Below are positions 1 through 64,000 of a stretch of 64,000 nt of DNA, in pieces (the first letter of the stretch is position 1; each line of letters begins with the position of its first letter). Under the pieces are notes generated by a model. The model made no database searches, was not told where the DNA came from, and saw nothing but the letters and a program-made list of their open reading frames with translations. The stretch covers positions 42,055-106,054 of the forward strand of contig JAACDF010000019.1 of assembly GCA_009937065.1 (NCBI GenBank). The letters are read 5' to 3'. The position numbers were made by a program, and so were the translations under genes. The DNA is from Gammaproteobacteria bacterium (GTDB taxonomy: Bacteria > Pseudomonadota > Gammaproteobacteria > Pseudomonadales > Halieaceae).

Positions 1-35
1 GCCAGCTAAGGCTATAAATACATAATTTTTCAATA

Positions 36-890
36 TCAACTGGCCTTTGCCCTTCGACCAAAGTCGAAAAAGGCATCCAGCAACACCGCTATGAGCACGC
101 CTACCTTGAGCAAGTCAACAAATGTCCAAAGCATGTAACTCACAGCCAGAAATCCAAATCCAAGCTGTCGATCCCGCGCTACGTGATGCAGTAGTGCAAA
201 ACCGCAAATCGTGACAGGAATACCTGCCAAGGCAGTCCATGCTGCCACTTCTCTTCCGCCCACGGCGCCAGCGATGACGACCAAAACCAAGGCAGCGGCC
301 CATAGTGAGGGCAACCGCAACGCCCTGAACTCATCGCCAAAAGCACCCGGCTTGTATAGCGCCGCCTGCCAATACCGGCCCAATAGCAAGCTAAGGCAGG
401 CAAGCAACGAGTTACCCACTGCCATGAGCCCCGCCACTTGCGGCACGGATGGCCTCATTATCTCGATAACGGCAGCATCGTCGGCACCGGACTCCAGTGC
501 TTCAATCCACGTATCGAACATCATCAACAACGCGTCCAAAAAAGCGGAGTTGAATGCCAGCAGTACCACACCACCCAAGGCGGATACGGGTACGACCGCT
601 ACAAGCGCCAGTGACAGACTGTAGGTCTGTGCTAGCACTGCTGCACCCACAAAGACTGAGAGCAACAAGAGACCTGTACCGTAATCTCCGCTCACCCAGC
701 CCAGTAAGAGGGCGGGGAGCAACGACCACAATGCAATCCAAGCGCCATCTCGCACACTGCGACCCAAGGTCACAAGTGCAATGGCTGCCGCACTCACAGG
801 TGCGGCAATGACAAGCACGGAACCAATCACAGCGACCGCCAGCGCTTGCCAACGACCGCGCATGATGAATTCAGCGAGGTCGCGCATCAT
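36..890 (-). CDS. DUF2232-type multi-pass membrane protein
   Basis: 284 aa, highly hydrophobic multi-TM ORF directly downstream of rpsF-rpsR, the usual position of the DUF2232 gene. Confidence 0.75.
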   Translation of the reverse strand: MMRDLAEFIMRGRWQALAVAVIGSVLVIAAPVSAAAIALVTLGRSVRDGAWIALWSLLPALLLGWVSGDYGTGLLLLSVFVGAAVLAQTYSLSLALVAVVPVSALGGVVLLAFNSAFLDALLMMFDTWIEALESGADDAAVIEIMRPSVPQVAGLMAVGNSLLACLSLLLGRYWQAALYKPGAFGDEFRALRLPSLWAAALVLVVIAGAVGGREVAAWTALAGIPVTICGFALLHHVARDRQLGFGFLAVSYMLWTFVDLLKVGVLIAVLLDAFFDFGRRAKAS

Positions 891-893
891 GTC

Positions 894-1121
894 TTACTGG
901 TGCGAATCCGTGTAGGGCAGCAGTGCCAGGTAACGGGCGCGCTTGATGGCCGTAGCCAATTGACGCTGATACTTCGCCTTTGTACCTGTGATACGACTAG
1001 GCACAATCTTTCCAGTTTCACTGATGTACTGCTTTAAGACTTCTAAATCTTTATAGTCGATTTCCTGCACACCCTCGGCAGTAAAACGACAAAACTTTCT
1101 ACGTCGGAAAAAACGTGACAT
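894..1121 (-). CDS. rpsR: 30S ribosomal protein S18
   Basis: [67 protein letters not shown] is canonical S18. Confidence 0.98.
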
Positions 1122-1124
1122 GGA

Positions 1125-1649
1125 TTAAGCCTCCTCTTCGCTGTCGTGTGCAGCCGGCGCATCGTCTGGCTCTGCTGCCTCTGCGGTTTCTTCAACCACT
1201 TCTTCAGCTACTTCTTCAGCAGCGTCTGCATCACCCGAATCATCTACCTCAGCTACTGAAGCTTCCTCTTCGGCCTTCGCCTCAGCGGCTTGGCGCTCCT
1301 GATAACGTGACTTACGCTCGCGATCTTCCTTCTCAGACTTCATGATCAGTGACTCTTCAGTCACTGCGTCGTCTCGACGGATCACGAGGTTGCGAATGAC
1401 AGCATCGTTGTAGCGGAACGTTGTCGTAAGCTCTTCCATTGCCTCGTTACTGGCTTCAACATTCATCAAGACATAGTGCGCCTTGTGAATCTTGTTGATG
1501 TGGTAAGCGAGTTGGCGGCGACCCCAATCCTCGAGGCGATGCACTTGGCCGCCATCCTTGGTGATCACATTGGTATACCGTTCAATCATGCCCGGTACTT
1601 GTTCCGACTGGTCCGGGTGGACCATAAAGACGATTTCGTAGTGTCGCAC
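1125..1649 (-). CDS. rpsF: 30S ribosomal protein S6 with extended acidic C-terminus
   Basis: [24 protein letters not shown]...; likely GTG start at 1649 preceded by an AAGGGAG Shine-Dalgarno (ORF track extends to 1685). Confidence 0.96.
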
Positions 1650-1683
1650 TAACGATCTCTCCCTTCGGTTGTAGCTGCCTGAC

Positions 1684-1729
1684 AATCAGTGCAGCAAGGA
1701 GTTAAGGCTCTAAGAGCCCGGCTAATTGT
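1684..1729 (-). promoter_or_regulatory. Candidate S6:S18-binding autoregulatory leader structure of rpsF
   Basis: Minus-strand CAAUUAG-CCG-GGCUC-UUA-GAGCC-...-CUGAUUG: outer stem (one G-U), CCG bulge, apical hairpin, about 35 nt upstream of the rpsF GTG start. Confidence 0.45.
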
Positions 1730-1767
1730 GAGGCGCGGAGTCTACATAGGCCCGCAGTGGAATGCAA

Positions 1768-2511
1768 TCACCCGGCGGTGCGCTGGCGTACGGCCTCAAA
1801 TAGACACACACCGGTCGCCACCGAAACATTGAGACTCGAGACGTCACCGGCCATCGGGAGCTTGACCAGAAAGTCACAGGCATCAGTCGTTAATCGACGC
1901 ATACCGGGACCTTCAGCGCCCATTACAATGACGACGGGAAGGGTGAGATCTTGATCGTAAAGCACCGCATCCGCTTCGCCAGTCGTCCCGATGACCCAAA
2001 GCCCCGCTTCTTTTAATGCCTTGAGTGTCCGCGCGAGATTGGTCACGCGAACAAGTGGAATAGCTTCTGCGGCACCACTAGCCACCTTCCTTGCCGTTGC
2101 GTTGAGCTCTGCGCTGTTATCTTTTGGCACTACCACGGCGTGAACTCCGGCCGCATCGGCACTGCGCAGGCATGCGCCCAAGTTGTGAGGGTCGGTCACG
2201 CCGTCCAGGACAAGCACCAAGGGCCGCTCACAACTCGCCAAGTAAGAGATAAGGTCTCGTTCGTTAACGTTACTTTCTGACGATATGCGCTCAATGACAG
2301 CGACAACGCCCTGATGACGTTCGGCTACCTTGTTATCCAAATCTGCCTTAGGCACCCGGTTAACAGATACGCCTTGATTCTTCGCGAGCGCGAGGATTGC
2401 TTGGATGCGCTTATCGTTGCGATCAGTCTGAATAAACAACGCCAGAATGCGCTGTGGAGACCGTCGCAATAGGCTGTCGACTGCATGGATGCCAAAGGCC
2501 ATATCGCTCAT
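1768..2511 (-). CDS. rlmB: 23S rRNA (guanosine-2'-O)-methyltransferase RlmB (SpoU family)
   Basis: GIHAVDSLLRRSP..., LVLDGVTDPHNLGACLRSADAAGVHAVVVPKD, VIVMGAEGPGMRRLT: SpoU/TrmH motifs. Confidence 0.95.
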   Translation of the reverse strand: MSDMAFGIHAVDSLLRRSPQRILALFIQTDRNDKRIQAILALAKNQGVSVNRVPKADLDNKVAERHQGVVAVIERISSESNVNERDLISYLASCERPLVLVLDGVTDPHNLGACLRSADAAGVHAVVVPKDNSAELNATARKVASGAAEAIPLVRVTNLARTLKALKEAGLWVIGTTGEADAVLYDQDLTLPVVIVMGAEGPGMRRLTTDACDFLVKLPMAGDVSSLNVSVATGVCLFEAVRQRTAG

Positions 2512-4958
2512 GCGTTACGACCCCTGCGCTTTGGTGCGCCTTTGTTCTTGGACGCCTTGCTCTTCGATGATTTTTTCTTCGACGCGCTCGCTGATGACCG
2601 AGCTTTATTATCTGACTTTTTTTCTGATTTGTCAGATCGACGCTCCGAGCGGGAACCGGCGTTTCCTCGTTTGGCATCACCCGAAACATGCCGGGCCTTC
2701 CGCGACCTAATCGACGGCTTGTTACCGCGGCGCCCCGCTCCAGGCGTCACGACACCAACCAACTCAAGATCAATTTTGCGATCATCGAGGTCGACGCGAG
2801 CCACCTGAACTCGGACTGCATCACCCAACTGATAAGTTTGCCGAGTGTGTTCACCAACAAGGCGCTGCGATGCATGATCGAAGTGGTAGTAATCGGATGG
2901 CAACGCACTGATATGAACCAGACCTTCCATGTAGATATCGGTTAACTCGACAAACATGCCAAAGCGAGTCACTGACGCAACAACACCCGCGAACTCATCA
3001 CCAATATGGTGTCGTAGATACTCACACTTGAGCCACAATTGAACGTCGCGCGTCGCATCATCGGCTCGTCGCTCGGTCATCGAGCAGTGCTCACCTGCCG
3101 CAACGAGGTCGGTCATCGTGTAGGGATAGAGTCCTCGGGTTTTCTCTTTTGACAGCTTCCTTGGCGTGGAGCCTGAAGCAGTGGCCAGACGCTTAATCGC
3201 CCTGTGAACTAGCAAATCGGGATAGCGCCGAATGGGCGAGGTAAAATGCGCATAGGCCTCGTAGTTAAGGCCGAAATGTCCGCCATTATCTGGCTTGTAG
3301 ACCGCCTGACTGAGCGAGCGAAGCAACATCGTTTGAATGACCTGAGCGTCATCTCTCTCTGCCAAGCGCGACAGCACGCTTTGATAATCCAATGGTGTGG
3401 GATCCATGCCACCCGGCAAGTCGAGTGCAAGCTCTCCCAGAAATGTTCGTAGTGCTTCCAATCGCTCGGCGGACGGGCCTTCATGCACACGGAACAGTGC
3501 CGCCAGTTCGGATTCCTCTAAGCACGCTGCAGTCGCAACATTGGCCGCCAGCATGCACTCCTCAATGAGCTTATGAGCATCATTGCGATTGACCGGCACA
3601 ATGGCGTCAATCTTGCGGTTCTCGTCAAACAGAATCCGCGTCTCTACGGTTTCGAAATCGATAGCACCCCGCGTCGATCTCGCCTCTCGGAGCACTTTAT
3701 ACAGCGCATGAAGTCGGAAAAGACCCTCCACCCGGTCAGTGTGCACATCAGCATGCCACCCGTTCTCAAGCACCTCGCCCACCTGCGTGTAGGTCAACCT
3801 CGCATGCGAGTGAATGACGGCCTCATAGAATGAGGCATCAGTCACCTGGCCTTCTGAATCAATGGCCATCTCACAAACCATGGCGAGGCGATCAACTGAA
3901 GGCTTTAACGAGCAGAGTCCATTGGAAAGCACCTCGGGGAACATCGGTACCACCCGCTCGGGGAAGTACACCGAGTTACCTCGATTAAACGCTTCCTCAT
4001 CAAGCGCACTGCCAATTTGGACGTAATGACTTACATCAGCAATCGCCACCCAGAGCCGAAACCCTGACCCTTCAGTCTCACAATAGACCGCATCATCGAA
4101 ATCTCGGGCATCCTCGCCGTCAATGGTGACAAGTCCAAGCTGCCTCAAATCAATGCGATTTTGCTTGTCCGACTCGGAGGGTTCATCACGAAGCGCACCC
4201 GCTTCAGATAGCACGGCATCCGGCCACTCATGAGGAATATCGTGAGCACGAATTGCCACATCAATCTCGAGCCCTGGATCGAGATGATCACCTAAAATCT
4301 CCTCAACCTCACCCTTGGCGCCCAGCACTTCCGTTGGGTAATCGGTGAGTTTGACTGAGACAAGCTGACCAGACTTCGCACCATGCTTCGATTTGGGCGG
4401 TATCAACACGTGATTGCTGATGCGGCGGTTGTGGGGCAACAAATATCCAATCCCGCCCTCTTCCATGTATCGACCCACAATGTGGGTGTGCGCGCGAGTC
4501 AGGACTTCAACGACCTGGCCCTCAGGTCGTCCTTTATCGTCATGACCTGACTGGGCCACCAGCACCTCGTCACCATCAAACACGCTGTACATCTGCCGAC
4601 TGGATAGAAAGAAGTCATCACCACCTTCAGCGGGTGAGGCAAAACCATAGCCATCTCGGTGACCAATAATTTTGCATTTCACCAAGTCCATCTTCTTTGG
4701 AAGACCGAGGGCACCGCGTCGGCCCGAAATCAACTGGCCCTCTCGTTGCATCGCCTTAACGCGCTTCTGAAGCGAAAAAAGATCACTGTCGCCATGAATA
4801 CCGAGTGCATCCGCGAGCTCAGTAAAGCGCATGGGTACATCGCGTTCAGCCATGACAGCGAGAATCAACTCTCGACTTGCGATGGGTTGATCGTATTTTT
4901 GGGCCTCGCGCACTGCTTCAGGGTCGGTCAGCGCGGTAGCCTTAGAGGGTTTCTTCAA
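2508..4958 (-). CDS. rnr: Ribonuclease R with Lys/Ser/Arg-rich C-terminal tail
   Basis: RNB domain (DARDFDDAVYCE), S1 domain and basic tail; ATGA overlap with rlmB. Confidence 0.96.
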   Translation of the reverse strand: MKKPSKATALTDPEAVREAQKYDQPIASRELILAVMAERDVPMRFTELADALGIHGDSDLFSLQKRVKAMQREGQLISGRRGALGLPKKMDLVKCKIIGHRDGYGFASPAEGGDDFFLSSRQMYSVFDGDEVLVAQSGHDDKGRPEGQVVEVLTRAHTHIVGRYMEEGGIGYLLPHNRRISNHVLIPPKSKHGAKSGQLVSVKLTDYPTEVLGAKGEVEEILGDHLDPGLEIDVAIRAHDIPHEWPDAVLSEAGALRDEPSESDKQNRIDLRQLGLVTIDGEDARDFDDAVYCETEGSGFRLWVAIADVSHYVQIGSALDEEAFNRGNSVYFPERVVPMFPEVLSNGLCSLKPSVDRLAMVCEMAIDSEGQVTDASFYEAVIHSHARLTYTQVGEVLENGWHADVHTDRVEGLFRLHALYKVLREARSTRGAIDFETVETRILFDENRKIDAIVPVNRNDAHKLIEECMLAANVATAACLEESELAALFRVHEGPSAERLEALRTFLGELALDLPGGMDPTPLDYQSVLSRLAERDDAQVIQTMLLRSLSQAVYKPDNGGHFGLNYEAYAHFTSPIRRYPDLLVHRAIKRLATASGSTPRKLSKEKTRGLYPYTMTDLVAAGEHCSMTERRADDATRDVQLWLKCEYLRHHIGDEFAGVVASVTRFGMFVELTDIYMEGLVHISALPSDYYHFDHASQRLVGEHTRQTYQLGDAVRVQVARVDLDDRKIDLELVGVVTPGAGRRGNKPSIRSRKARHVSGDAKRGNAGSRSERRSDKSEKKSDNKARSSASASKKKSSKSKASKNKGAPKRRGRNA

Positions 4959-5079
4959 AATTCCGCCAGTGGGGTAGTGAATAGCTGATTGCTATTGGAT
5001 AGCCGAGAAGTGTACGGGGATGCGATTGACAAATAAATGGTCAACCCTTAGCCTCGCGATCCTTCGTTTTGCCTTACCT

Positions 5080-5166
5080 GCCCAGGTGGTGAAATTGGTA
5101 GACACGCTAGCTTCAGGTGCTAGTGCTCGCAAGGGCGTGGAGGTTCAAGTCCTCTCCTGGGCACCA
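5080..5166 (+). tRNA. tRNA-Leu (anticodon CAG, 5114-5116), encoded CCA
   Basis: GCCCAGG...CCTGGGC acceptor stem, CTAGC-TTCAGGT-GCTAG anticodon arm, GGTTCAAGTCC T-arm, long variable arm, ACCA end. Confidence 0.96.
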
Positions 5167-5291
5167 AACTTTTCACTAACACTAATAGTTCGTAGTCATC
5201 TCGCCTATCGTAGTTTTTGCGTGGAGAGGACTATTCCAGCTGCGCGCCTGCCTCTGCTAACATCAGACGCTTGCTTTCGTTGGCTCGCAGC
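5151..5291 (+). repeat. Direct repeat copy A: tRNA-Leu 3' end plus downstream flank
   Basis: cctctcctgggcacca (5151-5166), gactattccagctgcgcgcc (5229-5248) and atcagacgcttgctttcgttggctcgcagc (5262-5291) recur at a constant +1106 bp offset. Confidence 0.85.
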
Positions 5292-5309
5292 GATGCCTCT
5301 GTCTGACGC

Positions 5310-6161
5310 TTAATGCTCAAATCTTAGCTCCGTCACCAGAGCCTTCTTAACTTCAAGTTTGCCTTCTGGCTCACCCTTTAAAGCAACATCAAAAAAGGAC
5401 TCAATGTAGTAAGTCATTTCCTCGTGAAATCGCACGCTAAGTGGTCGATCTGTCCAAGAGGAGTGCCTAGCCCTTTTAAAAATTTGTAGATATTTTGGGC
5501 TAGGCGTTTGGTCATATGCGCCATTGGACTTGGCTAAATCTGGGGTTATTGGACGATCTTTTGAACCTCCCTGATAGAGCGTTCTGACATTAGCAATTCT
5601 CTTTATCTGCTTCTGGTCAGCGTAAGGTTTGTGCCATGGGGATAACAAAGCAATAGCAATTACTTCATCTCTTTTCCATGACTCCCATGCTCCGGCCAAT
5701 CCCATGCATGAGTAGCCCCCCATTGAGTGTCCCAAACACCCCACTTGATCGAAGCTCTTGATGTGTTTTGCAAAATCCGTAGAAGACAAAGCGTCGAGTA
5801 TTTTATGGATGTCATCTCTGCGGTCACTGTTGGTTTGACCTGTCCACTCCCGAGGCTTTCGCCAAGATACGTCTGGAGTTGTTAGACGCTCGATGCAGTC
5901 CGCATGTTTAGGGGCCACGACTATATAGCCAGCGTTAGCAAGTTGACTCTGTATACCGTCAACACCAGATGGGCATCCACCCATACCATGAGAAAAAATG
6001 ATTAATGGATACACCCCGTCGCCGGCTCTTCTGATTTCTACCGGCACTCCGTCGATAGAAGTTGTCGTCATGATATTTGCCAGTGATTCCTGCTCAACTG
6101 CCTGCAGTGGCAATGATGTCAACAGAATAAAAAAGGCACTAATTAACCGTCTACATGACAT
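5310..6161 (-). CDS. Secreted alpha/beta hydrolase (dienelactone hydrolase/PAF-acetylhydrolase-like)
   Basis: N-terminal signal peptide (LISAFFILLTSLPLQA), IIFSHGMGG oxyanion region, GHSMGG nucleophile elbow. Confidence 0.8.
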   Translation of the reverse strand: MSCRRLISAFFILLTSLPLQAVEQESLANIMTTTSIDGVPVEIRRAGDGVYPLIIFSHGMGGCPSGVDGIQSQLANAGYIVVAPKHADCIERLTTPDVSWRKPREWTGQTNSDRRDDIHKILDALSSTDFAKHIKSFDQVGCLGHSMGGYSCMGLAGAWESWKRDEVIAIALLSPWHKPYADQKQIKRIANVRTLYQGGSKDRPITPDLAKSNGAYDQTPSPKYLQIFKRARHSSWTDRPLSVRFHEEMTYYIESFFDVALKGEPEGKLEVKKALVTELRFEH

Positions 6162-6256
6162 AGTATCGTTAGCCTCCTCTCGAGTCGCTGCGCCTCAGCT
6201 TGTGTCAGCTATACAAATCTCTAGAAGTGAGAGTCTAACTTAAAACCCTGACTCAC

Positions 6257-6397
6257 CCTCTCCTGGGCACCATCTTCAGAGACTATCGAACAATCCCTTC
6301 GCCCGCATCGGCATCTTGCCAACAAGAGCAAGAAGACTATTCCAGCTGCGCGCCCGCTATAACGAAAATCAGACGCTTGCGTTCGTTGGCTCGCAGC
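6257..6397 (+). repeat. Direct repeat copy B: duplicated tRNA-Leu 3' end plus flank
   Basis: cctctcctgggcacca (6257-6272), gactattccagctgcgcgcc (6335-6354), atcagacgcttgcgttcgttggctcgcagc (6368-6397); 29/30 match in the last block. Confidence 0.85.
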
Positions 6398-6466
6398 AGC
6401 GCTGCTCAAAGCCCCAACTGATCCTCGTCTGGGTGACCGTGTTTTTTAGCCACATCTGACTTCACC

Positions 6467-6766
6467 CTACAGCGCAGTGACCATAAGGATGGTTGACCGA
6501 CCAATGACGCCCAAAGGTAACGCCTCGGGAAAAGAGCTAAACAAAAACAATAAGCTGCCACCTGCAGCAGCGACTGACATCTCCTCCTTACCCAGTTTTG
6601 GGGTCTTAGGGGTAGAGACCGTACGATCATCAATGCCTGGCACTTCCACGACAGAAGACTGATCGGGTAAATGGGGCGAAGTTTGTTTTCCACCCTTGAG
6701 GTCATCACCGCTTTCAATGCGGGGCTTAGTAGTAAAACGAAAATTAAACCCCATCATTATCCCCAA
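6467..6766 (-). CDS. Small hypothetical protein
   Basis: 99 aa ORF whose start overlaps the end of the upstream ORF; no recognised family. Confidence 0.4.
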   Translation of the reverse strand: MGIMMGFNFRFTTKPRIESGDDLKGGKQTSPHLPDQSSVVEVPGIDDRTVSTPKTPKLGKEEMSVAAAGGSLLFLFSSFPEALPLGVIGRSTILMVTAL

Positions 6767-7062
6767 TTACACTGGATAACGATTCGCCGGTTATCGTTCT
6801 GCTCTGCCACTAAAATAAGGCCCCAGCTACGTGACTCAGCTTCATTAACCTGCCAACCCAGAAGCTGCAGTTGATTTTGATGGTGCTGAAGAACCGCGTG
6901 ACAATCGCCTATACCGGCAGCGTAGGTTCCTAAGAATTCCTCGCCTTGGTAAACGGCCCCGCTGTAGGGACCTGCGATGGCATTTTCGACAAAAGATAAA
7001 CTGGCAATCATCAGAAGGCTGACGACCAGCGTGTCTTTGATGTTGGAAATCATGTGTTGCAC
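6757..7062 (-). CDS. Small secreted hypothetical protein
   Basis: 101 aa, N-terminal signal-like segment (LVVSLLMIASLSFVENAIAGPY), two Cys in the mature region. Confidence 0.5.
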   Translation of the reverse strand: MQHMISNIKDTLVVSLLMIASLSFVENAIAGPYSGAVYQGEEFLGTYAAGIGDCHAVLQHHQNQLQLLGWQVNEAESRSWGLILVAEQNDNRRIVIQCNWG

Positions 7063-7284
7063 TCCTGGTTAAAACAACGTCTGGAGGCGCAGCTAGCCCA
7101 TGGCTTCTGCACCCAAATAGCGACAGTCATTTTCTTTTTCAGGAGTGAACGAAGTTCACTAAAGACGGCTTCTTCCTGAAGCTCTGGCGATAGTTTGCGT
7201 CACAGCGTCAGGAACACTCAACACCCTCGAAGGGGTATCTGCCAACTGGAGGACAAACGGCTCAACGTATTTGGGGTGTGCTGA

Positions 7285-8013
7285 TTACCAGATCTCTTTG
7301 TAGGGCCTCAAATCGAGCTCATGCGTCCATGCGGAAGCAGGCTGAGCATGCAGTGCCCAAAATGCCTCGGCGATCGCATCGGGATCTAACGCGCCATCAT
7401 CACCAAGCGACTCCAAATAGTCCGAGAAACGGCCTTGCACAATATCGCCGTTAACCACACCGTCGATGATGACGTGTGCAACATGGACGCCCTGTGGCCC
7501 GTATTCACGCGCGAGTGCTTGGGCGAGATTTCGAAGCCCTGCCTTTGCTACTGCAAAATGCGCAAAGTTGGGACGGCCCCTCAGCGACGCAGAGGCACCG
7601 GTAAAAAAAAGTGACCCACTACCTTGTTCAGACAACAGCGGAAGTGCGAGACGCGAGGTTAAAAACGCACCAAAACAGCCGATACGCCAAAAGTCTTCAA
7701 ACTGCTCAGGGGACAGGTCACTAAACTTAATCGGAAGATTGCTCCCAGCATTGTAGATCACTGCGGCTAAGGGCTCATTGCGCTCTCGAACGATCTCAAA
7801 GGCGCGGTGTTGATCTTCCTGCGAGGTGACATCGGCAACAATGGACTCAATAGAACCCCCTGCGGCGCTGATATCCGCAGCGGTTGCATCGAGCTTTTCA
7901 AGTGTCCGGCCAGCGATCATTACATGGTAGCCAGCCCCGGCAAATTTGCGCGCTACAGCAGCTCCAACACCCGCAGCGGCTCCAACACCTAAAATCAGTA
8001 CCGTTTCTGACAC
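7285..8013 (-). CDS. Short-chain dehydrogenase/reductase
   Basis: N-terminal LILGVGAAAGVGAAVARKFAGAGYHVMIAGR nucleotide-binding motif; VIYNAGSN. Confidence 0.88.
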   Translation of the reverse strand: MSETVLILGVGAAAGVGAAVARKFAGAGYHVMIAGRTLEKLDATAADISAAGGSIESIVADVTSQEDQHRAFEIVRERNEPLAAVIYNAGSNLPIKFSDLSPEQFEDFWRIGCFGAFLTSRLALPLLSEQGSGSLFFTGASASLRGRPNFAHFAVAKAGLRNLAQALAREYGPQGVHVAHVIIDGVVNGDIVQGRFSDYLESLGDDGALDPDAIAEAFWALHAQPASAWTHELDLRPYKEIW

Positions 8014-8156
8014 GGTTATTCCCTCACCTTATATTGCAGAATACTTGGATCATAACGCTCGGTGTAACTTCGGCGATCAAACATCAGTATGCCGTTAATG
8101 CCGGTTAGTGCCCAGATAGACGTAAAGCATCAATAATGACGCTTAACCTTACTTGG

Positions 8157-8444
8157 CTACTGCATGGAATCAGCGCTCATAATCGATGACAAATCAATCG
8201 CGTGATCAAGAATACGCGTGACTTGAAGCTCCACATCGGGAGTGAAGGTAAAGCCAAGGAAGGCACAACGACCGAGCTCGATACAGCCCATCATAACCGC
8301 ACCCTCATCAGAAGCATCGCCAATCATCTCTGACACGCCATTGAAGAAAAGGTATTGATCGAGCTCACCGGCTTTCATCAGATCAGCACACAATGCATCC
8401 AATGGATTTTTAATCTGGTCTATCACCACATCTGAAAAGTCCAT
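8157..8444 (-). CDS. Hypothetical protein
   Basis: 95 aa ORF with balanced composition in a non-overlapped position. Confidence 0.55.
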   Translation of the reverse strand: MDFSDVVIDQIKNPLDALCADLMKAGELDQYLFFNGVSEMIGDASDEGAVMMGCIELGRCAFLGFTFTPDVELQVTRILDHAIDLSSIMSADSMQ

Positions 8445-8620
8445 ATTGTCTCCTGAACTGCTACTTCACATACGGTATCTGGTTACGGCAGCGCCGCCAA
8501 CGAAAACTCCCAGGTTGCTCCAAAACGGACGAAGAACAGCTTGGGCGTTTAACAGTGGTATGTGTGAAAAAAACCAACTTTTATGTAAGGCTAAGCCAAT
8601 CGGAAACATCGGAAACATGA

Positions 8621-8845
8621 ATGGCCGTCAGGCAATCCCTATTTTCAATTGATCTTGAGTACGACGAGGCGCGCGTCTTTTACACCGGTGCGAAGAATCG
8701 TGTGCAAGTCACTGCCAACGACGGCAAGACGATCAATTTACCGTGGTCGATGCTTCAACCGTTCTTTACACCATCGGGCGTACAAGGGCAGTTCGTAATC
8801 CAGTACACCGACGAAGGAAAAATGCTCAAAATCGACAGATTGTAG
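8621..8845 (+). CDS. DUF2835 family protein
   Basis: 74 aa; FSIDLEYDEARVFYTGAKNRVQVTANDGKTINLPWSMLQPFFTPSGVQGQFVIQY resembles the DUF2835 family. Confidence 0.75.
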   Translation: MAVRQSLFSIDLEYDEARVFYTGAKNRVQVTANDGKTINLPWSMLQPFFTPSGVQGQFVIQYTDEGKMLKIDRL

Positions 8846-8869
8846 CGGTCTAAAACGGGAGTTATGCCG

Positions 8870-9949
8870 CTACTTTAATCTCTGAATGGCGCGTTCCGCT
8901 CCATTGAGGGCTTTCAAAATCCCCTCACGTAAGCCGTCCATGTCGACACCCTCAGTGCTCTTTTGACCGGCGCGATAACGCGCATACACACCGTGCAAGA
9001 TAGCCGCTGTCTTCCAGTTATTAAATCCGACGTAGTAATCGAGAAGATCCACCGGAAACCCTGTTCGCTCTGAGTAGCGCTGAGCCAGCTCTGCGCGGAA
9101 GGGGAATCCAGGAACTGCAGTGGGTGCGGTGGGCTCAAGGTGAGGGTCGTCGGCACTCTCGGGCCAAGCACGAAGCGTGTAGCCCAAATCAGCCAGTGGA
9201 TCACCCAGCGTCGCCAGTTCCCAATCAAGCACAGCTGATACCTTTGAGTCCTGACCAAATAAGCAGTTGTGCAAATAGTAGTCACCGTGAACCACGCTGG
9301 CGGTCACCTGCTCTGGCTGGTTGGCAAGGAAGTAGTCTTTAAAGTCATGGGCGCGAGGGTCGTCCAGTTCCGCATAGGCAATGGAAGATTCCCATGACCG
9401 ATACCAGGCTTTAATTTGGCGCCCAACGTAGTCCTCTTTCTTGCCAAGCGTGGAGAGTCCAATAGCGTCAGGATCTAGCACATGCATGTCCGCCAAGGTG
9501 TCGATAAACGAATACGCTAGAGTCCTCCTTTGCCCTTCAGGAACCCACGCCAACGTATCTTCATTGCTAAATAGTGGTCGGCCCTCCGAAAAGCCCATCA
9601 CATAGAAGCGGGCTCCAGTTACCGATAGATCCTCACAAAAGCCGATGGGTTCTGGCACGGGAAACCCTTGCGGTGCAAAAGCGGCGATTAACGACCACTC
9701 CCGGTTCATGTCGTGAGCTTTTGGTAAGAGTTCGCCCATGGGCGGACGACGTACGACAGCTCGCTTACCCGAGTCATCCTCCAGCCTATAGGTCAAATTA
9801 GAGTGCCCGCCCTCTAATCGCGTCCATGAAAAAGGCGGCTTAAAGTAATCGGTGTTTGCAGCAATCCAAGCCTCTACCGCCGGAATGTCGTAACCCTCAG
9901 CTAATCTTGTTTGCTCGTTTTGATTATTGTTCATCGGCGACTCAGTCAC
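8870..9949 (-). CDS. Phosphotransferase/aminoglycoside-kinase-like family protein (APH fold)
   Basis: LEGGHSNLTYRL, VVHGDYYLHNCLF and VLDWELATLGDPLADLGYTLRAW APH motifs. Confidence 0.88.
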   Translation of the reverse strand: MTESPMNNNQNEQTRLAEGYDIPAVEAWIAANTDYFKPPFSWTRLEGGHSNLTYRLEDDSGKRAVVRRPPMGELLPKAHDMNREWSLIAAFAPQGFPVPEPIGFCEDLSVTGARFYVMGFSEGRPLFSNEDTLAWVPEGQRRTLAYSFIDTLADMHVLDPDAIGLSTLGKKEDYVGRQIKAWYRSWESSIAYAELDDPRAHDFKDYFLANQPEQVTASVVHGDYYLHNCLFGQDSKVSAVLDWELATLGDPLADLGYTLRAWPESADDPHLEPTAPTAVPGFPFRAELAQRYSERTGFPVDLLDYYVGFNNWKTAAILHGVYARYRAGQKSTEGVDMDGLREGILKALNGAERAIQRLK

Positions 9950-10116
9950 TGGATATCAGACATTTATTCAGATCGTACTTAGGCTTTGATCAGCTGCCAA
10001 ATCGAATTCACTGATAACCCCTATTGCGGTAGAGCCAATTAGACCAGCAGGCAGTTATAGTGCGATGACTCTAATTCAGCTTAGACCAACAACGCCCGTT
10101 GAGGCGAGGAGGCTTT

Positions 10117-10395
10117 GTGCTATATCACATCCTTTGTCACGACAAACCCGGAAGCCTACAAACGCGACTAGATAACCGAGATGCTCATTTAGCTGCGGTG
10201 AAAGCTCTCGGCGATCATCTTTTTGCGGCAGGCCCCTTGCTCAATGGGAATGACGAAATGATTGGATCAGTGCTTATTATCGACTTCGATGATGACGCCT
10301 CCGCCGAAGCTTTTTGTGAGCAAGACCCGTACGCAAAAGCAGGGTTATTTGAGCAGGTGACTGTCACGCGCTGGCGGAAAACATTGCCGGCCTGA
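10117..10395 (+). CDS. YciI-like protein
   Basis: YHILCHDKPGSLQTRLDNRDAHLAAVKALGDHLFAAGPLL; GTG at 10117 preceded by AGGAGG. Confidence 0.85.
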   Translation: MLYHILCHDKPGSLQTRLDNRDAHLAAVKALGDHLFAAGPLLNGNDEMIGSVLIIDFDDDASAEAFCEQDPYAKAGLFEQVTVTRWRKTLPA

Positions 10396-10439
10396 GGATC
10401 CACAGCCGACACGGGTGCGTCTTAGTTAGAGCTTGATGC

Positions 10440-12623
10440 CTAGCTAAAGACGTCAAAGGTGTGCGAAAACTTCAAAATCCACTCGCGCCGCTTTTCGGTG
10501 AACAGGCCCACGTCGTCATCTCGTGTTTCGTTATAAACGAGGTAGAAACCCGCGTCAGCCGATGTCAGCCACGCGAATCGGATATTCGACGCGACGACAT
10601 CAGTCGCATCGTTATATTGCACCAGAGCCTGAAGCGAGACCTTGGGATTAAACGAATAGGTCATTCGCAGTGAGCCCACATTAATCTCTAGCTTTTCGGA
10701 GCTATTGGGACGCTGAATCTCGTTATAAGTCCATCCCAAGCGCGCATTAAACGTCTCACCAATTCGGTATCTGAGACTTGGCGTTAGCTGCGTACGGTCA
10801 CCACCAAAAAAACCGCCAATCTTTGCAGTTACATCAAACGATAGCGGCTGACTATCGTCAGTCATAAGAACCAGCTGCAGCTCTTCATCATCGTAATCCC
10901 CCGCCTCGACGATTTGGCCGGGCGCAAGCTCAAAGTCTTCACGAACTCCTTCATGCAACAGATTCACACCTGTATGAATCTCAAAGCCTGACTTCCATTC
11001 CCAATGATTATCAAGGTGGAAGAACCCTGTCTCGTGCAGGCCATCGCCACCCCAGTAGCCTCGGTAAGCAATATGGGGCCGGAGCTCAAGCAGATGTTTC
11101 CACGACGGATCCCGCCATCGTTTCAACGCGAACAGCCAGCCGCGTTTAAAATCTGTTCGCTGTAGAAAGCCAACCTCGGGATTAAAGTTTTCACCTACCT
11201 CTGTGAAACTTGCTGAATAGGACCACTCCTGCGTATCCGCCGCCGCCGAAAGGTAGAGGGCGGTGTCGTCGCCGTTTAACCCCGGCGTATCGGTTTTAGC
11301 AAAAAAGCCCGAGAGTAAACCGTCATCACCCAAACCTAACTGCCCATCCACCGAATAGGTCCGGTTGTAATGATCAGGTCCACCATCAAGGGATCCATTT
11401 TCCTCTTTATTTACTACTAGGAATCCAAGACTTGAGCGGTTTTCGAACTCCTGACTGACTCTCGCCACACTGAAATCCGTCTGCGGCACGATACCGGGTA
11501 CTTCATCCGCCTGCATGTGGAGCAGACCCACATTAGTCGCTTCACCCACTTTCCCTGACAGACGTGCACCTGCCTTTATCGGTATCTGGCTGCCGTCACT
11601 GGCAATACCAATCCGCCGACTAAAAAACAGCTCTACCTCACGCGAGACACCGACTGAAAACTGCCCGGCGTTCTCGAGAAAAAATGGCCGCTGCTCAGGT
11701 AGGAATAGACTGAATCGATCGAGGTTAATCTGAAACTCATCAACCTCCACTTGCGCAAAGTCGGTGTTGTAGGTCATGTCCAACGTCAAACTTGGCGTCA
11801 CAGAGTATTTGATATCAAAGCCCAATTCCTGCTCGCTCAAACTTTGAATGCGATTCCCATTTCGCTCCTTGGCCAACCCATAGGGCGTTATTTTTAAATT
11901 TCGCTGTCGCGGCGCCGATATGTTCCCGACGCGACCCGCATCGGCGAGGCGTGAGAGGCTGTATTGCCGAGATATGGGTGCCCAATAGGCAACCTCGTTA
12001 TTGCGTCGGATGGTGCGCTTAAAATTAAAGCCCCAGCTATGAACATCTGCATTGCCAAAACGCAGTGACTTAAACGGGATTTCGAACTCAGCAGACCAGC
12101 CATAATCGCCTATCTTTGTCGCTACCTGCCAATTGGTATCCCAGTTGAGATTGAAGCCAGCTCCTCGGCTCATTGCGCCGCTAGCTTCCTTACTTACCTG
12201 CGCATCGTATTCGATACCCGCCGGGTTAGTGCCGAAGACGAAGCCATTTTGCTGATCCCGAAAAGCATCAATGATGAAACTGAAGCTGTCACCATTATCT
12301 AACGATGCATCACGCCGGCTATCCGCAACGATGATGCCCGCAGGATTGTCATCGTAAGCAACGACGCCGATGTACAAAGTGGTGTCGGTGTAGCCGATGT
12401 AGACATCGGTTTGCTGCGTTGACGGCGCACCCTCGACGGGACGCTGTTGCCAGAAGCCACTCAGTGTTCGCTTGCCCCAGGCAGCATCGCCCAGAACATC
12501 GCCATCGATCACAGGCTTACTCAATAACCTCACCGCATCAGCGGACGGTTCAGCAAGGCCATATGGGGACCAAGAAAAAAAGGCAACTACAAAAATCGAG
12601 CGGCATAGAGCGCGTAAAATCAC
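10440..12623 (-). CDS. DUF5916 protein with N-terminal CBM9-like domain, secreted/outer membrane
   Basis: KPVIDGDVLGDAAWGKRTLSGFWQQRPVEGAPSTQQTDVYIGYTDTTLYIGVVAYD plus C-terminal beta-barrel-like repeats ending in F-D-V-F-S. Confidence 0.85.
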   Translation of the reverse strand: MILRALCRSIFVVAFFSWSPYGLAEPSADAVRLLSKPVIDGDVLGDAAWGKRTLSGFWQQRPVEGAPSTQQTDVYIGYTDTTLYIGVVAYDDNPAGIIVADSRRDASLDNGDSFSFIIDAFRDQQNGFVFGTNPAGIEYDAQVSKEASGAMSRGAGFNLNWDTNWQVATKIGDYGWSAEFEIPFKSLRFGNADVHSWGFNFKRTIRRNNEVAYWAPISRQYSLSRLADAGRVGNISAPRQRNLKITPYGLAKERNGNRIQSLSEQELGFDIKYSVTPSLTLDMTYNTDFAQVEVDEFQINLDRFSLFLPEQRPFFLENAGQFSVGVSREVELFFSRRIGIASDGSQIPIKAGARLSGKVGEATNVGLLHMQADEVPGIVPQTDFSVARVSQEFENRSSLGFLVVNKEENGSLDGGPDHYNRTYSVDGQLGLGDDGLLSGFFAKTDTPGLNGDDTALYLSAAADTQEWSYSASFTEVGENFNPEVGFLQRTDFKRGWLFALKRWRDPSWKHLLELRPHIAYRGYWGGDGLHETGFFHLDNHWEWKSGFEIHTGVNLLHEGVREDFELAPGQIVEAGDYDDEELQLVLMTDDSQPLSFDVTAKIGGFFGGDRTQLTPSLRYRIGETFNARLGWTYNEIQRPNSSEKLEINVGSLRMTYSFNPKVSLQALVQYNDATDVVASNIRFAWLTSADAGFYLVYNETRDDDVGLFTEKRREWILKFSHTFDVFS

Positions 12624-12772
12624 AGGGCTAGCCCTAGAAAGGAGGACAGATTGTCAAAGGCTAAGGGTACCATCCGTGGGAGGTCCCGCTCTGAGCCCTA
12701 CCCCTCGGGCGTTAGGCCGATTGGAGGATATTCGTCACATTTGAGTACAATGTGACCGGAACAACACCTTCC

Positions 12773-14422
12773 TTAGCGCCAACAAATTACCAAGGTTTTA
12801 CGCTCCGCGGACTCAACCGCCATCGCCGCGGCCTCCTCATCAAACCGATCTGAAATTTGGTCCCGTTTTATTTTCAGTGTTGGCGTCAATACGCCATTTT
12901 CGATACTCCAAGGCTCATAAGTCAGAATCGCCCCCCCCATCCGCGCATGCTTTTCGACCACACCGTTCAACTGCTCCAAGGTCTTGAGCACAGATGCCTC
13001 GATGACATCACGGGGCGCATCGCGCATGGTCTCCGATACCACGGCCACCATAATCGTTTTGTTCATACCCAATCCAACGAGGCACTGCTGCTCAACACAG
13101 GGATTGTCGGCAAACTGCGCCTCAATAGGGGTGGGTGCAACGAATTTTCCCTGAATCGTTTTGAAGTAATCTTTGATCCGGCCCGTGATATACAGGAACC
13201 CGTCTTCATCCTGTCGGAAGCGATCGCCGGTATGCAGCCAACCATCTTGGATTAGCTCAGCCGTTTTGTCCGGCTGCTTGTAGTAGCCAGGTGTGCAACC
13301 GTCAGCTCTAATCGCTAACTCACCCTCATCGGTGATCTTGATATCAACCCCAGGTGCCGCCTTGCCCAATGAGCCAAGACGTCGTGCACCTTCCCGACTG
13401 ATAATCAGACTCATCGCCTCTGTCTGACCGAATCCTTCCATCAAAGAAATACCCACACTGTCCCACCACTCCATCAGCGGCGCCGGTAGCGGGGCAGATC
13501 CCGTGAGGTGAAACTCGCAGCGGTCGAGACCCAGTGCTGTCTGGACCGTATGGGCGATTGCCTCTGGGTTGGCACCCAATGCAGCATCAAACGCCTCCCG
13601 CCCACCAAACTTGGCCAGAATTGCCTGCTGAAGTTGCTCCCAAACCCGAGGGGCTCCAAAGAAGAAAGTGGGTCGCGTCCGCTGCATGTCGCGGCCTAGA
13701 AATTCCAACCCCTCGTTGAAGCTTACAGGCGCTCCGTGGCACAGCGACGTAAATTCAATGACCTGTCGCTCGGCTAAGTGCGACAGAGGCAAGTAGGAGA
13801 AGTAAATGGGATCCGCCTCGATCGCGAGGAACTCACTGCCGCGTCGAATAGGGATAACGTTGCTATCGTTGGTTTGAATTACACCTTTGGGTCGACCCGT
13901 AGTACCGGAGGTGAAAATGAGTGCGATCATGTCATCGTGCTTAGGAATGTGGCTGGGGCTCTCACCCTCACCTTCGCTCAGTAGCTGATCCCATGTCAGC
14001 GTCGCCTCAGGAATATCGGCACCTGGCAAGCTGATGATAGTCACGTCATCGGCAAGCACCTCTTTGACTCGGTCCCAGTTCTCCGCCTCGCCCACAAAGA
14101 TGGCTTTGGATTCCGTAAATTCGGCAATGTACTGAGCAACATCCGCGTTCAATGTAGTGAAAAGACCCACGCTGACATTGCCCGCTGCCATGATAGCGAG
14201 GTCCGCAAAGAACCAATGTGCCCTGTTTCGTGACAAGAGCAGAATTTTGGTTTCTTTGTCGAATCGCTGCTCTAGGGCAGATGCAACCGCATGAATTTGG
14301 CGCCGGCTTTCTCTCCAAGAATAATCGTCACTGCCCTCGCCTTTAAAATCACGCAGCCAGATCTCATCGGATTTCTCTGCTGCCCACTGATCGAGGTAAG
14401 CCAACAAGGTATCGTGTTCCAT
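12773..14422 (-). CDS. AMP-binding long-chain acyl-CoA synthetase-like enzyme
   Basis: IALIFTSGTTGRPKGVIQT, GYYKQPDKTAELIQDGWLHTGDR; probable start MEHDTLL at 14422 (ORF track 14506). Confidence 0.92.
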   Translation of the reverse strand: MEHDTLLAYLDQWAAEKSDEIWLRDFKGEGSDDYSWRESRRQIHAVASALEQRFDKETKILLLSRNRAHWFFADLAIMAAGNVSVGLFTTLNADVAQYIAEFTESKAIFVGEAENWDRVKEVLADDVTIISLPGADIPEATLTWDQLLSEGEGESPSHIPKHDDMIALIFTSGTTGRPKGVIQTNDSNVIPIRRGSEFLAIEADPIYFSYLPLSHLAERQVIEFTSLCHGAPVSFNEGLEFLGRDMQRTRPTFFFGAPRVWEQLQQAILAKFGGREAFDAALGANPEAIAHTVQTALGLDRCEFHLTGSAPLPAPLMEWWDSVGISLMEGFGQTEAMSLIISREGARRLGSLGKAAPGVDIKITDEGELAIRADGCTPGYYKQPDKTAELIQDGWLHTGDRFRQDEDGFLYITGRIKDYFKTIQGKFVAPTPIEAQFADNPCVEQQCLVGLGMNKTIMVAVVSETMRDAPRDVIEASVLKTLEQLNGVVEKHARMGGAILTYEPWSIENGVLTPTLKIKRDQISDRFDEEAAAMAVESAERKTLVICWR

Positions 14423-14552
14423 TAAATCGCCTCTTTGGGATTTTTTGTTTTTATGGCGCTCAGAGTGTCGCTCTCTTGCCCATTCTGAGCATGCCAGACT
14501 GCCCAACTAAGGCAAGAGCGCGGTTCTCGCAAAACTCAGTTGAGGGGGCGCA

Positions 14553-15692
14553 TCAGGATGCTGCGCAGGACCGAATAGTGTTGAAGTCTGATAGCTGAGC
14601 GTCGCCTCCAATCAGGCCATCATTCTTACCGGCTTCGCTGAAGTGCATCAATAAAAGCGTCTGCGAATCGGGCTCGAACTCTTGGGTAGGTGGCTCAAAC
14701 GATGCGCGGTAGCGCGTCTCATTGCTGATGCGAACCTCATCGACCAAGCCATTGAGAACCTCGTAATAGCCGCGACAGCAGTTGTTGCCACCAATCGCGA
14801 TATTCTGATATCCCAGCTGGGCAGGGCGGGCGCGGAACTCTTTTTCTGCCGCCAGTTCGCCATCGACAAACAAGCGCATCAACCCCTCCTCGTTGGTCGA
14901 GGCGACGTGCACCCAGCGGTTTTTAGGTACCAGGTAATCGGAAGTCAGGCCCCTCGAGTTTGCCAATGTTCCATCGATAGAAAACCAGCCACGGAGCAAG
15001 CCATCCTTATCCACTGAGAGCCGGTACTCGCGTCCGCGTCCTGATCCGGAGTACTTATCTACGATAACGCCACCGCGCGAGTAATCCCGCAGGAAGACCC
15101 GTGCCTCGATGGTGTAATAGTCGTCAAGGTGGAGTTCTTGCGTATTGCTGACAGTGATTGCCTGCGAACCCTGATAGGGATCAAAGTCTGCGGACATGCC
15201 ACAGAACGCACTGCTGTCATCCTCCGTCTCAGGCGCACAGTCGGCTTGGCCCTTCTCACAATTAGTTATCTTAAGGAGTCCATCGGCACTCCCCTTGGTC
15301 GTATGGTCAATCAGAATTCTGGTGTCATCGACCAACAAAATGAGATCTATAGCGGGTTCTCTTTCAGTTACACCAATCTTTAATTTGTATCGCCCCGCGA
15401 TTGGCTGGAAGGGGAGCATCAACTTAATTCGGGAGGCGTTGTAATCGATTAGTCGTGGTTCGAAGAGGCGGTCTGCATCTTCAGCCCCAAAAAAGATTTT
15501 GTAATCCGGATTGCTGAGCAACTGCTCTCCATAAACATTTAGGCGCGGACCGCTCATCTGGACCTGAAAAACAGGACCCGCCTCCAAAGTAGACGGGTGA
15601 GAAGCCCACAAAACCGCAGGTGTTGACAGGAACAACACCACGATCAGGACAGCATGTTTAACCGCTCGTAATTCTCTCAATTGGGTTTTCAC
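14553..15692 (-). CDS. Secreted LamG/concanavalin-like domain protein
   Basis: Signal peptide; DDYYTIEARVFLRDYSRGGVIVDKYSGSGRGREYRLSVDKDGLLRGWFSIDG...WVHVASTNEEGLMRLFVDGELAAE. Confidence 0.75.
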   Translation of the reverse strand: MKTQLRELRAVKHAVLIVVLFLSTPAVLWASHPSTLEAGPVFQVQMSGPRLNVYGEQLLSNPDYKIFFGAEDADRLFEPRLIDYNASRIKLMLPFQPIAGRYKLKIGVTEREPAIDLILLVDDTRILIDHTTKGSADGLLKITNCEKGQADCAPETEDDSSAFCGMSADFDPYQGSQAITVSNTQELHLDDYYTIEARVFLRDYSRGGVIVDKYSGSGRGREYRLSVDKDGLLRGWFSIDGTLANSRGLTSDYLVPKNRWVHVASTNEEGLMRLFVDGELAAEKEFRARPAQLGYQNIAIGGNNCCRGYYEVLNGLVDEVRISNETRYRASFEPPTQEFEPDSQTLLLMHFSEAGKNDGLIGGDAQLSDFNTIRSCAAS

Positions 15693-15710
15693 CTGAAAGC
15701 TCTAGCGCCG

Positions 15711-15749
15711 TAATCGCGAAGTAATCGCGAAATAATCGCGAAATAATCG
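15711..15749. repeat. 11-bp direct repeat array (taatcgcgaa[a/g] x3 plus partial)
   Basis: taatcgcgaag / taatcgcgaaa / taatcgcgaaa / taatcg at 15711, 15722, 15733 and 15744. Confidence 0.9.
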
Positions 15750-15954
15750 GTTAGTAATAGTGTAATGCGCACGCGAAAAAAACTTTCCGAGTACCTAAGA
15801 GACAAATTGGACAAAAAGCCTGTCTTAAAAGTGTTGTATTAAAAGCATCGCTACTGTCACTAGATGGGACTTACCAATAATAGCCTGTCCAATATCGCTC
15901 GCGCCACGGGTCATAACGAAGCGCTTACCTTTAACTGTTATCGACTGTGACTAT

Positions 15955-15982
15955 TTTTCTGTCACGTCTTTTCTGTCACGTC
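15955..15982. repeat. Perfect 14-bp tandem duplication
   Basis: ttttctgtcacgtc at 15955-15968 and 15969-15982. Confidence 0.9.
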
Positions 15983-15999
15983 TCGCTCTTTAAGACTAA

Positions 16000-17178
16000 C
16001 TACGCGACGACACCGTTAGAACTGAGCTTACCGATGTCAGCGTCACTCACGCCGAAGCTCTCTAGCACCTCACGAGTGTGCTGCCCGTGTGTAGGCGCGC
16101 CGCTCCCTGGCTCCAACCGCTCACCGCCAAACAAGGGTGGCGCGAGAATACGCCTAGACGAGCCCGCGACAGGATGGTCGTAAATATCCACCGTACCATT
16201 GGCCGATAACTGCTCTTGTGCGAGCACCTCGTCTCGCGTCATGACCTTGGCGCAGGGCACATCGACTTCACGTAACCGCCTCACCATTTCGTTACAGCTC
16301 AGCTCGGCACATCGCTCGGAAGCGAGGCCTTTGAGCACACGGATGTTGCGCATTTGGTTCTCAAACGTCGCAAATCGCTCATCTTCCAAAAGATGCTGCA
16401 TATCAATGGATGTCAGGAAACGCTTCTGCATCTCATAACTGCCGGCTGAGATGATGACGCCGCCATCGCTGCATAGCCACGGATCATAGAGAATATCGAT
16501 GAGCATTCCACCCTGCTCATGATCGTCACTAAGCAAGGTGTGATTTTGAAAGCCATCCAGGAAGATGAAGAAAAGCCCAGAATCGATCATAGAGAGGTCT
16601 ATGTGCTGGCCTACCCCAGTTCGCTCTCGCAAGAAGAGCGCGCTTGTAACCGCTTGGCAGGCAGTGTAGCCCGTGATCTTGTCGCACAAGAGCGTCCGCA
16701 TGAATGCAGGCTCATTACCTTTACCTTGAGTGGCAGCAACCCCCGCGTGAGCTTGGATGATGGGATCGTAAGCAGGCGCGCTACTCATGGGGCCTTGCGT
16801 ACCGAAGCCAGATATTGCGGTGTAGATGAGCTTTGGGTTGATGCCACGAAGCGTCTCCGACCCCAAACCCAACTTGTCCATGACGCCGGGGCGGAAGTTG
16901 TGAATGACCACATCGACCGATGGAATCATCGCCTTGATGACGCGCACGCCATCCTCTGACTTTAAGTCGATCCGCAGCGACTCCTTGCCTCGATTGCAGT
17001 TGGCAAATAACGCTGAAATATCAGCCTTGCGAGCACCGATGTAGCGCATAGGGTCGCCAATCGCCATGGGCTCCACCTTGACAACACGTGCGCCTTGCTC
17101 CGCCATCATCATCGAGGCAAGTGACGCTGTAATCATGGTTGAAAATTCAAGAATCGTGATTGACTCAAGTGGCTTCAT
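16000..17178 (-). CDS. CaiB/BaiF family CoA-transferase
   Basis: MKPLESITILEFSTMITASLASMMMAEQGARVVKVEP...; HNFRPGVMDKLGLG. Confidence 0.93.
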   Translation of the reverse strand: MKPLESITILEFSTMITASLASMMMAEQGARVVKVEPMAIGDPMRYIGARKADISALFANCNRGKESLRIDLKSEDGVRVIKAMIPSVDVVIHNFRPGVMDKLGLGSETLRGINPKLIYTAISGFGTQGPMSSAPAYDPIIQAHAGVAATQGKGNEPAFMRTLLCDKITGYTACQAVTSALFLRERTGVGQHIDLSMIDSGLFFIFLDGFQNHTLLSDDHEQGGMLIDILYDPWLCSDGGVIISAGSYEMQKRFLTSIDMQHLLEDERFATFENQMRNIRVLKGLASERCAELSCNEMVRRLREVDVPCAKVMTRDEVLAQEQLSANGTVDIYDHPVAGSSRRILAPPLFGGERLEPGSGAPTHGQHTREVLESFGVSDADIGKLSSNGVVA

Positions 17179-17516
17179 ATCGGCTCCGTCGCTTTTTATT
17201 CATATGCCTAAGGAGACGCTAGTGGCAGACCAAGCGATAATCAAGTGATGACTCAAGAATCACATCCAGCGGATCGCACCCTAACCAGTCTTCAACACCA
17301 AAAAGGTGAACAGGCAGAGGTTATGCCGGCTCCTAAAGACATGCGCTCCCAAAATAGCCATAGAGAAATCTAGACGTCACATGGCGAATGACACCACTAA
17401 AACCAAACATTGGATGAACATACCCATGCCTAAAAATAACGGTGATTACCGCCTTGATGTTTTCTAAGCTAGGCGCACGACAATTTGGCGACAATACGCA
17501 AAAAGAAAAGCGTATT

Positions 17517-18488
17517 TCAGGCGCTATCGACCTCGAGAAGGGCCTGAGAAATGGTAAGCAGCGGCTCATAATCAGAGTGATAAAGCTCCTTAAGCTGCTC
17601 TCGCATGCCACCTCTACTCATCAAATCCCAGTCGCGGTAACTCACTCGGTCATACCCGTGTTTAATGAAGTTAGCGCGAAGCTTTCTCATGGGCTTCAAC
17701 CAATACGTCCAGTAAAAATGACTTGGCCCGTCGTCAGAAAGGGAGACCGGATTGGCTGATGCAGGGCCACCCGAGCAAAAACGTTCGATGGCGTGTGCGG
17801 AATAACTCCTGTTCTTCACTTTGTCTGGCTGAAGGTCAGGTAATTGCTCCAGTCCAACCAATTTGCGCAAGCAATCCAGAACTTCGCTCTTATGACTACG
17901 AACATGTTCAAAACATACGAGTACGACCCGATCGCGGCCGAATAATTCGACACAGTGACTGTAAATTGATCGAACCGGAAACCGACGGGCATCTATGTTA
18001 CGCATGCCATCTGCATAGACGGCTCGCTTCTCACCAAAGCTGCCATTTCTGAAATTGAGAAATGTCTCGATAGGGCCGCCACGGCCCTTGACCAGCGATT
18101 GCCGGTAGGCCGAGTGCAGCCAGTCCGCCGGATGCCGCGCCACATAGAGAATGTGAGCCTCCGGCATCAACTCCTTCAGTAACGCGAGATACTCCGGATG
18201 CTGCGGGTAGCCATCGTACATTTCACCCGGGATATCGGGCTTCGATATGAGCAGGCATTTCCCGCGTCCGGTCCGCCGCAACTCCGCCAAGGCGGCCATC
18301 ACCTTTGCTTTGCAGTCGTCTGCCGAAGGATCGCGATAAAGGGCGTGCAGGGGCGTCATCAGGGCAGACGGATTGAAAAGTACACCGACATTCTTTAACT
18401 GAGCAAACACGAAATTTTGAAAGAAGCGCGTCGCTGTTTTATGCAATCCAATGTGCACAACAATGCGAAGCGGCGATGAATCAGACAC
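17517..18488 (-). CDS. Sulfotransferase-like P-loop protein
   Basis: VVHIGLHKTATRFFQNFVF (5'-PSB-like loop) and HILYVARHPADWLHSAYRQSL (3'-PB-like). Confidence 0.75.
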   Translation of the reverse strand: MSDSSPLRIVVHIGLHKTATRFFQNFVFAQLKNVGVLFNPSALMTPLHALYRDPSADDCKAKVMAALAELRRTGRGKCLLISKPDIPGEMYDGYPQHPEYLALLKELMPEAHILYVARHPADWLHSAYRQSLVKGRGGPIETFLNFRNGSFGEKRAVYADGMRNIDARRFPVRSIYSHCVELFGRDRVVLVCFEHVRSHKSEVLDCLRKLVGLEQLPDLQPDKVKNRSYSAHAIERFCSGGPASANPVSLSDDGPSHFYWTYWLKPMRKLRANFIKHGYDRVSYRDWDLMSRGGMREQLKELYHSDYEPLLTISQALLEVDSA

Positions 18489-18657
18489 CTGTGTTTCCTA
18501 CTCAAACAACTCTTGGTCTCATGATGAATAGCCTGAAGATCAAGTTCAAGCTTGCGCTCAAAAATCATCAAATACAGTCATTCACTGGCATTTCACCCAA
18601 CCTACGCTATGTTTAAAGAGCCCACGGATGGGCATTGATGTTCACAAGGAGGTGACC

Positions 18658-19158
18658 ATGACCTTACAACTGAAAGACTCAAGCAACCGCTCCGATGAGA
18701 ACGGCCTGGCTGTATCAAACACACCCCGCCCACTAGCGCGCGGTCGCGATTGCGACATCTTTGCACTTCGACTACGTGAGCGCCCGCCCGAGCCACCAGA
18801 ACGGCTGCTCGAGTTCTTCGAGCGGAAGCCCCAAACACCTCTGTCTCACACAACCCTGAAAGTCATCGATGTCTTATTGACCGGCGACCTGAGCCGAATT
18901 CGATCGGAAACGCTGGCTGATAGTTTGCGCATCAGCCCGACTACGCTTCGACGCCGACTTAGTAGAGACGGCATGAGTTATCAAACCATATTGGACGCGG
19001 TTCGACGCCATCGCTGTGAAGAAAGCCTGGCTGACGACTGGATGCCAGGAAAATGTCTCGCCTGGGATTTGGGCTATGCCGAGGTCAATAGCTTTTATCG
19101 TGCCTTTCGGCGTTGGACAGGCCGAAACTACAGTGACGTAAAGTTATTGCTGGTCTGA
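18658..19158 (+). CDS. Compact AraC-type HTH regulator
   Basis: SETLADSLRISPTTLRRRLSRDGMSYQTILDAVRRHRCEESL...AWDLGYAEVNSFYRAFRRWTGRNYSDVK; ATG at 18658 preceded by AAGGAGG. Confidence 0.85.
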   Translation: MTLQLKDSSNRSDENGLAVSNTPRPLARGRDCDIFALRLRERPPEPPERLLEFFERKPQTPLSHTTLKVIDVLLTGDLSRIRSETLADSLRISPTTLRRRLSRDGMSYQTILDAVRRHRCEESLADDWMPGKCLAWDLGYAEVNSFYRAFRRWTGRNYSDVKLLLV

Positions 19159-19940
19159 CGACGAGTCGACAGTATCAATGGGATCGAAACGTCCCATCTT
19201 GTCGTAGACCCAAAAACCGACCCACTCGTGAATTGCAGCAGTGCTGGTTGAGAGGTGCTCGACGGTGGGCATCCATCCGGGAATAGCATGAGGGTATCGA
19301 TGAACACGATGATCGGTGGGTGCTGCAGTCACTTTGAATCCCTGCGCAGTAAATAAACCGACCGCACGCCGCATATGCAGGGATGATGTAACCAGTAGCA
19401 GATGCTGGTTGCTACCGCCCTCTAGTTTGGCAACCTGCTCAGCATTACTCTGAGTTGTCAGACTCTCTTCCTCAAGTGTAATCGCTGACTCAGAGACGCC
19501 AAGGCGAACCAATAGGTCACGCATCCGAGCGGCCTCCGAGGTTGAGCCCTGCGTCTTACCACCACTGACAATCAATCGCTGTGCTTTCTTTGCCTGCCAT
19601 AGTTCGGCACCCATGAGCACACGGTCACCTGCTTCATTGAGATCTGCCCAGCGGCCGAACTTTCCCTCGGCCTCAATACCGCCGCCCAGCACCACAATTA
19701 TGTCACCGTCGGGAAGCTCCTCGGGGGAAAACGCCGGATAGCGTGCCTCTAAGGGTGCTGCGAATGTATTCACACCAAATTGCGTCGACGGAAAGTACAG
19801 AATCCCCAATGCTAAAAACGTGTAGAGCCCTGCGGCCGCGCGATTGCCGCGCAGCTGGCCCCACAGCGACAGGCCAACAAAGAACAGCCCTAGAGATAGT
19901 GGGTAGACGAAAAGGGAAAGTATTTTCGTCAACGTGAACA

Positions 19941-19941
<1 letters not shown>
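19144..19941 (-). CDS. YdcF/ElyC-like DUF218 envelope protein
   Basis: DGDIIVVLGGGI, AQRLIVSGGKTQGSTSEAARMRDLLVRLGV, LEEESLTTQSNAEQV. Confidence 0.9.
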
Positions 19942-22408
<2,467 letters not shown>

Positions 22409-22440
22409 GCTATGAAGGTAGGCGATGAACCGCCCTGTAA

Positions 22441-22468
22441 CCGTACCGGCGCATTATCGCCGGTACGG
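22441..22468. terminator. Perfect inverted repeat in the hisZ-hflC intergenic gap (possible attenuator/terminator or processing site)
   Basis: ccgtaccggcg-cattat-cgccggtacgg: 11-bp perfect stem, 6-nt loop; no obvious U tract. Confidence 0.5.
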
Positions 22469-22489
22469 TCGCAGAGATACAGTGGAAGA

Positions 22490-23362
22490 TTACTTACTCG
22501 CTTTTGGATCTCTCAAGTATTGGAAGAACTGACTATCTGGCTGGAGCAACATAATGTCGCTACCACTCGAAAACGTCTGCTGATAGGCATTCAGACTGCG
22601 AGTAAACGAGTAGAACTCAGGATCGCGGTTAAAGGCGTCGGCGTAGACGCTAGTGGCAGTAGCATCACCGTCACCGCGAATAATTTCCGCGTCCCTGACC
22701 GCCTCTGCCTCAATGACCGTCACCTTTCTGTCTGCCTCTGCGCGCATACCTTCGGCAATTTCCTTACCTTCAGATCGCAACTCCCGCGCTTCCTTTTCTC
22801 GTTCAGCATTCATCCGACGGTATACTGATTGAGATACCTCGTTCGGCAAATCAATCTTCTTAACACGGACATCAATCACCTCAACACCCAGCTCAGTCAG
22901 CACAGTTTCATTAAGTCGCGCTTTCACAGCTTCCATCAGCTGATCTCTCTCGCCTGACACCACCTCCTGAACAGTGCGGCCTGCAACCTGGTTACGAAGG
23001 TCATCGTTAATCCGCTGAGACAGAAGTGCCGCCGCACGAAACTCCTCGCCATTGGTTGCCGTGTAGTATTTGGACGTATCGATAACACGAAACTTCGCGT
23101 AGGAATCAACAATCAACTGCTTCTGTTCCTGCGTGAAAAAACGCTCGGGAGTGGAGTCAACCGTCAATATACGACCGTCAAATTTCCGCACCGAATCGAC
23201 AAAGGGAATTTTAAAGTGAAGCCCGGGCATAAGGTCGGCCTCAACAACCTCACCAAACTTGAGAAGAACGCCACGCTGTGTCTCACTGATAACGTATAAC
23301 GAATTGCTCAACACAATGAAGCCGAAAAATATCAGTGTTCCTAATAGATTAGATCTGGACAT
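22490..23362 (-). CDS. hflC: Protease modulator HflC
   Basis: SPFH protein; SNSLYVISETQRGVLLKFGEVVEADLMPGLHFKIPFVDSVRKFDGRI. Confidence 0.97.
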   Translation of the reverse strand: MSRSNLLGTLIFFGFIVLSNSLYVISETQRGVLLKFGEVVEADLMPGLHFKIPFVDSVRKFDGRILTVDSTPERFFTQEQKQLIVDSYAKFRVIDTSKYYTATNGEEFRAAALLSQRINDDLRNQVAGRTVQEVVSGERDQLMEAVKARLNETVLTELGVEVIDVRVKKIDLPNEVSQSVYRRMNAEREKEARELRSEGKEIAEGMRAEADRKVTVIEAEAVRDAEIIRGDGDATATSVYADAFNRDPEFYSFTRSLNAYQQTFSSGSDIMLLQPDSQFFQYLRDPKASK

Positions 23363-23364
23363 GA

Positions 23365-24522
23365 TTAACGCCCTCCCCGAGTGTTGCGATTGCCGAGGTC
23401 TCTTCTGAGCTGTTCTGTTACAGCGTCCGTAACTTCTCGGAGTTGCTGAGACGTGAGGCCTCTGCTCATGACGTTGCCGGGCATAGCGTTGTTGCCACCG
23501 GCGGGTGCCAGTTTATCGAGTGGTAAGTACATCATGTTATTACCCCCCTCAACGTCGACCATGACCTTACTGGTGTTTGTCAAAACGGACTCTATCGCAT
23601 CAATATATAAGCGCTCCCGAGTGACCTCAGGCGCTTTCTCGTACTCGGCTAGAAGCTGATTGAAGCGTTGCGCCTCACCCGTAGCTTTAGCGATGACTTG
23701 CTGACGGTAGGCCTCTGCCTCTTCTTTAATCCGCTGTGCGCGACCCCGTGCCTCCGGAACAATACCGTTCGCATAAGACTCGGCCTCATTTTTAACGCGC
23801 TCCTCGTCCTCTCGGGCCTTAATCACGTCATCAAAGGCTTCCTGCACCTGTGAGGGTGGGCTAGCGTCATCAATATTGACCTTCCGAACATTAATGCCGG
23901 TTGTATAAGCAACTAGGTATTGCTGAAGACGATCACGAACCTGGATTGCGATCTCGGCTCGACCTTCGGTCAAGACCAAGCCCATCGTGCTCTCGCCCAC
24001 GACATGACGAAGCGCGCTTTGCGCTGCATGCTGAAGCGAACGCTCTGGGTCACGGACCTCAAGGACGAAATTTTTGGGGTCGTCAATCACATACTGAACC
24101 GACATGCTCACATCCACAATGTTCTCGTCTTGCGTCAACATCGTCTCGCGGAACTGCGCTGATCGTACTTGTGTGACATTAACGCGAGTCAGCGAGTCGA
24201 TCCCTCGTGGGTACCAAAACAAGCCCGGTTGTGCCGTTCGATTGTATTCACCCAGCCGAAGTACAACCGCACGCTCTTGCTCACCGATCTGGGTCAAACC
24301 AAGCAAACCCCACACAGTGACAACGACAACGAGAGCAATTGTAAGTAGACCACCGGATCCGCGACCAGCACCGCCACTTCCGCCGCGAGATCGACGACCA
24401 AAGAGGCCGTTCAGCTGATCCTGCAATTTACGCAGTGCCTCGTCGAGATCGGGTGGACCCTGATCCTTTCCGCCCCAAGGATCGCGCGGGCCTTTATCGC
24501 CACCGGGCTCATTCCATGACAT
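23365..24522 (-). CDS. hflK: FtsH protease activity modulator HflK
   Basis: MSWNEPGGDKGPRDPWGGKDQGPPDLDEALRKLQDQLNGLFG; start at 24522 (ORF track 24633). Confidence 0.97.
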   Translation of the reverse strand: MSWNEPGGDKGPRDPWGGKDQGPPDLDEALRKLQDQLNGLFGRRSRGGSGGAGRGSGGLLTIALVVVVTVWGLLGLTQIGEQERAVVLRLGEYNRTAQPGLFWYPRGIDSLTRVNVTQVRSAQFRETMLTQDENIVDVSMSVQYVIDDPKNFVLEVRDPERSLQHAAQSALRHVVGESTMGLVLTEGRAEIAIQVRDRLQQYLVAYTTGINVRKVNIDDASPPSQVQEAFDDVIKAREDEERVKNEAESYANGIVPEARGRAQRIKEEAEAYRQQVIAKATGEAQRFNQLLAEYEKAPEVTRERLYIDAIESVLTNTSKVMVDVEGGNNMMYLPLDKLAPAGGNNAMPGNVMSRGLTSQQLREVTDAVTEQLRRDLGNRNTRGGR

Positions 24523-24599
24523 ATCTACTTCCTCGATAGTTGATTCTGACAGTCTAACAAAACCAGCCAAGATAGGGGCGTTATTAGCCGCTCCCGCTC

Positions 24600-25862
24600 T
24601 CAAAAACCGTACTGATGCTTCAAACGCGTCCAATCAGATTCAGGGAGATAGATGTCAAGCTCACTGCCACCGGCCTCCAACCAATCCTCAGACTTAACTG
24701 CACCCATCTCGTAAAGGGCCGCGCGCAGTTTTCCCTGTGCTGGCGCTAACTCGACAGACCCCCTAAAAAAGTTACCCGCGAGTCGCTCGCCAATCGCGTC
24801 CCTCAACAAATCAAGACCAGCACCGGTCTTTGCTGAGACAGACACCGAGTCAGGTCGGCCTTCACTGTCTCGTGTAATGCGTGGCTCACGCTCCAACAGG
24901 TCAATCTTATTGAAAACAATCAGCTGAGGTATGTCCCCCGCACCAATCTCATCGAGCACCGATTCGACTTCCATTTTTAAAAACTCGCGATCATCCGCAG
25001 AGACATCAATAACGTGAACAAGCAGCGAGGCATTGAGCGTCTCTTCAAGCGTTGCCCGAAAGGCTTCGACCAACGTGTGGGGCAGGTCAGCAATAAAGCC
25101 CACCGTATCTGCAATGATGACCCCACCCAACCCCTTGATCTCGACACGGGCCAGCGTTGGATCCAGGGTTGCGAATAGTTGATCAGCAGCATACACGCCC
25201 GATTCGGACCAGGTGTTAAACAAGGTGGACTTCCCCGCGTTGGTGTAACCAACCAACGAGACCAAAGGCACCTCGGCCCTCTGTCGAGCCCGCCGGTTCT
25301 GCGCCCTCTGCTGGCGCACTTTATCTAACCGGGACTCAATCGTACTGACACGAGCTCGCAGCAACCTTCGGTCGGTTTCCAACTGTGTTTCACCGGGTCC
25401 TCGCAGCCCAATACCACCCTTCTGGCGCTCAAGGTGAGTCCAGCCACGAATCAAGCGAGTGCTGATGTGCTTGAGCTGAGCTAACTCGACCTGCAGCTGC
25501 CCCTCATGCGTTCTAGCCCGCTGGGCAAAAATATCGAGAATGAGACCTGTTCGGGCGATGACACGGCACTTCAAAAAAGCTTCGAGATTGCGCTCCTGGC
25601 TGGGTGACAGGGCATGATTGAAAACCACCAGCTCCGCTTCCACTCGTTCTACCTCAGAAGCAATTTCTTCAAGCTTGCCCTTCCCGACAAAATATTTTGC
25701 TGTGGGAGCCCGGCGTGACCCTCGAACAACGACCGCGGGATCACCACCGGCAGACCTGACAAGCTCTATAAACTCACCCAGATCTGGCTCGTTGGCTACA
25801 CCGTCGATAGCAATCTGGACGAGCACAGCGCGTTCGCCACCACTGTGGAGATCAAAGAACAT
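24600..25862 (-). CDS. hflX: GTPase HflX
   Basis: GLRGPGETQLETDRR, VSLVGYTNAGKSTLFN, DTVGFIADLPHTLVEAFRATLEE. Confidence 0.97.
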   Translation of the reverse strand: MFFDLHSGGERAVLVQIAIDGVANEPDLGEFIELVRSAGGDPAVVVRGSRRAPTAKYFVGKGKLEEIASEVERVEAELVVFNHALSPSQERNLEAFLKCRVIARTGLILDIFAQRARTHEGQLQVELAQLKHISTRLIRGWTHLERQKGGIGLRGPGETQLETDRRLLRARVSTIESRLDKVRQQRAQNRRARQRAEVPLVSLVGYTNAGKSTLFNTWSESGVYAADQLFATLDPTLARVEIKGLGGVIIADTVGFIADLPHTLVEAFRATLEETLNASLLVHVIDVSADDREFLKMEVESVLDEIGAGDIPQLIVFNKIDLLEREPRITRDSEGRPDSVSVSAKTGAGLDLLRDAIGERLAGNFFRGSVELAPAQGKLRAALYEMGAVKSEDWLEAGGSELDIYLPESDWTRLKHQYGF

Positions 25863-25906
25863 GGTATGTCTCTACGCGTGTTACTGAAGCGCGCTGAAAG
25901 CCGATA

Positions 25907-26149
25907 TCAGGCGGCCTCTTCCTCGATTGGCGCAATGGGGATGCGCACGTTGCGCGCAGGCACAACCGTGGAAATTGCGTGCTTATAAACCATCTGCGAT
26001 ACGGTGTTCTTTAACAGAACAACAAATTGATCGAACGACTCAATCTGGCCCTGTAGCTTGATGCCGTTTACGAGATAGATTGAAACCTGAACGCGCTCTT
26101 TTCTCAATGCGTTTAGGTAAGGGTCTTGTAGCGTTTGCCCTTTTGACAT
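25907..26149 (-). CDS. hfq: RNA chaperone Hfq
   Basis: [57 protein letters not shown]. Confidence 0.99.
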
Positions 26150-26225
26150 GGGAGCTCCTTAAAATGTCAACGGCCGCAAAAAACGAGGCGGCCCAATATC
26201 CCCTAAAATCGGGGCCAATAGTCTA

Positions 26226-27143
26226 CTACGACAGCGGAGCCTCTAGGTAGTTCCTAAGATGGTTCTTGACCTGCTCTCGACCATCTTTTGCTTCGCTGTC
26301 TATCAAGTGTAGACCAGACCAGCTGCGAAGCCACGTTATTTGACGCTTGGCTAATTGCCGTGTCGCCGCAATACCTTTATCTCTCGCTTCCTCGAGTGAA
26401 TACTCACCCGACAAATGTGACCAAATCTGTCTGTAGCCCACTGCTCGGATCGCAGGAAGATCGACATGCAAGTCTCGCCGCTCGAAAAGCGCTTTGACCT
26501 CCTCCACAAAACCTGCCTCCAGCATAAGGTCGAAGCGAGCCTCAATCCTGGCATGCAGGGTGGCTCGGTCGTTGGGTGCCAGCGCAATACAGATGGCCTC
26601 GCGGCGATCCTGAGTGCTGGCTCGCTGCCACTGGCTCATTGGGATGCCCGTTTGACGAAATACCTCGAGGGCGCGCGAAATGCGCTGACTATGATTGGGA
26701 TGCAGGTTATCGGCCGTATCAGGATCCACCTTCGCCAACGCTCGATGCATCTCAGACCAGCCCAGTTGCAATGCCTCCGCCTCTATCTCAGCGCGAACCA
26801 CCCGATCTGTGGCGGGCATGTCAGCCAGCCCCTCTATGAGTGCTCGGTAATACATCATCGTACCGCCCACCAATACGACCCGCCGTCCGCGTGACCGCGC
26901 GTCTGCAATGCAGTTCAGCGTATCCTCGACGAAATTTGCGGCCGAATAAACATCAGCGGGGTCGCGAATATCAATGAGGTGATGCGGATAATCAGGCTGC
27001 GCAGCTCCAATACACAAACCTCGATAGACAAGCGCCGAGTCAACGCTAATCAACTCCACATTAAACGACTCAGCGAGGGCAATGGCGGCATCTGTCTTCC
27101 CTGCAGCCGTGGGGCCCATAAGACAAATTAGTGGTTCCGGCAC
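26226..27143 (-). CDS. miaA: tRNA dimethylallyltransferase
   Basis: LICLMGPTAAGKTDAAIALA, DSALVYRGLCIGAAQP, VGGTMMYYRALIEGLADMPA. Confidence 0.98.
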   Translation of the reverse strand: MPEPLICLMGPTAAGKTDAAIALAESFNVELISVDSALVYRGLCIGAAQPDYPHHLIDIRDPADVYSAANFVEDTLNCIADARSRGRRVVLVGGTMMYYRALIEGLADMPATDRVVRAEIEAEALQLGWSEMHRALAKVDPDTADNLHPNHSQRISRALEVFRQTGIPMSQWQRASTQDRREAICIALAPNDRATLHARIEARFDLMLEAGFVEEVKALFERRDLHVDLPAIRAVGYRQIWSHLSGEYSLEEARDKGIAATRQLAKRQITWLRSWSGLHLIDSEAKDGREQVKNHLRNYLEAPLS

Positions 27144-27144
27144 A

Positions 27145-29001
27145 TCAACGTCCTCGCAGAAACAGCTTATCTAACTCGTCATGTCCCAATTGGATCCACG
27201 TAGGGCGACCATGATTGCACTGACCCGAGTTTTCAGTGGTTTCCATGTCCCTCAACAACCCGTTCATCTCAGCAATGGACAGCGCTCGGTTCGCGCGCAC
27301 CGACCCGTGGCAGGCCATGGTGGCCAGAATCTCATCCATTCGCGCCGAAAGACGATCGCTATGACCCACCTCCGCGAGATCACCCAGTACGTCACGTAAG
27401 AGGTTGGCGGCATTATCTCTGGCGAGAATGACTGGAATTTCCCTTATCAAAACCGTGTCATCACTTGCTGCATCAACCACCAATCCAAGTTGCGAAAAGA
27501 GCTCGGAGAACTCTTCGTAAGCTCCCATCTCTGCGGTTGTGAGTTTTATCGGCTCGGGGACGAGTAGCGGCTGACTGGCAATCGATGCCGTCGCACGCGC
27601 CGCCTTCAAACGCTCGTAGGTGATGCGTTCATGTGCAGCGTGTGCATCGACCAAAACCATGCCTTCCATGTTCTGCGCGACGATGTAGGTGCCATGAAGA
27701 TGGGCGATAGCGAAGCCCAGTGGAGGTACATCACTCCCCTGAAGCACAGCTGCTGACGACAATGCTGAGCTCATCCCCGCGCTGACTAAGCCTCTGTCAG
27801 AACCCGGTACCGCAAACGACGTCGGTTTCGACAACGGCTCACCGAAGGGGTTCGCACCGACTGCGGGCTCGCTCAGACTGTCGATGCCCCTCGGAATTTC
27901 AAGCCCCATCGAGACCTGCTGAAACTGACTTTCGAATGGCTGCGATTCCGCTACTTGGTCGAGGTTAGCCCGGTTTGCAACATCCGAGGGTCGTACATCG
28001 GCCAAAGCGCGCCCCAGTGTGCTGAAGACAAACCCGTGAACCGATCGACTGTCGCGGAACCTCACCTCGTGTTTTGTAGGATGGACATTTACATCAACAC
28101 GATTGGCGTCCAACTCGAGGAATAGGACGTAGGCTGGATGGCGTCCACCGTAGAGCACATCTCGGTAAGCTTGCCGAACCGCGTGCGTAATGACCTTATC
28201 TTTGACCACTCGGCCGTTGACGAAAAAATACTGCAAATCTGCCTGTGACCGTGAAAAGGTCGGTAAACCCACCCAGCCATGCAGTGACAGACCGTGCGCG
28301 ACTCGATCGACGACGACACTCTCTCGCGCAAACGGCTCGCCGCATATACCAATGACACGCCGCTGCAGATCATGGTCTGACGTACCGGCTGTCAACCGGT
28401 GAAGTACTTTGCCGTTGTGTGACAAGACAAAGGTTGCATCAGGTCGGGCCAAAGCGGTCCGCTTTACCACCTCTTCAACCCGCGCCAACTCCGTTCGCTC
28501 CGTGCGCAGAAATTTTCGACGCGCTGGCGTGTTGTAAAACAGGTCACGTATCTCAAGCGTTGTCCCTCTGGGATGTGCGGCTGGTGATACTGTGACTTTC
28601 ATCTCACGACCCTCGCAGCGCGCTACCTGACCCTGACTGGGGTCCTCAGAGGTGTTTGATGTGACAGATAACTTGGACACGGACGCGATCGAGGCCAGTG
28701 CCTCACCTCGAAAACCCAAGGTTGCTACAGCCTCAAGATCATCAATCGACGCAATTTTGCTTGTAGCATGGCGAGCCAGTGCCAGGGGTAATTCTCCCCC
28801 TGCTATGCCGGCTCCATTATCAGTAATGCGTATTCGTTTGACGCCACCCTCGTCGACATCAATGGTAATAACCGTTGCACCGGCATCGAGGGCATTCTCC
28901 AGCACCTCTTTAACCACAGAGGCTGGACGCTCAACGACCTCACCTGCCGCTATCTGGTTGGCCAGCCGATTGTCGAGCTGTTTGATCTTCCCAATCGACA
29001 T
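27145..29001 (-). CDS. mutL: DNA mismatch repair protein MutL
   Basis: IKQLDNRLANQIAAGEVVERPASVVKEVLENALDAGA; FRGEALASIASVS. Confidence 0.98.
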   Translation of the reverse strand: MSIGKIKQLDNRLANQIAAGEVVERPASVVKEVLENALDAGATVITIDVDEGGVKRIRITDNGAGIAGGELPLALARHATSKIASIDDLEAVATLGFRGEALASIASVSKLSVTSNTSEDPSQGQVARCEGREMKVTVSPAAHPRGTTLEIRDLFYNTPARRKFLRTERTELARVEEVVKRTALARPDATFVLSHNGKVLHRLTAGTSDHDLQRRVIGICGEPFARESVVVDRVAHGLSLHGWVGLPTFSRSQADLQYFFVNGRVVKDKVITHAVRQAYRDVLYGGRHPAYVLFLELDANRVDVNVHPTKHEVRFRDSRSVHGFVFSTLGRALADVRPSDVANRANLDQVAESQPFESQFQQVSMGLEIPRGIDSLSEPAVGANPFGEPLSKPTSFAVPGSDRGLVSAGMSSALSSAAVLQGSDVPPLGFAIAHLHGTYIVAQNMEGMVLVDAHAAHERITYERLKAARATASIASQPLLVPEPIKLTTAEMGAYEEFSELFSQLGLVVDAASDDTVLIREIPVILARDNAANLLRDVLGDLAEVGHSDRLSARMDEILATMACHGSVRANRALSIAEMNGLLRDMETTENSGQCNHGRPTWIQLGHDELDKLFLRGR

Positions 29002-30377
29002 CAGCCGGACTCCGGAATGATCAAGACCTGACCCACTGTAATGGTCTTCGATGACAGCGAATTGCTTCGCATTAACTCGTCAACTGACACCGCGTACTTG
29101 GCAGCAATTCCGGACAAGGTGTCACCCCTGACCACCTGCACCGTGCGCTCAATAGTGGCCTCCCCCGAGGATGATCTCGCGAAAATAGTGCCCGGTGGTG
29201 GATTTGATTTAAACCAACGGTGAACCCCGCGAAAAATTGCCTCCGCCATCTTGTCCTGATAACCGGGCGTTGCCAGTAATGACGATTCTTTGGGGTTAGA
29301 GATAAACCCTGTCTCCACGAGAATTGAGGGAATATCAGGGGACTTCAACACTAGAAAGGCAGCTTGCTCCACCTTGGTTTTATGGAGTCTCGGTGCCACC
29401 TTACCCATCTCACCGAGCACTTCTGCGCCCACGTCCAAGCTAGAGTCGAGCGTCCCGGTCATCGACAGATCAGTTAAAACGCCAGCCAAGATGTCGTCCA
29501 TATCTGACACGGCGACACCGCCTACCAAATCGGCTGCATTCTCTTTATCCGCCAGAAATTGTGCCGTTGTCGAGGTGGCGCCTCGGGTCGATAGCGCATA
29601 AACCGAAGCACCATTGGCCGACGGGTGAGTGAAGGCATCGGCGTGAATTGAAATAAAGAGATCGGCCTGATTTTTCCGCGCAAGGTCTCGCCGACCCTTG
29701 TGTGTAATGTAGTAATCTCCAGTTCGAATCATCACTGGCCGAAACTGAGGTGCAGCATCAAACTTTGATTTCAGACGGTTAGCAATCTGCAGGACGACGT
29801 GTTTTTCGCGCAATTTTTTGGGGCCTGACGCGCCTGGATCCTCGCCACCATGCCCGGCATCAATGGCCACCACGACGGGGCGTCGTGTATCAGCTTTGCT
29901 GACTGTTTTCTTAGGAGGTGCAGTCACGGGTTGGTTGGACGTCTCGGCGTCGAATAAATCTAACACCAGACGATGACCCGTTCGCTCGTTGGGCGCCAAC
30001 TGAAAACTCTTGGGCTTCACCTCGGCAGAGAGATCAAATACCACTCGCAAGTCTTCACCCTGCCGAATACCTGACCGGACCCGAGCAATCGGTGTTCCAT
30101 CAAGTGGCAAATCAGTCAGCACGCCAACCAGTGAGGCGTCGTCGACGTCAAGCACCAACCGGGAGGGATTTGCCAGCTCGAGCACCTTATGGGTGGTGGG
30201 ACCAGACAAATCCAAGACCACTCGCGTGTGGTCCGGAGCACGCCACAGGCGAATGTCTTCCACCTGCACACTTGCGAGCACCCGAGGCGCCAAGAGGGTC
30301 ATCAAACAGCCGGTCGCCACCAGAAAGCTATGAAGGTTAGGCACGATGACCTCCCATCCGAACCAGTAAGTCATCAC
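29001..30377 (-). CDS. amiB: N-acetylmuramoyl-L-alanine amidase with AMIN and LysM domains
   Basis: VVVAIDAGHGGEDPGASG, LFISIHADAF, SILVETGFISNPKE, C-terminal VVRGDTLSGIAAKYAVSVDELMRSNSL; exact start uncertain. Confidence 0.95.
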   Translation of the reverse strand: MMTYWFGWEVIVPNLHSFLVATGCLMTLLAPRVLASVQVEDIRLWRAPDHTRVVLDLSGPTTHKVLELANPSRLVLDVDDASLVGVLTDLPLDGTPIARVRSGIRQGEDLRVVFDLSAEVKPKSFQLAPNERTGHRLVLDLFDAETSNQPVTAPPKKTVSKADTRRPVVVAIDAGHGGEDPGASGPKKLREKHVVLQIANRLKSKFDAAPQFRPVMIRTGDYYITHKGRRDLARKNQADLFISIHADAFTHPSANGASVYALSTRGATSTTAQFLADKENAADLVGGVAVSDMDDILAGVLTDLSMTGTLDSSLDVGAEVLGEMGKVAPRLHKTKVEQAAFLVLKSPDIPSILVETGFISNPKESSLLATPGYQDKMAEAIFRGVHRWFKSNPPPGTIFARSSSGEATIERTVQVVRGDTLSGIAAKYAVSVDELMRSNSLSSKTITVGQVLIIPESG

Positions 30378-30819
30378 CTTGGGTTGTCAACGCGTTAATC
30401 GTTAGTTGGCGTCCGTCACCCGATTCGTGAAGGGCAACCTGAAGATCAGGTACCGGCAACCATCCTTCACCCTTTGATGGCCATTCGATAAATAAAATAG
30501 CGCCGCTGGCAATGTAGTCGCGAATTCCCAAGAACTCCAGCTCCTCAGGGTTTGATAGCCGATACAGATCTAAGTGGCAAATTTGACCAGCCTCGGCGAG
30601 ATCATAGGGCTCACACAGAGTGTAGGTTGGACTCTTCGCCGAGCCAGCATGGCCAAGGGCACGAAGCGCGCCCCGTGTGAAAGTGGTTTTTCCCGCACCA
30701 AGCTCACCTATTAAAAAAACTACGCAACCTGCATTGAGCGCGCGTCCAATCGCAGAGCCTGCGGCGACAGTCGCGGCCTCGTCTGGAAGAAATTTCGTGA
30801 ATGAACCCAAACTACTCAT
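30337..30819 (-). CDS. tsaE: tRNA threonylcarbamoyladenosine biosynthesis ATPase TsaE
   Basis: FLIGELGAGKTTFTRGALRALGHAGSAKSPTYTLCEPY. Confidence 0.96.
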   Translation of the reverse strand: MSSLGSFTKFLPDEAATVAAGSAIGRALNAGCVVFLIGELGAGKTTFTRGALRALGHAGSAKSPTYTLCEPYDLAEAGQICHLDLYRLSNPEELEFLGIRDYIASGAILFIEWPSKGEGWLPVPDLQVALHESGDGRQLTINALTTQGDDLLVRMGGHRA

Positions 30820-30865
30820 GCCGAGAGTGTACCTTGGTCAGCCGCGTATCTGTCACAATGTTGCG

Positions 30866-31918
30866 GTGAATAACGAAGAGCACAATGAATTAGTCGATAC
30901 CATCCGTCGCTGGGCCAACGAGTTGGGTTTTCAGGATGTTGGGTTCACAGGAATCGAACTCAATGAACACGAAGCCTACCTCCAAAAGTGGTTGGATGCC
31001 GGCTATCACGGCACCATGAGCTGGATGGACCGCCATGGTACTAAGCGAAGTCGACCCTCAGAACTCGTTCCTGGGACCTGTACTGTTATTTCTTGCCGCA
31101 TGGATTACCGGCCCGAAGCCATGGATTCCTGGCAGGTTCTGAATGCCTCGGAAAAAGGCTTCGTATCTCGGTATGCGGTCGGTAGGGACTACCATAAAAT
31201 CATTCGATCACGACTGGCCAAACTTGCCGATCGCATAGCGTTAGAACTTGGCTCGGGTGATTTCAGAGCCTTTGTAGACAGCGCACCAGTACTCGAACGC
31301 GCCATTGCAGAGCAGTCAGGTCTAGGCTGGATAGCAAAAAATACGATGCTAATTAATGAGTCTGCCGGATCCTACTTTTTCCTTGGAGAGATCTACACGG
31401 ATATCCCGCTACCACGCTCCAAGCCCAAAGAGGATAAGCACTGTGGCAGCTGCTCCGCCTGTCTGACTGCCTGCCCAACCGATGCTTTCGTTGCGCCTTT
31501 TGTTCTCGATGCACGACGTTGTATCTCTTATCTCACTATCGAGCATGAGGGCTCGATAGCAGAGGAACTCAGGGGAAAAATGGGTAATCGCATTTACGGC
31601 TGCGATGACTGCCAGATGGTCTGCCCTTGGAATAAGTTCGCCTCGATATCAAACGAATCAGACTTTGCACCGCGGTGGGATTTGGACAACCCCAATTTAG
31701 TCGAACTCTTCGCCTGGACAGAGCAGGAGTTCCTTGAACGACTTCAAGGCTCACCGATACGGCGTATCGGCTATAAGAAGTGGCTTCGAAATATTGCCGT
31801 AGCTTTAGGCAATGCTGAAACATCACCCGAAGTGCTTCAGGCACTCAAGTCTCGTGAACATCATACGTCTTCTCTTGTAAGAGAACACGTGACGTGGGCG
31901 CTCAGTCAGCACAACTAA
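30866..31918 (+). CDS. queG: Epoxyqueuosine reductase QueG
   Basis: CGSCSACLTACPTDAF and CDDCQMVCPWN 4Fe-4S motifs; GTG start at 30866 likely (ORF track opens at 30677). Confidence 0.95.
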   Translation: MNNEEHNELVDTIRRWANELGFQDVGFTGIELNEHEAYLQKWLDAGYHGTMSWMDRHGTKRSRPSELVPGTCTVISCRMDYRPEAMDSWQVLNASEKGFVSRYAVGRDYHKIIRSRLAKLADRIALELGSGDFRAFVDSAPVLERAIAEQSGLGWIAKNTMLINESAGSYFFLGEIYTDIPLPRSKPKEDKHCGSCSACLTACPTDAFVAPFVLDARRCISYLTIEHEGSIAEELRGKMGNRIYGCDDCQMVCPWNKFASISNESDFAPRWDLDNPNLVELFAWTEQEFLERLQGSPIRRIGYKKWLRNIAVALGNAETSPEVLQALKSREHHTSSLVREHVTWALSQHN

Positions 31919-31943
31919 GCTCACTGCACACTTAATTCGAAAT

Positions 31944-32483
31944 CTACAATCGGATGAGGTGCTCTCTGAAATACCGGAGTTCCTCAATGGACTCGATGAT
32001 ATCCGCCAGGGCTTCATGGACGTTACGTTTCGGAGCTGGCGGTAACTCCGGCCGCCAGTAGTTGGCGAGCAATTTCAAGGTCGTGACGTCGAGATTACGA
32101 TAGTGGAAGAACGTCTCGAGACTGGCGAGGTGACGGGCCATAAATCGACGGTCCTGACAGATCGAATTGCCGCACATTGGCGAGCGGTTCGGTGTCACCC
32201 AATCATCGAGAAACCGCAGTGTTTCTTGCGCCGCCGCGGTCTCGTCCATCGTGCTGGCTCTGACGCGATCGACCAGTCCAGAGTTCGTGTGCGTTCGGGT
32301 ATTCCACTCATCCATTTTCGCGAGCACGTCATCGCTCTGATGTATTGCAATGACCGGCCCCTCAGCCAATATGTCGAGATCTAGAGATGTAATAATCGTT
32401 GCTATCTCGATGACCCGGTCGGAATCCGGATCTAAGCCCGTCATCTCCATATCGACCCAAATCAGCCGCTTGTCCTTATCCAT
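31944..32483 (-). CDS. orn: Oligoribonuclease
   Basis: [43 protein letters not shown]; start at 32483 (ORF track 32951). Confidence 0.97.
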
Positions 32484-32546
32484 TATGCACCGTCCTCTCA
32501 AAAGCAAACTACATCGTTTCGGGAGCTGACAGGGTACACTGACTTT

Positions 32547-33518
32547 ATGGGGAATAGACGACTGACAGATCAGCAGCGAAGGCGCATTGAAGAAAATGCA
32601 GTGAAGCGGCGCGAGAACGCCAGCGCCGGAATCACTGAGGATAAAGAGGGAATGATCGTTGCGCGCTACAGCAAAACCGCGGTGGTTAGAGCGGGCAATG
32701 GGGAAACGCACAACTGTCACCTGCGCCCAAACCTGTCCCACCTCGTCGCAGGGGACCAAGTACTCTGGGCCAATGAAGAGACCGGCGCCTACGTTACAAG
32801 TCAGCTGGAGCGACGATCTGAACTTAAACGACCTGACGCCCGAGGCCAGCTTAAGGCCGTAGCAGCCAATGTCGACCTCATTGCCATCGTCTTCGCACCA
32901 GAACCTGAGCCCCATGCCAATCTGATTGATCGTTATCTGGTGGCCGCTCATATGGCGAACATCGACACCATTATCATTCTCAACAAATCGGATTTACTGG
33001 ATCAGCACCCAGAGCATGATGCATTGCTGGAGAGCTATCGAACGATTGGTTACGAGGTGATGACAAGCGGACCGACGCCTGAGGAAACGCAGGCGCTTAG
33101 TGACAAGCTGGGAACACGGACGTCAGTCTTCGTTGGGCAGAGCGGTGTGGGGAAATCCTCCATGCTCAACCGCTTGTTACCGGATGCGGAACTGCGGGTT
33201 GGCGCCTTATCCGAGGGTGTTCTTAAAGGACGTCATACAACGACGACAGCGGAGGTATTTGCGCGTCCGAATGGGGGCTTCATCATCGACTCACCTGGGA
33301 TCCGAGAGTTTGGACTGCAACACATTGATCTCACGCTGGTGGCACCTGGCTTTATGGAGTTCAGACCCTTCCTAGATCAATGTCGATTCCGAGATTGCAG
33401 TCATCTCGTTGAAAAAGACTGCAGGGTACTCGCCGCCGTTGAGAGCAATGAGATTAGTTCAGAGCGCTACGAAAGCTTTGTGAATATCGTCAGAGATATC
33501 GATACGCAAAGCTATTAA
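32547..33518 (+). CDS. rsgA: Ribosome small subunit-dependent GTPase A
   Basis: Circularly permuted GTPase: [40 protein letters not shown]. Confidence 0.97.
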
Positions 33519-33625
33519 AGCACTTGGTAGCAAAGCCAGTTATAAAGCGTCACCGATCGAATCGTGTCCTCAATAGATCACTCAAAACACTATTGGACGA
33601 CCTGTTTCTGGCATAGACTGAAACC

Positions 33626-34615
33626 ATGAACATCGTTCGAGTCACAGGGGGTCTGTTGCTGGGCTTTTGCTTTGCTCTGAATGCACACGCACTCGGACAA
33701 AGCTCCGATGAAGTGGCATCCCCGGAACTCAAGTCCGAGAATGTGGCTACGGCGGCGCGAGAGAGAGCTGAGCGATGGGTTGACTCGAGTCATCGATTTG
33801 CAACCGATCGAACCATGGCGCTGACGCGCTGGGTAGACAGCTTTTTTGGTGACATGGATGGTGACGCAGAAATTGCGGAGTCTCGATTACGGCTGAAAAT
33901 CACAGCTGATTGGGATGAGCGCCTCGGAACGGAAACTCGCGTTAGCGTAGGCGGCAAGGTCAATCTGCCGCGATTGGCGGATCGCGTAGATCTAGTCTTC
34001 CGCGGTGATGACCCCGACGAACTTGTACCGGGTGATGAGGACGACCCCTCGCAGAGTCAGGTAGGCTTGCAGGTTATGCTCGATGAAAGCGCCAGCGGGA
34101 ACCACCGAACCGACTTCACCGTAGGCTTATCCGGCGCCGGACCAAAGCCGGGGGTGAAGTATCGCTACAAGACACTCTGGGGGCCAAATACCTCGTTTCG
34201 ATTTTCTCAGCGAGCACAATACGATTTTGATGACGGGGGGTTTGCGACTACCAAACTCGATATCGACTACGCACTCTCAAGACGATCGCTTATAAGAACT
34301 CAAAACCGCGTGCTGTATGGCGAGAACTCAGATGGCGCGGAGTGGTCCTCCAATATTGGTGTCGTGCGCCAGTGGGCGGTCGAAAACGGATTCGAGCGCG
34401 CGGCTTATTTGTACGCTGGAATAAGAGGCCATACCGAGCCTGATAGCTACGGAGAGAACTACCAAGTGGGGCTGCGATTGAGAGCGCAGGCCATCCGCGA
34501 GTTCTTATTTTTTGAGCTTGAGCCCACGCTCAGTCAACGCATCGACGCTCCAAATTTACCCCGAGAAACCGCCTGGGCAGTGGAGGCTCGAGTCGAGTTT
34601 CTCCTCTTCGACTAA
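33626..34615 (+). CDS. Putative outer-membrane/secreted hypothetical protein
   Basis: Signal peptide, alternating amphipathic beta strands, ends VEARVEFLLFD. Confidence 0.65.
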   Translation: MNIVRVTGGLLLGFCFALNAHALGQSSDEVASPELKSENVATAARERAERWVDSSHRFATDRTMALTRWVDSFFGDMDGDAEIAESRLRLKITADWDERLGTETRVSVGGKVNLPRLADRVDLVFRGDDPDELVPGDEDDPSQSQVGLQVMLDESASGNHRTDFTVGLSGAGPKPGVKYRYKTLWGPNTSFRFSQRAQYDFDDGGFATTKLDIDYALSRRSLIRTQNRVLYGENSDGAEWSSNIGVVRQWAVENGFERAAYLYAGIRGHTEPDSYGENYQVGLRLRAQAIREFLFFELEPTLSQRIDAPNLPRETAWAVEARVEFLLFD

Positions 34616-34665
34616 AGCGACGTTGCTTACGACTCCGAGTACCACGCTCGACAAATACTCTCGGC

Positions 34666-36117
34666 TTAGAGATTTTCCTCTGCGAACGCAGCGAGTCTCG
34701 ATCTTACAATGCCATTGATATGCATGATGCCTGCATGTGGGTAAGGCTTTACGCGCTCGACTAAGTAGGTGAGGCCCGAGGTCAGGGGTGAAATATATTT
34801 GTTATCGATCTGAGCCAGATTCCCTAAGACCACAATTTTTGAGTCTGAACCCACACGACTGATAATTGATTTCAGCTGAAACTGAGTCAGGCCTTGTGAT
34901 TCATCAATGATGATGTAGGCGCCATTGAATGACCTGCCGCGCATAAAGTTGAGCGACTTAAACTGAAGATTGGCGCGCTCCTTCACGTACTCGATGCTGC
35001 CATTAGAGCATTCATCTGCGCCATGAAGAATTTCCAGGTTGTCGTCAAATGCCGCAAGCCAGGGCGCCATTTTCTCTTCCTCGGTCCCGGGTAAAAAGCC
35101 AATCTCTTCAGCCATGGGCGGCGTTGAACGCGCGACGATAAGCTTTTTGTACTTTTTCTGCTCCAAAATGGCGTGAAGGCCATAGGCCAATGCTAAAAGG
35201 GTCTTACCCGACCCCGCAGGTCCCGTCAGTACGGTCATATCCAAATCATCATTATCGAGAAGACGCATGGCCATGGCTTGCTCCAAATTCCTGGGTGCCA
35301 AACCCCAGAAGCGCTGATTCATCAAGTTATCTCGACTATCGACCGCGAGGTAGACGAATTCCTGATCAACATGGTCGACAAAAGCGATAAAGCCATTGTC
35401 GTCATACAGAAACTGATTGGGGTAAGCCTCAGGTAACTCTGATCGTGGAATTCTGTGAAGCGTCAGATCCTCTTCACGCACCGTATCCACACGATCAATG
35501 CCTTGCCAAAACTCGCCCTCGCTCTTCTGGTAACCGGTGGCGAGAAGGTCAATATCATCAAGCACACGATCGTGACGATAATCCTCGACATGCAATAACC
35601 CGGAGCCCTTAGCCTTGATCCGCATGTTGATGTCTTTGGTTACCAGACATACAAACTCGCCCGGGTGCTCTATTTGATATTTAAGCGCGACATTGATGAT
35701 GCGATTGTCGTTAGCCTGATCCTGAGTACTATCGAGAAACGGCACGTTCTCGTTAGCGCTCAACAGCTGGTCCGGAAAAATCGCCAAACGTCCCAATGCA
35801 CCAGACAATGTGGATCCTGGGATTTCAACACCGTCCTGTATAGCTTGTGGTGACGAAGATCCCACTACTTTATCGATCATCTGAATAGCAATACGTGCCT
35901 CCCGACTGACCGATTTATCCCGCCGATCCTTAATGTGATCCAGCTCTTCCAGAACGGTCATTGGAATCACAACCCGATGCTCTGCGAATGCTGCGATTGC
36001 CGTTGGATCATGAAGTAACACGTTGGTATCCAAGACATACGTCTTTACTCCCGCGGGGGATAGTTGCGTGACTTCGTTAGGCAAGTTTGCAGATTGCGTC
36101 ATGTGATCTCCGACCAT
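34666..36117 (-). CDS. PhoH family ATPase with N-terminal PIN domain
   Basis: TYVLDTNVLLHDPTAIAAF (PIN), MTVLTGPAGSGKTLLALAYGL, IIDESQGLTQFQLKSIISRVG. Confidence 0.95.
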   Translation of the reverse strand: MVGDHMTQSANLPNEVTQLSPAGVKTYVLDTNVLLHDPTAIAAFAEHRVVIPMTVLEELDHIKDRRDKSVSREARIAIQMIDKVVGSSSPQAIQDGVEIPGSTLSGALGRLAIFPDQLLSANENVPFLDSTQDQANDNRIINVALKYQIEHPGEFVCLVTKDINMRIKAKGSGLLHVEDYRHDRVLDDIDLLATGYQKSEGEFWQGIDRVDTVREEDLTLHRIPRSELPEAYPNQFLYDDNGFIAFVDHVDQEFVYLAVDSRDNLMNQRFWGLAPRNLEQAMAMRLLDNDDLDMTVLTGPAGSGKTLLALAYGLHAILEQKKYKKLIVARSTPPMAEEIGFLPGTEEEKMAPWLAAFDDNLEILHGADECSNGSIEYVKERANLQFKSLNFMRGRSFNGAYIIIDESQGLTQFQLKSIISRVGSDSKIVVLGNLAQIDNKYISPLTSGLTYLVERVKPYPHAGIMHINGIVRSRLAAFAEENL

Positions 36118-36461
36118 TGTCCAAACAGTAAAATGAGGGCCACCTCGCTCTTATAGAGGGGCGAGTGCACGGCGCTGATACGAGGGATAAAGAATAGGCG
36201 GTTGCAGATACACAACACAGTGGCGTGGTACGAGGTGTCAAGGCGGAGCCGACAAACGTCATTACCAATAAACCGTCCTACTCTTTCTATTTCGGGCAGT
36301 TTCAGTAAAACCATGGAATGCCCGCGTGTCAATTACCGGGTAATGAATTTTTTTGATCACCACAAAAGCGTGAAAAGTGGGGGCCTCTCAGCTAGGATTT
36401 ACCCTTCGATGGTAAAGACCATCTCGGCGATACCACCCTTTTTCAAGAGATTCCTCGTTGT

Positions 36462-38414
36462 ATGTTAAATAAAAACGCCCTAAGTCAACTTCAGGGCCTA
36501 AAAGACAAGATAGAAGCAGAAAAAGAATACGCCGAGGGAACTGTCAAAGCGACACGGAGCCGGTTTGGTTTTGTGGTGCTGGATGACAACCGAGAGATAT
36601 TTCTACCTCCCGATGAAATGCATCGTGTCTTTCCTGGTGATCGGGTGTCCATCATCGTCAAACCGGCACCTGAAAAAGACAAGTCAGGTAAAGAACAAAG
36701 CACAGCGGAGCTCGAAAAATTAATCTCTACCGCAACCAGCGATTTCGTCGGAGAGGTCGTTCAAAAGGGCAAAGCATTTTTCGTCGCGCCTGATATCCCT
36801 GAACTCATGCATTTCACCCGGTGGCTCTTTATACCGCCTAATGCACGCTCCGGAGCTAAGGCCGGCGATCTGGTTCAGTGCCGACTTCAAAGGCACCCAT
36901 TTGCGGATGGTAAGCCCTCGGTAAAAGTACTTCGGTCATTCGGACCCGTGGGAACGCCAGGGCTTGAGAATGACTACTGCGCCGCGCGAGCGGGCATCGA
37001 GAAGATGCTCCCAAAAGAGCAGTTCAAGGCGATAGAGGCGCTCGTTGGTGACGGTGATACTCTCGACGAGATCAGAGAGGACCTGCGCTCCCTGCCGCTA
37101 GTCAGTATCGATTCTCAACATACCGTGGATATCGACGATGCTTTGTGCGCTGAACCCCACGAGAATGGCTGGAAACTGACGGTTGCCATTGCTGACCCCA
37201 CCACCTTTGTTAAAGAGGCGCCGGACCTGACAACCTTGATTGCAACGCGAGGGACGTCGCATTACTTTCATGGTTTGGCGATTCCGATGCTGCCAGAGGT
37301 GCTAACACAGAGCGCCGCATTAAGGCCTCTTGAGGATAAAAACGCCCTAGTGTGTCGTCTCCTTATCTCTACAGAAGGCGCCATTACAGATTCGAGCATC
37401 CAACTTTCCATTATCCGATCTAAAGCCAAGCTCAGCTATCAAGAAGTGGAAGACGTATTAACGGATGGCGCTGAGCACGAGTTCGCCGAGCATTTGAAAT
37501 ATCTTAACGACTGCTATGGCGCGCTCCGTTCCTGGCGGGAATCGAGAGAGCTCGTCATAGAGCATCGTCCAGAACATCGTTGGTTGCTGAATGAGAGGAA
37601 ACAAATCGATCGTATCGAAGAGGTGCGAAAGAAAGGATCACAGTTGCTGGTCGAGGAATGCATGGTCGCGGCGAATCGGTGCATTGCCCAAGCCCTAAAG
37701 GATGCTGAGCTGCCTGGTCCATTTGTAACGCACGCGGGCATAAGACGCGATCGCGCCGACGAGGCAAGAGAGTTTTTGACACGCTTTTTACCCGCGGAAA
37801 ACACCCTTGATTTCTCGACGCTCGACGGTTTTCGTACACTGATTACCGAGTTAAATGACTCATCCGATGAGCGGCCCTTGCGCTCAATGATTAATCGCTT
37901 AATGTCGCGAGCAAGCTTCAGCGTTAAGCCCGCACCGCATATGGGCATGGCATTACCGGTATACACAAATGGAACATCACCCCTTCGCAAAGCTCTGGAT
38001 TTTTGTGTACATCTACAACTCAAAGCCATGCTTGGCGATCCGAGCATTAAGACAGCGCCGGCCACAGTATTCGATCTTATCAATCAAGCCAGTTCGAAAA
38101 ACCGTCAGGCGGTGAATGCGGCCAACAATTGGCTGAGTTGTAACTACCTCAACGCACAATCGGCCGAGGGTCAGTCCGAATATGAGGCAGAGATTGTGCA
38201 CATCAACACCTCTGGATTTACGGTCAAACTGGCAGGCATTGGACTCGAAGGCACCGTTGATCTCAGAAAAGAGGAAGAGAAATTTAGCTTTGATAAATGG
38301 GAGATGGCGTTGGCAAGCAAAACTCGACGCTATCAATTGAGGCAGCATGTCCGTGTTCAATATAAGCCAGTCGAAAAACCACGCGGAGAGAGCGCCGGCT
38401 TTTCCGTAATCTAG
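36462..38414 (+). CDS. rnb: RNase II family exoribonuclease
   Basis: VSIDSQHTVDIDDALCAE RNB motif; shorter than RNase R and without basic tail. Confidence 0.9.
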   Translation: MLNKNALSQLQGLKDKIEAEKEYAEGTVKATRSRFGFVVLDDNREIFLPPDEMHRVFPGDRVSIIVKPAPEKDKSGKEQSTAELEKLISTATSDFVGEVVQKGKAFFVAPDIPELMHFTRWLFIPPNARSGAKAGDLVQCRLQRHPFADGKPSVKVLRSFGPVGTPGLENDYCAARAGIEKMLPKEQFKAIEALVGDGDTLDEIREDLRSLPLVSIDSQHTVDIDDALCAEPHENGWKLTVAIADPTTFVKEAPDLTTLIATRGTSHYFHGLAIPMLPEVLTQSAALRPLEDKNALVCRLLISTEGAITDSSIQLSIIRSKAKLSYQEVEDVLTDGAEHEFAEHLKYLNDCYGALRSWRESRELVIEHRPEHRWLLNERKQIDRIEEVRKKGSQLLVEECMVAANRCIAQALKDAELPGPFVTHAGIRRDRADEAREFLTRFLPAENTLDFSTLDGFRTLITELNDSSDERPLRSMINRLMSRASFSVKPAPHMGMALPVYTNGTSPLRKALDFCVHLQLKAMLGDPSIKTAPATVFDLINQASSKNRQAVNAANNWLSCNYLNAQSAEGQSEYEAEIVHINTSGFTVKLAGIGLEGTVDLRKEEEKFSFDKWEMALASKTRRYQLRQHVRVQYKPVEKPRGESAGFSVI

Positions 38415-38495
38415 GACGCTACCGGAGCACCGGACGCACCGTATCTCAAGGCAGTAAAATATGCATCTACAATACGATAGCTAGGAAAAATCATC

Positions 38496-39893
38496 ATGTC
38501 GCAAGCCCACTCTGTAAAAAATCTCCTCGGCGATGAGGCACTGATCGGGAGTCTCGTGACCGTTCAAGGGTGGCTGAGGAGCAAGCGAGACTCGAAAGCG
38601 GGCATCTCATTCCTAGCGGTAAACGATGGTAGCCACTTCGATAGTTTGCAATGTGTTGCGCCTAAGGAACTCTCTAATTACGAAGATGAAGTTTTAAAAC
38701 TGTCCACAGGCTGTGCCGTCATCGTATCGGGTGAACTCGTGGCATCGCAGGGCGGCGGTCAGTCGGTTGAAATCCAGGCATCTAAAGTTGAACTTATCGG
38801 AGATATTGACGACCCCGAGTCGTACCCAATCGCAAAAAAGCGTCACACCTTTGAGTACCTTCGCACACAGGCCCATCTGCGAACGCGAACCAATACCTTT
38901 GGTGCCGTAACAAGGGTCCGCCACACCTTAGCGAAGGCCATCCATGATTTCTTTCATACGGAAGATTTCTACTGGGTCAATACGCCCATTATTACAGCCA
39001 GTGATTGTGAAGGTGCGGGGGAGTTGTTTCGCGTCAGCACACTCGACCTCACTAACCTGCCCCGAGATGACAAAGGACAAGTCGACACTTCTCAGGACTT
39101 CTTCGGCAGTGATGCGTATCTGACGGTATCGGGGCAACTCTCGGTCGAGTCTTACTGCCTGTCTATGGGCAAGGTATATACCTTTGGGCCGACATTCCGG
39201 GCCGAAAATTCAAATACCTCAAGGCATCTTGCAGAATTCTGGATGGTTGAGCCTGAGGTGGCGTTCGCGGACCTTGCTGATAACGCAGCGCTGGCTGAGC
39301 GGCTTTTGAAATCTGTCACGCAGCGGGTGCTAAATGACTGCGAGACAGACCTTGGCTTCTTCCAACAGCGAATCGACAACACAGTGCTCGAACGATTGAC
39401 CAATATCGTCGATAAGCCGTTCGTGACAGTCACCTATTCTGACGCTATCGACATCTTGCTGAAGTCGGGTAAGACATTCGAGTTCCCCGTCGAATGGGGT
39501 ATCGATATGGCCTCTGAACATGAGCGCTTCCTCTCAGAGCAGCATTTCAAAGCCCCTGTGGTGGTTACGGACTACCCCAGAGAGATTAAGGCTTTCTACA
39601 TGCGACTCAACGACGATGAGCGCACCGTGGCGGCAATGGATGTGTTGGCGCCCGGTATCGGGGAAATCATTGGAGGCAGCCAACGCGAAGAGCGTCTCGA
39701 TGTATTAGATGCGCGAATGGATGAGGCTCTGAAAGATACCTTGTGGTGGTACCGAGACCTTCGTCGCTACGGCACGGTCCCGCACGCCGGTTTTGGCCTA
39801 GGGTTTGAGCGTTTGGTTGCCTACATTACGGGAATGGAAAATGTGCGAGATGTTATTCCATTCCCTCGAACCCCCGGCAATGCCGAGTTTTAA
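38496..39893 (+). CDS. asnS: Asparaginyl-tRNA synthetase
   Basis: [63 protein letters not shown]. Confidence 0.98.
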
Positions 39894-39927
39894 TGGCTCT
39901 TCATGAGGCTCTTTATGAGGGCTCCGC

Positions 39928-41214
39928 ATGAGTAAGCGAGTACAGGTCGCCCTCCTACTGACGGGCAACGAATTGATGAGCGGGGATACGGTCGACAGTA
40001 ATTCGTCGCGCATCGCACTTGCTCTGGGTGCCCATAAAATTGGCGTGGGCAAAAAGATTACCGTCGGTGACGACCCCGAGTTACTCAGCGATAGTCTAAT
40101 CGATCTCTGCGCGAGCGCAGAAGTCGTCATCATAAATGGCGGCCTTGGACCCACTGAAGACGACCTCACCGCAGAGTTGATCGCGGAAGTCGCAGGTAAA
40201 GTACTGGTTAATCACCCCAAGGCCATAGAGCATCTCGAGATGTGGTGCGAGCGAAGAGGATTAGAGCTCAATGCGAGTAACCTCAAACAAGCCTTGCTTC
40301 CTGAGGGCGCTGATTTGGTCGCTAATCCGATTGGCAGCGCGGTGGGATTTGCGACAGAGGTCAATGGCGCACTGGTGATTACAACACCGGGGGTACCCGT
40401 TGAGCTCACTGCCATGCTTCCCGAAATCTGCGATCGCATTGCCACGCGTGTGGGCGCCGGCACCGCCTTCATACGAAGACTACAAACCTTTGGTATTGGC
40501 GAGTCGACCATTCAAGAGTTGGTGAATAAACGCAATGATGATTGGCCGAGCGGAGTGACCTTGGGCTTTCGTTCGGGACTGCCTCAGCTGGAACTAAAGT
40601 TACAAGTCGATGATGCCGACCTCCTTACTAAACGAGACGAAGCTGAGTCGCTACTGCATGAGTTAATTGGCGATCACATCATCGGTCATGACGACGATCA
40701 GCTAGCCATGGCCTTACAACGGGCGCTGCTTGGGCAGCAGATGTCGGTGACAACGGCTGAGTCCTGTACCGGCGGTTTGATTGCATCGCTCATAACCCGC
40801 GAGGCGGGTTCTTCACAGATCTTTGGAAGTGGTTTCGTCACCTACTCAAATGCAGCCAAGAACAGCGTGCTGGGTGTTCCCGAAGCAACCCTGGTCAAAC
40901 ACGGTGCCGTGAGTGAGCCTGTTGTCCTTGCCATGCTGACCGGCGCATTGGAAAAGAGCGGCTCGGACATTGGCATTGCCGTATCTGGCATTGCAGGTCC
41001 CGGGGGCGGGTCAGACGACAAACCTGTAGGCACCGTCTGGATGGCTTGGGGTGCCAAAGAGCACCACCGGGCCATTCGACTGCAGGTACCAGGCTCGCGG
41101 GAGCGTTTTCAGGTTATCGTCGCGGCCATTGGCCTAGACATTATGCGCCGACAAGTCCTAGCGCTTCCGCCAATACCGCACTACATCCAACGATTTATTC
41201 ACCGCGCGCCGTGA
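39928..41214 (+). CDS. cinA: CinA-like competence/damage-inducible protein (MoCF-like domain plus nicotinamide-nucleotide amidase domain)
   Basis: ALLLTGNELMSGDTVDSNS, NGGLGPTEDDLT, TTAESCTGGLIASLIT, GIAGPGGGSDDKPVGTVW. Confidence 0.93.
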   Translation: MSKRVQVALLLTGNELMSGDTVDSNSSRIALALGAHKIGVGKKITVGDDPELLSDSLIDLCASAEVVIINGGLGPTEDDLTAELIAEVAGKVLVNHPKAIEHLEMWCERRGLELNASNLKQALLPEGADLVANPIGSAVGFATEVNGALVITTPGVPVELTAMLPEICDRIATRVGAGTAFIRRLQTFGIGESTIQELVNKRNDDWPSGVTLGFRSGLPQLELKLQVDDADLLTKRDEAESLLHELIGDHIIGHDDDQLAMALQRALLGQQMSVTTAESCTGGLIASLITREAGSSQIFGSGFVTYSNAAKNSVLGVPEATLVKHGAVSEPVVLAMLTGALEKSGSDIGIAVSGIAGPGGGSDDKPVGTVWMAWGAKEHHRAIRLQVPGSRERFQVIVAAIGLDIMRRQVLALPPIPHYIQRFIHRAP

Positions 41215-41215
41215 C

Positions 41216-41848
41216 CTAGGGTTGCAGCCGCGAGCGACCCCAGCCATCGGCATACTGGTACACGAAGCGGTCGTGTAGACGGTCCTCTCCACCTTGCCAA
41301 AACTCGATTCGCTCAGGGACTAATCTAAAGCCACCCCAATGCGGCGGTCTCGGCACGTCGCTTCCATCAAACCGCCGAAGCGTCTCCTGATACTGGTGCT
41401 CCAACACTGAGCGGCTGGCGATTGGCCGACTTTGCTGGGAAGTCCAGGCCGCAATCTGACTGGCACGCGGCCTGGCAGCGAAGTAGGCATCAGACTCAGT
41501 TTCAGCGATTTTTTCTACCCTCCCCGAGACACTGACCTGCCGATCCAGTTCATTCCAAGGAAACAGCATCGACGCCCGATCGTTGTCGGCTAGTGCCACA
41601 GCCTTATCACTGTTGTAGTTAGTAAAAAACACAAAGCTGCGCTCACTGACACCTTTTAACAACACAAATCGCTGACGAATCGACCCATCGGGCTGAACGG
41701 TCGCCACCACCACGCCCGTGGGATCTGCCAACCCCGCCGCACTGGCGTCTTGCTGCCACTGCTCGAACAACGCCATTGGATCATCCGGCATCGACTCATC
41801 GCGAAGGCCGCCTTTGGTGTATTGCCGGCGGTAATCTTTTAATTCCAT
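41216..41848 (-). CDS. pdxH: Pyridoxamine 5'-phosphate oxidase
   Basis: MELKDYRRQYTKGGLRDESMPDDPMALFEQWQQDA; RIEFWQGGEDRLHDRFVY. Confidence 0.97.
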   Translation of the reverse strand: MELKDYRRQYTKGGLRDESMPDDPMALFEQWQQDASAAGLADPTGVVVATVQPDGSIRQRFVLLKGVSERSFVFFTNYNSDKAVALADNDRASMLFPWNELDRQVSVSGRVEKIAETESDAYFAARPRASQIAAWTSQQSRPIASRSVLEHQYQETLRRFDGSDVPRPPHWGGFRLVPERIEFWQGGEDRLHDRFVYQYADGWGRSRLQP

Positions 41849-41960
41849 GACTCCTCCTGAAGACCCTATGGTAATCGAAGTCGGGGGTACTCTGCGTAAA
41901 CTCAATGATGTGATAGCTTTGCACCCACATTGCCACACCAAAAGTTTTGGAGACTCCCTC

Positions 41961-43694
41961 ATGCGCTTCGCCAGCCTGGTCATCGCCACCGCGATGATGT
42001 TCAACGCCTCACCCGTTACTGCACAAACCGAAGACCAAGGCGGGCCACTGATTGACTACGGGACTCGCTTCATCCCCGCCATTGCATCCAAAGGCATCGT
42101 TTCTGGCCCAGAGAAGCTCGCATCGGAGGCTGGACTCGACATGCTCAAGCGCGGCGGCAATGCGATTGATGCAGCGGTAGCAACCGGTTTTGCCCTCGCC
42201 GTCACCCTTCCCCGCGCAGGCAACATTGCTGGCGGTGGTTTCATGTTGGTGCACCTCGCAGAATCCAACGAACAGGTGTTCATCGATTATCGAGAAATGG
42301 CACCAGCCAGCGCCTCACGAGATATGTTCCTCAATGAAGATGGCACTGTGAATAAACAGATGGCCTACAACAGTGTCAGCGCCGCCGGCATCCCGGGCAC
42401 GGTAGCTGGGATGATTTACGCCTTACAAAAGTACGGGTCCCTCGATCTCAAAACAGTGATTCAACCTGCTATCGATCTAGCGGAAAAAGGTTTCGAGGTT
42501 CCTGCAGCTTTGCATCTCAATTTACGCTCTGCCTCAAAACGCTTGTCCAGGAATGAGGAGGCCAATCGTGTTTATCTCGGCGGTAACGGTACCGCGCCGG
42601 CCATGGGAACAGTGTTCAAGCAACCTGACTTAGCCGAGACCCTAAAGCGTATTCGCGATAAGGGGAGCGACGGGTTTTACAAAGGTAAAACCGCCGAATT
42701 AGTCGTTGCAGAGATGCGGCGAAATGGCGGACTGATAACCGAGGCTGACCTCGCGAGCTACCGCGCGATAGAGCGCGCGCCGGTACGATCTACGTTTCGT
42801 GACTATGAACTCGTCAGTGCACCGCCCCCGTCGTCCGGTGGCGTCCATGTCTCTCAGATATTGAAATTGCTTGAGCCATTCCCGCTCAAAGAATTGGGTC
42901 ACAACAGCGCTGGGTACCTGCACCTCCTCATTGAATCGATGAAGCTCGCCTACGCCGATCGAAGTGAGTATTTGGGTGACCCCGACCGAACGGCTATTCC
43001 CATCGCACAATTGACGAGCGAGGATTATCTGGATCAGCGCCGGACCATCATCCGTGACGAAGTGGCGACGCCCTCGACTGAAATCCGACCCGGCAACTTC
43101 GAAGATCTAGAGAGCACCGAAACGACCCACTACTCCATAGTCGATCAATTCGGGAATGTAGTCTCAAACACCTACACCATTAACTTTAGTTTCGGCTCAG
43201 GCATCGTCGTACCAGGCACTGGCATGCTCCTGAATAACGAAATGGATGACTTTGCAGCCAAACCCGGATTCCCTAATGGCTATGGCTTGGTTCAAGGTGA
43301 AGCCAATGCAGTATCGGCGGGCAGTCGACCGCTATCCTCTATGACGCCGACGCTCGTATTTAGGGGCGGAAAGCCTTGGATAGCCACTGGTAGCCCCGGT
43401 GGGTCGCGCATCATTACTGCCGTCGCACAAACACTGCTCAATGTCATGGCGTTTGACATGACGTTGGGTATGGCGACGTCGGCACCCCGAATTCACCACC
43501 AATGGATGCCCGATATGGCCATGGTGGAACCCGGCATTTCACCCGATACCGTGTCGATTCTCGAGGCGAGCAAACACAAAATACTGCGTTCTAATAGCAC
43601 CATTGGCCGCGTCAACTCAGTGCAGATTGAAGATGGCTGGTTCTATGGTTATGCAGACCCAAGACGGCCGGGAGGCCATGTCGCGGTCTGGTAG
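41961..43694 (+). CDS. ggt: Gamma-glutamyltransferase
   Basis: Signal peptide; GGNAIDAAVATGFALAVTLPRAGNIAGGGFML; ESTETTHYSIVDQFGNVVSNTYTIN nucleophile region. Confidence 0.96.
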   Translation: MRFASLVIATAMMFNASPVTAQTEDQGGPLIDYGTRFIPAIASKGIVSGPEKLASEAGLDMLKRGGNAIDAAVATGFALAVTLPRAGNIAGGGFMLVHLAESNEQVFIDYREMAPASASRDMFLNEDGTVNKQMAYNSVSAAGIPGTVAGMIYALQKYGSLDLKTVIQPAIDLAEKGFEVPAALHLNLRSASKRLSRNEEANRVYLGGNGTAPAMGTVFKQPDLAETLKRIRDKGSDGFYKGKTAELVVAEMRRNGGLITEADLASYRAIERAPVRSTFRDYELVSAPPPSSGGVHVSQILKLLEPFPLKELGHNSAGYLHLLIESMKLAYADRSEYLGDPDRTAIPIAQLTSEDYLDQRRTIIRDEVATPSTEIRPGNFEDLESTETTHYSIVDQFGNVVSNTYTINFSFGSGIVVPGTGMLLNNEMDDFAAKPGFPNGYGLVQGEANAVSAGSRPLSSMTPTLVFRGGKPWIATGSPGGSRIITAVAQTLLNVMAFDMTLGMATSAPRIHHQWMPDMAMVEPGISPDTVSILEASKHKILRSNSTIGRVNSVQIEDGWFYGYADPRRPGGHVAVW

Positions 43695-43695
43695 C

Positions 43696-44484
43696 TTAAC
43701 TCATCGATCGTACTTTCATTGTCTGGCGGCCAACAGCAACGAGGTCGCCATTGGCATCCCAGATCTCGCAGTCCTGCTCGGTAACACCCTTGATCAGGGT
43801 ATGCGACCTAGCCCTGCATAGGATTGGTCCAGGTGCAGGCTTACCGCGCAACTGAACCGTCATTTCTACGGTCGGTACCCAACCGACATTGGGCACCAGA
43901 GTGAATGAGGGCGGGGGCATCATATCGCCAAACATCAAAAGATCGATTGGCTGGATGTTAGCTCCATCAACATATTGCATATAAGCAATAAACTCACCGG
44001 TGTTGGTGGGTTCTTGATCAGCAAAAAACTCCGCGCCCTTCACTATGCGCGTATCGATCGTGTTGTGAATTTCCAGCACGTTGTGCTTCGGTACGTCGAT
44101 GGACTCGAAGGGTGGTACGTCAGGCGGCGTCATCACCGTATTAGTAGGGCCCTTCAATCGATCGAGATCGGTGTAGGCTGCATTGGCGATGATCTTCAGG
44201 TTGCCCTCTTGGTAGAGGCGAGCTGACGCGAACTGAGTGCCTTTGCCAAGCCGCAGAATTTCAACCTCAACCTCGGCCTCACCCAACTGAGTTGGCTCTA
44301 AATAAAACGCGTTGATAGACAGTGGATCCGCATGGTTCAGCGACTGCGATATCGCACGCCCCACGATCGCCAAAACATAGCCACCGTTGGGTACACGGCC
44401 TATGCGCCACCCCTTTTGGAGATTGGCGCGCCATCGATTTTTGCCAATCGCTTCAAGTGTCGTGTCCTCTAAGAATTTGCCCAT
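43696..44484 (-). CDS. Acyl-CoA thioesterase-like protein (hotdog, TesB-like)
   Basis: GWRIGRVPNGGYVLAIVGRAISQ; LVPNVGWVPTVEMTVQLRGKPAPGPILCRARSHTLIKGVTEQDCEIWDANGDLVAVGRQ; start could be 44550. Confidence 0.82.
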   Translation of the reverse strand: MGKFLEDTTLEAIGKNRWRANLQKGWRIGRVPNGGYVLAIVGRAISQSLNHADPLSINAFYLEPTQLGEAEVEVEILRLGKGTQFASARLYQEGNLKIIANAAYTDLDRLKGPTNTVMTPPDVPPFESIDVPKHNVLEIHNTIDTRIVKGAEFFADQEPTNTGEFIAYMQYVDGANIQPIDLLMFGDMMPPPSFTLVPNVGWVPTVEMTVQLRGKPAPGPILCRARSHTLIKGVTEQDCEIWDANGDLVAVGRQTMKVRSMS

Positions 44485-44618
44485 TTGCTCACCCAGTGTT
44501 ATCACCTGTCCAGATCGCGCCCATTCTTGGGTCGCGGCGGAAGTGTACACACCTTGCGCTAAGACGTAGAGATTAGGTGAAAACTATCTCTATACTTGGG
44601 TGAAAAGAGGACTGACTC

Positions 44619-46088
44619 GTGAAAGTGTTTTCGGCAGGTCTCGCATTATCGACCGCATTGACAGCAGCGACACTCACACTGACCGTGCCATTGGCGTCGG
44701 GACAGGACCTGATGTTGGGTGCCTACGACCCCCGTCAGCAGGAAACACTCTGGAATGACGCCATCTACCTGCAAAGTAGTGGACAGCACAGCGAAGCCAT
44801 TGAAAAGCTTAAGCGCGCCGCACACCTAAGTCGCATAAACGATGGACTCAACGCGAAAAGTCAGCTCCCTTATCTCCGCGCCGAAATCGCCAGCCATCGC
44901 GCCTTGGAGCAGCTTGCTATTGCGGATGAGCGTCAGGCATACCTCTCCCGCATTGAATCAACAACGATTCCGTCGGGTCCGGAAAAGGTAAAAGCATTGC
45001 TGGCGCAGGCCGAATGGCATCAGTACGCACTGCTGCAGGATATTGACGAAGAAGAGGAAGCGACCGCCCGCATGGGCAAGGCATGGAACTTCTATCGTCG
45101 GGCGCTCAATGAATCGATAGCTACCTATGGCGAGGATTCGGAGGAGTTAATTCCAGCGCTTGAAGGGATGGTTCGTGCGCAATATCTACTGGCAAGTCAC
45201 CGCGGAATCGGAGCCGCTATGCCAGGAAAAATGGATCGTAACGCCACCAATTATGCTGCGGGTAAGAGCGCCTTTAAACGGGGCCTTGCTGTCCTTGTTG
45301 CGATGCAGCAACTCAATCGAGACCGCTTGGGCGTTAATCGTGAAATTCAAGCTGACGACCTGATTCGTATGGGTGACTGGGCGTGGTGGACCGGTAATCG
45401 AATGAACGCCATTAGTTTTTACCAAGATGCTCTCGCCCTCGCCAATGGCGAGAGTTTGGTAACAAGTGATGAAACAAATTCAGACACCAAGGAGAAAGTA
45501 CTTGATACAGTAGTGGACGAGGTGAATGGTGCCAGTGCGGTTAACGCTCCACGATCAAGCGGCGCTTCAAAGCCCGAGGTTAAAGAGACCGATATCGCTG
45601 ATAACGCAACACCACTTGCGCCGATGACGATTGCCGATGTGCAACGGGATCCACCTGAAACGACGAGCATTCCTGATCCTGTGGTCGAGATGACTGACGT
45701 TGACGGAGAGCAACTGGAAAGTGCCGTTGCAGTAGCATCGACGGAACTCTACCCAACCTTCCGTATACTTGATGCACCCGTAGCATTACCGGCAGTACCG
45801 GGCTTTGACCCCGTACTCGATATCAAGCAGGGTGAGCCCGCTGAAGGTGACCTGGTTGTGAGTTTCAATATTAGTATGACCGGTAAGGCAGTCAATTTGG
45901 AACGCATTCAGTTCCCAGCGGTCGAAGGTACGAGAGGTCCGGAACGCGTCATCCGACGGCTGAAAGAAATGCGTTTCAGGCCGGTATTCGAGGACGGTAA
46001 TCCAGCCGAAAGTGAGAGAATCACTTGGGTATTCGAACCGAAACACTGGGCAATGCCGAGAGCAACAACGACGGAGACATCGACATGA
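44619..46088 (+). CDS. Periplasmic TPR-containing protein with C-terminal TonB-C-like domain
   Basis: Signal peptide; TPR-like N-terminal half; C-terminal EGDLVVSFNISMTGKAVNLERIQFPAVEGTRGPERVIRRLKEMRFRPVFEDGNP; GTG start with AGAGG upstream. Confidence 0.78.
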   Translation: MKVFSAGLALSTALTAATLTLTVPLASGQDLMLGAYDPRQQETLWNDAIYLQSSGQHSEAIEKLKRAAHLSRINDGLNAKSQLPYLRAEIASHRALEQLAIADERQAYLSRIESTTIPSGPEKVKALLAQAEWHQYALLQDIDEEEEATARMGKAWNFYRRALNESIATYGEDSEELIPALEGMVRAQYLLASHRGIGAAMPGKMDRNATNYAAGKSAFKRGLAVLVAMQQLNRDRLGVNREIQADDLIRMGDWAWWTGNRMNAISFYQDALALANGESLVTSDETNSDTKEKVLDTVVDEVNGASAVNAPRSSGASKPEVKETDIADNATPLAPMTIADVQRDPPETTSIPDPVVEMTDVDGEQLESAVAVASTELYPTFRILDAPVALPAVPGFDPVLDIKQGEPAEGDLVVSFNISMTGKAVNLERIQFPAVEGTRGPERVIRRLKEMRFRPVFEDGNPAESERITWVFEPKHWAMPRATTTETST

Positions 46089-47221
46089 GTGTTAACGCAA
46101 TGAAGGGGCTTATTGCGGTGGCTGCGATTTTGCCAATCTTGGCGGGCTGTCCGTCGGCCAGTATGCCAACAACACCTTCAACCCCCTCTGCATCGATGCC
46201 ACCCGGCGGCAGCTCCGGATCTAGTGGCTCATCCGGGAGCTCATCTTCGAGCGGTGGTGGCTCAGGTGGTTCATCGAGTTCGTCTGGTGGGTCATCGGGC
46301 GGTGGTTCGTCCGCCGGCGGATCATCGGGCGGTGGGGCTTCGGGTGGAGGCTCATCGAGCTCCGGCGGCTCAGCGGGAAGTGGCAGCGCCGGTGGTGGTT
46401 CCGCGGGTGGCGGTATGCCTGGCGGAAGTCAGGGCAGTGGCTCAGGTGGCATGGAAAGCGGCAGCTCTAATGGGTCGGGCGACGGCGCCATGGCAGGGGG
46501 CGATCCTGGCTTTGGTGATTCCATCGGCGGTGATCTTTCACTTCCCAGTCTTGTCGATGAAGAGCCCGTCTACAGCGCCTCGTCTGGCAGCAGTGGTAAC
46601 GGCAGCGGGTCGAGTAACAGCTCCAGTAATGGAGGTGGGACCTCATCGGGTAGTGGCTCCAGCGGCGCGAGCGATGGAAGCTCTTCCTCTGGTGCCACCG
46701 AGGGGCAAGTTGCGTCTACTGCGGGCTCAGATGCAGGCCAAGGCGGTGGCACACGAGTACAGGGTGGTTTAGAGCCCGAGTGGGGAACTACGGACACCAT
46801 GACAACCGCAGAGCGTGTTGCAGTGCTCGATAGACAACTCGAAGAAAGCACTGGCGTGTTTGACGCCATCATTCGAGAAGAGCAACGTCAGCAGCGGACA
46901 AGTCGGCGAGAGCAAGGTGCCAATAATCAAAGCTCGGGTGACTCGGGAACCGAGCAAAGTTCAGGCGGTCGAAACCCTTATGAAGCAGATGAGCAAGGCG
47001 GTTACGGTTCTGTCGGCGGTGGCATGGGTGGACGTTCGGGCGGCGCACCTGATGCACCGGCGGTCTATGAGGCTCCCGAAGACATCCCATCCGGTAACGA
47101 CGACGACATAGTTGCACGTCAGCTTCGCGAGGCCGCTATGCGGGAGCCTGATACGGATATTCGTGAGGCGTTATGGAACGAATACCGAAAGTACAAAGGT
47201 ATTGAGATACCCGAAGAATGA
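46085..47221 (+). CDS. Ser/Gly-rich low-complexity lipoprotein
   Basis: MSVNAMKGLIAVAAILPILAGC lipobox; long (SSGGSS)n tract; ATGA overlaps at both ends. Confidence 0.8.
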   Translation: MSVNAMKGLIAVAAILPILAGCPSASMPTTPSTPSASMPPGGSSGSSGSSGSSSSSGGGSGGSSSSSGGSSGGGSSAGGSSGGGASGGGSSSSGGSAGSGSAGGGSAGGGMPGGSQGSGSGGMESGSSNGSGDGAMAGGDPGFGDSIGGDLSLPSLVDEEPVYSASSGSSGNGSGSSNSSSNGGGTSSGSGSSGASDGSSSSGATEGQVASTAGSDAGQGGGTRVQGGLEPEWGTTDTMTTAERVAVLDRQLEESTGVFDAIIREEQRQQRTSRREQGANNQSSGDSGTEQSSGGRNPYEADEQGGYGSVGGGMGGRSGGAPDAPAVYEAPEDIPSGNDDDIVARQLREAAMREPDTDIREALWNEYRKYKGIEIPEE

Positions 47222-48408
47222 TTAATCGGCTTACGACACTGCTAACTCTGCTGACTGTGCTTGGCGGATGTGTAACAGAGACTGTCAAAACAACTGCGGT
47301 GCCGACGCTGAGCACCTATGAGACATCACTACCGAGTGATGAGGTGCTCGATATTGCAGTGGTCGTTTTTGATCCGGGCATTGCGGAAGTGGATCCAGAG
47401 GAAGGTATCTACCCGGAAATTAGGCGCGCCGAGGCAACCTTTATGGCGAGAGAGCTTGCTCTCGTTCTGGATGATCAAGGCGTGTGGGGGGCGAGTCGAG
47501 TGGTGCCCTCCGCCGAACACATTACTGATGTCCTGGTCACTGGAGCGATAGAGCGGTCGGATGGCGAGGCGCTAGCCCTCGTAATTAAAGCTATCGACGC
47601 TCAGGGGCGCACCTGGCTCGATAAACAGTACGCTGGAACAACCAGTCGCTATGCATATCAACAGACTCAGCGCGTTAAGAAGGATCCGTTTCTCGCCGTC
47701 TATAGGGACGTCGCAAACGACTTAATCGCCGTTTTCAAATCGTTAGCCCGTCGTGATCGACTTGCCATCAGAGATGTATCCAAGCTGAAGTTTGCTCAGA
47801 GTTTCGCGCCAGAAGCTTTTAAAGGCTACCTCAGCGAGGGTGAGGGTGCGCTCACACACCCTGTCAGGCTTCCAGCAGAGAGTGATCCGATGATGTCCCG
47901 TATCGGTGCCATTCAACAGCGCAACCACATCTTCGTTGACACGCTGCAAGGTCATTACGATAACTTTTCCGGCTCGATGGATGGTCCCTACAATGAGTGG
48001 CGACGGTTGAGCTACGAAGAGACTGTCGCGTTACGTGAGCTTGAAAACGAGGCGCAGACCCAATTAATCATGGGGGGGATTTCTCTATTAGCGGGCATCG
48101 CGGCAGCTACGTCCGATGATCGTAATGTTAGGACTGCGGGCGCTGTTGGAATGTACGCGGGTGGTGGCCTGATTAAGAGCGGATTAGAGCGCAGGGCGGA
48201 AGCCAAAATTCACTCACTCGCTCTTGAGGAGCTAGGACAGTCGTTAGAAGCGGAAATCACACCTCAGGTGATTGAGCTGGAGGACCGAACCATCGAGCTT
48301 TCAGGTACGATTGAAGATCAATACGGCCAGTGGCGTGAGATCCTTAGTGATATCTACGCTGCGGAAATTTCTGAGCTTCCAACTGATATAAGCCAGTCCT
48401 CTCAATAA
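47218..48408 (+). CDS. Lipoprotein, hypothetical
   Basis: LLTLLTVLGGC lipobox; alpha/beta N-terminal domain, C-terminal Gly-rich hydrophobic hairpin (LIMGGISLLAGIAAAT...GAVGMYAGGGLIKSG). Confidence 0.8.
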   Translation: MINRLTTLLTLLTVLGGCVTETVKTTAVPTLSTYETSLPSDEVLDIAVVVFDPGIAEVDPEEGIYPEIRRAEATFMARELALVLDDQGVWGASRVVPSAEHITDVLVTGAIERSDGEALALVIKAIDAQGRTWLDKQYAGTTSRYAYQQTQRVKKDPFLAVYRDVANDLIAVFKSLARRDRLAIRDVSKLKFAQSFAPEAFKGYLSEGEGALTHPVRLPAESDPMMSRIGAIQQRNHIFVDTLQGHYDNFSGSMDGPYNEWRRLSYEETVALRELENEAQTQLIMGGISLLAGIAAATSDDRNVRTAGAVGMYAGGGLIKSGLERRAEAKIHSLALEELGQSLEAEITPQVIELEDRTIELSGTIEDQYGQWREILSDIYAAEISELPTDISQSSQ

Positions 48409-48425
48409 ACGAGTCTTGCCGATAG

Positions 48426-49970
48426 ATGACAAACGATAGCAAAGACACGTTGCGCGCGGCGTCCTTTGAACCGAAAGCTAAGTCTCAAAGCGTCCAGGAG
48501 GTCCCGGATAACCCTCGACCAGTGGGTACGTGGATAGCACTGGCCAGTGGCGCCGTTTTGCTTGGGCTTGTCGTATTTGTCCTACCTCAATTTGCACCTA
48601 AACCCCAGATTCCGTCTTCATCAGACGCCAGCACTGCTGTGTCAGCTGCGCCAGCAGCTTCAATGTCATCAGCCGCTAGGCCGCAGGAGAGCGTTTCCGA
48701 ACGAAGCCCGTTCGCAGAAGCACAGCTCGCCAAAGTCCGACGCTCAGCTCAAGAGGTACTGCAATCATTACTGGAAACCCAGTCTCGACTCGAATCGCGG
48801 GGTGTTGATCAATGGGAAGAAGATGGTTTCACCGCGGCAAGTGCCATTGCAGTTGAGGGTGATGCGTTATACCGAGCGCAAAAATTTGATGAGGCCGAAG
48901 CCTTGTATCAACAAGCTCTTGACGCCTTGAATGCGCTGGAGGCCTCACTAAGCGACGAAATCGACAGCAGACTCGCTCTGCTGCTCGAGGCTATTGAATC
49001 AGGCGATGAAGCCACAGCCGACGCTATCGCACCCTTGCTTCAACAAATGGCACCTGACAGCGATGCCGTTTTTGACGCCGTTGAGCGTGTCCCCCTCATG
49101 CCTGAAATTGCGAATCTAGAAACGTCGGCTAAGGCGAGTTTCGAGCAAGGTGGCTTCGGCGAGGCGGTATCTCAAATCGCCGAGGCACTGCGGGTCGATC
49201 CCGTCCACCAGCGTCTGGCAGACGTCCTAAGGCAATACACGGTGGCACTGACAAATCAGCGCTTTGAAGATGCAATGACGCAGGGGTTCGCATTGCTGAG
49301 CGCTAGCGATTTCGCCAACGCTCGGACTTCGTTTCAATCTGCAAGACTAATCCTTCCCGCCGCCGATGGTCCCAGTGCTGCCCTGGCACAGCTTGAAGAG
49401 GCAGAAACCTTGTCTCGCCTGAATGCATTACTGGGTCGAGCCGCTGATTTATCTGCACAAGAGCAATGGGCAGAGGTAGTTGCTGTATTAGAAAAGGTAC
49501 TGGCCATTGATGCCAGTCTTGTTGAGGCGTCAGATGGCCTGGAAAAAGCCCGCCCATTGGCAGAGCTGTTTGCAAAACTGGATACGATCGTCGAGAAACA
49601 AGCGCGGCTGGTTGATCCCGTCGTGCTGAGTGAAGCCCAACTCTCTCTGTCAGAGGCCGAGACGGCGCTGGCGACCAACCCACAGGCATCGCCCCTGTTA
49701 GAGGAGAGAGTGATCGCTGTGCGATCGGCAGTGGCAACCGCCAGCACACCTTTGCCGGTACTTATTACTTCCGACGGCCTAACTGAGATAACCATCAAAC
49801 GCGTTGCGCGTCTCGGTGCTGTCTCATCGAGGACGGTGTCGCTTCGACCAGGCCAATATCAATTTCTGGGTAGCCGCGACGGTTACCGAGACGTGTTGGT
49901 CACTGCCAGTATCAACGCCGCATCCGATAATCGTATTGACGTCCGATGCGAGGAGACGATCATTCGCTAA
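48426..49970 (+). CDS. Inner-membrane-anchored periplasmic TPR-like protein
   Basis: Single TM (WIALASGAVLLGLVVFVLPQF), helical repeats, C-terminal TVSLRPGQYQFLGSRDGYRDVLV PEGA-like end. Confidence 0.75.
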   Translation: MTNDSKDTLRAASFEPKAKSQSVQEVPDNPRPVGTWIALASGAVLLGLVVFVLPQFAPKPQIPSSSDASTAVSAAPAASMSSAARPQESVSERSPFAEAQLAKVRRSAQEVLQSLLETQSRLESRGVDQWEEDGFTAASAIAVEGDALYRAQKFDEAEALYQQALDALNALEASLSDEIDSRLALLLEAIESGDEATADAIAPLLQQMAPDSDAVFDAVERVPLMPEIANLETSAKASFEQGGFGEAVSQIAEALRVDPVHQRLADVLRQYTVALTNQRFEDAMTQGFALLSASDFANARTSFQSARLILPAADGPSAALAQLEEAETLSRLNALLGRAADLSAQEQWAEVVAVLEKVLAIDASLVEASDGLEKARPLAELFAKLDTIVEKQARLVDPVVLSEAQLSLSEAETALATNPQASPLLEERVIAVRSAVATASTPLPVLITSDGLTEITIKRVARLGAVSSRTVSLRPGQYQFLGSRDGYRDVLVTASINAASDNRIDVRCEETIIR

Positions 49971-52051
49971 TGTCTAACGAGCGCAACCAATCCGAGTCCT
50001 TGTCACCCACGGCATTTGAACCTCGCAGTGAAAAGACAGTGGCGACAACTCGACGCCTTACACCAGCCACCGCATTGCTGGTTGTGGCGGGCTTGGTCAT
50101 CGCTTATGTACTGTTCTTCTTGCTCACGGCTCGATCGGTATCAGTCACTGTGGAGTCAGAAACGACACCTACTATCGATATCTCAGGACTGCATTTACCC
50201 TTCGGTGAGCGTTTCCTAATGAGGCCCGGCTCCTATGAGCTCAATGTCACCGCGGAGGGATATCAGACCTACACCGGGTCTTTACGCGTAGACGATGCCG
50301 AGGTGCAGACACGGGCGGTGGTGTTAACGCCTCTGCCCGGCACATTGATCATCGAGTCCATACCGCCATCAGCGACTGTGTCATTGAGCGGGACCGAGAT
50401 CGGCGTCACGCCCTTGACCATCGATGAGGTAGACGCGGGCGAGGTGACCGTGAACTTGGTGGCCGAGCGTTATCTCCCTTACGAGACCACCATTGAAGTG
50501 ATGGGCAGAGCCCAAACACAGCGGTTCTCTACCAGCCTGACTCCGGGCTGGGCTAGAGTGTCAGTCGAGACGATTCCTGCCGAGGTCTCAGTAAGCATTG
50601 ATCAGCAGAGCGTTGATCGGTCAGCGGTCACATCCAGCAAACAAGTAATCGAAGTGATGCAAGGAGCGCGCGAAATCACTTTCAGTGCGCCGGGCTATAT
50701 CGACGAGGTGGTCGAGCTAAAGGCCGTCGCTGATACCGATGTCGACCTCGGTACTATCGAACTCACACCGGCGGCGGGGATACTTCGTTTAACTTCTGTC
50801 CCCGCGGGCGCGGTTGTCACCCGCGATGGTCGCTTTGTCGGCGCCACTCCAACTGACGTAACTATGGAACCCGCGGCACGACATCGCATCGAGCTAAGAC
50901 GGGCGGGCTACTTGCCCGAATCATTTAGCCTCTCACTGGAAAAGGGTGCGAGCATCGACCGGCAAGTCGTTTTGTCACCGGCGCTGGGTGAAGTCGACAT
51001 CCAAGTCACACCCCGCAATGCCACCATTCAGGTCAATGGCGACGATCGCGGCAAGGGAAGTCAAATATTGGCCTTACCGGGTATAGAACAAGTAATTACC
51101 ATCAGAGCACCGGGGTACGCCAGCGTGGAAAAGCGCGTAACACCGCGCGCAGGGCTTAAACAACAGATCAGTGTGGCACTCCTGACAGAAGAAGAAGCCA
51201 GAAAAGCAGCCATCAAACCGGAGATAACCAGCTCGGTTGGTCAAACATTGCTCTTGATTGATCCTCAAGTGAGTCCGGTGAATGAGTTCACCATGGGCGC
51301 TCCTCGACGCGATGCCGGAAGAGGTGCCAACGAGGTCGAACGACCCGTTAGACTGACGCGTGCGTTTTACATGGCAACAACCGAGGTCACGAATGCGCAG
51401 TTTCGTCAGTTCACAGCGAATCATGAGTCGGGACAAGCCGGAGGTAAGAGCTTAAACCGCGAGCACCAACCCGCTGTACAGCTCTCTTGGCAGCAGGCGG
51501 CCAGCTTCTGTAATTGGCTAAGCGCGCGCGAGGGCCTAGCTCCCTTTTATACTGAGCGAGATGGCATCATCACCGGGTTCAACAGCACCTCAACCGGATA
51601 CCGTCTCCCAACCGAAGCTGAATGGGCGTTCGCGACCCGCGTACAGGGAGAGGGTATCTGGCGATTTGCCTGGGGCGAAGCCTGGCCACCTGAAGACGGC
51701 AGCGCCAACCTCGCCGATGCCTCCTCCGCGCTCGTCACAGGTCGCATCCTTAATGGTTACACTGACAACGTTGTCGTAAGCGCTGAGGTTGGAAAGTTTC
51801 CGCCCAACCCCAGAGGTCTATACGATATGGGTGGTAATGTCGCTGAGTGGGTCAATGACGTGTACCGGATTCCGGTACCTAATGAAGTAATTGAAGAGAA
51901 TCCGCTAGGGGATCCACAGGGCGATAACTACACTATAAGAGGTGCGAGTTGGAGCTTGAGTCGTTTGCGTGAACTCCGTCTGACCTACCGTGACTACGGT
52001 GAGCGTGGACGTGATGATGTTGGATTTAGGGTGGCAAGGTATGCAGAGTAA
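49970..52051 (+). CDS. Inner-membrane PEGA-repeat protein with C-terminal SUMF1/FGE-like domain
   Basis: TM ALLVVAGLVIAYVLFFLL; repeated PEGA-like units; FTMGAPRRDAGRGANEVERPVRLTRAFYMATTEVTNAQFRQF...GYRLPTEAEWAFATR...MGGNVAEWVND...DVGFRVAR. Confidence 0.9.
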   Translation: MSNERNQSESLSPTAFEPRSEKTVATTRRLTPATALLVVAGLVIAYVLFFLLTARSVSVTVESETTPTIDISGLHLPFGERFLMRPGSYELNVTAEGYQTYTGSLRVDDAEVQTRAVVLTPLPGTLIIESIPPSATVSLSGTEIGVTPLTIDEVDAGEVTVNLVAERYLPYETTIEVMGRAQTQRFSTSLTPGWARVSVETIPAEVSVSIDQQSVDRSAVTSSKQVIEVMQGAREITFSAPGYIDEVVELKAVADTDVDLGTIELTPAAGILRLTSVPAGAVVTRDGRFVGATPTDVTMEPAARHRIELRRAGYLPESFSLSLEKGASIDRQVVLSPALGEVDIQVTPRNATIQVNGDDRGKGSQILALPGIEQVITIRAPGYASVEKRVTPRAGLKQQISVALLTEEEARKAAIKPEITSSVGQTLLLIDPQVSPVNEFTMGAPRRDAGRGANEVERPVRLTRAFYMATTEVTNAQFRQFTANHESGQAGGKSLNREHQPAVQLSWQQAASFCNWLSAREGLAPFYTERDGIITGFNSTSTGYRLPTEAEWAFATRVQGEGIWRFAWGEAWPPEDGSANLADASSALVTGRILNGYTDNVVVSAEVGKFPPNPRGLYDMGGNVAEWVNDVYRIPVPNEVIEENPLGDPQGDNYTIRGASWSLSRLRELRLTYRDYGERGRDDVGFRVARYAE

Positions 52052-52397
52052 GTTTTGGGTCGGCGTGTTGTCGTTTGCAGGTGTCGTCCTGTTTGCCCAC
52101 GCGCAGGATGACACTTCTGCCTCGTCCAATGTTTCTAAAGATGAGGCGGTAGCGGCGGCATCCGCATCCGATTCGACAGGAGTCAACATAGTCAATGGTG
52201 GTGGTGTCGAAGCCACTGTGGAAGCACCAGACGAAGGACCTTTAAACGGTATTTTAAAAGGAGCTGATGGACCCTCTTCTGACGCACCGGGCCTACCGAT
52301 TGAAGACACCCCATCGGCCGCAACCGTGGATGACAACTACACACCCACCGAACGAATTAGCGAAGATCGATCCGTATCTTTTCCGGTTGATATCTAA
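52041..52397 (+). CDS. Small secreted low-complexity protein
   Basis: MQSKFWVGVLSFAGVVLFAHAQDDT signal peptide; 11-bp overlap with the upstream gene; ORF track starts at 51990. Confidence 0.7.
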   Translation: MQSKFWVGVLSFAGVVLFAHAQDDTSASSNVSKDEAVAAASASDSTGVNIVNGGGVEATVEAPDEGPLNGILKGADGPSSDAPGLPIEDTPSAATVDDNYTPTERISEDRSVSFPVDI

Positions 52398-52402
52398 GGT
52401 GC

Positions 52403-53212
52403 ATGCGTATGTCTAAAACGAGAATCCCGTCAGAGTTTGCGTTTCAGCTATTAGCATTGCTTGCGGCCGTAATCGTCGTGCATGCCTTTTACGTAGGCTT
52501 GATACGACCCTCTGCCGATGTGCAACTAGCAGCACAAGCGGCTCTTCAGGCGTCGGGAGAAGCTTTTGTACCCGAGCGCTCGCTGTATGTTGTGATTCGA
52601 GATTTCGAGCAGGAAGCGTGTTTCATTCTCATGATCTGGGCCCTGGCGATCATGGGCCTCAAAGCATGGACGACGCGCGAGGAAACCACGATGCTCGAAC
52701 GCAACCTGATTGAAGTTAGCGAGGGCACAACCCTACTACCCCAGGATGCGAGAAATTACGCGCGCGGTATCGAAGCACTACCCGAAAACGAGCAGGAACT
52801 ACTTTTACCGCGAACACTGCTCAATGCGCTCAGCCGTTTCTCTACAACGGCCAGTATTCCTGCCGTCTCTGAAGCCGTACGCGAGCAATGTGATATTGAG
52901 GCAGACAAGCTCGACTCTGAATTATCGATGGTTCGGTACATCAGCTGGGCAATTCCATCTATTGGATTTATTGGAACAGTTCGCGGCATCGGAGATGCGC
53001 TTGGACAAGCCTACAAGGCGGTTGAGGGTGACATTTCAGGCGTAACAGTTAGCCTCGGGGTTGCCTTCAACAGCACGTTCGTGGCGCTGGTCTTGTCCAT
53101 CATCATCATGTTTGCGTTGCACCAGCTGCAGCTTTCGCAGGAACGACTGGTCCTGAACACGCAGCGTTATGTGGACAAGAAGCTCATTCGTCATCTGGCA
53201 GCGCCTAAATGA
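52403..53212 (+). CDS. MotA/TolQ/ExbB-family proton channel protein
   Basis: YISWAIPSIGFIGTVRGIGDALGQAYKAVEGDISGVTVSLGVAFNSTFVALVLSIIIMFALHQL; at least three TM segments. Confidence 0.93.
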   Translation: MRMSKTRIPSEFAFQLLALLAAVIVVHAFYVGLIRPSADVQLAAQAALQASGEAFVPERSLYVVIRDFEQEACFILMIWALAIMGLKAWTTREETTMLERNLIEVSEGTTLLPQDARNYARGIEALPENEQELLLPRTLLNALSRFSTTASIPAVSEAVREQCDIEADKLDSELSMVRYISWAIPSIGFIGTVRGIGDALGQAYKAVEGDISGVTVSLGVAFNSTFVALVLSIIIMFALHQLQLSQERLVLNTQRYVDKKLIRHLAAPK

Positions 53213-54489
53213 GTCGTGCTTTCCTCGACCTCACCGATACTAGCCTGACGCTCAGCGACGGCCAGCGTATCTTCCGATCACCTGGCATCGCCTTTTCGCA
53301 GGCAAATGAGGTCGTATTTGGAGACGCAGCCTTTGCGCAACTCAAACGCAGACCACTGGACGTCCGAACTGACATACTTAATCAGCTTTCCACCGCGCCA
53401 CTGAGCAGTACATTTGGAAACGCGCGACACACGGCAGATTTGATCTACGAGCACCTCAAAGGTCTGCTCGCATCGATGGATCACCCGGAGGATCTCTGTC
53501 TCATCGCACCGGGAAACTTCGAACAAGCTCAGCTTGAGTTGCTATTGGGCATCCTGGACTCGCTCGGAGCGAGTCCTGCTGCGGTAGTCGACAGAGCGCT
53601 TTTGGCGCATCCCACACACTTGGGATCAGGTATTAACTTGAATCTACAGTGGCGACAATTGGTGGTAAGCAACGTCACCGTTAATGCCAATCAGTGCCGG
53701 GTAGAAAAAGTAACGGCTGTTCCCGGCATTGGCTATCTCGATTTACTTGAACTGTGCCTTGAAGAGTGCGCTGATGCCTGCATCGATCAAACACGGTTCG
53801 ATCCACGACGCAGTGCTGAGTCTGAGCAAACCCTGCTCGATGCCCTACCTGACCTCCTGGCATCGCTGGAAGGTCGCCCAGAGGTATCCGTTGAGCTTGG
53901 AACAACATCATTTAAAGTCTCGAGAAGTCGTCTTGAGAAAGCCGGACAAAAGATCGCATCAGTGATTGGAAATAAGACGGGGGTGATTAGCATCGATGAA
54001 TCGCTGTCGATGTTTCCAGGAATCAGATTTGATGCGGTTACGTCGATTGATTCTTTAACAGCGGCGGCGGCAGACCTATTGGCTGATCACCGAAGCGATG
54101 AGCCACTAACACGCATTTCCAATCGAGAAATAGCGGGAGCCGGGGCGTCCGCTGATGAGTCCACGACAACACCTGCCGCACTGGACATGACGAGCGAACC
54201 TACTACAGCCATTGAACGTCAGAAAAACGAGACACCTTTGGTGGATACACAGGGTGATCAGCCCACCCATGTTCTCATTGACGCCGTAGCACATCGTATT
54301 TCGGAAACAGACACCCAAGGCGCGGGGTTTGGTGTCGTCTACCGCGATGGTATTGCCTGCATCGACGGGTCACAGCGCGACCAAGTGAGTGTTCTGTCGG
54401 TCTCCGGTTCTCATGACCGGCTGACCGTCGGTAGTCGTTTATACCGTAACGACGGCAAGGAAGCCGTGCTCATTTTCGTCGAGTCGTAA
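53209..54489 (+). CDS. Hypothetical protein, possible actin/Hsp70-like ATPase fold
   Basis: FLDLTDTSLTLSDGQRIFRSPGIAFSQANEVVFGDAAFAQL...LCLIAPGNFEQAQLELLLGILDSLGASPAAVVDRALLA is reminiscent of actin-fold phosphate-1/connect regions; ATGA overlap with the channel gene. Confidence 0.55.
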   Translation: MSRAFLDLTDTSLTLSDGQRIFRSPGIAFSQANEVVFGDAAFAQLKRRPLDVRTDILNQLSTAPLSSTFGNARHTADLIYEHLKGLLASMDHPEDLCLIAPGNFEQAQLELLLGILDSLGASPAAVVDRALLAHPTHLGSGINLNLQWRQLVVSNVTVNANQCRVEKVTAVPGIGYLDLLELCLEECADACIDQTRFDPRRSAESEQTLLDALPDLLASLEGRPEVSVELGTTSFKVSRSRLEKAGQKIASVIGNKTGVISIDESLSMFPGIRFDAVTSIDSLTAAAADLLADHRSDEPLTRISNREIAGAGASADESTTTPAALDMTSEPTTAIERQKNETPLVDTQGDQPTHVLIDAVAHRISETDTQGAGFGVVYRDGIACIDGSQRDQVSVLSVSGSHDRLTVGSRLYRNDGKEAVLIFVES

Positions 54490-54492
54490 ACG

Positions 54493-55584
54493 ATGCCCCG
54501 GCGGAAACGACAGGCCAATACATTCAATCTCAGCTTCCTGGACATTATGTCCTGCGGCTTTGGTGCCGTTGTTCTTGTATTCCTGATCATCGATCACTCG
54601 ATTGAGATTCAAATTCAGTCGGTAAACGCAGAGGTGCTATCCGAGGTCGATCTGCTGGAGGACGACATTCGAGAAGGTGAAGAGGGTCTCGTGCGATTGC
54701 GCAATGCGATTAGTAGTACCGACCTTGAGATTGTTGAAGCGCAGGGACGCGCACGCGTCGTTACCGAGGAGCTTGATCAACTAGAGGCGCTGATCGCCTC
54801 ATTAGAAGAATCGGATGTCAGCGAGACAACGGACCTCGAGGCCCTTAAAGCAGAGATCAACTCACTAGAGGAGCGAATACAGCAATTACGTGAAGCGGCC
54901 GAAGCGGATGGTGGTCGCAGCGCACGTGAGTTTCAGGGCGAGGGAAATCGTCAGTACCTGACCGGACTCAAACTGGGCGGTAATCGAATCGCTATTATGA
55001 TCGACGCGTCGGCGAGTATGTTGGCGCCCGAGGTGGTTAACGTCATTCGACTACGAAACCAATCGAGTGATAGGCAGCGCGCGGCTCGAAAGTGGGTGCA
55101 AGCCCTAGATACGGTCGATTGGCTGACGGCTCAACTGCCAACTGGCTCGCGCTATCAGATCATTCTGTTTAATACTGAGGCCCGATTTGCCCTCCCCGAA
55201 ACGCAGGGCAGATGGCTTGAAGTCGCCAACAGCGATCAAGTCGAGCGGGTGATCTCCGCGGTTCGTGAGACATTGCCCGCAGGCGGAACCTCCCTCTACA
55301 ACGCCTTTGCCTTTCTCAATGAGCTCGACAGCAAGCCCGATAATATTTTTATTATCACCGATGGATTACCGACTCAGGGAAAAGACGCGCCTCGAAAAAA
55401 TACCGTTTCGGGTCCCGCTCGACTGAAGCACTATCGCGATGCGATCGATAACTTACCGACCAACGTGCCGGTAAATGTGGTGCTCTCGCCCATGGAGGGT
55501 GACCCCATGGCAGCGTCTGAATTCTGGAAGCTAGCGCAGAATACGGGTGGCAGTTTCATGGCACCTGCGGAGGATTGGCCGTAA
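54493..55584 (+). CDS. VWA-domain protein with N-terminal single TM (paralog 1)
   Basis: NLSFLDIMSCGFGAVVLVFLIIDHS TM; coiled coil; MIDAS IAIMIDASASM; GTSLYNAFAFLNELD...NIFIITDGLPT. Confidence 0.92.
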   Translation: MPRRKRQANTFNLSFLDIMSCGFGAVVLVFLIIDHSIEIQIQSVNAEVLSEVDLLEDDIREGEEGLVRLRNAISSTDLEIVEAQGRARVVTEELDQLEALIASLEESDVSETTDLEALKAEINSLEERIQQLREAAEADGGRSAREFQGEGNRQYLTGLKLGGNRIAIMIDASASMLAPEVVNVIRLRNQSSDRQRAARKWVQALDTVDWLTAQLPTGSRYQIILFNTEARFALPETQGRWLEVANSDQVERVISAVRETLPAGGTSLYNAFAFLNELDSKPDNIFIITDGLPTQGKDAPRKNTVSGPARLKHYRDAIDNLPTNVPVNVVLSPMEGDPMAASEFWKLAQNTGGSFMAPAEDWP

Positions 55585-56582
55585 TGCGAAAGCGTCGATC
55601 CGCACCTGAGATTTCACTGTCGTTTTTGGACGTTATTTGTTGCGGCTTCGGCGCCGTTATCTTGCTTCTGATGATCACCAAAACAGTGGAGCCCCAGGTC
55701 CTCGAAGAGTCAACGGTTATAGCGGAGGGACGCGTCGCGGAATTAACCCAGCAGCTATTTGAAATAAGGGGCGAAACGACCGTGCTCAATCGAGATCTGT
55801 CAGCAAAACGAGAACAGATATCGGAATTCGAAGAGCGAATTGCCGTTCTCCAGGGTTCGCTGGCATCTTCGAAGTCTCGTTATGACTCTCTACAAACAAC
55901 GCGGAATTCAAACAGCATTGTCGCTGAGCAACTCGCTATTGCACGCCAGGAGTTGAGCGATGAAGAAGAGCGATTACTCGGACGCGATGCTGAAAAGAAG
56001 AATCAACTGATTGGTGGCATTCCCGTCGACAGCGAGTACATCATCTTCATCATCGACACTTCGGGCTCCATGTTCTCCTATGCGTGGCAACGCATGCTGG
56101 GTGAAATGGAGGCAACGCTCAACATCTATCCCAATGTGAAGGGCATTCAGGTCATGAACGATATGGGGAACTACCTGTTTTCTCGCTACGCGGGTCAATG
56201 GATTCCCGACACCCCTGCGCGACGGCAGCTGATCTTGCGCAACCTCGCCAATTGGAACGCGTTTTCTAACTCGTCACCTGTGGAAGGTATTACACAAGCT
56301 GTCAGATCGTTTTATGACCGAGATAAGAAAATCTCCATCTACGTCTTTGGCGACGAATTTACCGGAAGATCGATCGAAGAAGTTGTGCTCACGGTGGATC
56401 GATTGAACGCCGAGGCCGGGACGGGGGAACGACGTGTGCGCATCCATGCAGTAGGCTTCCCCGTACAGTTTATAAGACCGCCCGAATTGCAGGATACGGG
56501 CATTCGTTTTGCTACACTCATGAGAGAGCTAACGCATCGGAATGGTGGGACGTTTGTTGGACTCAATGACTTTAGGCCGTAA
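55584..56582 (+). CDS. VWA-domain protein with N-terminal single TM (paralog 2)
   Basis: SLSFLDVICCGFGAVILLLMITKT TM; coiled coil; MIDAS IIFIIDTSGSM; KISIYVFGDEFTG; TAATG overlap with paralog 1. Confidence 0.92.
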   Translation: MRKRRSAPEISLSFLDVICCGFGAVILLLMITKTVEPQVLEESTVIAEGRVAELTQQLFEIRGETTVLNRDLSAKREQISEFEERIAVLQGSLASSKSRYDSLQTTRNSNSIVAEQLAIARQELSDEEERLLGRDAEKKNQLIGGIPVDSEYIIFIIDTSGSMFSYAWQRMLGEMEATLNIYPNVKGIQVMNDMGNYLFSRYAGQWIPDTPARRQLILRNLANWNAFSNSSPVEGITQAVRSFYDRDKKISIYVFGDEFTGRSIEEVVLTVDRLNAEAGTGERRVRIHAVGFPVQFIRPPELQDTGIRFATLMRELTHRNGGTFVGLNDFRP

Positions 56583-57234
56583 GGCGCAGCGTCTACTGAC
56601 GCTGATTACCCTCATCGCACTGGCGGCATGCTCGACCCGCGAAGTCGTTGTGGAAGGATCATTTCCAACACCTCTTGTCGATCCTGTACCGGTATCGGTA
56701 GGCATTTTATTCACCAAGGAATTCAAAGAGCATGAGCTAGTCGACGATGCCACCGGCCGCGGTGAGGTCAGCTGGCGCGTGAGCACAGGCACAGCACAGG
56801 TCGAGTTCTGGTCTACCCTCCTCCCCGCGTTTTTTCACAATGTGGTGTTCATCGAGAGCTACGAGGACCTGCAGACCTACGATGTCGATGCCGTCCTCAT
56901 TCCAAAAGTGGCCGACGTACAGTACGCCATCCCCCTGTACACCAACGTGAAAGTTTATGAGATCTGGATGCGCTACAACTTGGCGCTCGTAGAGCCAGAG
57001 CAAATTATCGACAAAGAAAATTCCACCATCTCACTGGAAAATATTCAGCCTTTTGCTGAGTGGCCACTGACCGCCTACGGAAAGACCCCCACCGCCTTCA
57101 TGCAATCAGATAGTGATGCAGTCAATTTGGCAGCGGTTATGGCTCTGCGCGATGCTGGTGCCAACTTTATTACCAGCTTCCTACGTGTCCCTGGCGTGAT
57201 GGATTGGATTGATAATCCCGAGGAGGCTCAATGA
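56566..57234 (+). CDS. Lipoprotein, hypothetical
   Basis: LLTLITLIALAACSTRE lipobox; start overlaps the upstream VWA gene (ORF track 56542). Confidence 0.8.
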   Translation: MTLGRKAQRLLTLITLIALAACSTREVVVEGSFPTPLVDPVPVSVGILFTKEFKEHELVDDATGRGEVSWRVSTGTAQVEFWSTLLPAFFHNVVFIESYEDLQTYDVDAVLIPKVADVQYAIPLYTNVKVYEIWMRYNLALVEPEQIIDKENSTISLENIQPFAEWPLTAYGKTPTAFMQSDSDAVNLAAVMALRDAGANFITSFLRVPGVMDWIDNPEEAQ

Positions 57235-57890
57235 AGCGCGCACTGCTCTCTGTTTTTTTACTGGGCGGCTTACTCGGCGGCTGCGTAACCGCCAATGTCG
57301 ATGAAATGACCTTTGATGCGCCGGTCGCGGGTATGACCGATGGCAGTATTGTTATTCTGGGTAGACGCCACGCGCCCGATTACGATACCGAGCCCGACTT
57401 TATAGATTGTATTGGCAGTCATATAAGCCGTGGCAGCGAAAATATTAACGTCATTCCAGAGGGACAGTTTGTCGATGCCATGTACCCCTGGTTCGAGCCG
57501 CGGACTGCGCCATTAAGCATCGAAAGCGTTGGTCGACTAATGGTGCTCCCCAGCGTTGCGGGCAAGCTGTCGGAGTTGGATCTCGATTACATGATCTGGA
57601 TTGATGGCCGAACTCAGGATACCAATAGCAGTGGCTCCATGACCTGTGGCGTCGGACCTACCGGCGCCGGATGCTTTGGTTTCGGGACCTGGGGTACCGA
57701 GTCCGAGTACGAAGCCACCATATGGAACTTTGATGCCGGTGCCGAGGTCGGAAAGATGAGTGCCTTAACCAGTGGACAAAGCTACATGCCTGCCGTTGTT
57801 GTTCCTATTCCCATCATTGCGCCAGTTCAGGATACTGCCTGTGACAGCTTGGGAACCCAGCTGTTGCAGTACCTGTCTGCCGGGTCGTAA
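57231..57890 (+). CDS. Lipoprotein, hypothetical
   Basis: ALLSVFLLGGLLGGCVT lipobox; ATGA overlap. Confidence 0.8.
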   Translation: MKRALLSVFLLGGLLGGCVTANVDEMTFDAPVAGMTDGSIVILGRRHAPDYDTEPDFIDCIGSHISRGSENINVIPEGQFVDAMYPWFEPRTAPLSIESVGRLMVLPSVAGKLSELDLDYMIWIDGRTQDTNSSGSMTCGVGPTGAGCFGFGTWGTESEYEATIWNFDAGAEVGKMSALTSGQSYMPAVVVPIPIIAPVQDTACDSLGTQLLQYLSAGS

Positions 57891-57893
57891 GCC

Positions 57894-59303
57894 GTGAAAC
57901 GAATTATTGCCTCGCTTTGCCTGGCCGCATTCATCGTAGGCTGTGCGGGATCATCGACCGTTACCGTGGGTGGGCGTCCGGTGAACATTCCAACCGATGC
58001 CGCTGAAGAGCACGAGAAGCTCATTGAGAACATCGGTATCTATGACGATCCGGAGTTACAGGCCTACATTGACGAAATCGGTGCGCGATTAGTTGCCAAC
58101 TCCAGCATGCCCAATCAGGACTTCACTTTTACGTTGCTGGACTCCCCTGACATCAATGCGTTCGCCCTGCCCGGCGGTCTCATCTACATCAATCGAGGTC
58201 TGCTCGCCTACCTCGATAGTGAGGCGGAGCTTGCTGGGGTGATTGCACACGAGATCGGGCATATCACCGAGCGGCACCACTCTCGTCGCAGGACACAGAC
58301 GATTACCAATCAGGTGGCGGCCGTATCGGCGTTGATCCTAACCGGATCGGGTGATCTATATGACGCAACAAGCATGTACGGCGCAGAGCTCATCTCAGGC
58401 TTTGGTCGCGATATGGAACTCGAAGCTGATGCGGCCGGCGCTGAATTCATGCATAAAAGCGGATACGACGCCGATGCCTTGTTGTCGGTAATCGGTGTCC
58501 TCAAAGACCAGGAGCGTTACCGGAAAGCCGTTGCCAAGGCCTCTGGCAAGCCCTCCGGTACATACCATGGGCTATACGCCAGTCACCCGAGAAACGACCT
58601 GCGGCTACAAACCGTCATCAAGACGGCCAACAGTTTAGATCTCGACATGATGCCCGAGAACCCAGAGTTGCCGGGGCGGTTCAGGCGTGAAACCGAGGGT
58701 ATGGTGATCGGCGCGAGTGCCGAGGCGCAAAGTGACCCTCTGCGTTACTACCACAACAAACTGGACTTCACGTTTGAGCACCCCGAAGGCTGGCTTGTCA
58801 CTGCAACCACGCGGGAAATTGTCGCTCAGGCCCCCGACTCCGATGCAGCGCTCAAAATCAAAATAGCGAAAGTCGATCCTGATAAAAGCCCCAATGACGC
58901 CCTCCCTGAACTTGCCTCTGGTGAGATCAGTGGGCAAGAGTCCATTGAGAATGAAGGTCTCAAGGGTGCGACGGCACTCGCAAGCACTGCCGGCGTTCAA
59001 AAGCGTTTGGGTATTATTGATCATCGATTCCGATTCTTGTTCGAGGGCGAGGCCAGTGACTTCAGCACCGCCGACGAGGGATTCAAAACCATTATCGCTT
59101 CTTTCAGGCCGCTATTCGCCAGAGAGAAAAAGCGCGGTGAAAGCCACGTATTGAACTACGTTCAAGTACCGAGAGGTGCTACTTTCGGATCGATGAGCTC
59201 GGGCGTTCGAGTGCCTGATGCAGAAAACCAATTGCGCTTGATTAATGGCTACTACCCCAGTGGCGAGCCGCGTACTGGTGATTGGTTAAAAGTCCTTCGA
59301 TAA
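57894..59303 (+). CDS. M48-family metalloprotease lipoprotein (BepA/LoiP-like N-terminal catalytic domain)
   Basis: LAAFIVGCAGS lipobox; VIAHEIGHITERHH HExxH; DMELEADAAGAEFM; GTG start. Confidence 0.93.
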   Translation: MKRIIASLCLAAFIVGCAGSSTVTVGGRPVNIPTDAAEEHEKLIENIGIYDDPELQAYIDEIGARLVANSSMPNQDFTFTLLDSPDINAFALPGGLIYINRGLLAYLDSEAELAGVIAHEIGHITERHHSRRRTQTITNQVAAVSALILTGSGDLYDATSMYGAELISGFGRDMELEADAAGAEFMHKSGYDADALLSVIGVLKDQERYRKAVAKASGKPSGTYHGLYASHPRNDLRLQTVIKTANSLDLDMMPENPELPGRFRRETEGMVIGASAEAQSDPLRYYHNKLDFTFEHPEGWLVTATTREIVAQAPDSDAALKIKIAKVDPDKSPNDALPELASGEISGQESIENEGLKGATALASTAGVQKRLGIIDHRFRFLFEGEASDFSTADEGFKTIIASFRPLFAREKKRGESHVLNYVQVPRGATFGSMSSGVRVPDAENQLRLINGYYPSGEPRTGDWLKVLR

Positions 59304-59362
59304 ACCCGCTGCTGTGTCCGAGTATTTCATGACATGATGGCCGGGCGATACAGGGAGGCCTC

Positions 59363-61069
59363 ATGCGCCCAATAACAATAATTGTTGCTCTTGCACTGCT
59401 GTCAATCACACACTCTATTCGCGCCGAAACGGTGGTCTATACGGCCAAACTGATCCGAACGATGGAGCCTGCGCTACCCGAGGCAACCGCCGTAGCGGTC
59501 GAGGATGGAAAAGTGTTGGCGGTGGGATCATTGGACAGTCTGAGTCCGTTGATCACCGCACGCGGAGCCAAGATCGATCGGCAGTTCGAAGACAATGTAC
59601 TGACGCCCGGATTTATCGACCCGCATGTGCATCCAACGCTACCCGCCGTTTTGACGCAATTTCCTTTCCTTGCCCCCGACGACTGGCATCTTCCCACCGG
59701 TGACTTCCCCGGCGCGACAACACCCGAGGACTACAGAAGCGCTCTTCAACATTTGGTCGCGCAACATAACGATACGTCGGTACCCTTTGTCGCTTTTGGC
59801 TATCACCCGCTGTGGCACGGCGAGGTGTTTCGGGATGATCTCAACCGCTGGTTCGGCGATACGCCGGTCATGATTTGGCACCGCTCATTTCATGAGCTCA
59901 TCGGTAACGATGCCGCGTGGGACCTCCTCGGCGTAACCAAAGAAGACGCCGATGCCATCCATGAGGGCGCTCATTGGGAGCGAGGGCATTTCTACGAGTT
60001 AGGGCTTCGCGCTGTCTTCCCTCGCATGAATTTCCTATTCGAACCAAAGCGCTACATGACGGGCATGAAAAACTTCCTGGCGATGATGCACAAGTCCGGT
60101 GTCACCACGGCAGCCGACATGGGTACAGGTATCTTCGGTAATCCCGTTGGAGAAATTCAAGCCGTTAAAGCCGCCGTAGCCAATGACCCCGTGGGCGTTC
60201 GCGTTTTACTAACACCGATCATTACGGACTTTATTACCCGAGGTAAGACGGCTGACGAGGCGCTCGCCGAGGTGCTGAGCTGGCAGGGTATGAATGACGA
60301 GCAAGTATCGGTGAGCAATCACTTCAAGCTCATGATCGACGGCGCGATCTTTTCAGGTCTTTCCCAAATGGGGTCGCCCGGCTACCTCGACGGCCATACG
60401 GGTGTCTGGATGGTCGATGTGCCCACACTGGAGGCATTCGCTAAAACGTTTTGGGACGCCGGCTTTCAGATTCATGCGCACAGTAACGGCGATGCCGCTA
60501 CGGCAAGGTTCATTAATCTACTCGACTACCTTCTGCGCGAAAGTCCTCGCGCCGATCATCGCATGACACTGGAGCACTTTGCCTACAGTACTGAAGATCA
60601 AAATCGAAAACTTGCCGCCTTGGGCGCGGCGGTGTCCGCAAACCCTTACTACCATTACATCTTGTCAGAGATGTACAGCGGAGATTGGCTAGGACCTGAT
60701 CGAGGTCCACAAATGGTGCGGCTCGGTTCGCTGGAAGCCAAAGGCGTTCCCGTTGGACTTCACTCTGACAGTCCAATGGCACCACTCTCACCGCTCACGC
60801 TCATGTGGACGGCTGTCGCACGAGAGAACATATCAGGCGATAAAACCGGGCAAGAAGAAGTAATGAGTCGATACGGTGCGCTGAAAGCGATTACCATCGA
60901 TGCGGCATGGATCTTGGGACTAGAGGATTCCATTGGTTCGATACGGGCGGGTAAGGCGGCTGACTTTACCGTTCTGTCAGCCGACCCCATGACCGTACCA
61001 CTTGAAACATTGCGATCAATCGACGTCATCGGTACCGTCTTCGCCGGCACCGCACACCGAAACCAATAA
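59363..61069 (+). CDS. Secreted amidohydrolase (amidohydrolase-3/YtcJ-like)
   Basis: Signal peptide; LTPGFIDPHVHP; QIHAHSNGDAATARFINLLD; VGLHSDSPMAPLSPLTLMWTAV. Confidence 0.92.
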   Translation: MRPITIIVALALLSITHSIRAETVVYTAKLIRTMEPALPEATAVAVEDGKVLAVGSLDSLSPLITARGAKIDRQFEDNVLTPGFIDPHVHPTLPAVLTQFPFLAPDDWHLPTGDFPGATTPEDYRSALQHLVAQHNDTSVPFVAFGYHPLWHGEVFRDDLNRWFGDTPVMIWHRSFHELIGNDAAWDLLGVTKEDADAIHEGAHWERGHFYELGLRAVFPRMNFLFEPKRYMTGMKNFLAMMHKSGVTTAADMGTGIFGNPVGEIQAVKAAVANDPVGVRVLLTPIITDFITRGKTADEALAEVLSWQGMNDEQVSVSNHFKLMIDGAIFSGLSQMGSPGYLDGHTGVWMVDVPTLEAFAKTFWDAGFQIHAHSNGDAATARFINLLDYLLRESPRADHRMTLEHFAYSTEDQNRKLAALGAAVSANPYYHYILSEMYSGDWLGPDRGPQMVRLGSLEAKGVPVGLHSDSPMAPLSPLTLMWTAVARENISGDKTGQEEVMSRYGALKAITIDAAWILGLEDSIGSIRAGKAADFTVLSADPMTVPLETLRSIDVIGTVFAGTAHRNQ

Positions 61070-61083
61070 CCGAGGATATATTT

Positions 61084-62160
61084 ATGAGTGCTCTGGCAGC
61101 TCCCTTTACCTTTGCCAACGGATCGACCATCAAGAACCGTTATATGCTCGCCGCGCTGACCAATCTTCAGAGTGGTGCTGATGGCGTACTGAGTGACGAT
61201 GAATATCACTGGCTCACTCGCAGAGCCGAAGGCGGATTTGGATTGACCATGACCTGTGCCACTTCGGTGCAGCACAGAGGTGTTGGCTTTCCCGGTCAGC
61301 TCGGAGCGCACGAAGACTTGCACCTTGAAGGTCTCGCAAGGCTCGCAAAGGGCATCAAGGCGAATGACAGCCATGCGGTAGTCCAACTCCACCACGGTGG
61401 TATGCGCGCCATGAGTAGCTATTGCGATGCCGTACCGATGTGCCCCTCTGACGATGAGTCGACCGGATCAAAAGCCATGACTATCGAGGAGGTAGAAGGG
61501 TTCATTGAGGATTGCATCGCTGCCGCAGTTCGTAGCCAGCGAGCAGGGTTTGATGGCGTTCAACTCCACGGTGCCCATGGATATCTTCTAGCGCAGTTCC
61601 TTAGCCCCCAATTTAATCGGCGCGACGATGCCTACGGTGGCTCGCCAGAAAAGCGTGCAAAAGTACTCTTTGACATCATTACGGGAATCAACCAAGCCTG
61701 TGGCCGCGAGTTCAGCTTAGGCGTGCGCCTCTCGCCCGAGCGTTTTGGCCAGCGAACAGAAGAAATACGCGACCTCGCATCAGAACTTTTGGTCGACCCG
61801 CGCCTTGACTACCTTGATATGTCACTTTGGGATGTTTTTAAAGACGCGCACGACGAAGCCTTTGCAGGACAGTCATTGATGAAGGTGTTTACCGATTTGC
61901 CTCGCAAGGGCGTTGCGCTTGGCGCCGCTGGCAAGCTCTACTCAGCGGAGGCCTGTGAGAAGGCCATAGAAAGTGGCCTCGATTTCGTCTTGGTAGGCCG
62001 TGCGGCCGTTGTTCATGCTGATTTCCCGCATCAGGCGCTGGCAAATCCAGGTTTTGAAATGCATACCTTGCCGGTGACAAGAGATCATTTGGCGGCCCAA
62101 GGATTAAGTCCTAAGTTCATCGATTACATGGCGACCTGGGACGGATTTGTTGCCGCCTAG
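61084..62160 (+). CDS. NADH:flavin oxidoreductase (Old Yellow Enzyme family)
   Basis: FDGVQLHGAHGYLLAQFLSPQFNRRDDAYGGSPEKRAKVLFDIITGI. Confidence 0.94.
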   Translation: MSALAAPFTFANGSTIKNRYMLAALTNLQSGADGVLSDDEYHWLTRRAEGGFGLTMTCATSVQHRGVGFPGQLGAHEDLHLEGLARLAKGIKANDSHAVVQLHHGGMRAMSSYCDAVPMCPSDDESTGSKAMTIEEVEGFIEDCIAAAVRSQRAGFDGVQLHGAHGYLLAQFLSPQFNRRDDAYGGSPEKRAKVLFDIITGINQACGREFSLGVRLSPERFGQRTEEIRDLASELLVDPRLDYLDMSLWDVFKDAHDEAFAGQSLMKVFTDLPRKGVALGAAGKLYSAEACEKAIESGLDFVLVGRAAVVHADFPHQALANPGFEMHTLPVTRDHLAAQGLSPKFIDYMATWDGFVAA

Positions 62161-62172
62161 GTGAACACAGAG

Positions 62173-62823
62173 TCAACCAAACTGGGTGTCAGCAACAAAC
62201 GGATTTGTTGCTCGCTCACGGCCAAACGTCGAATCTGGCCCGTGGCCGGGCACAAACTGAACGTTATCCCCGAGCGGGAACAACTTTTCTCTTATCGAGT
62301 GAATGAGTTCGTCGTGGTTGCCTTTTGGGAAGTCGGTGCGCCCGATCGAGCCCGCAAAAATGACATCACCCACCCAGGCGAGTTGCTGAGCACCGTCGAA
62401 AAAGACCACATGCCCGGGGGTATGACCAGGGCAATGAATCACCGCAAGCTCAAGCGCTCCCACCGTGACGGTATCACCATCAACAAGCCAGCGGTCAGGC
62501 TCAAATGCATCAGCCATGGGAAAACCTGACATCTCACACCACTTGGGCAGATTATCAATCCAGAAACGATCACCCTCTTCTGGACCTTCAATCGGTACCT
62601 GCCATTCTTTACGCAAGACATCTGCTGCTGCGCAATGATCCATGTGACCGTGAGTCAGCAAAATCTTTTCTACCTTGGCACCCATTTTATCAATGGCAGC
62701 CTTGATGCGATCTGTATCGCCACCCGGATCGACCACAGCGGCTAAGCCTGTTGTCTCACACTTTATAATGGAGCAGTTCTGCTGATAGGGCGTAACCGGT
62801 ACGACGGTAACTGACAGGCTCAC
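62173..62823 (-). CDS. MBL-fold metallo-hydrolase (GloB/YcbL-like)
   Basis: LTHGHMDHCAAADVL; CPGHTPGHVVFFD; FAGSIGRTDFPKGNHDELIHSI; VPGHGPDSTFGRE. Confidence 0.95.
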   Translation of the reverse strand: MSLSVTVVPVTPYQQNCSIIKCETTGLAAVVDPGGDTDRIKAAIDKMGAKVEKILLTHGHMDHCAAADVLRKEWQVPIEGPEEGDRFWIDNLPKWCEMSGFPMADAFEPDRWLVDGDTVTVGALELAVIHCPGHTPGHVVFFDGAQQLAWVGDVIFAGSIGRTDFPKGNHDELIHSIREKLFPLGDNVQFVPGHGPDSTFGRERATNPFVADTQFG

Positions 62824-64000
62824 GACGCTACCCTTTGTGTCTCGTCATCGCCCTCAATATCCGCATCAGGATCGTTAAACACCACCTCATTCAGCTGTCC
62901 CTCGTGATAGGCAACCACCGTCGATACTGTTGCATCGCCCGTGACATTAACCGCTGTCCTAACCATATCCAGCAAGCGGTCGACACCAAGAATAAGCGCG
63001 ATTCCCTCGACCGGCAGCCCAGCCTGAGTCAGAACCAATGACAGCATGATCAACCCTGCACTCGGTACCGCAGCCGTGCCGATAGACGCTAGTGTGGCCG
63101 TTAAGACCACCATTAAGAGCTGACTACTAGAGAGATCAATACCGTAGACCTGGGCAATAAACACAGTAGCGACGCCCTGCATAATGGCGGTCCCATCCAT
63201 GTTAATTGTGGCTCCCAGTGGCACAGAAAAGCCGGCGACACTTTTATTCACGCCAAGTCGCTTCTCAACAGTTCTTAGCGTGACAGGCAGAGTAGCTCCC
63301 GATGATGAGGTTGAAAAAGCAAAGGCCCAGACCCGTCGCATCTTCTGCCGCAGCATCGCAGGGGAGAGAGGTGTGAGCGTGCGCAGTACCAGACCATAAA
63401 CAACCAATCCATGGAATAAAAGCACGCCGAGCAGGGTAAAGAAGTAGGCTGCCAAATCAAAAATAGTGCCGAATCCCATCGTGGCAAATAGCTTGGTTAG
63501 CAGGGCAAAAACACCGTAAGGCGCAAGCTCGATCAGTACACCCACCATTTTCATGACCACGACTTCCATGTCCTGGAACCAGGCAATCAGACGCTCGCCC
63601 GCCGCGCCTGCACGCGTCAATGCAAAACCCACTAGCAACGCGAAGACGATCACCTGAAGCATATTGCCCTCTGCCATCGCTGCGACAGGGTTCGTCGGGA
63701 AGATATTGATAAGCGTTTCTTTGATGGGCGGTGCTTCTTTTGGAACAAAATCAGAACTCGCGACCGCATTAACGCCCTCGCCGGGGCCGACGGCCAGCGC
63801 AATAGCCAAACCTAGGCTCACCGCAATACAGGTTGTCACGAGATAAAGCCCCAGTGTCTTTCCTGCAATTGGCCCCATCCGGCTACTTGCACCAAGCGCC
63901 GCCATGCCACAAATCAGGGATACGAGAACCAATGGCACAACCAGTAACTTAAGCGAGGCAATAAAAATTCGCCCGAGAACATCGAACAGCCCCATTACCA
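62820..64000 (-). CDS. Dicarboxylate/amino acid:cation symporter (DAACS), 5' end likely beyond the window
   Basis: GRIFIASLKLLVVPLVLVSLICGMAAL; SSSGATLPVTLRTVEKRLGVNKSVAGFSVPLGATINMDGTAIMQGVATVFIAQVYGIDL. Confidence 0.93.
   Translation of the reverse strand, partial: VMGLFDVLGRIFIASLKLLVVPLVLVSLICGMAALGASSRMGPIAGKTLGLYLVTTCIAVSLGLAIALAVGPGEGVNAVASSDFVPKEAPPIKETLINIFPTNPVAAMAEGNMLQVIVFALLVGFALTRAGAAGERLIAWFQDMEVVVMKMVGVLIELAPYGVFALLTKLFATMGFGTIFDLAAYFFTLLGVLLFHGLVVYGLVLRTLTPLSPAMLRQKMRRVWAFAFSTSSSGATLPVTLRTVEKRLGVNKSVAGFSVPLGATINMDGTAIMQGVATVFIAQVYGIDLSSSQLLMVVLTATLASIGTAAVPSAGLIMLSLVLTQAGLPVEGIALILGVDRLLDMVRTAVNVTGDATVSTVVAYHEGQLNEVVFNDPDADIEGDDETQRVAS

Follow-up and report, generated by a model that had tools for sequence, protein, structure and literature searches.

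Two neighbouring genes in a 64,000-nucleotide stretch (the window) of a Halieaceae genome (GCA_009937065.1, contig JAACDF010000019.1) encode paralogous VWA-domain proteins, VWA1 and VWA2 (Table 1), and raise the question of whether the near-identical N-terminal membrane helix that they share is a stator helix of the ExbD/MotB type, as an original prediction made from the DNA letters had proposed. On re-reading the window sequence, the motif was found exactly where it had been placed, the VWA1 core SFLDIMSCGFGAV occupying 54532-54570 and the VWA2 core SFLDVICCGFGAV 55620-55658, with the aspartate codon (GAC in both) at 54541-54543 (+) for Asp17 of VWA1 and at 55629-55631 (+) for Asp16 of VWA2. 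The two open reading frames overlap by one base, the last A of the stop codon TAA being the first base of the next ATG. Their N-termini are clearly homologous (profile-profile comparison, 99.8%, E 1e-26), and identity amounts to 13 of 21 residues in the membrane block as against 73 of 278 elsewhere, which bears out the view that the coiled coils and VWA domains have diverged further than the helix. The aspartate had been described as lying before or at the start of the single membrane helix; it does belong to that helix, but about five residues inside the hydrophobic segment, which spans about -5 to +16 relative to the acid. This position near the cytoplasmic end, with a basic N-terminus ahead, is that of the acid in MotB and ExbD.

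Table 1 Genes of the VWA locus in the window (forward-strand positions, counted from the first nucleotide of the stretch).
Feature	Position	Strand	Basis and remarks
Ser/Gly-rich lipoprotein, first gene of the conserved operon	46082..47221	+	Lipobox LAGC; probable start within the 46025 ORF
Lipoprotein (LGGC), no Pfam family	47218..48408	+	Syntenic homologs, E 1e-58 to 1e-139
Single-TM TPR protein	48426..49970	+	TPR_2, E 1.6e-6; conserved
Single-TM protein with PEGA repeats and SUMF1/FGE-like domain (GldK/GldJ-type fold family)	49946..52051	+	PEGA, E 8.5e-40; FGE-sulfatase, E 2.2e-38; conserved
Small secreted protein, no family	51990..52397	+	Weak same-place homologs in some loci; true start possibly downstream of 51990
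MotA/TolQ/ExbB-family channel subunit (A subunit)	52403..53212	+	PF01618, E 8.2e-14, above cut-off
Degenerate Hsp70/actin-like protein ending in an FHA domain; predicted to be cytoplasmic	53209..54489	+	Hsp70 chains, E 8.6e-5; FHA chains by profile
VWA1	54493..55584	+	Basic N-terminus followed by TM with Asp17, a long helical shaft and a MIDAS-bearing VWA domain; VWA_2, E 1.9e-7
VWA2	55584..56582	+	Layout as VWA1, Asp16 in TM; Pfam VWA_2 only marginal
Lipoprotein (LAAC), downstream, subset of lineages	56542..57234	+	ORF, synteny
Lipoprotein (LGGC), downstream, subset of lineages	57231..57890	+	ORF, synteny
Lipoprotein M48 metalloprotease (BepA-like), downstream, subset of lineages	57894..59303	+	Peptidase_M48, E 1.3e-34

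Beyond the helix, a monomer model of VWA1 is helical over residues 10-106, with low confidence at the N-terminus, and its structural matches in the PDB are VWA domains. The MIDAS of VWA1 is intact (DASAS, Thr266 and Asp290) and that of VWA2 comprises DTSGS and Asp257, all of these elements being conserved. Neither protein has a Pfam match to ExbD/TolR (PF02472) or to the MotB plug (PF13677), and profile-profile comparison of the VWA helix with ExbD and MotB gave no signal, as was also the case for the positive control, the accepted homologs ExbD and MotB, so that this comparison had no power to discriminate.

When SFLDxxxCGFGA was written as a degenerate DNA pattern, it hit 25 of 369 gammaproteobacterial genomes, whereas its reversed form hit none, and the motif is therefore not a product of chance. 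At least 119 pattern-bearing stretches came out of a scan of named genomes, with Verrucomicrobia represented alongside Gamma-, Alpha- and Deltaproteobacteria. Of the 152 frames with the pattern, 150 have a C-terminus of VWA1 or VWA2 type, and the remaining two are truncated where the stretch stops. The pair recurs across all of these groups, and both paralogs are present at 103 of 118 loci, the remainder comprising two split loci and others that mostly reach the end of the stretch. A search for plasmid or E. coli copies found none.

The aspartate is invariant in VWA1 (45/45) and in VWA2 (39/39), and when VWA copies were recovered by their C-terminal domain alone, rather than by the pattern, it was present in every readable N-terminus (62 distinct sequence windows). 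A distant clade (L274-L285) offers a natural test of which motif residues matter: Phe-Leu-Asp is retained while Cys and Gly are partly lost (SSAFAA, ASGLGA), with CGFGA replaced by SAFAA in some VWA2 proteins and by CGLGA or SGLGA in VWA1. Since the aspartate persists where CGFGA decays, it is the constrained residue, more so than the Cys and Gly that the original prediction had stressed and that prove dispensable to the segment in this one clade.

The motif almost never occurs away from a MotA/ExbB-family gene, the condition on which the proposal of a stator helix had been made to depend. For loci chosen by the DNA pattern alone, an HMM built up from the MotA-like protein of the window found a MotA/TolQ/ExbB-like gene within about 3 kb of the motif genes at 78 of 80 assessable loci; outside these 80 stood 37 loci with too little upstream sequence and two with the motif deep in a long frame. 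The two exceptions (L031 and L043) have enough room yet no channel gene beside the motif, and their genomes each carry one copy of the channel gene at another site, with the Hsp70-like gene and VWA1 after it; VWA2 alone has been relocated. At L186 and L187, which represent one family, the channel gene has changed place: instead of preceding the Hsp70-like gene it follows VWA2, and it is still adjacent. The reverse search ran the channel alignment against 299 genomes from the phylum and recovered a distant family, with VWA1 following the channel gene at 12 of 12 loci with room and VWA2 at 11 of 11 where it is visible; the aspartate is present in every one of these proteins (12/12 VWA1, 11/11 VWA2).

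The AlphaFold2 model of the channel subunit has a mean pLDDT of 95, and its best Foldseek matches are TolQ and ExbB chains; all 50 of the 50 matches listed are of TolQ, ExbB, PomA or MotA type, with TM-scores mostly of 0.4-0.6. Its Thr192 and Thr225 are invariant, and each matches a threonine at the equivalent position of TolQ; in this family these threonines line the pore. Where TolQ and ExbB have their pore glutamate, five residues before the second threonine, members of this channel family have Val, a loss that would suit a scaffold built on a non-conducting channel, controlled by the Hsp70-FHA protein and by metal binding at the MIDAS, in which the aspartate would serve helix packing or insertion. 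However, both pore threonines and the aspartate are strictly kept while the neighbouring Cys and Gly vary, and we consider such a purely structural role improbable.

The near-identical helix with its invariant acid and the channel gene beside it therefore make VWA1 and VWA2 the probable axle of a proton-driven envelope motor. In this motor, of the ion-driven MotAB/ExbBD/TolQR type, they would be the B subunits of the channel protein, their N-terminal helices entering the pore of its pentamer, where Asp17 or Asp16 would face the ring of invariant threonines and act as the proton-binding residue. Rotation of the axle would then be transmitted via the helical shaft to two periplasmic VWA domains, which would stand in for the customary output of peptidoglycan, TonB or TolA type. 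Against this reading stand the missing profile signal with ExbD and MotB, the loss of the pore glutamate, the low-confidence N-terminus of the VWA1 model and the two genomes with VWA2 apart from VWA1. A stator helix came through the tests applied here, and we regard the proposal as partly supported.

The same proteins might instead be force transducers bound to the side of the motor, like TolA or TonB, with the helix outside the pentamer and a classical ExbD or TolR from elsewhere occupying the pore. The source genome does carry several ExbD genes, on other contigs, and another vWA family of exactly that sort is described in PMC12204202; that family, however, has adjoining tolR-like genes and an SHLS-His helix, whereas local profiles run over the window and more than 160 related stretches detected neither an ExbD-family nor a MotB-plug gene, and the VWA helix has an invariant acid. 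We therefore think it very unlikely that the helices lie outside the pore. Five weak MotB-profile matches near some loci were rejected as plugs, being secreted OmpA-type periplasmic proteins that match in the OmpA domain only.

For helices within the pore, the most likely axle would be a VWA1/VWA2 heterodimer, because the paralogs are kept together across phyla, their joint retention being the one line of evidence on this point. An arrangement in which VWA1-VWA1 and VWA2-VWA2 homodimers form two separate motors with a common channel protein, a possibility also for AglRQ and AglRS, seems to us somewhat doubtful: AglR with its two MotB-like partners is a precedent, its dimer make-up being unsettled (PMC9389320), but both VWA paralogs occur at nearly every locus with room and their genes overlap in the window, which favours the heterodimer without proving it.

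A motor helix of this kind has already been published as a prediction. In PMC12204202 (Mol Biol Evol, June 2025), vWA proteins that occur in pairs next to tolQ are described as having a TolR-like helix with an aspartate, and AlphaFold3 complexes of such relatives place the helix inside the pentamer. As presented there, the TPH-vWA proteins and their TolQ-like pentamers (Fig. 4c,d of that paper) have in common with the proteins studied here the TM-anchored heterologous vWA pairs beside a tolQ homolog, the absence of tolR/exbD, the helix aspartate, the channel threonine ring and an occurrence in Proteobacteria and Verrucomicrobia. Each feature compared is found in the window, namely vWA genes beside a tolQ/MotA homolog, no syntenic tolR/exbD/motB, a heterologous pair, and the aspartate with the threonine ring. 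The idea of a stator helix in these proteins was therefore right in substance, though not new, and the window is a member of the TPH-vWA kind as that text defines it, assigned by these features rather than by sequence relation to the Idiomarina founder. The AlphaFold3-based conclusion drawn there is independent of, and the same as, our assignment of the VWA helices to the axle. Neither Hsp70 nor PEGA occurs in the main text of PMC12204202, which does not discuss the operon partners, and our addition is the conserved operon with its lipoproteins, TPR protein, PEGA-SUMF1 protein and degenerate Hsp70-FHA protein.

Several other systems invite comparison. TolQR and ExbBD share with the VWA system the channel fold, both pore threonines and a single-TM B subunit with an aspartate near the cytoplasmic end, whereas the VWA system lacks an ExbD-like periplasmic domain and the pore glutamate and has a pair of paralogous B subunits that carry a shaft and a VWA domain. 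Like the window, the AglRQS system of Myxococcus gliding combines one MotA-like gene with two paralogous B-subunit genes (MotB-like in AglRQS); AglQ and AglS are described as MotB/TolR/ExbD homologs, in contrast to VWA1 and VWA2 with their shaft and VWA domain. Common to the window and to GldLM with GldK in type IX secretion are a 5:2 motor (here proposed), an extended shaft in the periplasm and a partner of SUMF1 type, although the SUMF1 protein here is PEGA-linked, has an inner-membrane anchor and does not come near the GldK cut-off. This protein does score on GldK/GldJ models (GldK, E 1.5e-27, far below cut-off) and resembles the ring lipoproteins of type IX secretion. Pfam, NCBIfam and PADLOC placed the VWA pair in no named system; Zorya anti-phage defence was rejected, the window having only a marginal ZorA match (E 0.0085) and no other component.

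Across 20 longer gammaproteobacterial loci, some of them cut by contig ends, and the deltaproteobacterial loci L300 and L301, the usual gene order is lipoprotein, lipoprotein, TPR, PEGA-SUMF1, channel, (Hsp70-FHA), VWA1, VWA2. Homologs of the first lipoprotein occupy the same position in most of the gammaproteobacterial loci examined and in L300/L301, and L187 has no match for the second. The Hsp70-FHA gene is absent from L181-L183, L189, L190 and L194, and a subset of loci has two more lipoproteins and an M48 protease after VWA2. In the three verrucomicrobial loci that were followed at length (L297-L299) the core is kept, with the Hsp70-like gene in two of them, and the upstream genes were not found within search reach. 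Secreted OmpA-type proteins with a glycine-zipper-like segment, possibly a peptidoglycan anchor, are encoded downstream of VWA2 at L078, L117, L193, L139 and L044. As read from the window sequence, the operon's other single-TM proteins (TPR and PEGA-SUMF1) have a membrane segment without an acidic residue.

FHA domains bind phosphothreonine, and in some members of the Hsp70-FHA family this domain is recognised at E 3.3e-13. In one relative (L193, 4645-7108) the TPR protein is fused to a Ser/Thr kinase-like domain, and this fusion, together with the Hsp70-FHA protein, hints at a possible phospho-control of the motor. With PEGA-SUMF1 and TPR proteins at the inner membrane and lipoproteins at the outer membrane, the parts list suggests a regulated trans-envelope machine. 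Whether this amounts to a distinct envelope system, rather than a form of Ton, Tol or T9SS, we judge to be evenly balanced; in such a system the motor core would belong to a conserved machine that spans the envelope under phospho-regulation, with a heterodimeric VWA axle, a cytoplasmic Hsp70-FHA protein, inner-membrane PEGA-SUMF1 and TPR proteins, and outer-membrane lipoproteins joined in some lineages by the M48 protease.

To our knowledge no phenotype has been reported for this family of VWA motors, which has a wide distribution in marine Proteobacteria and also occurs in Verrucomicrobia, and the operon supplies a parts list toward one. If our assignment of VWA1 and VWA2 is true, 5:2 proton motors would include some with an integrin-like VWA output arm, unlike the peptidoglycan or TonB/TolA arms, and an axle made from two genes would open direct tests of asymmetry in such motors.
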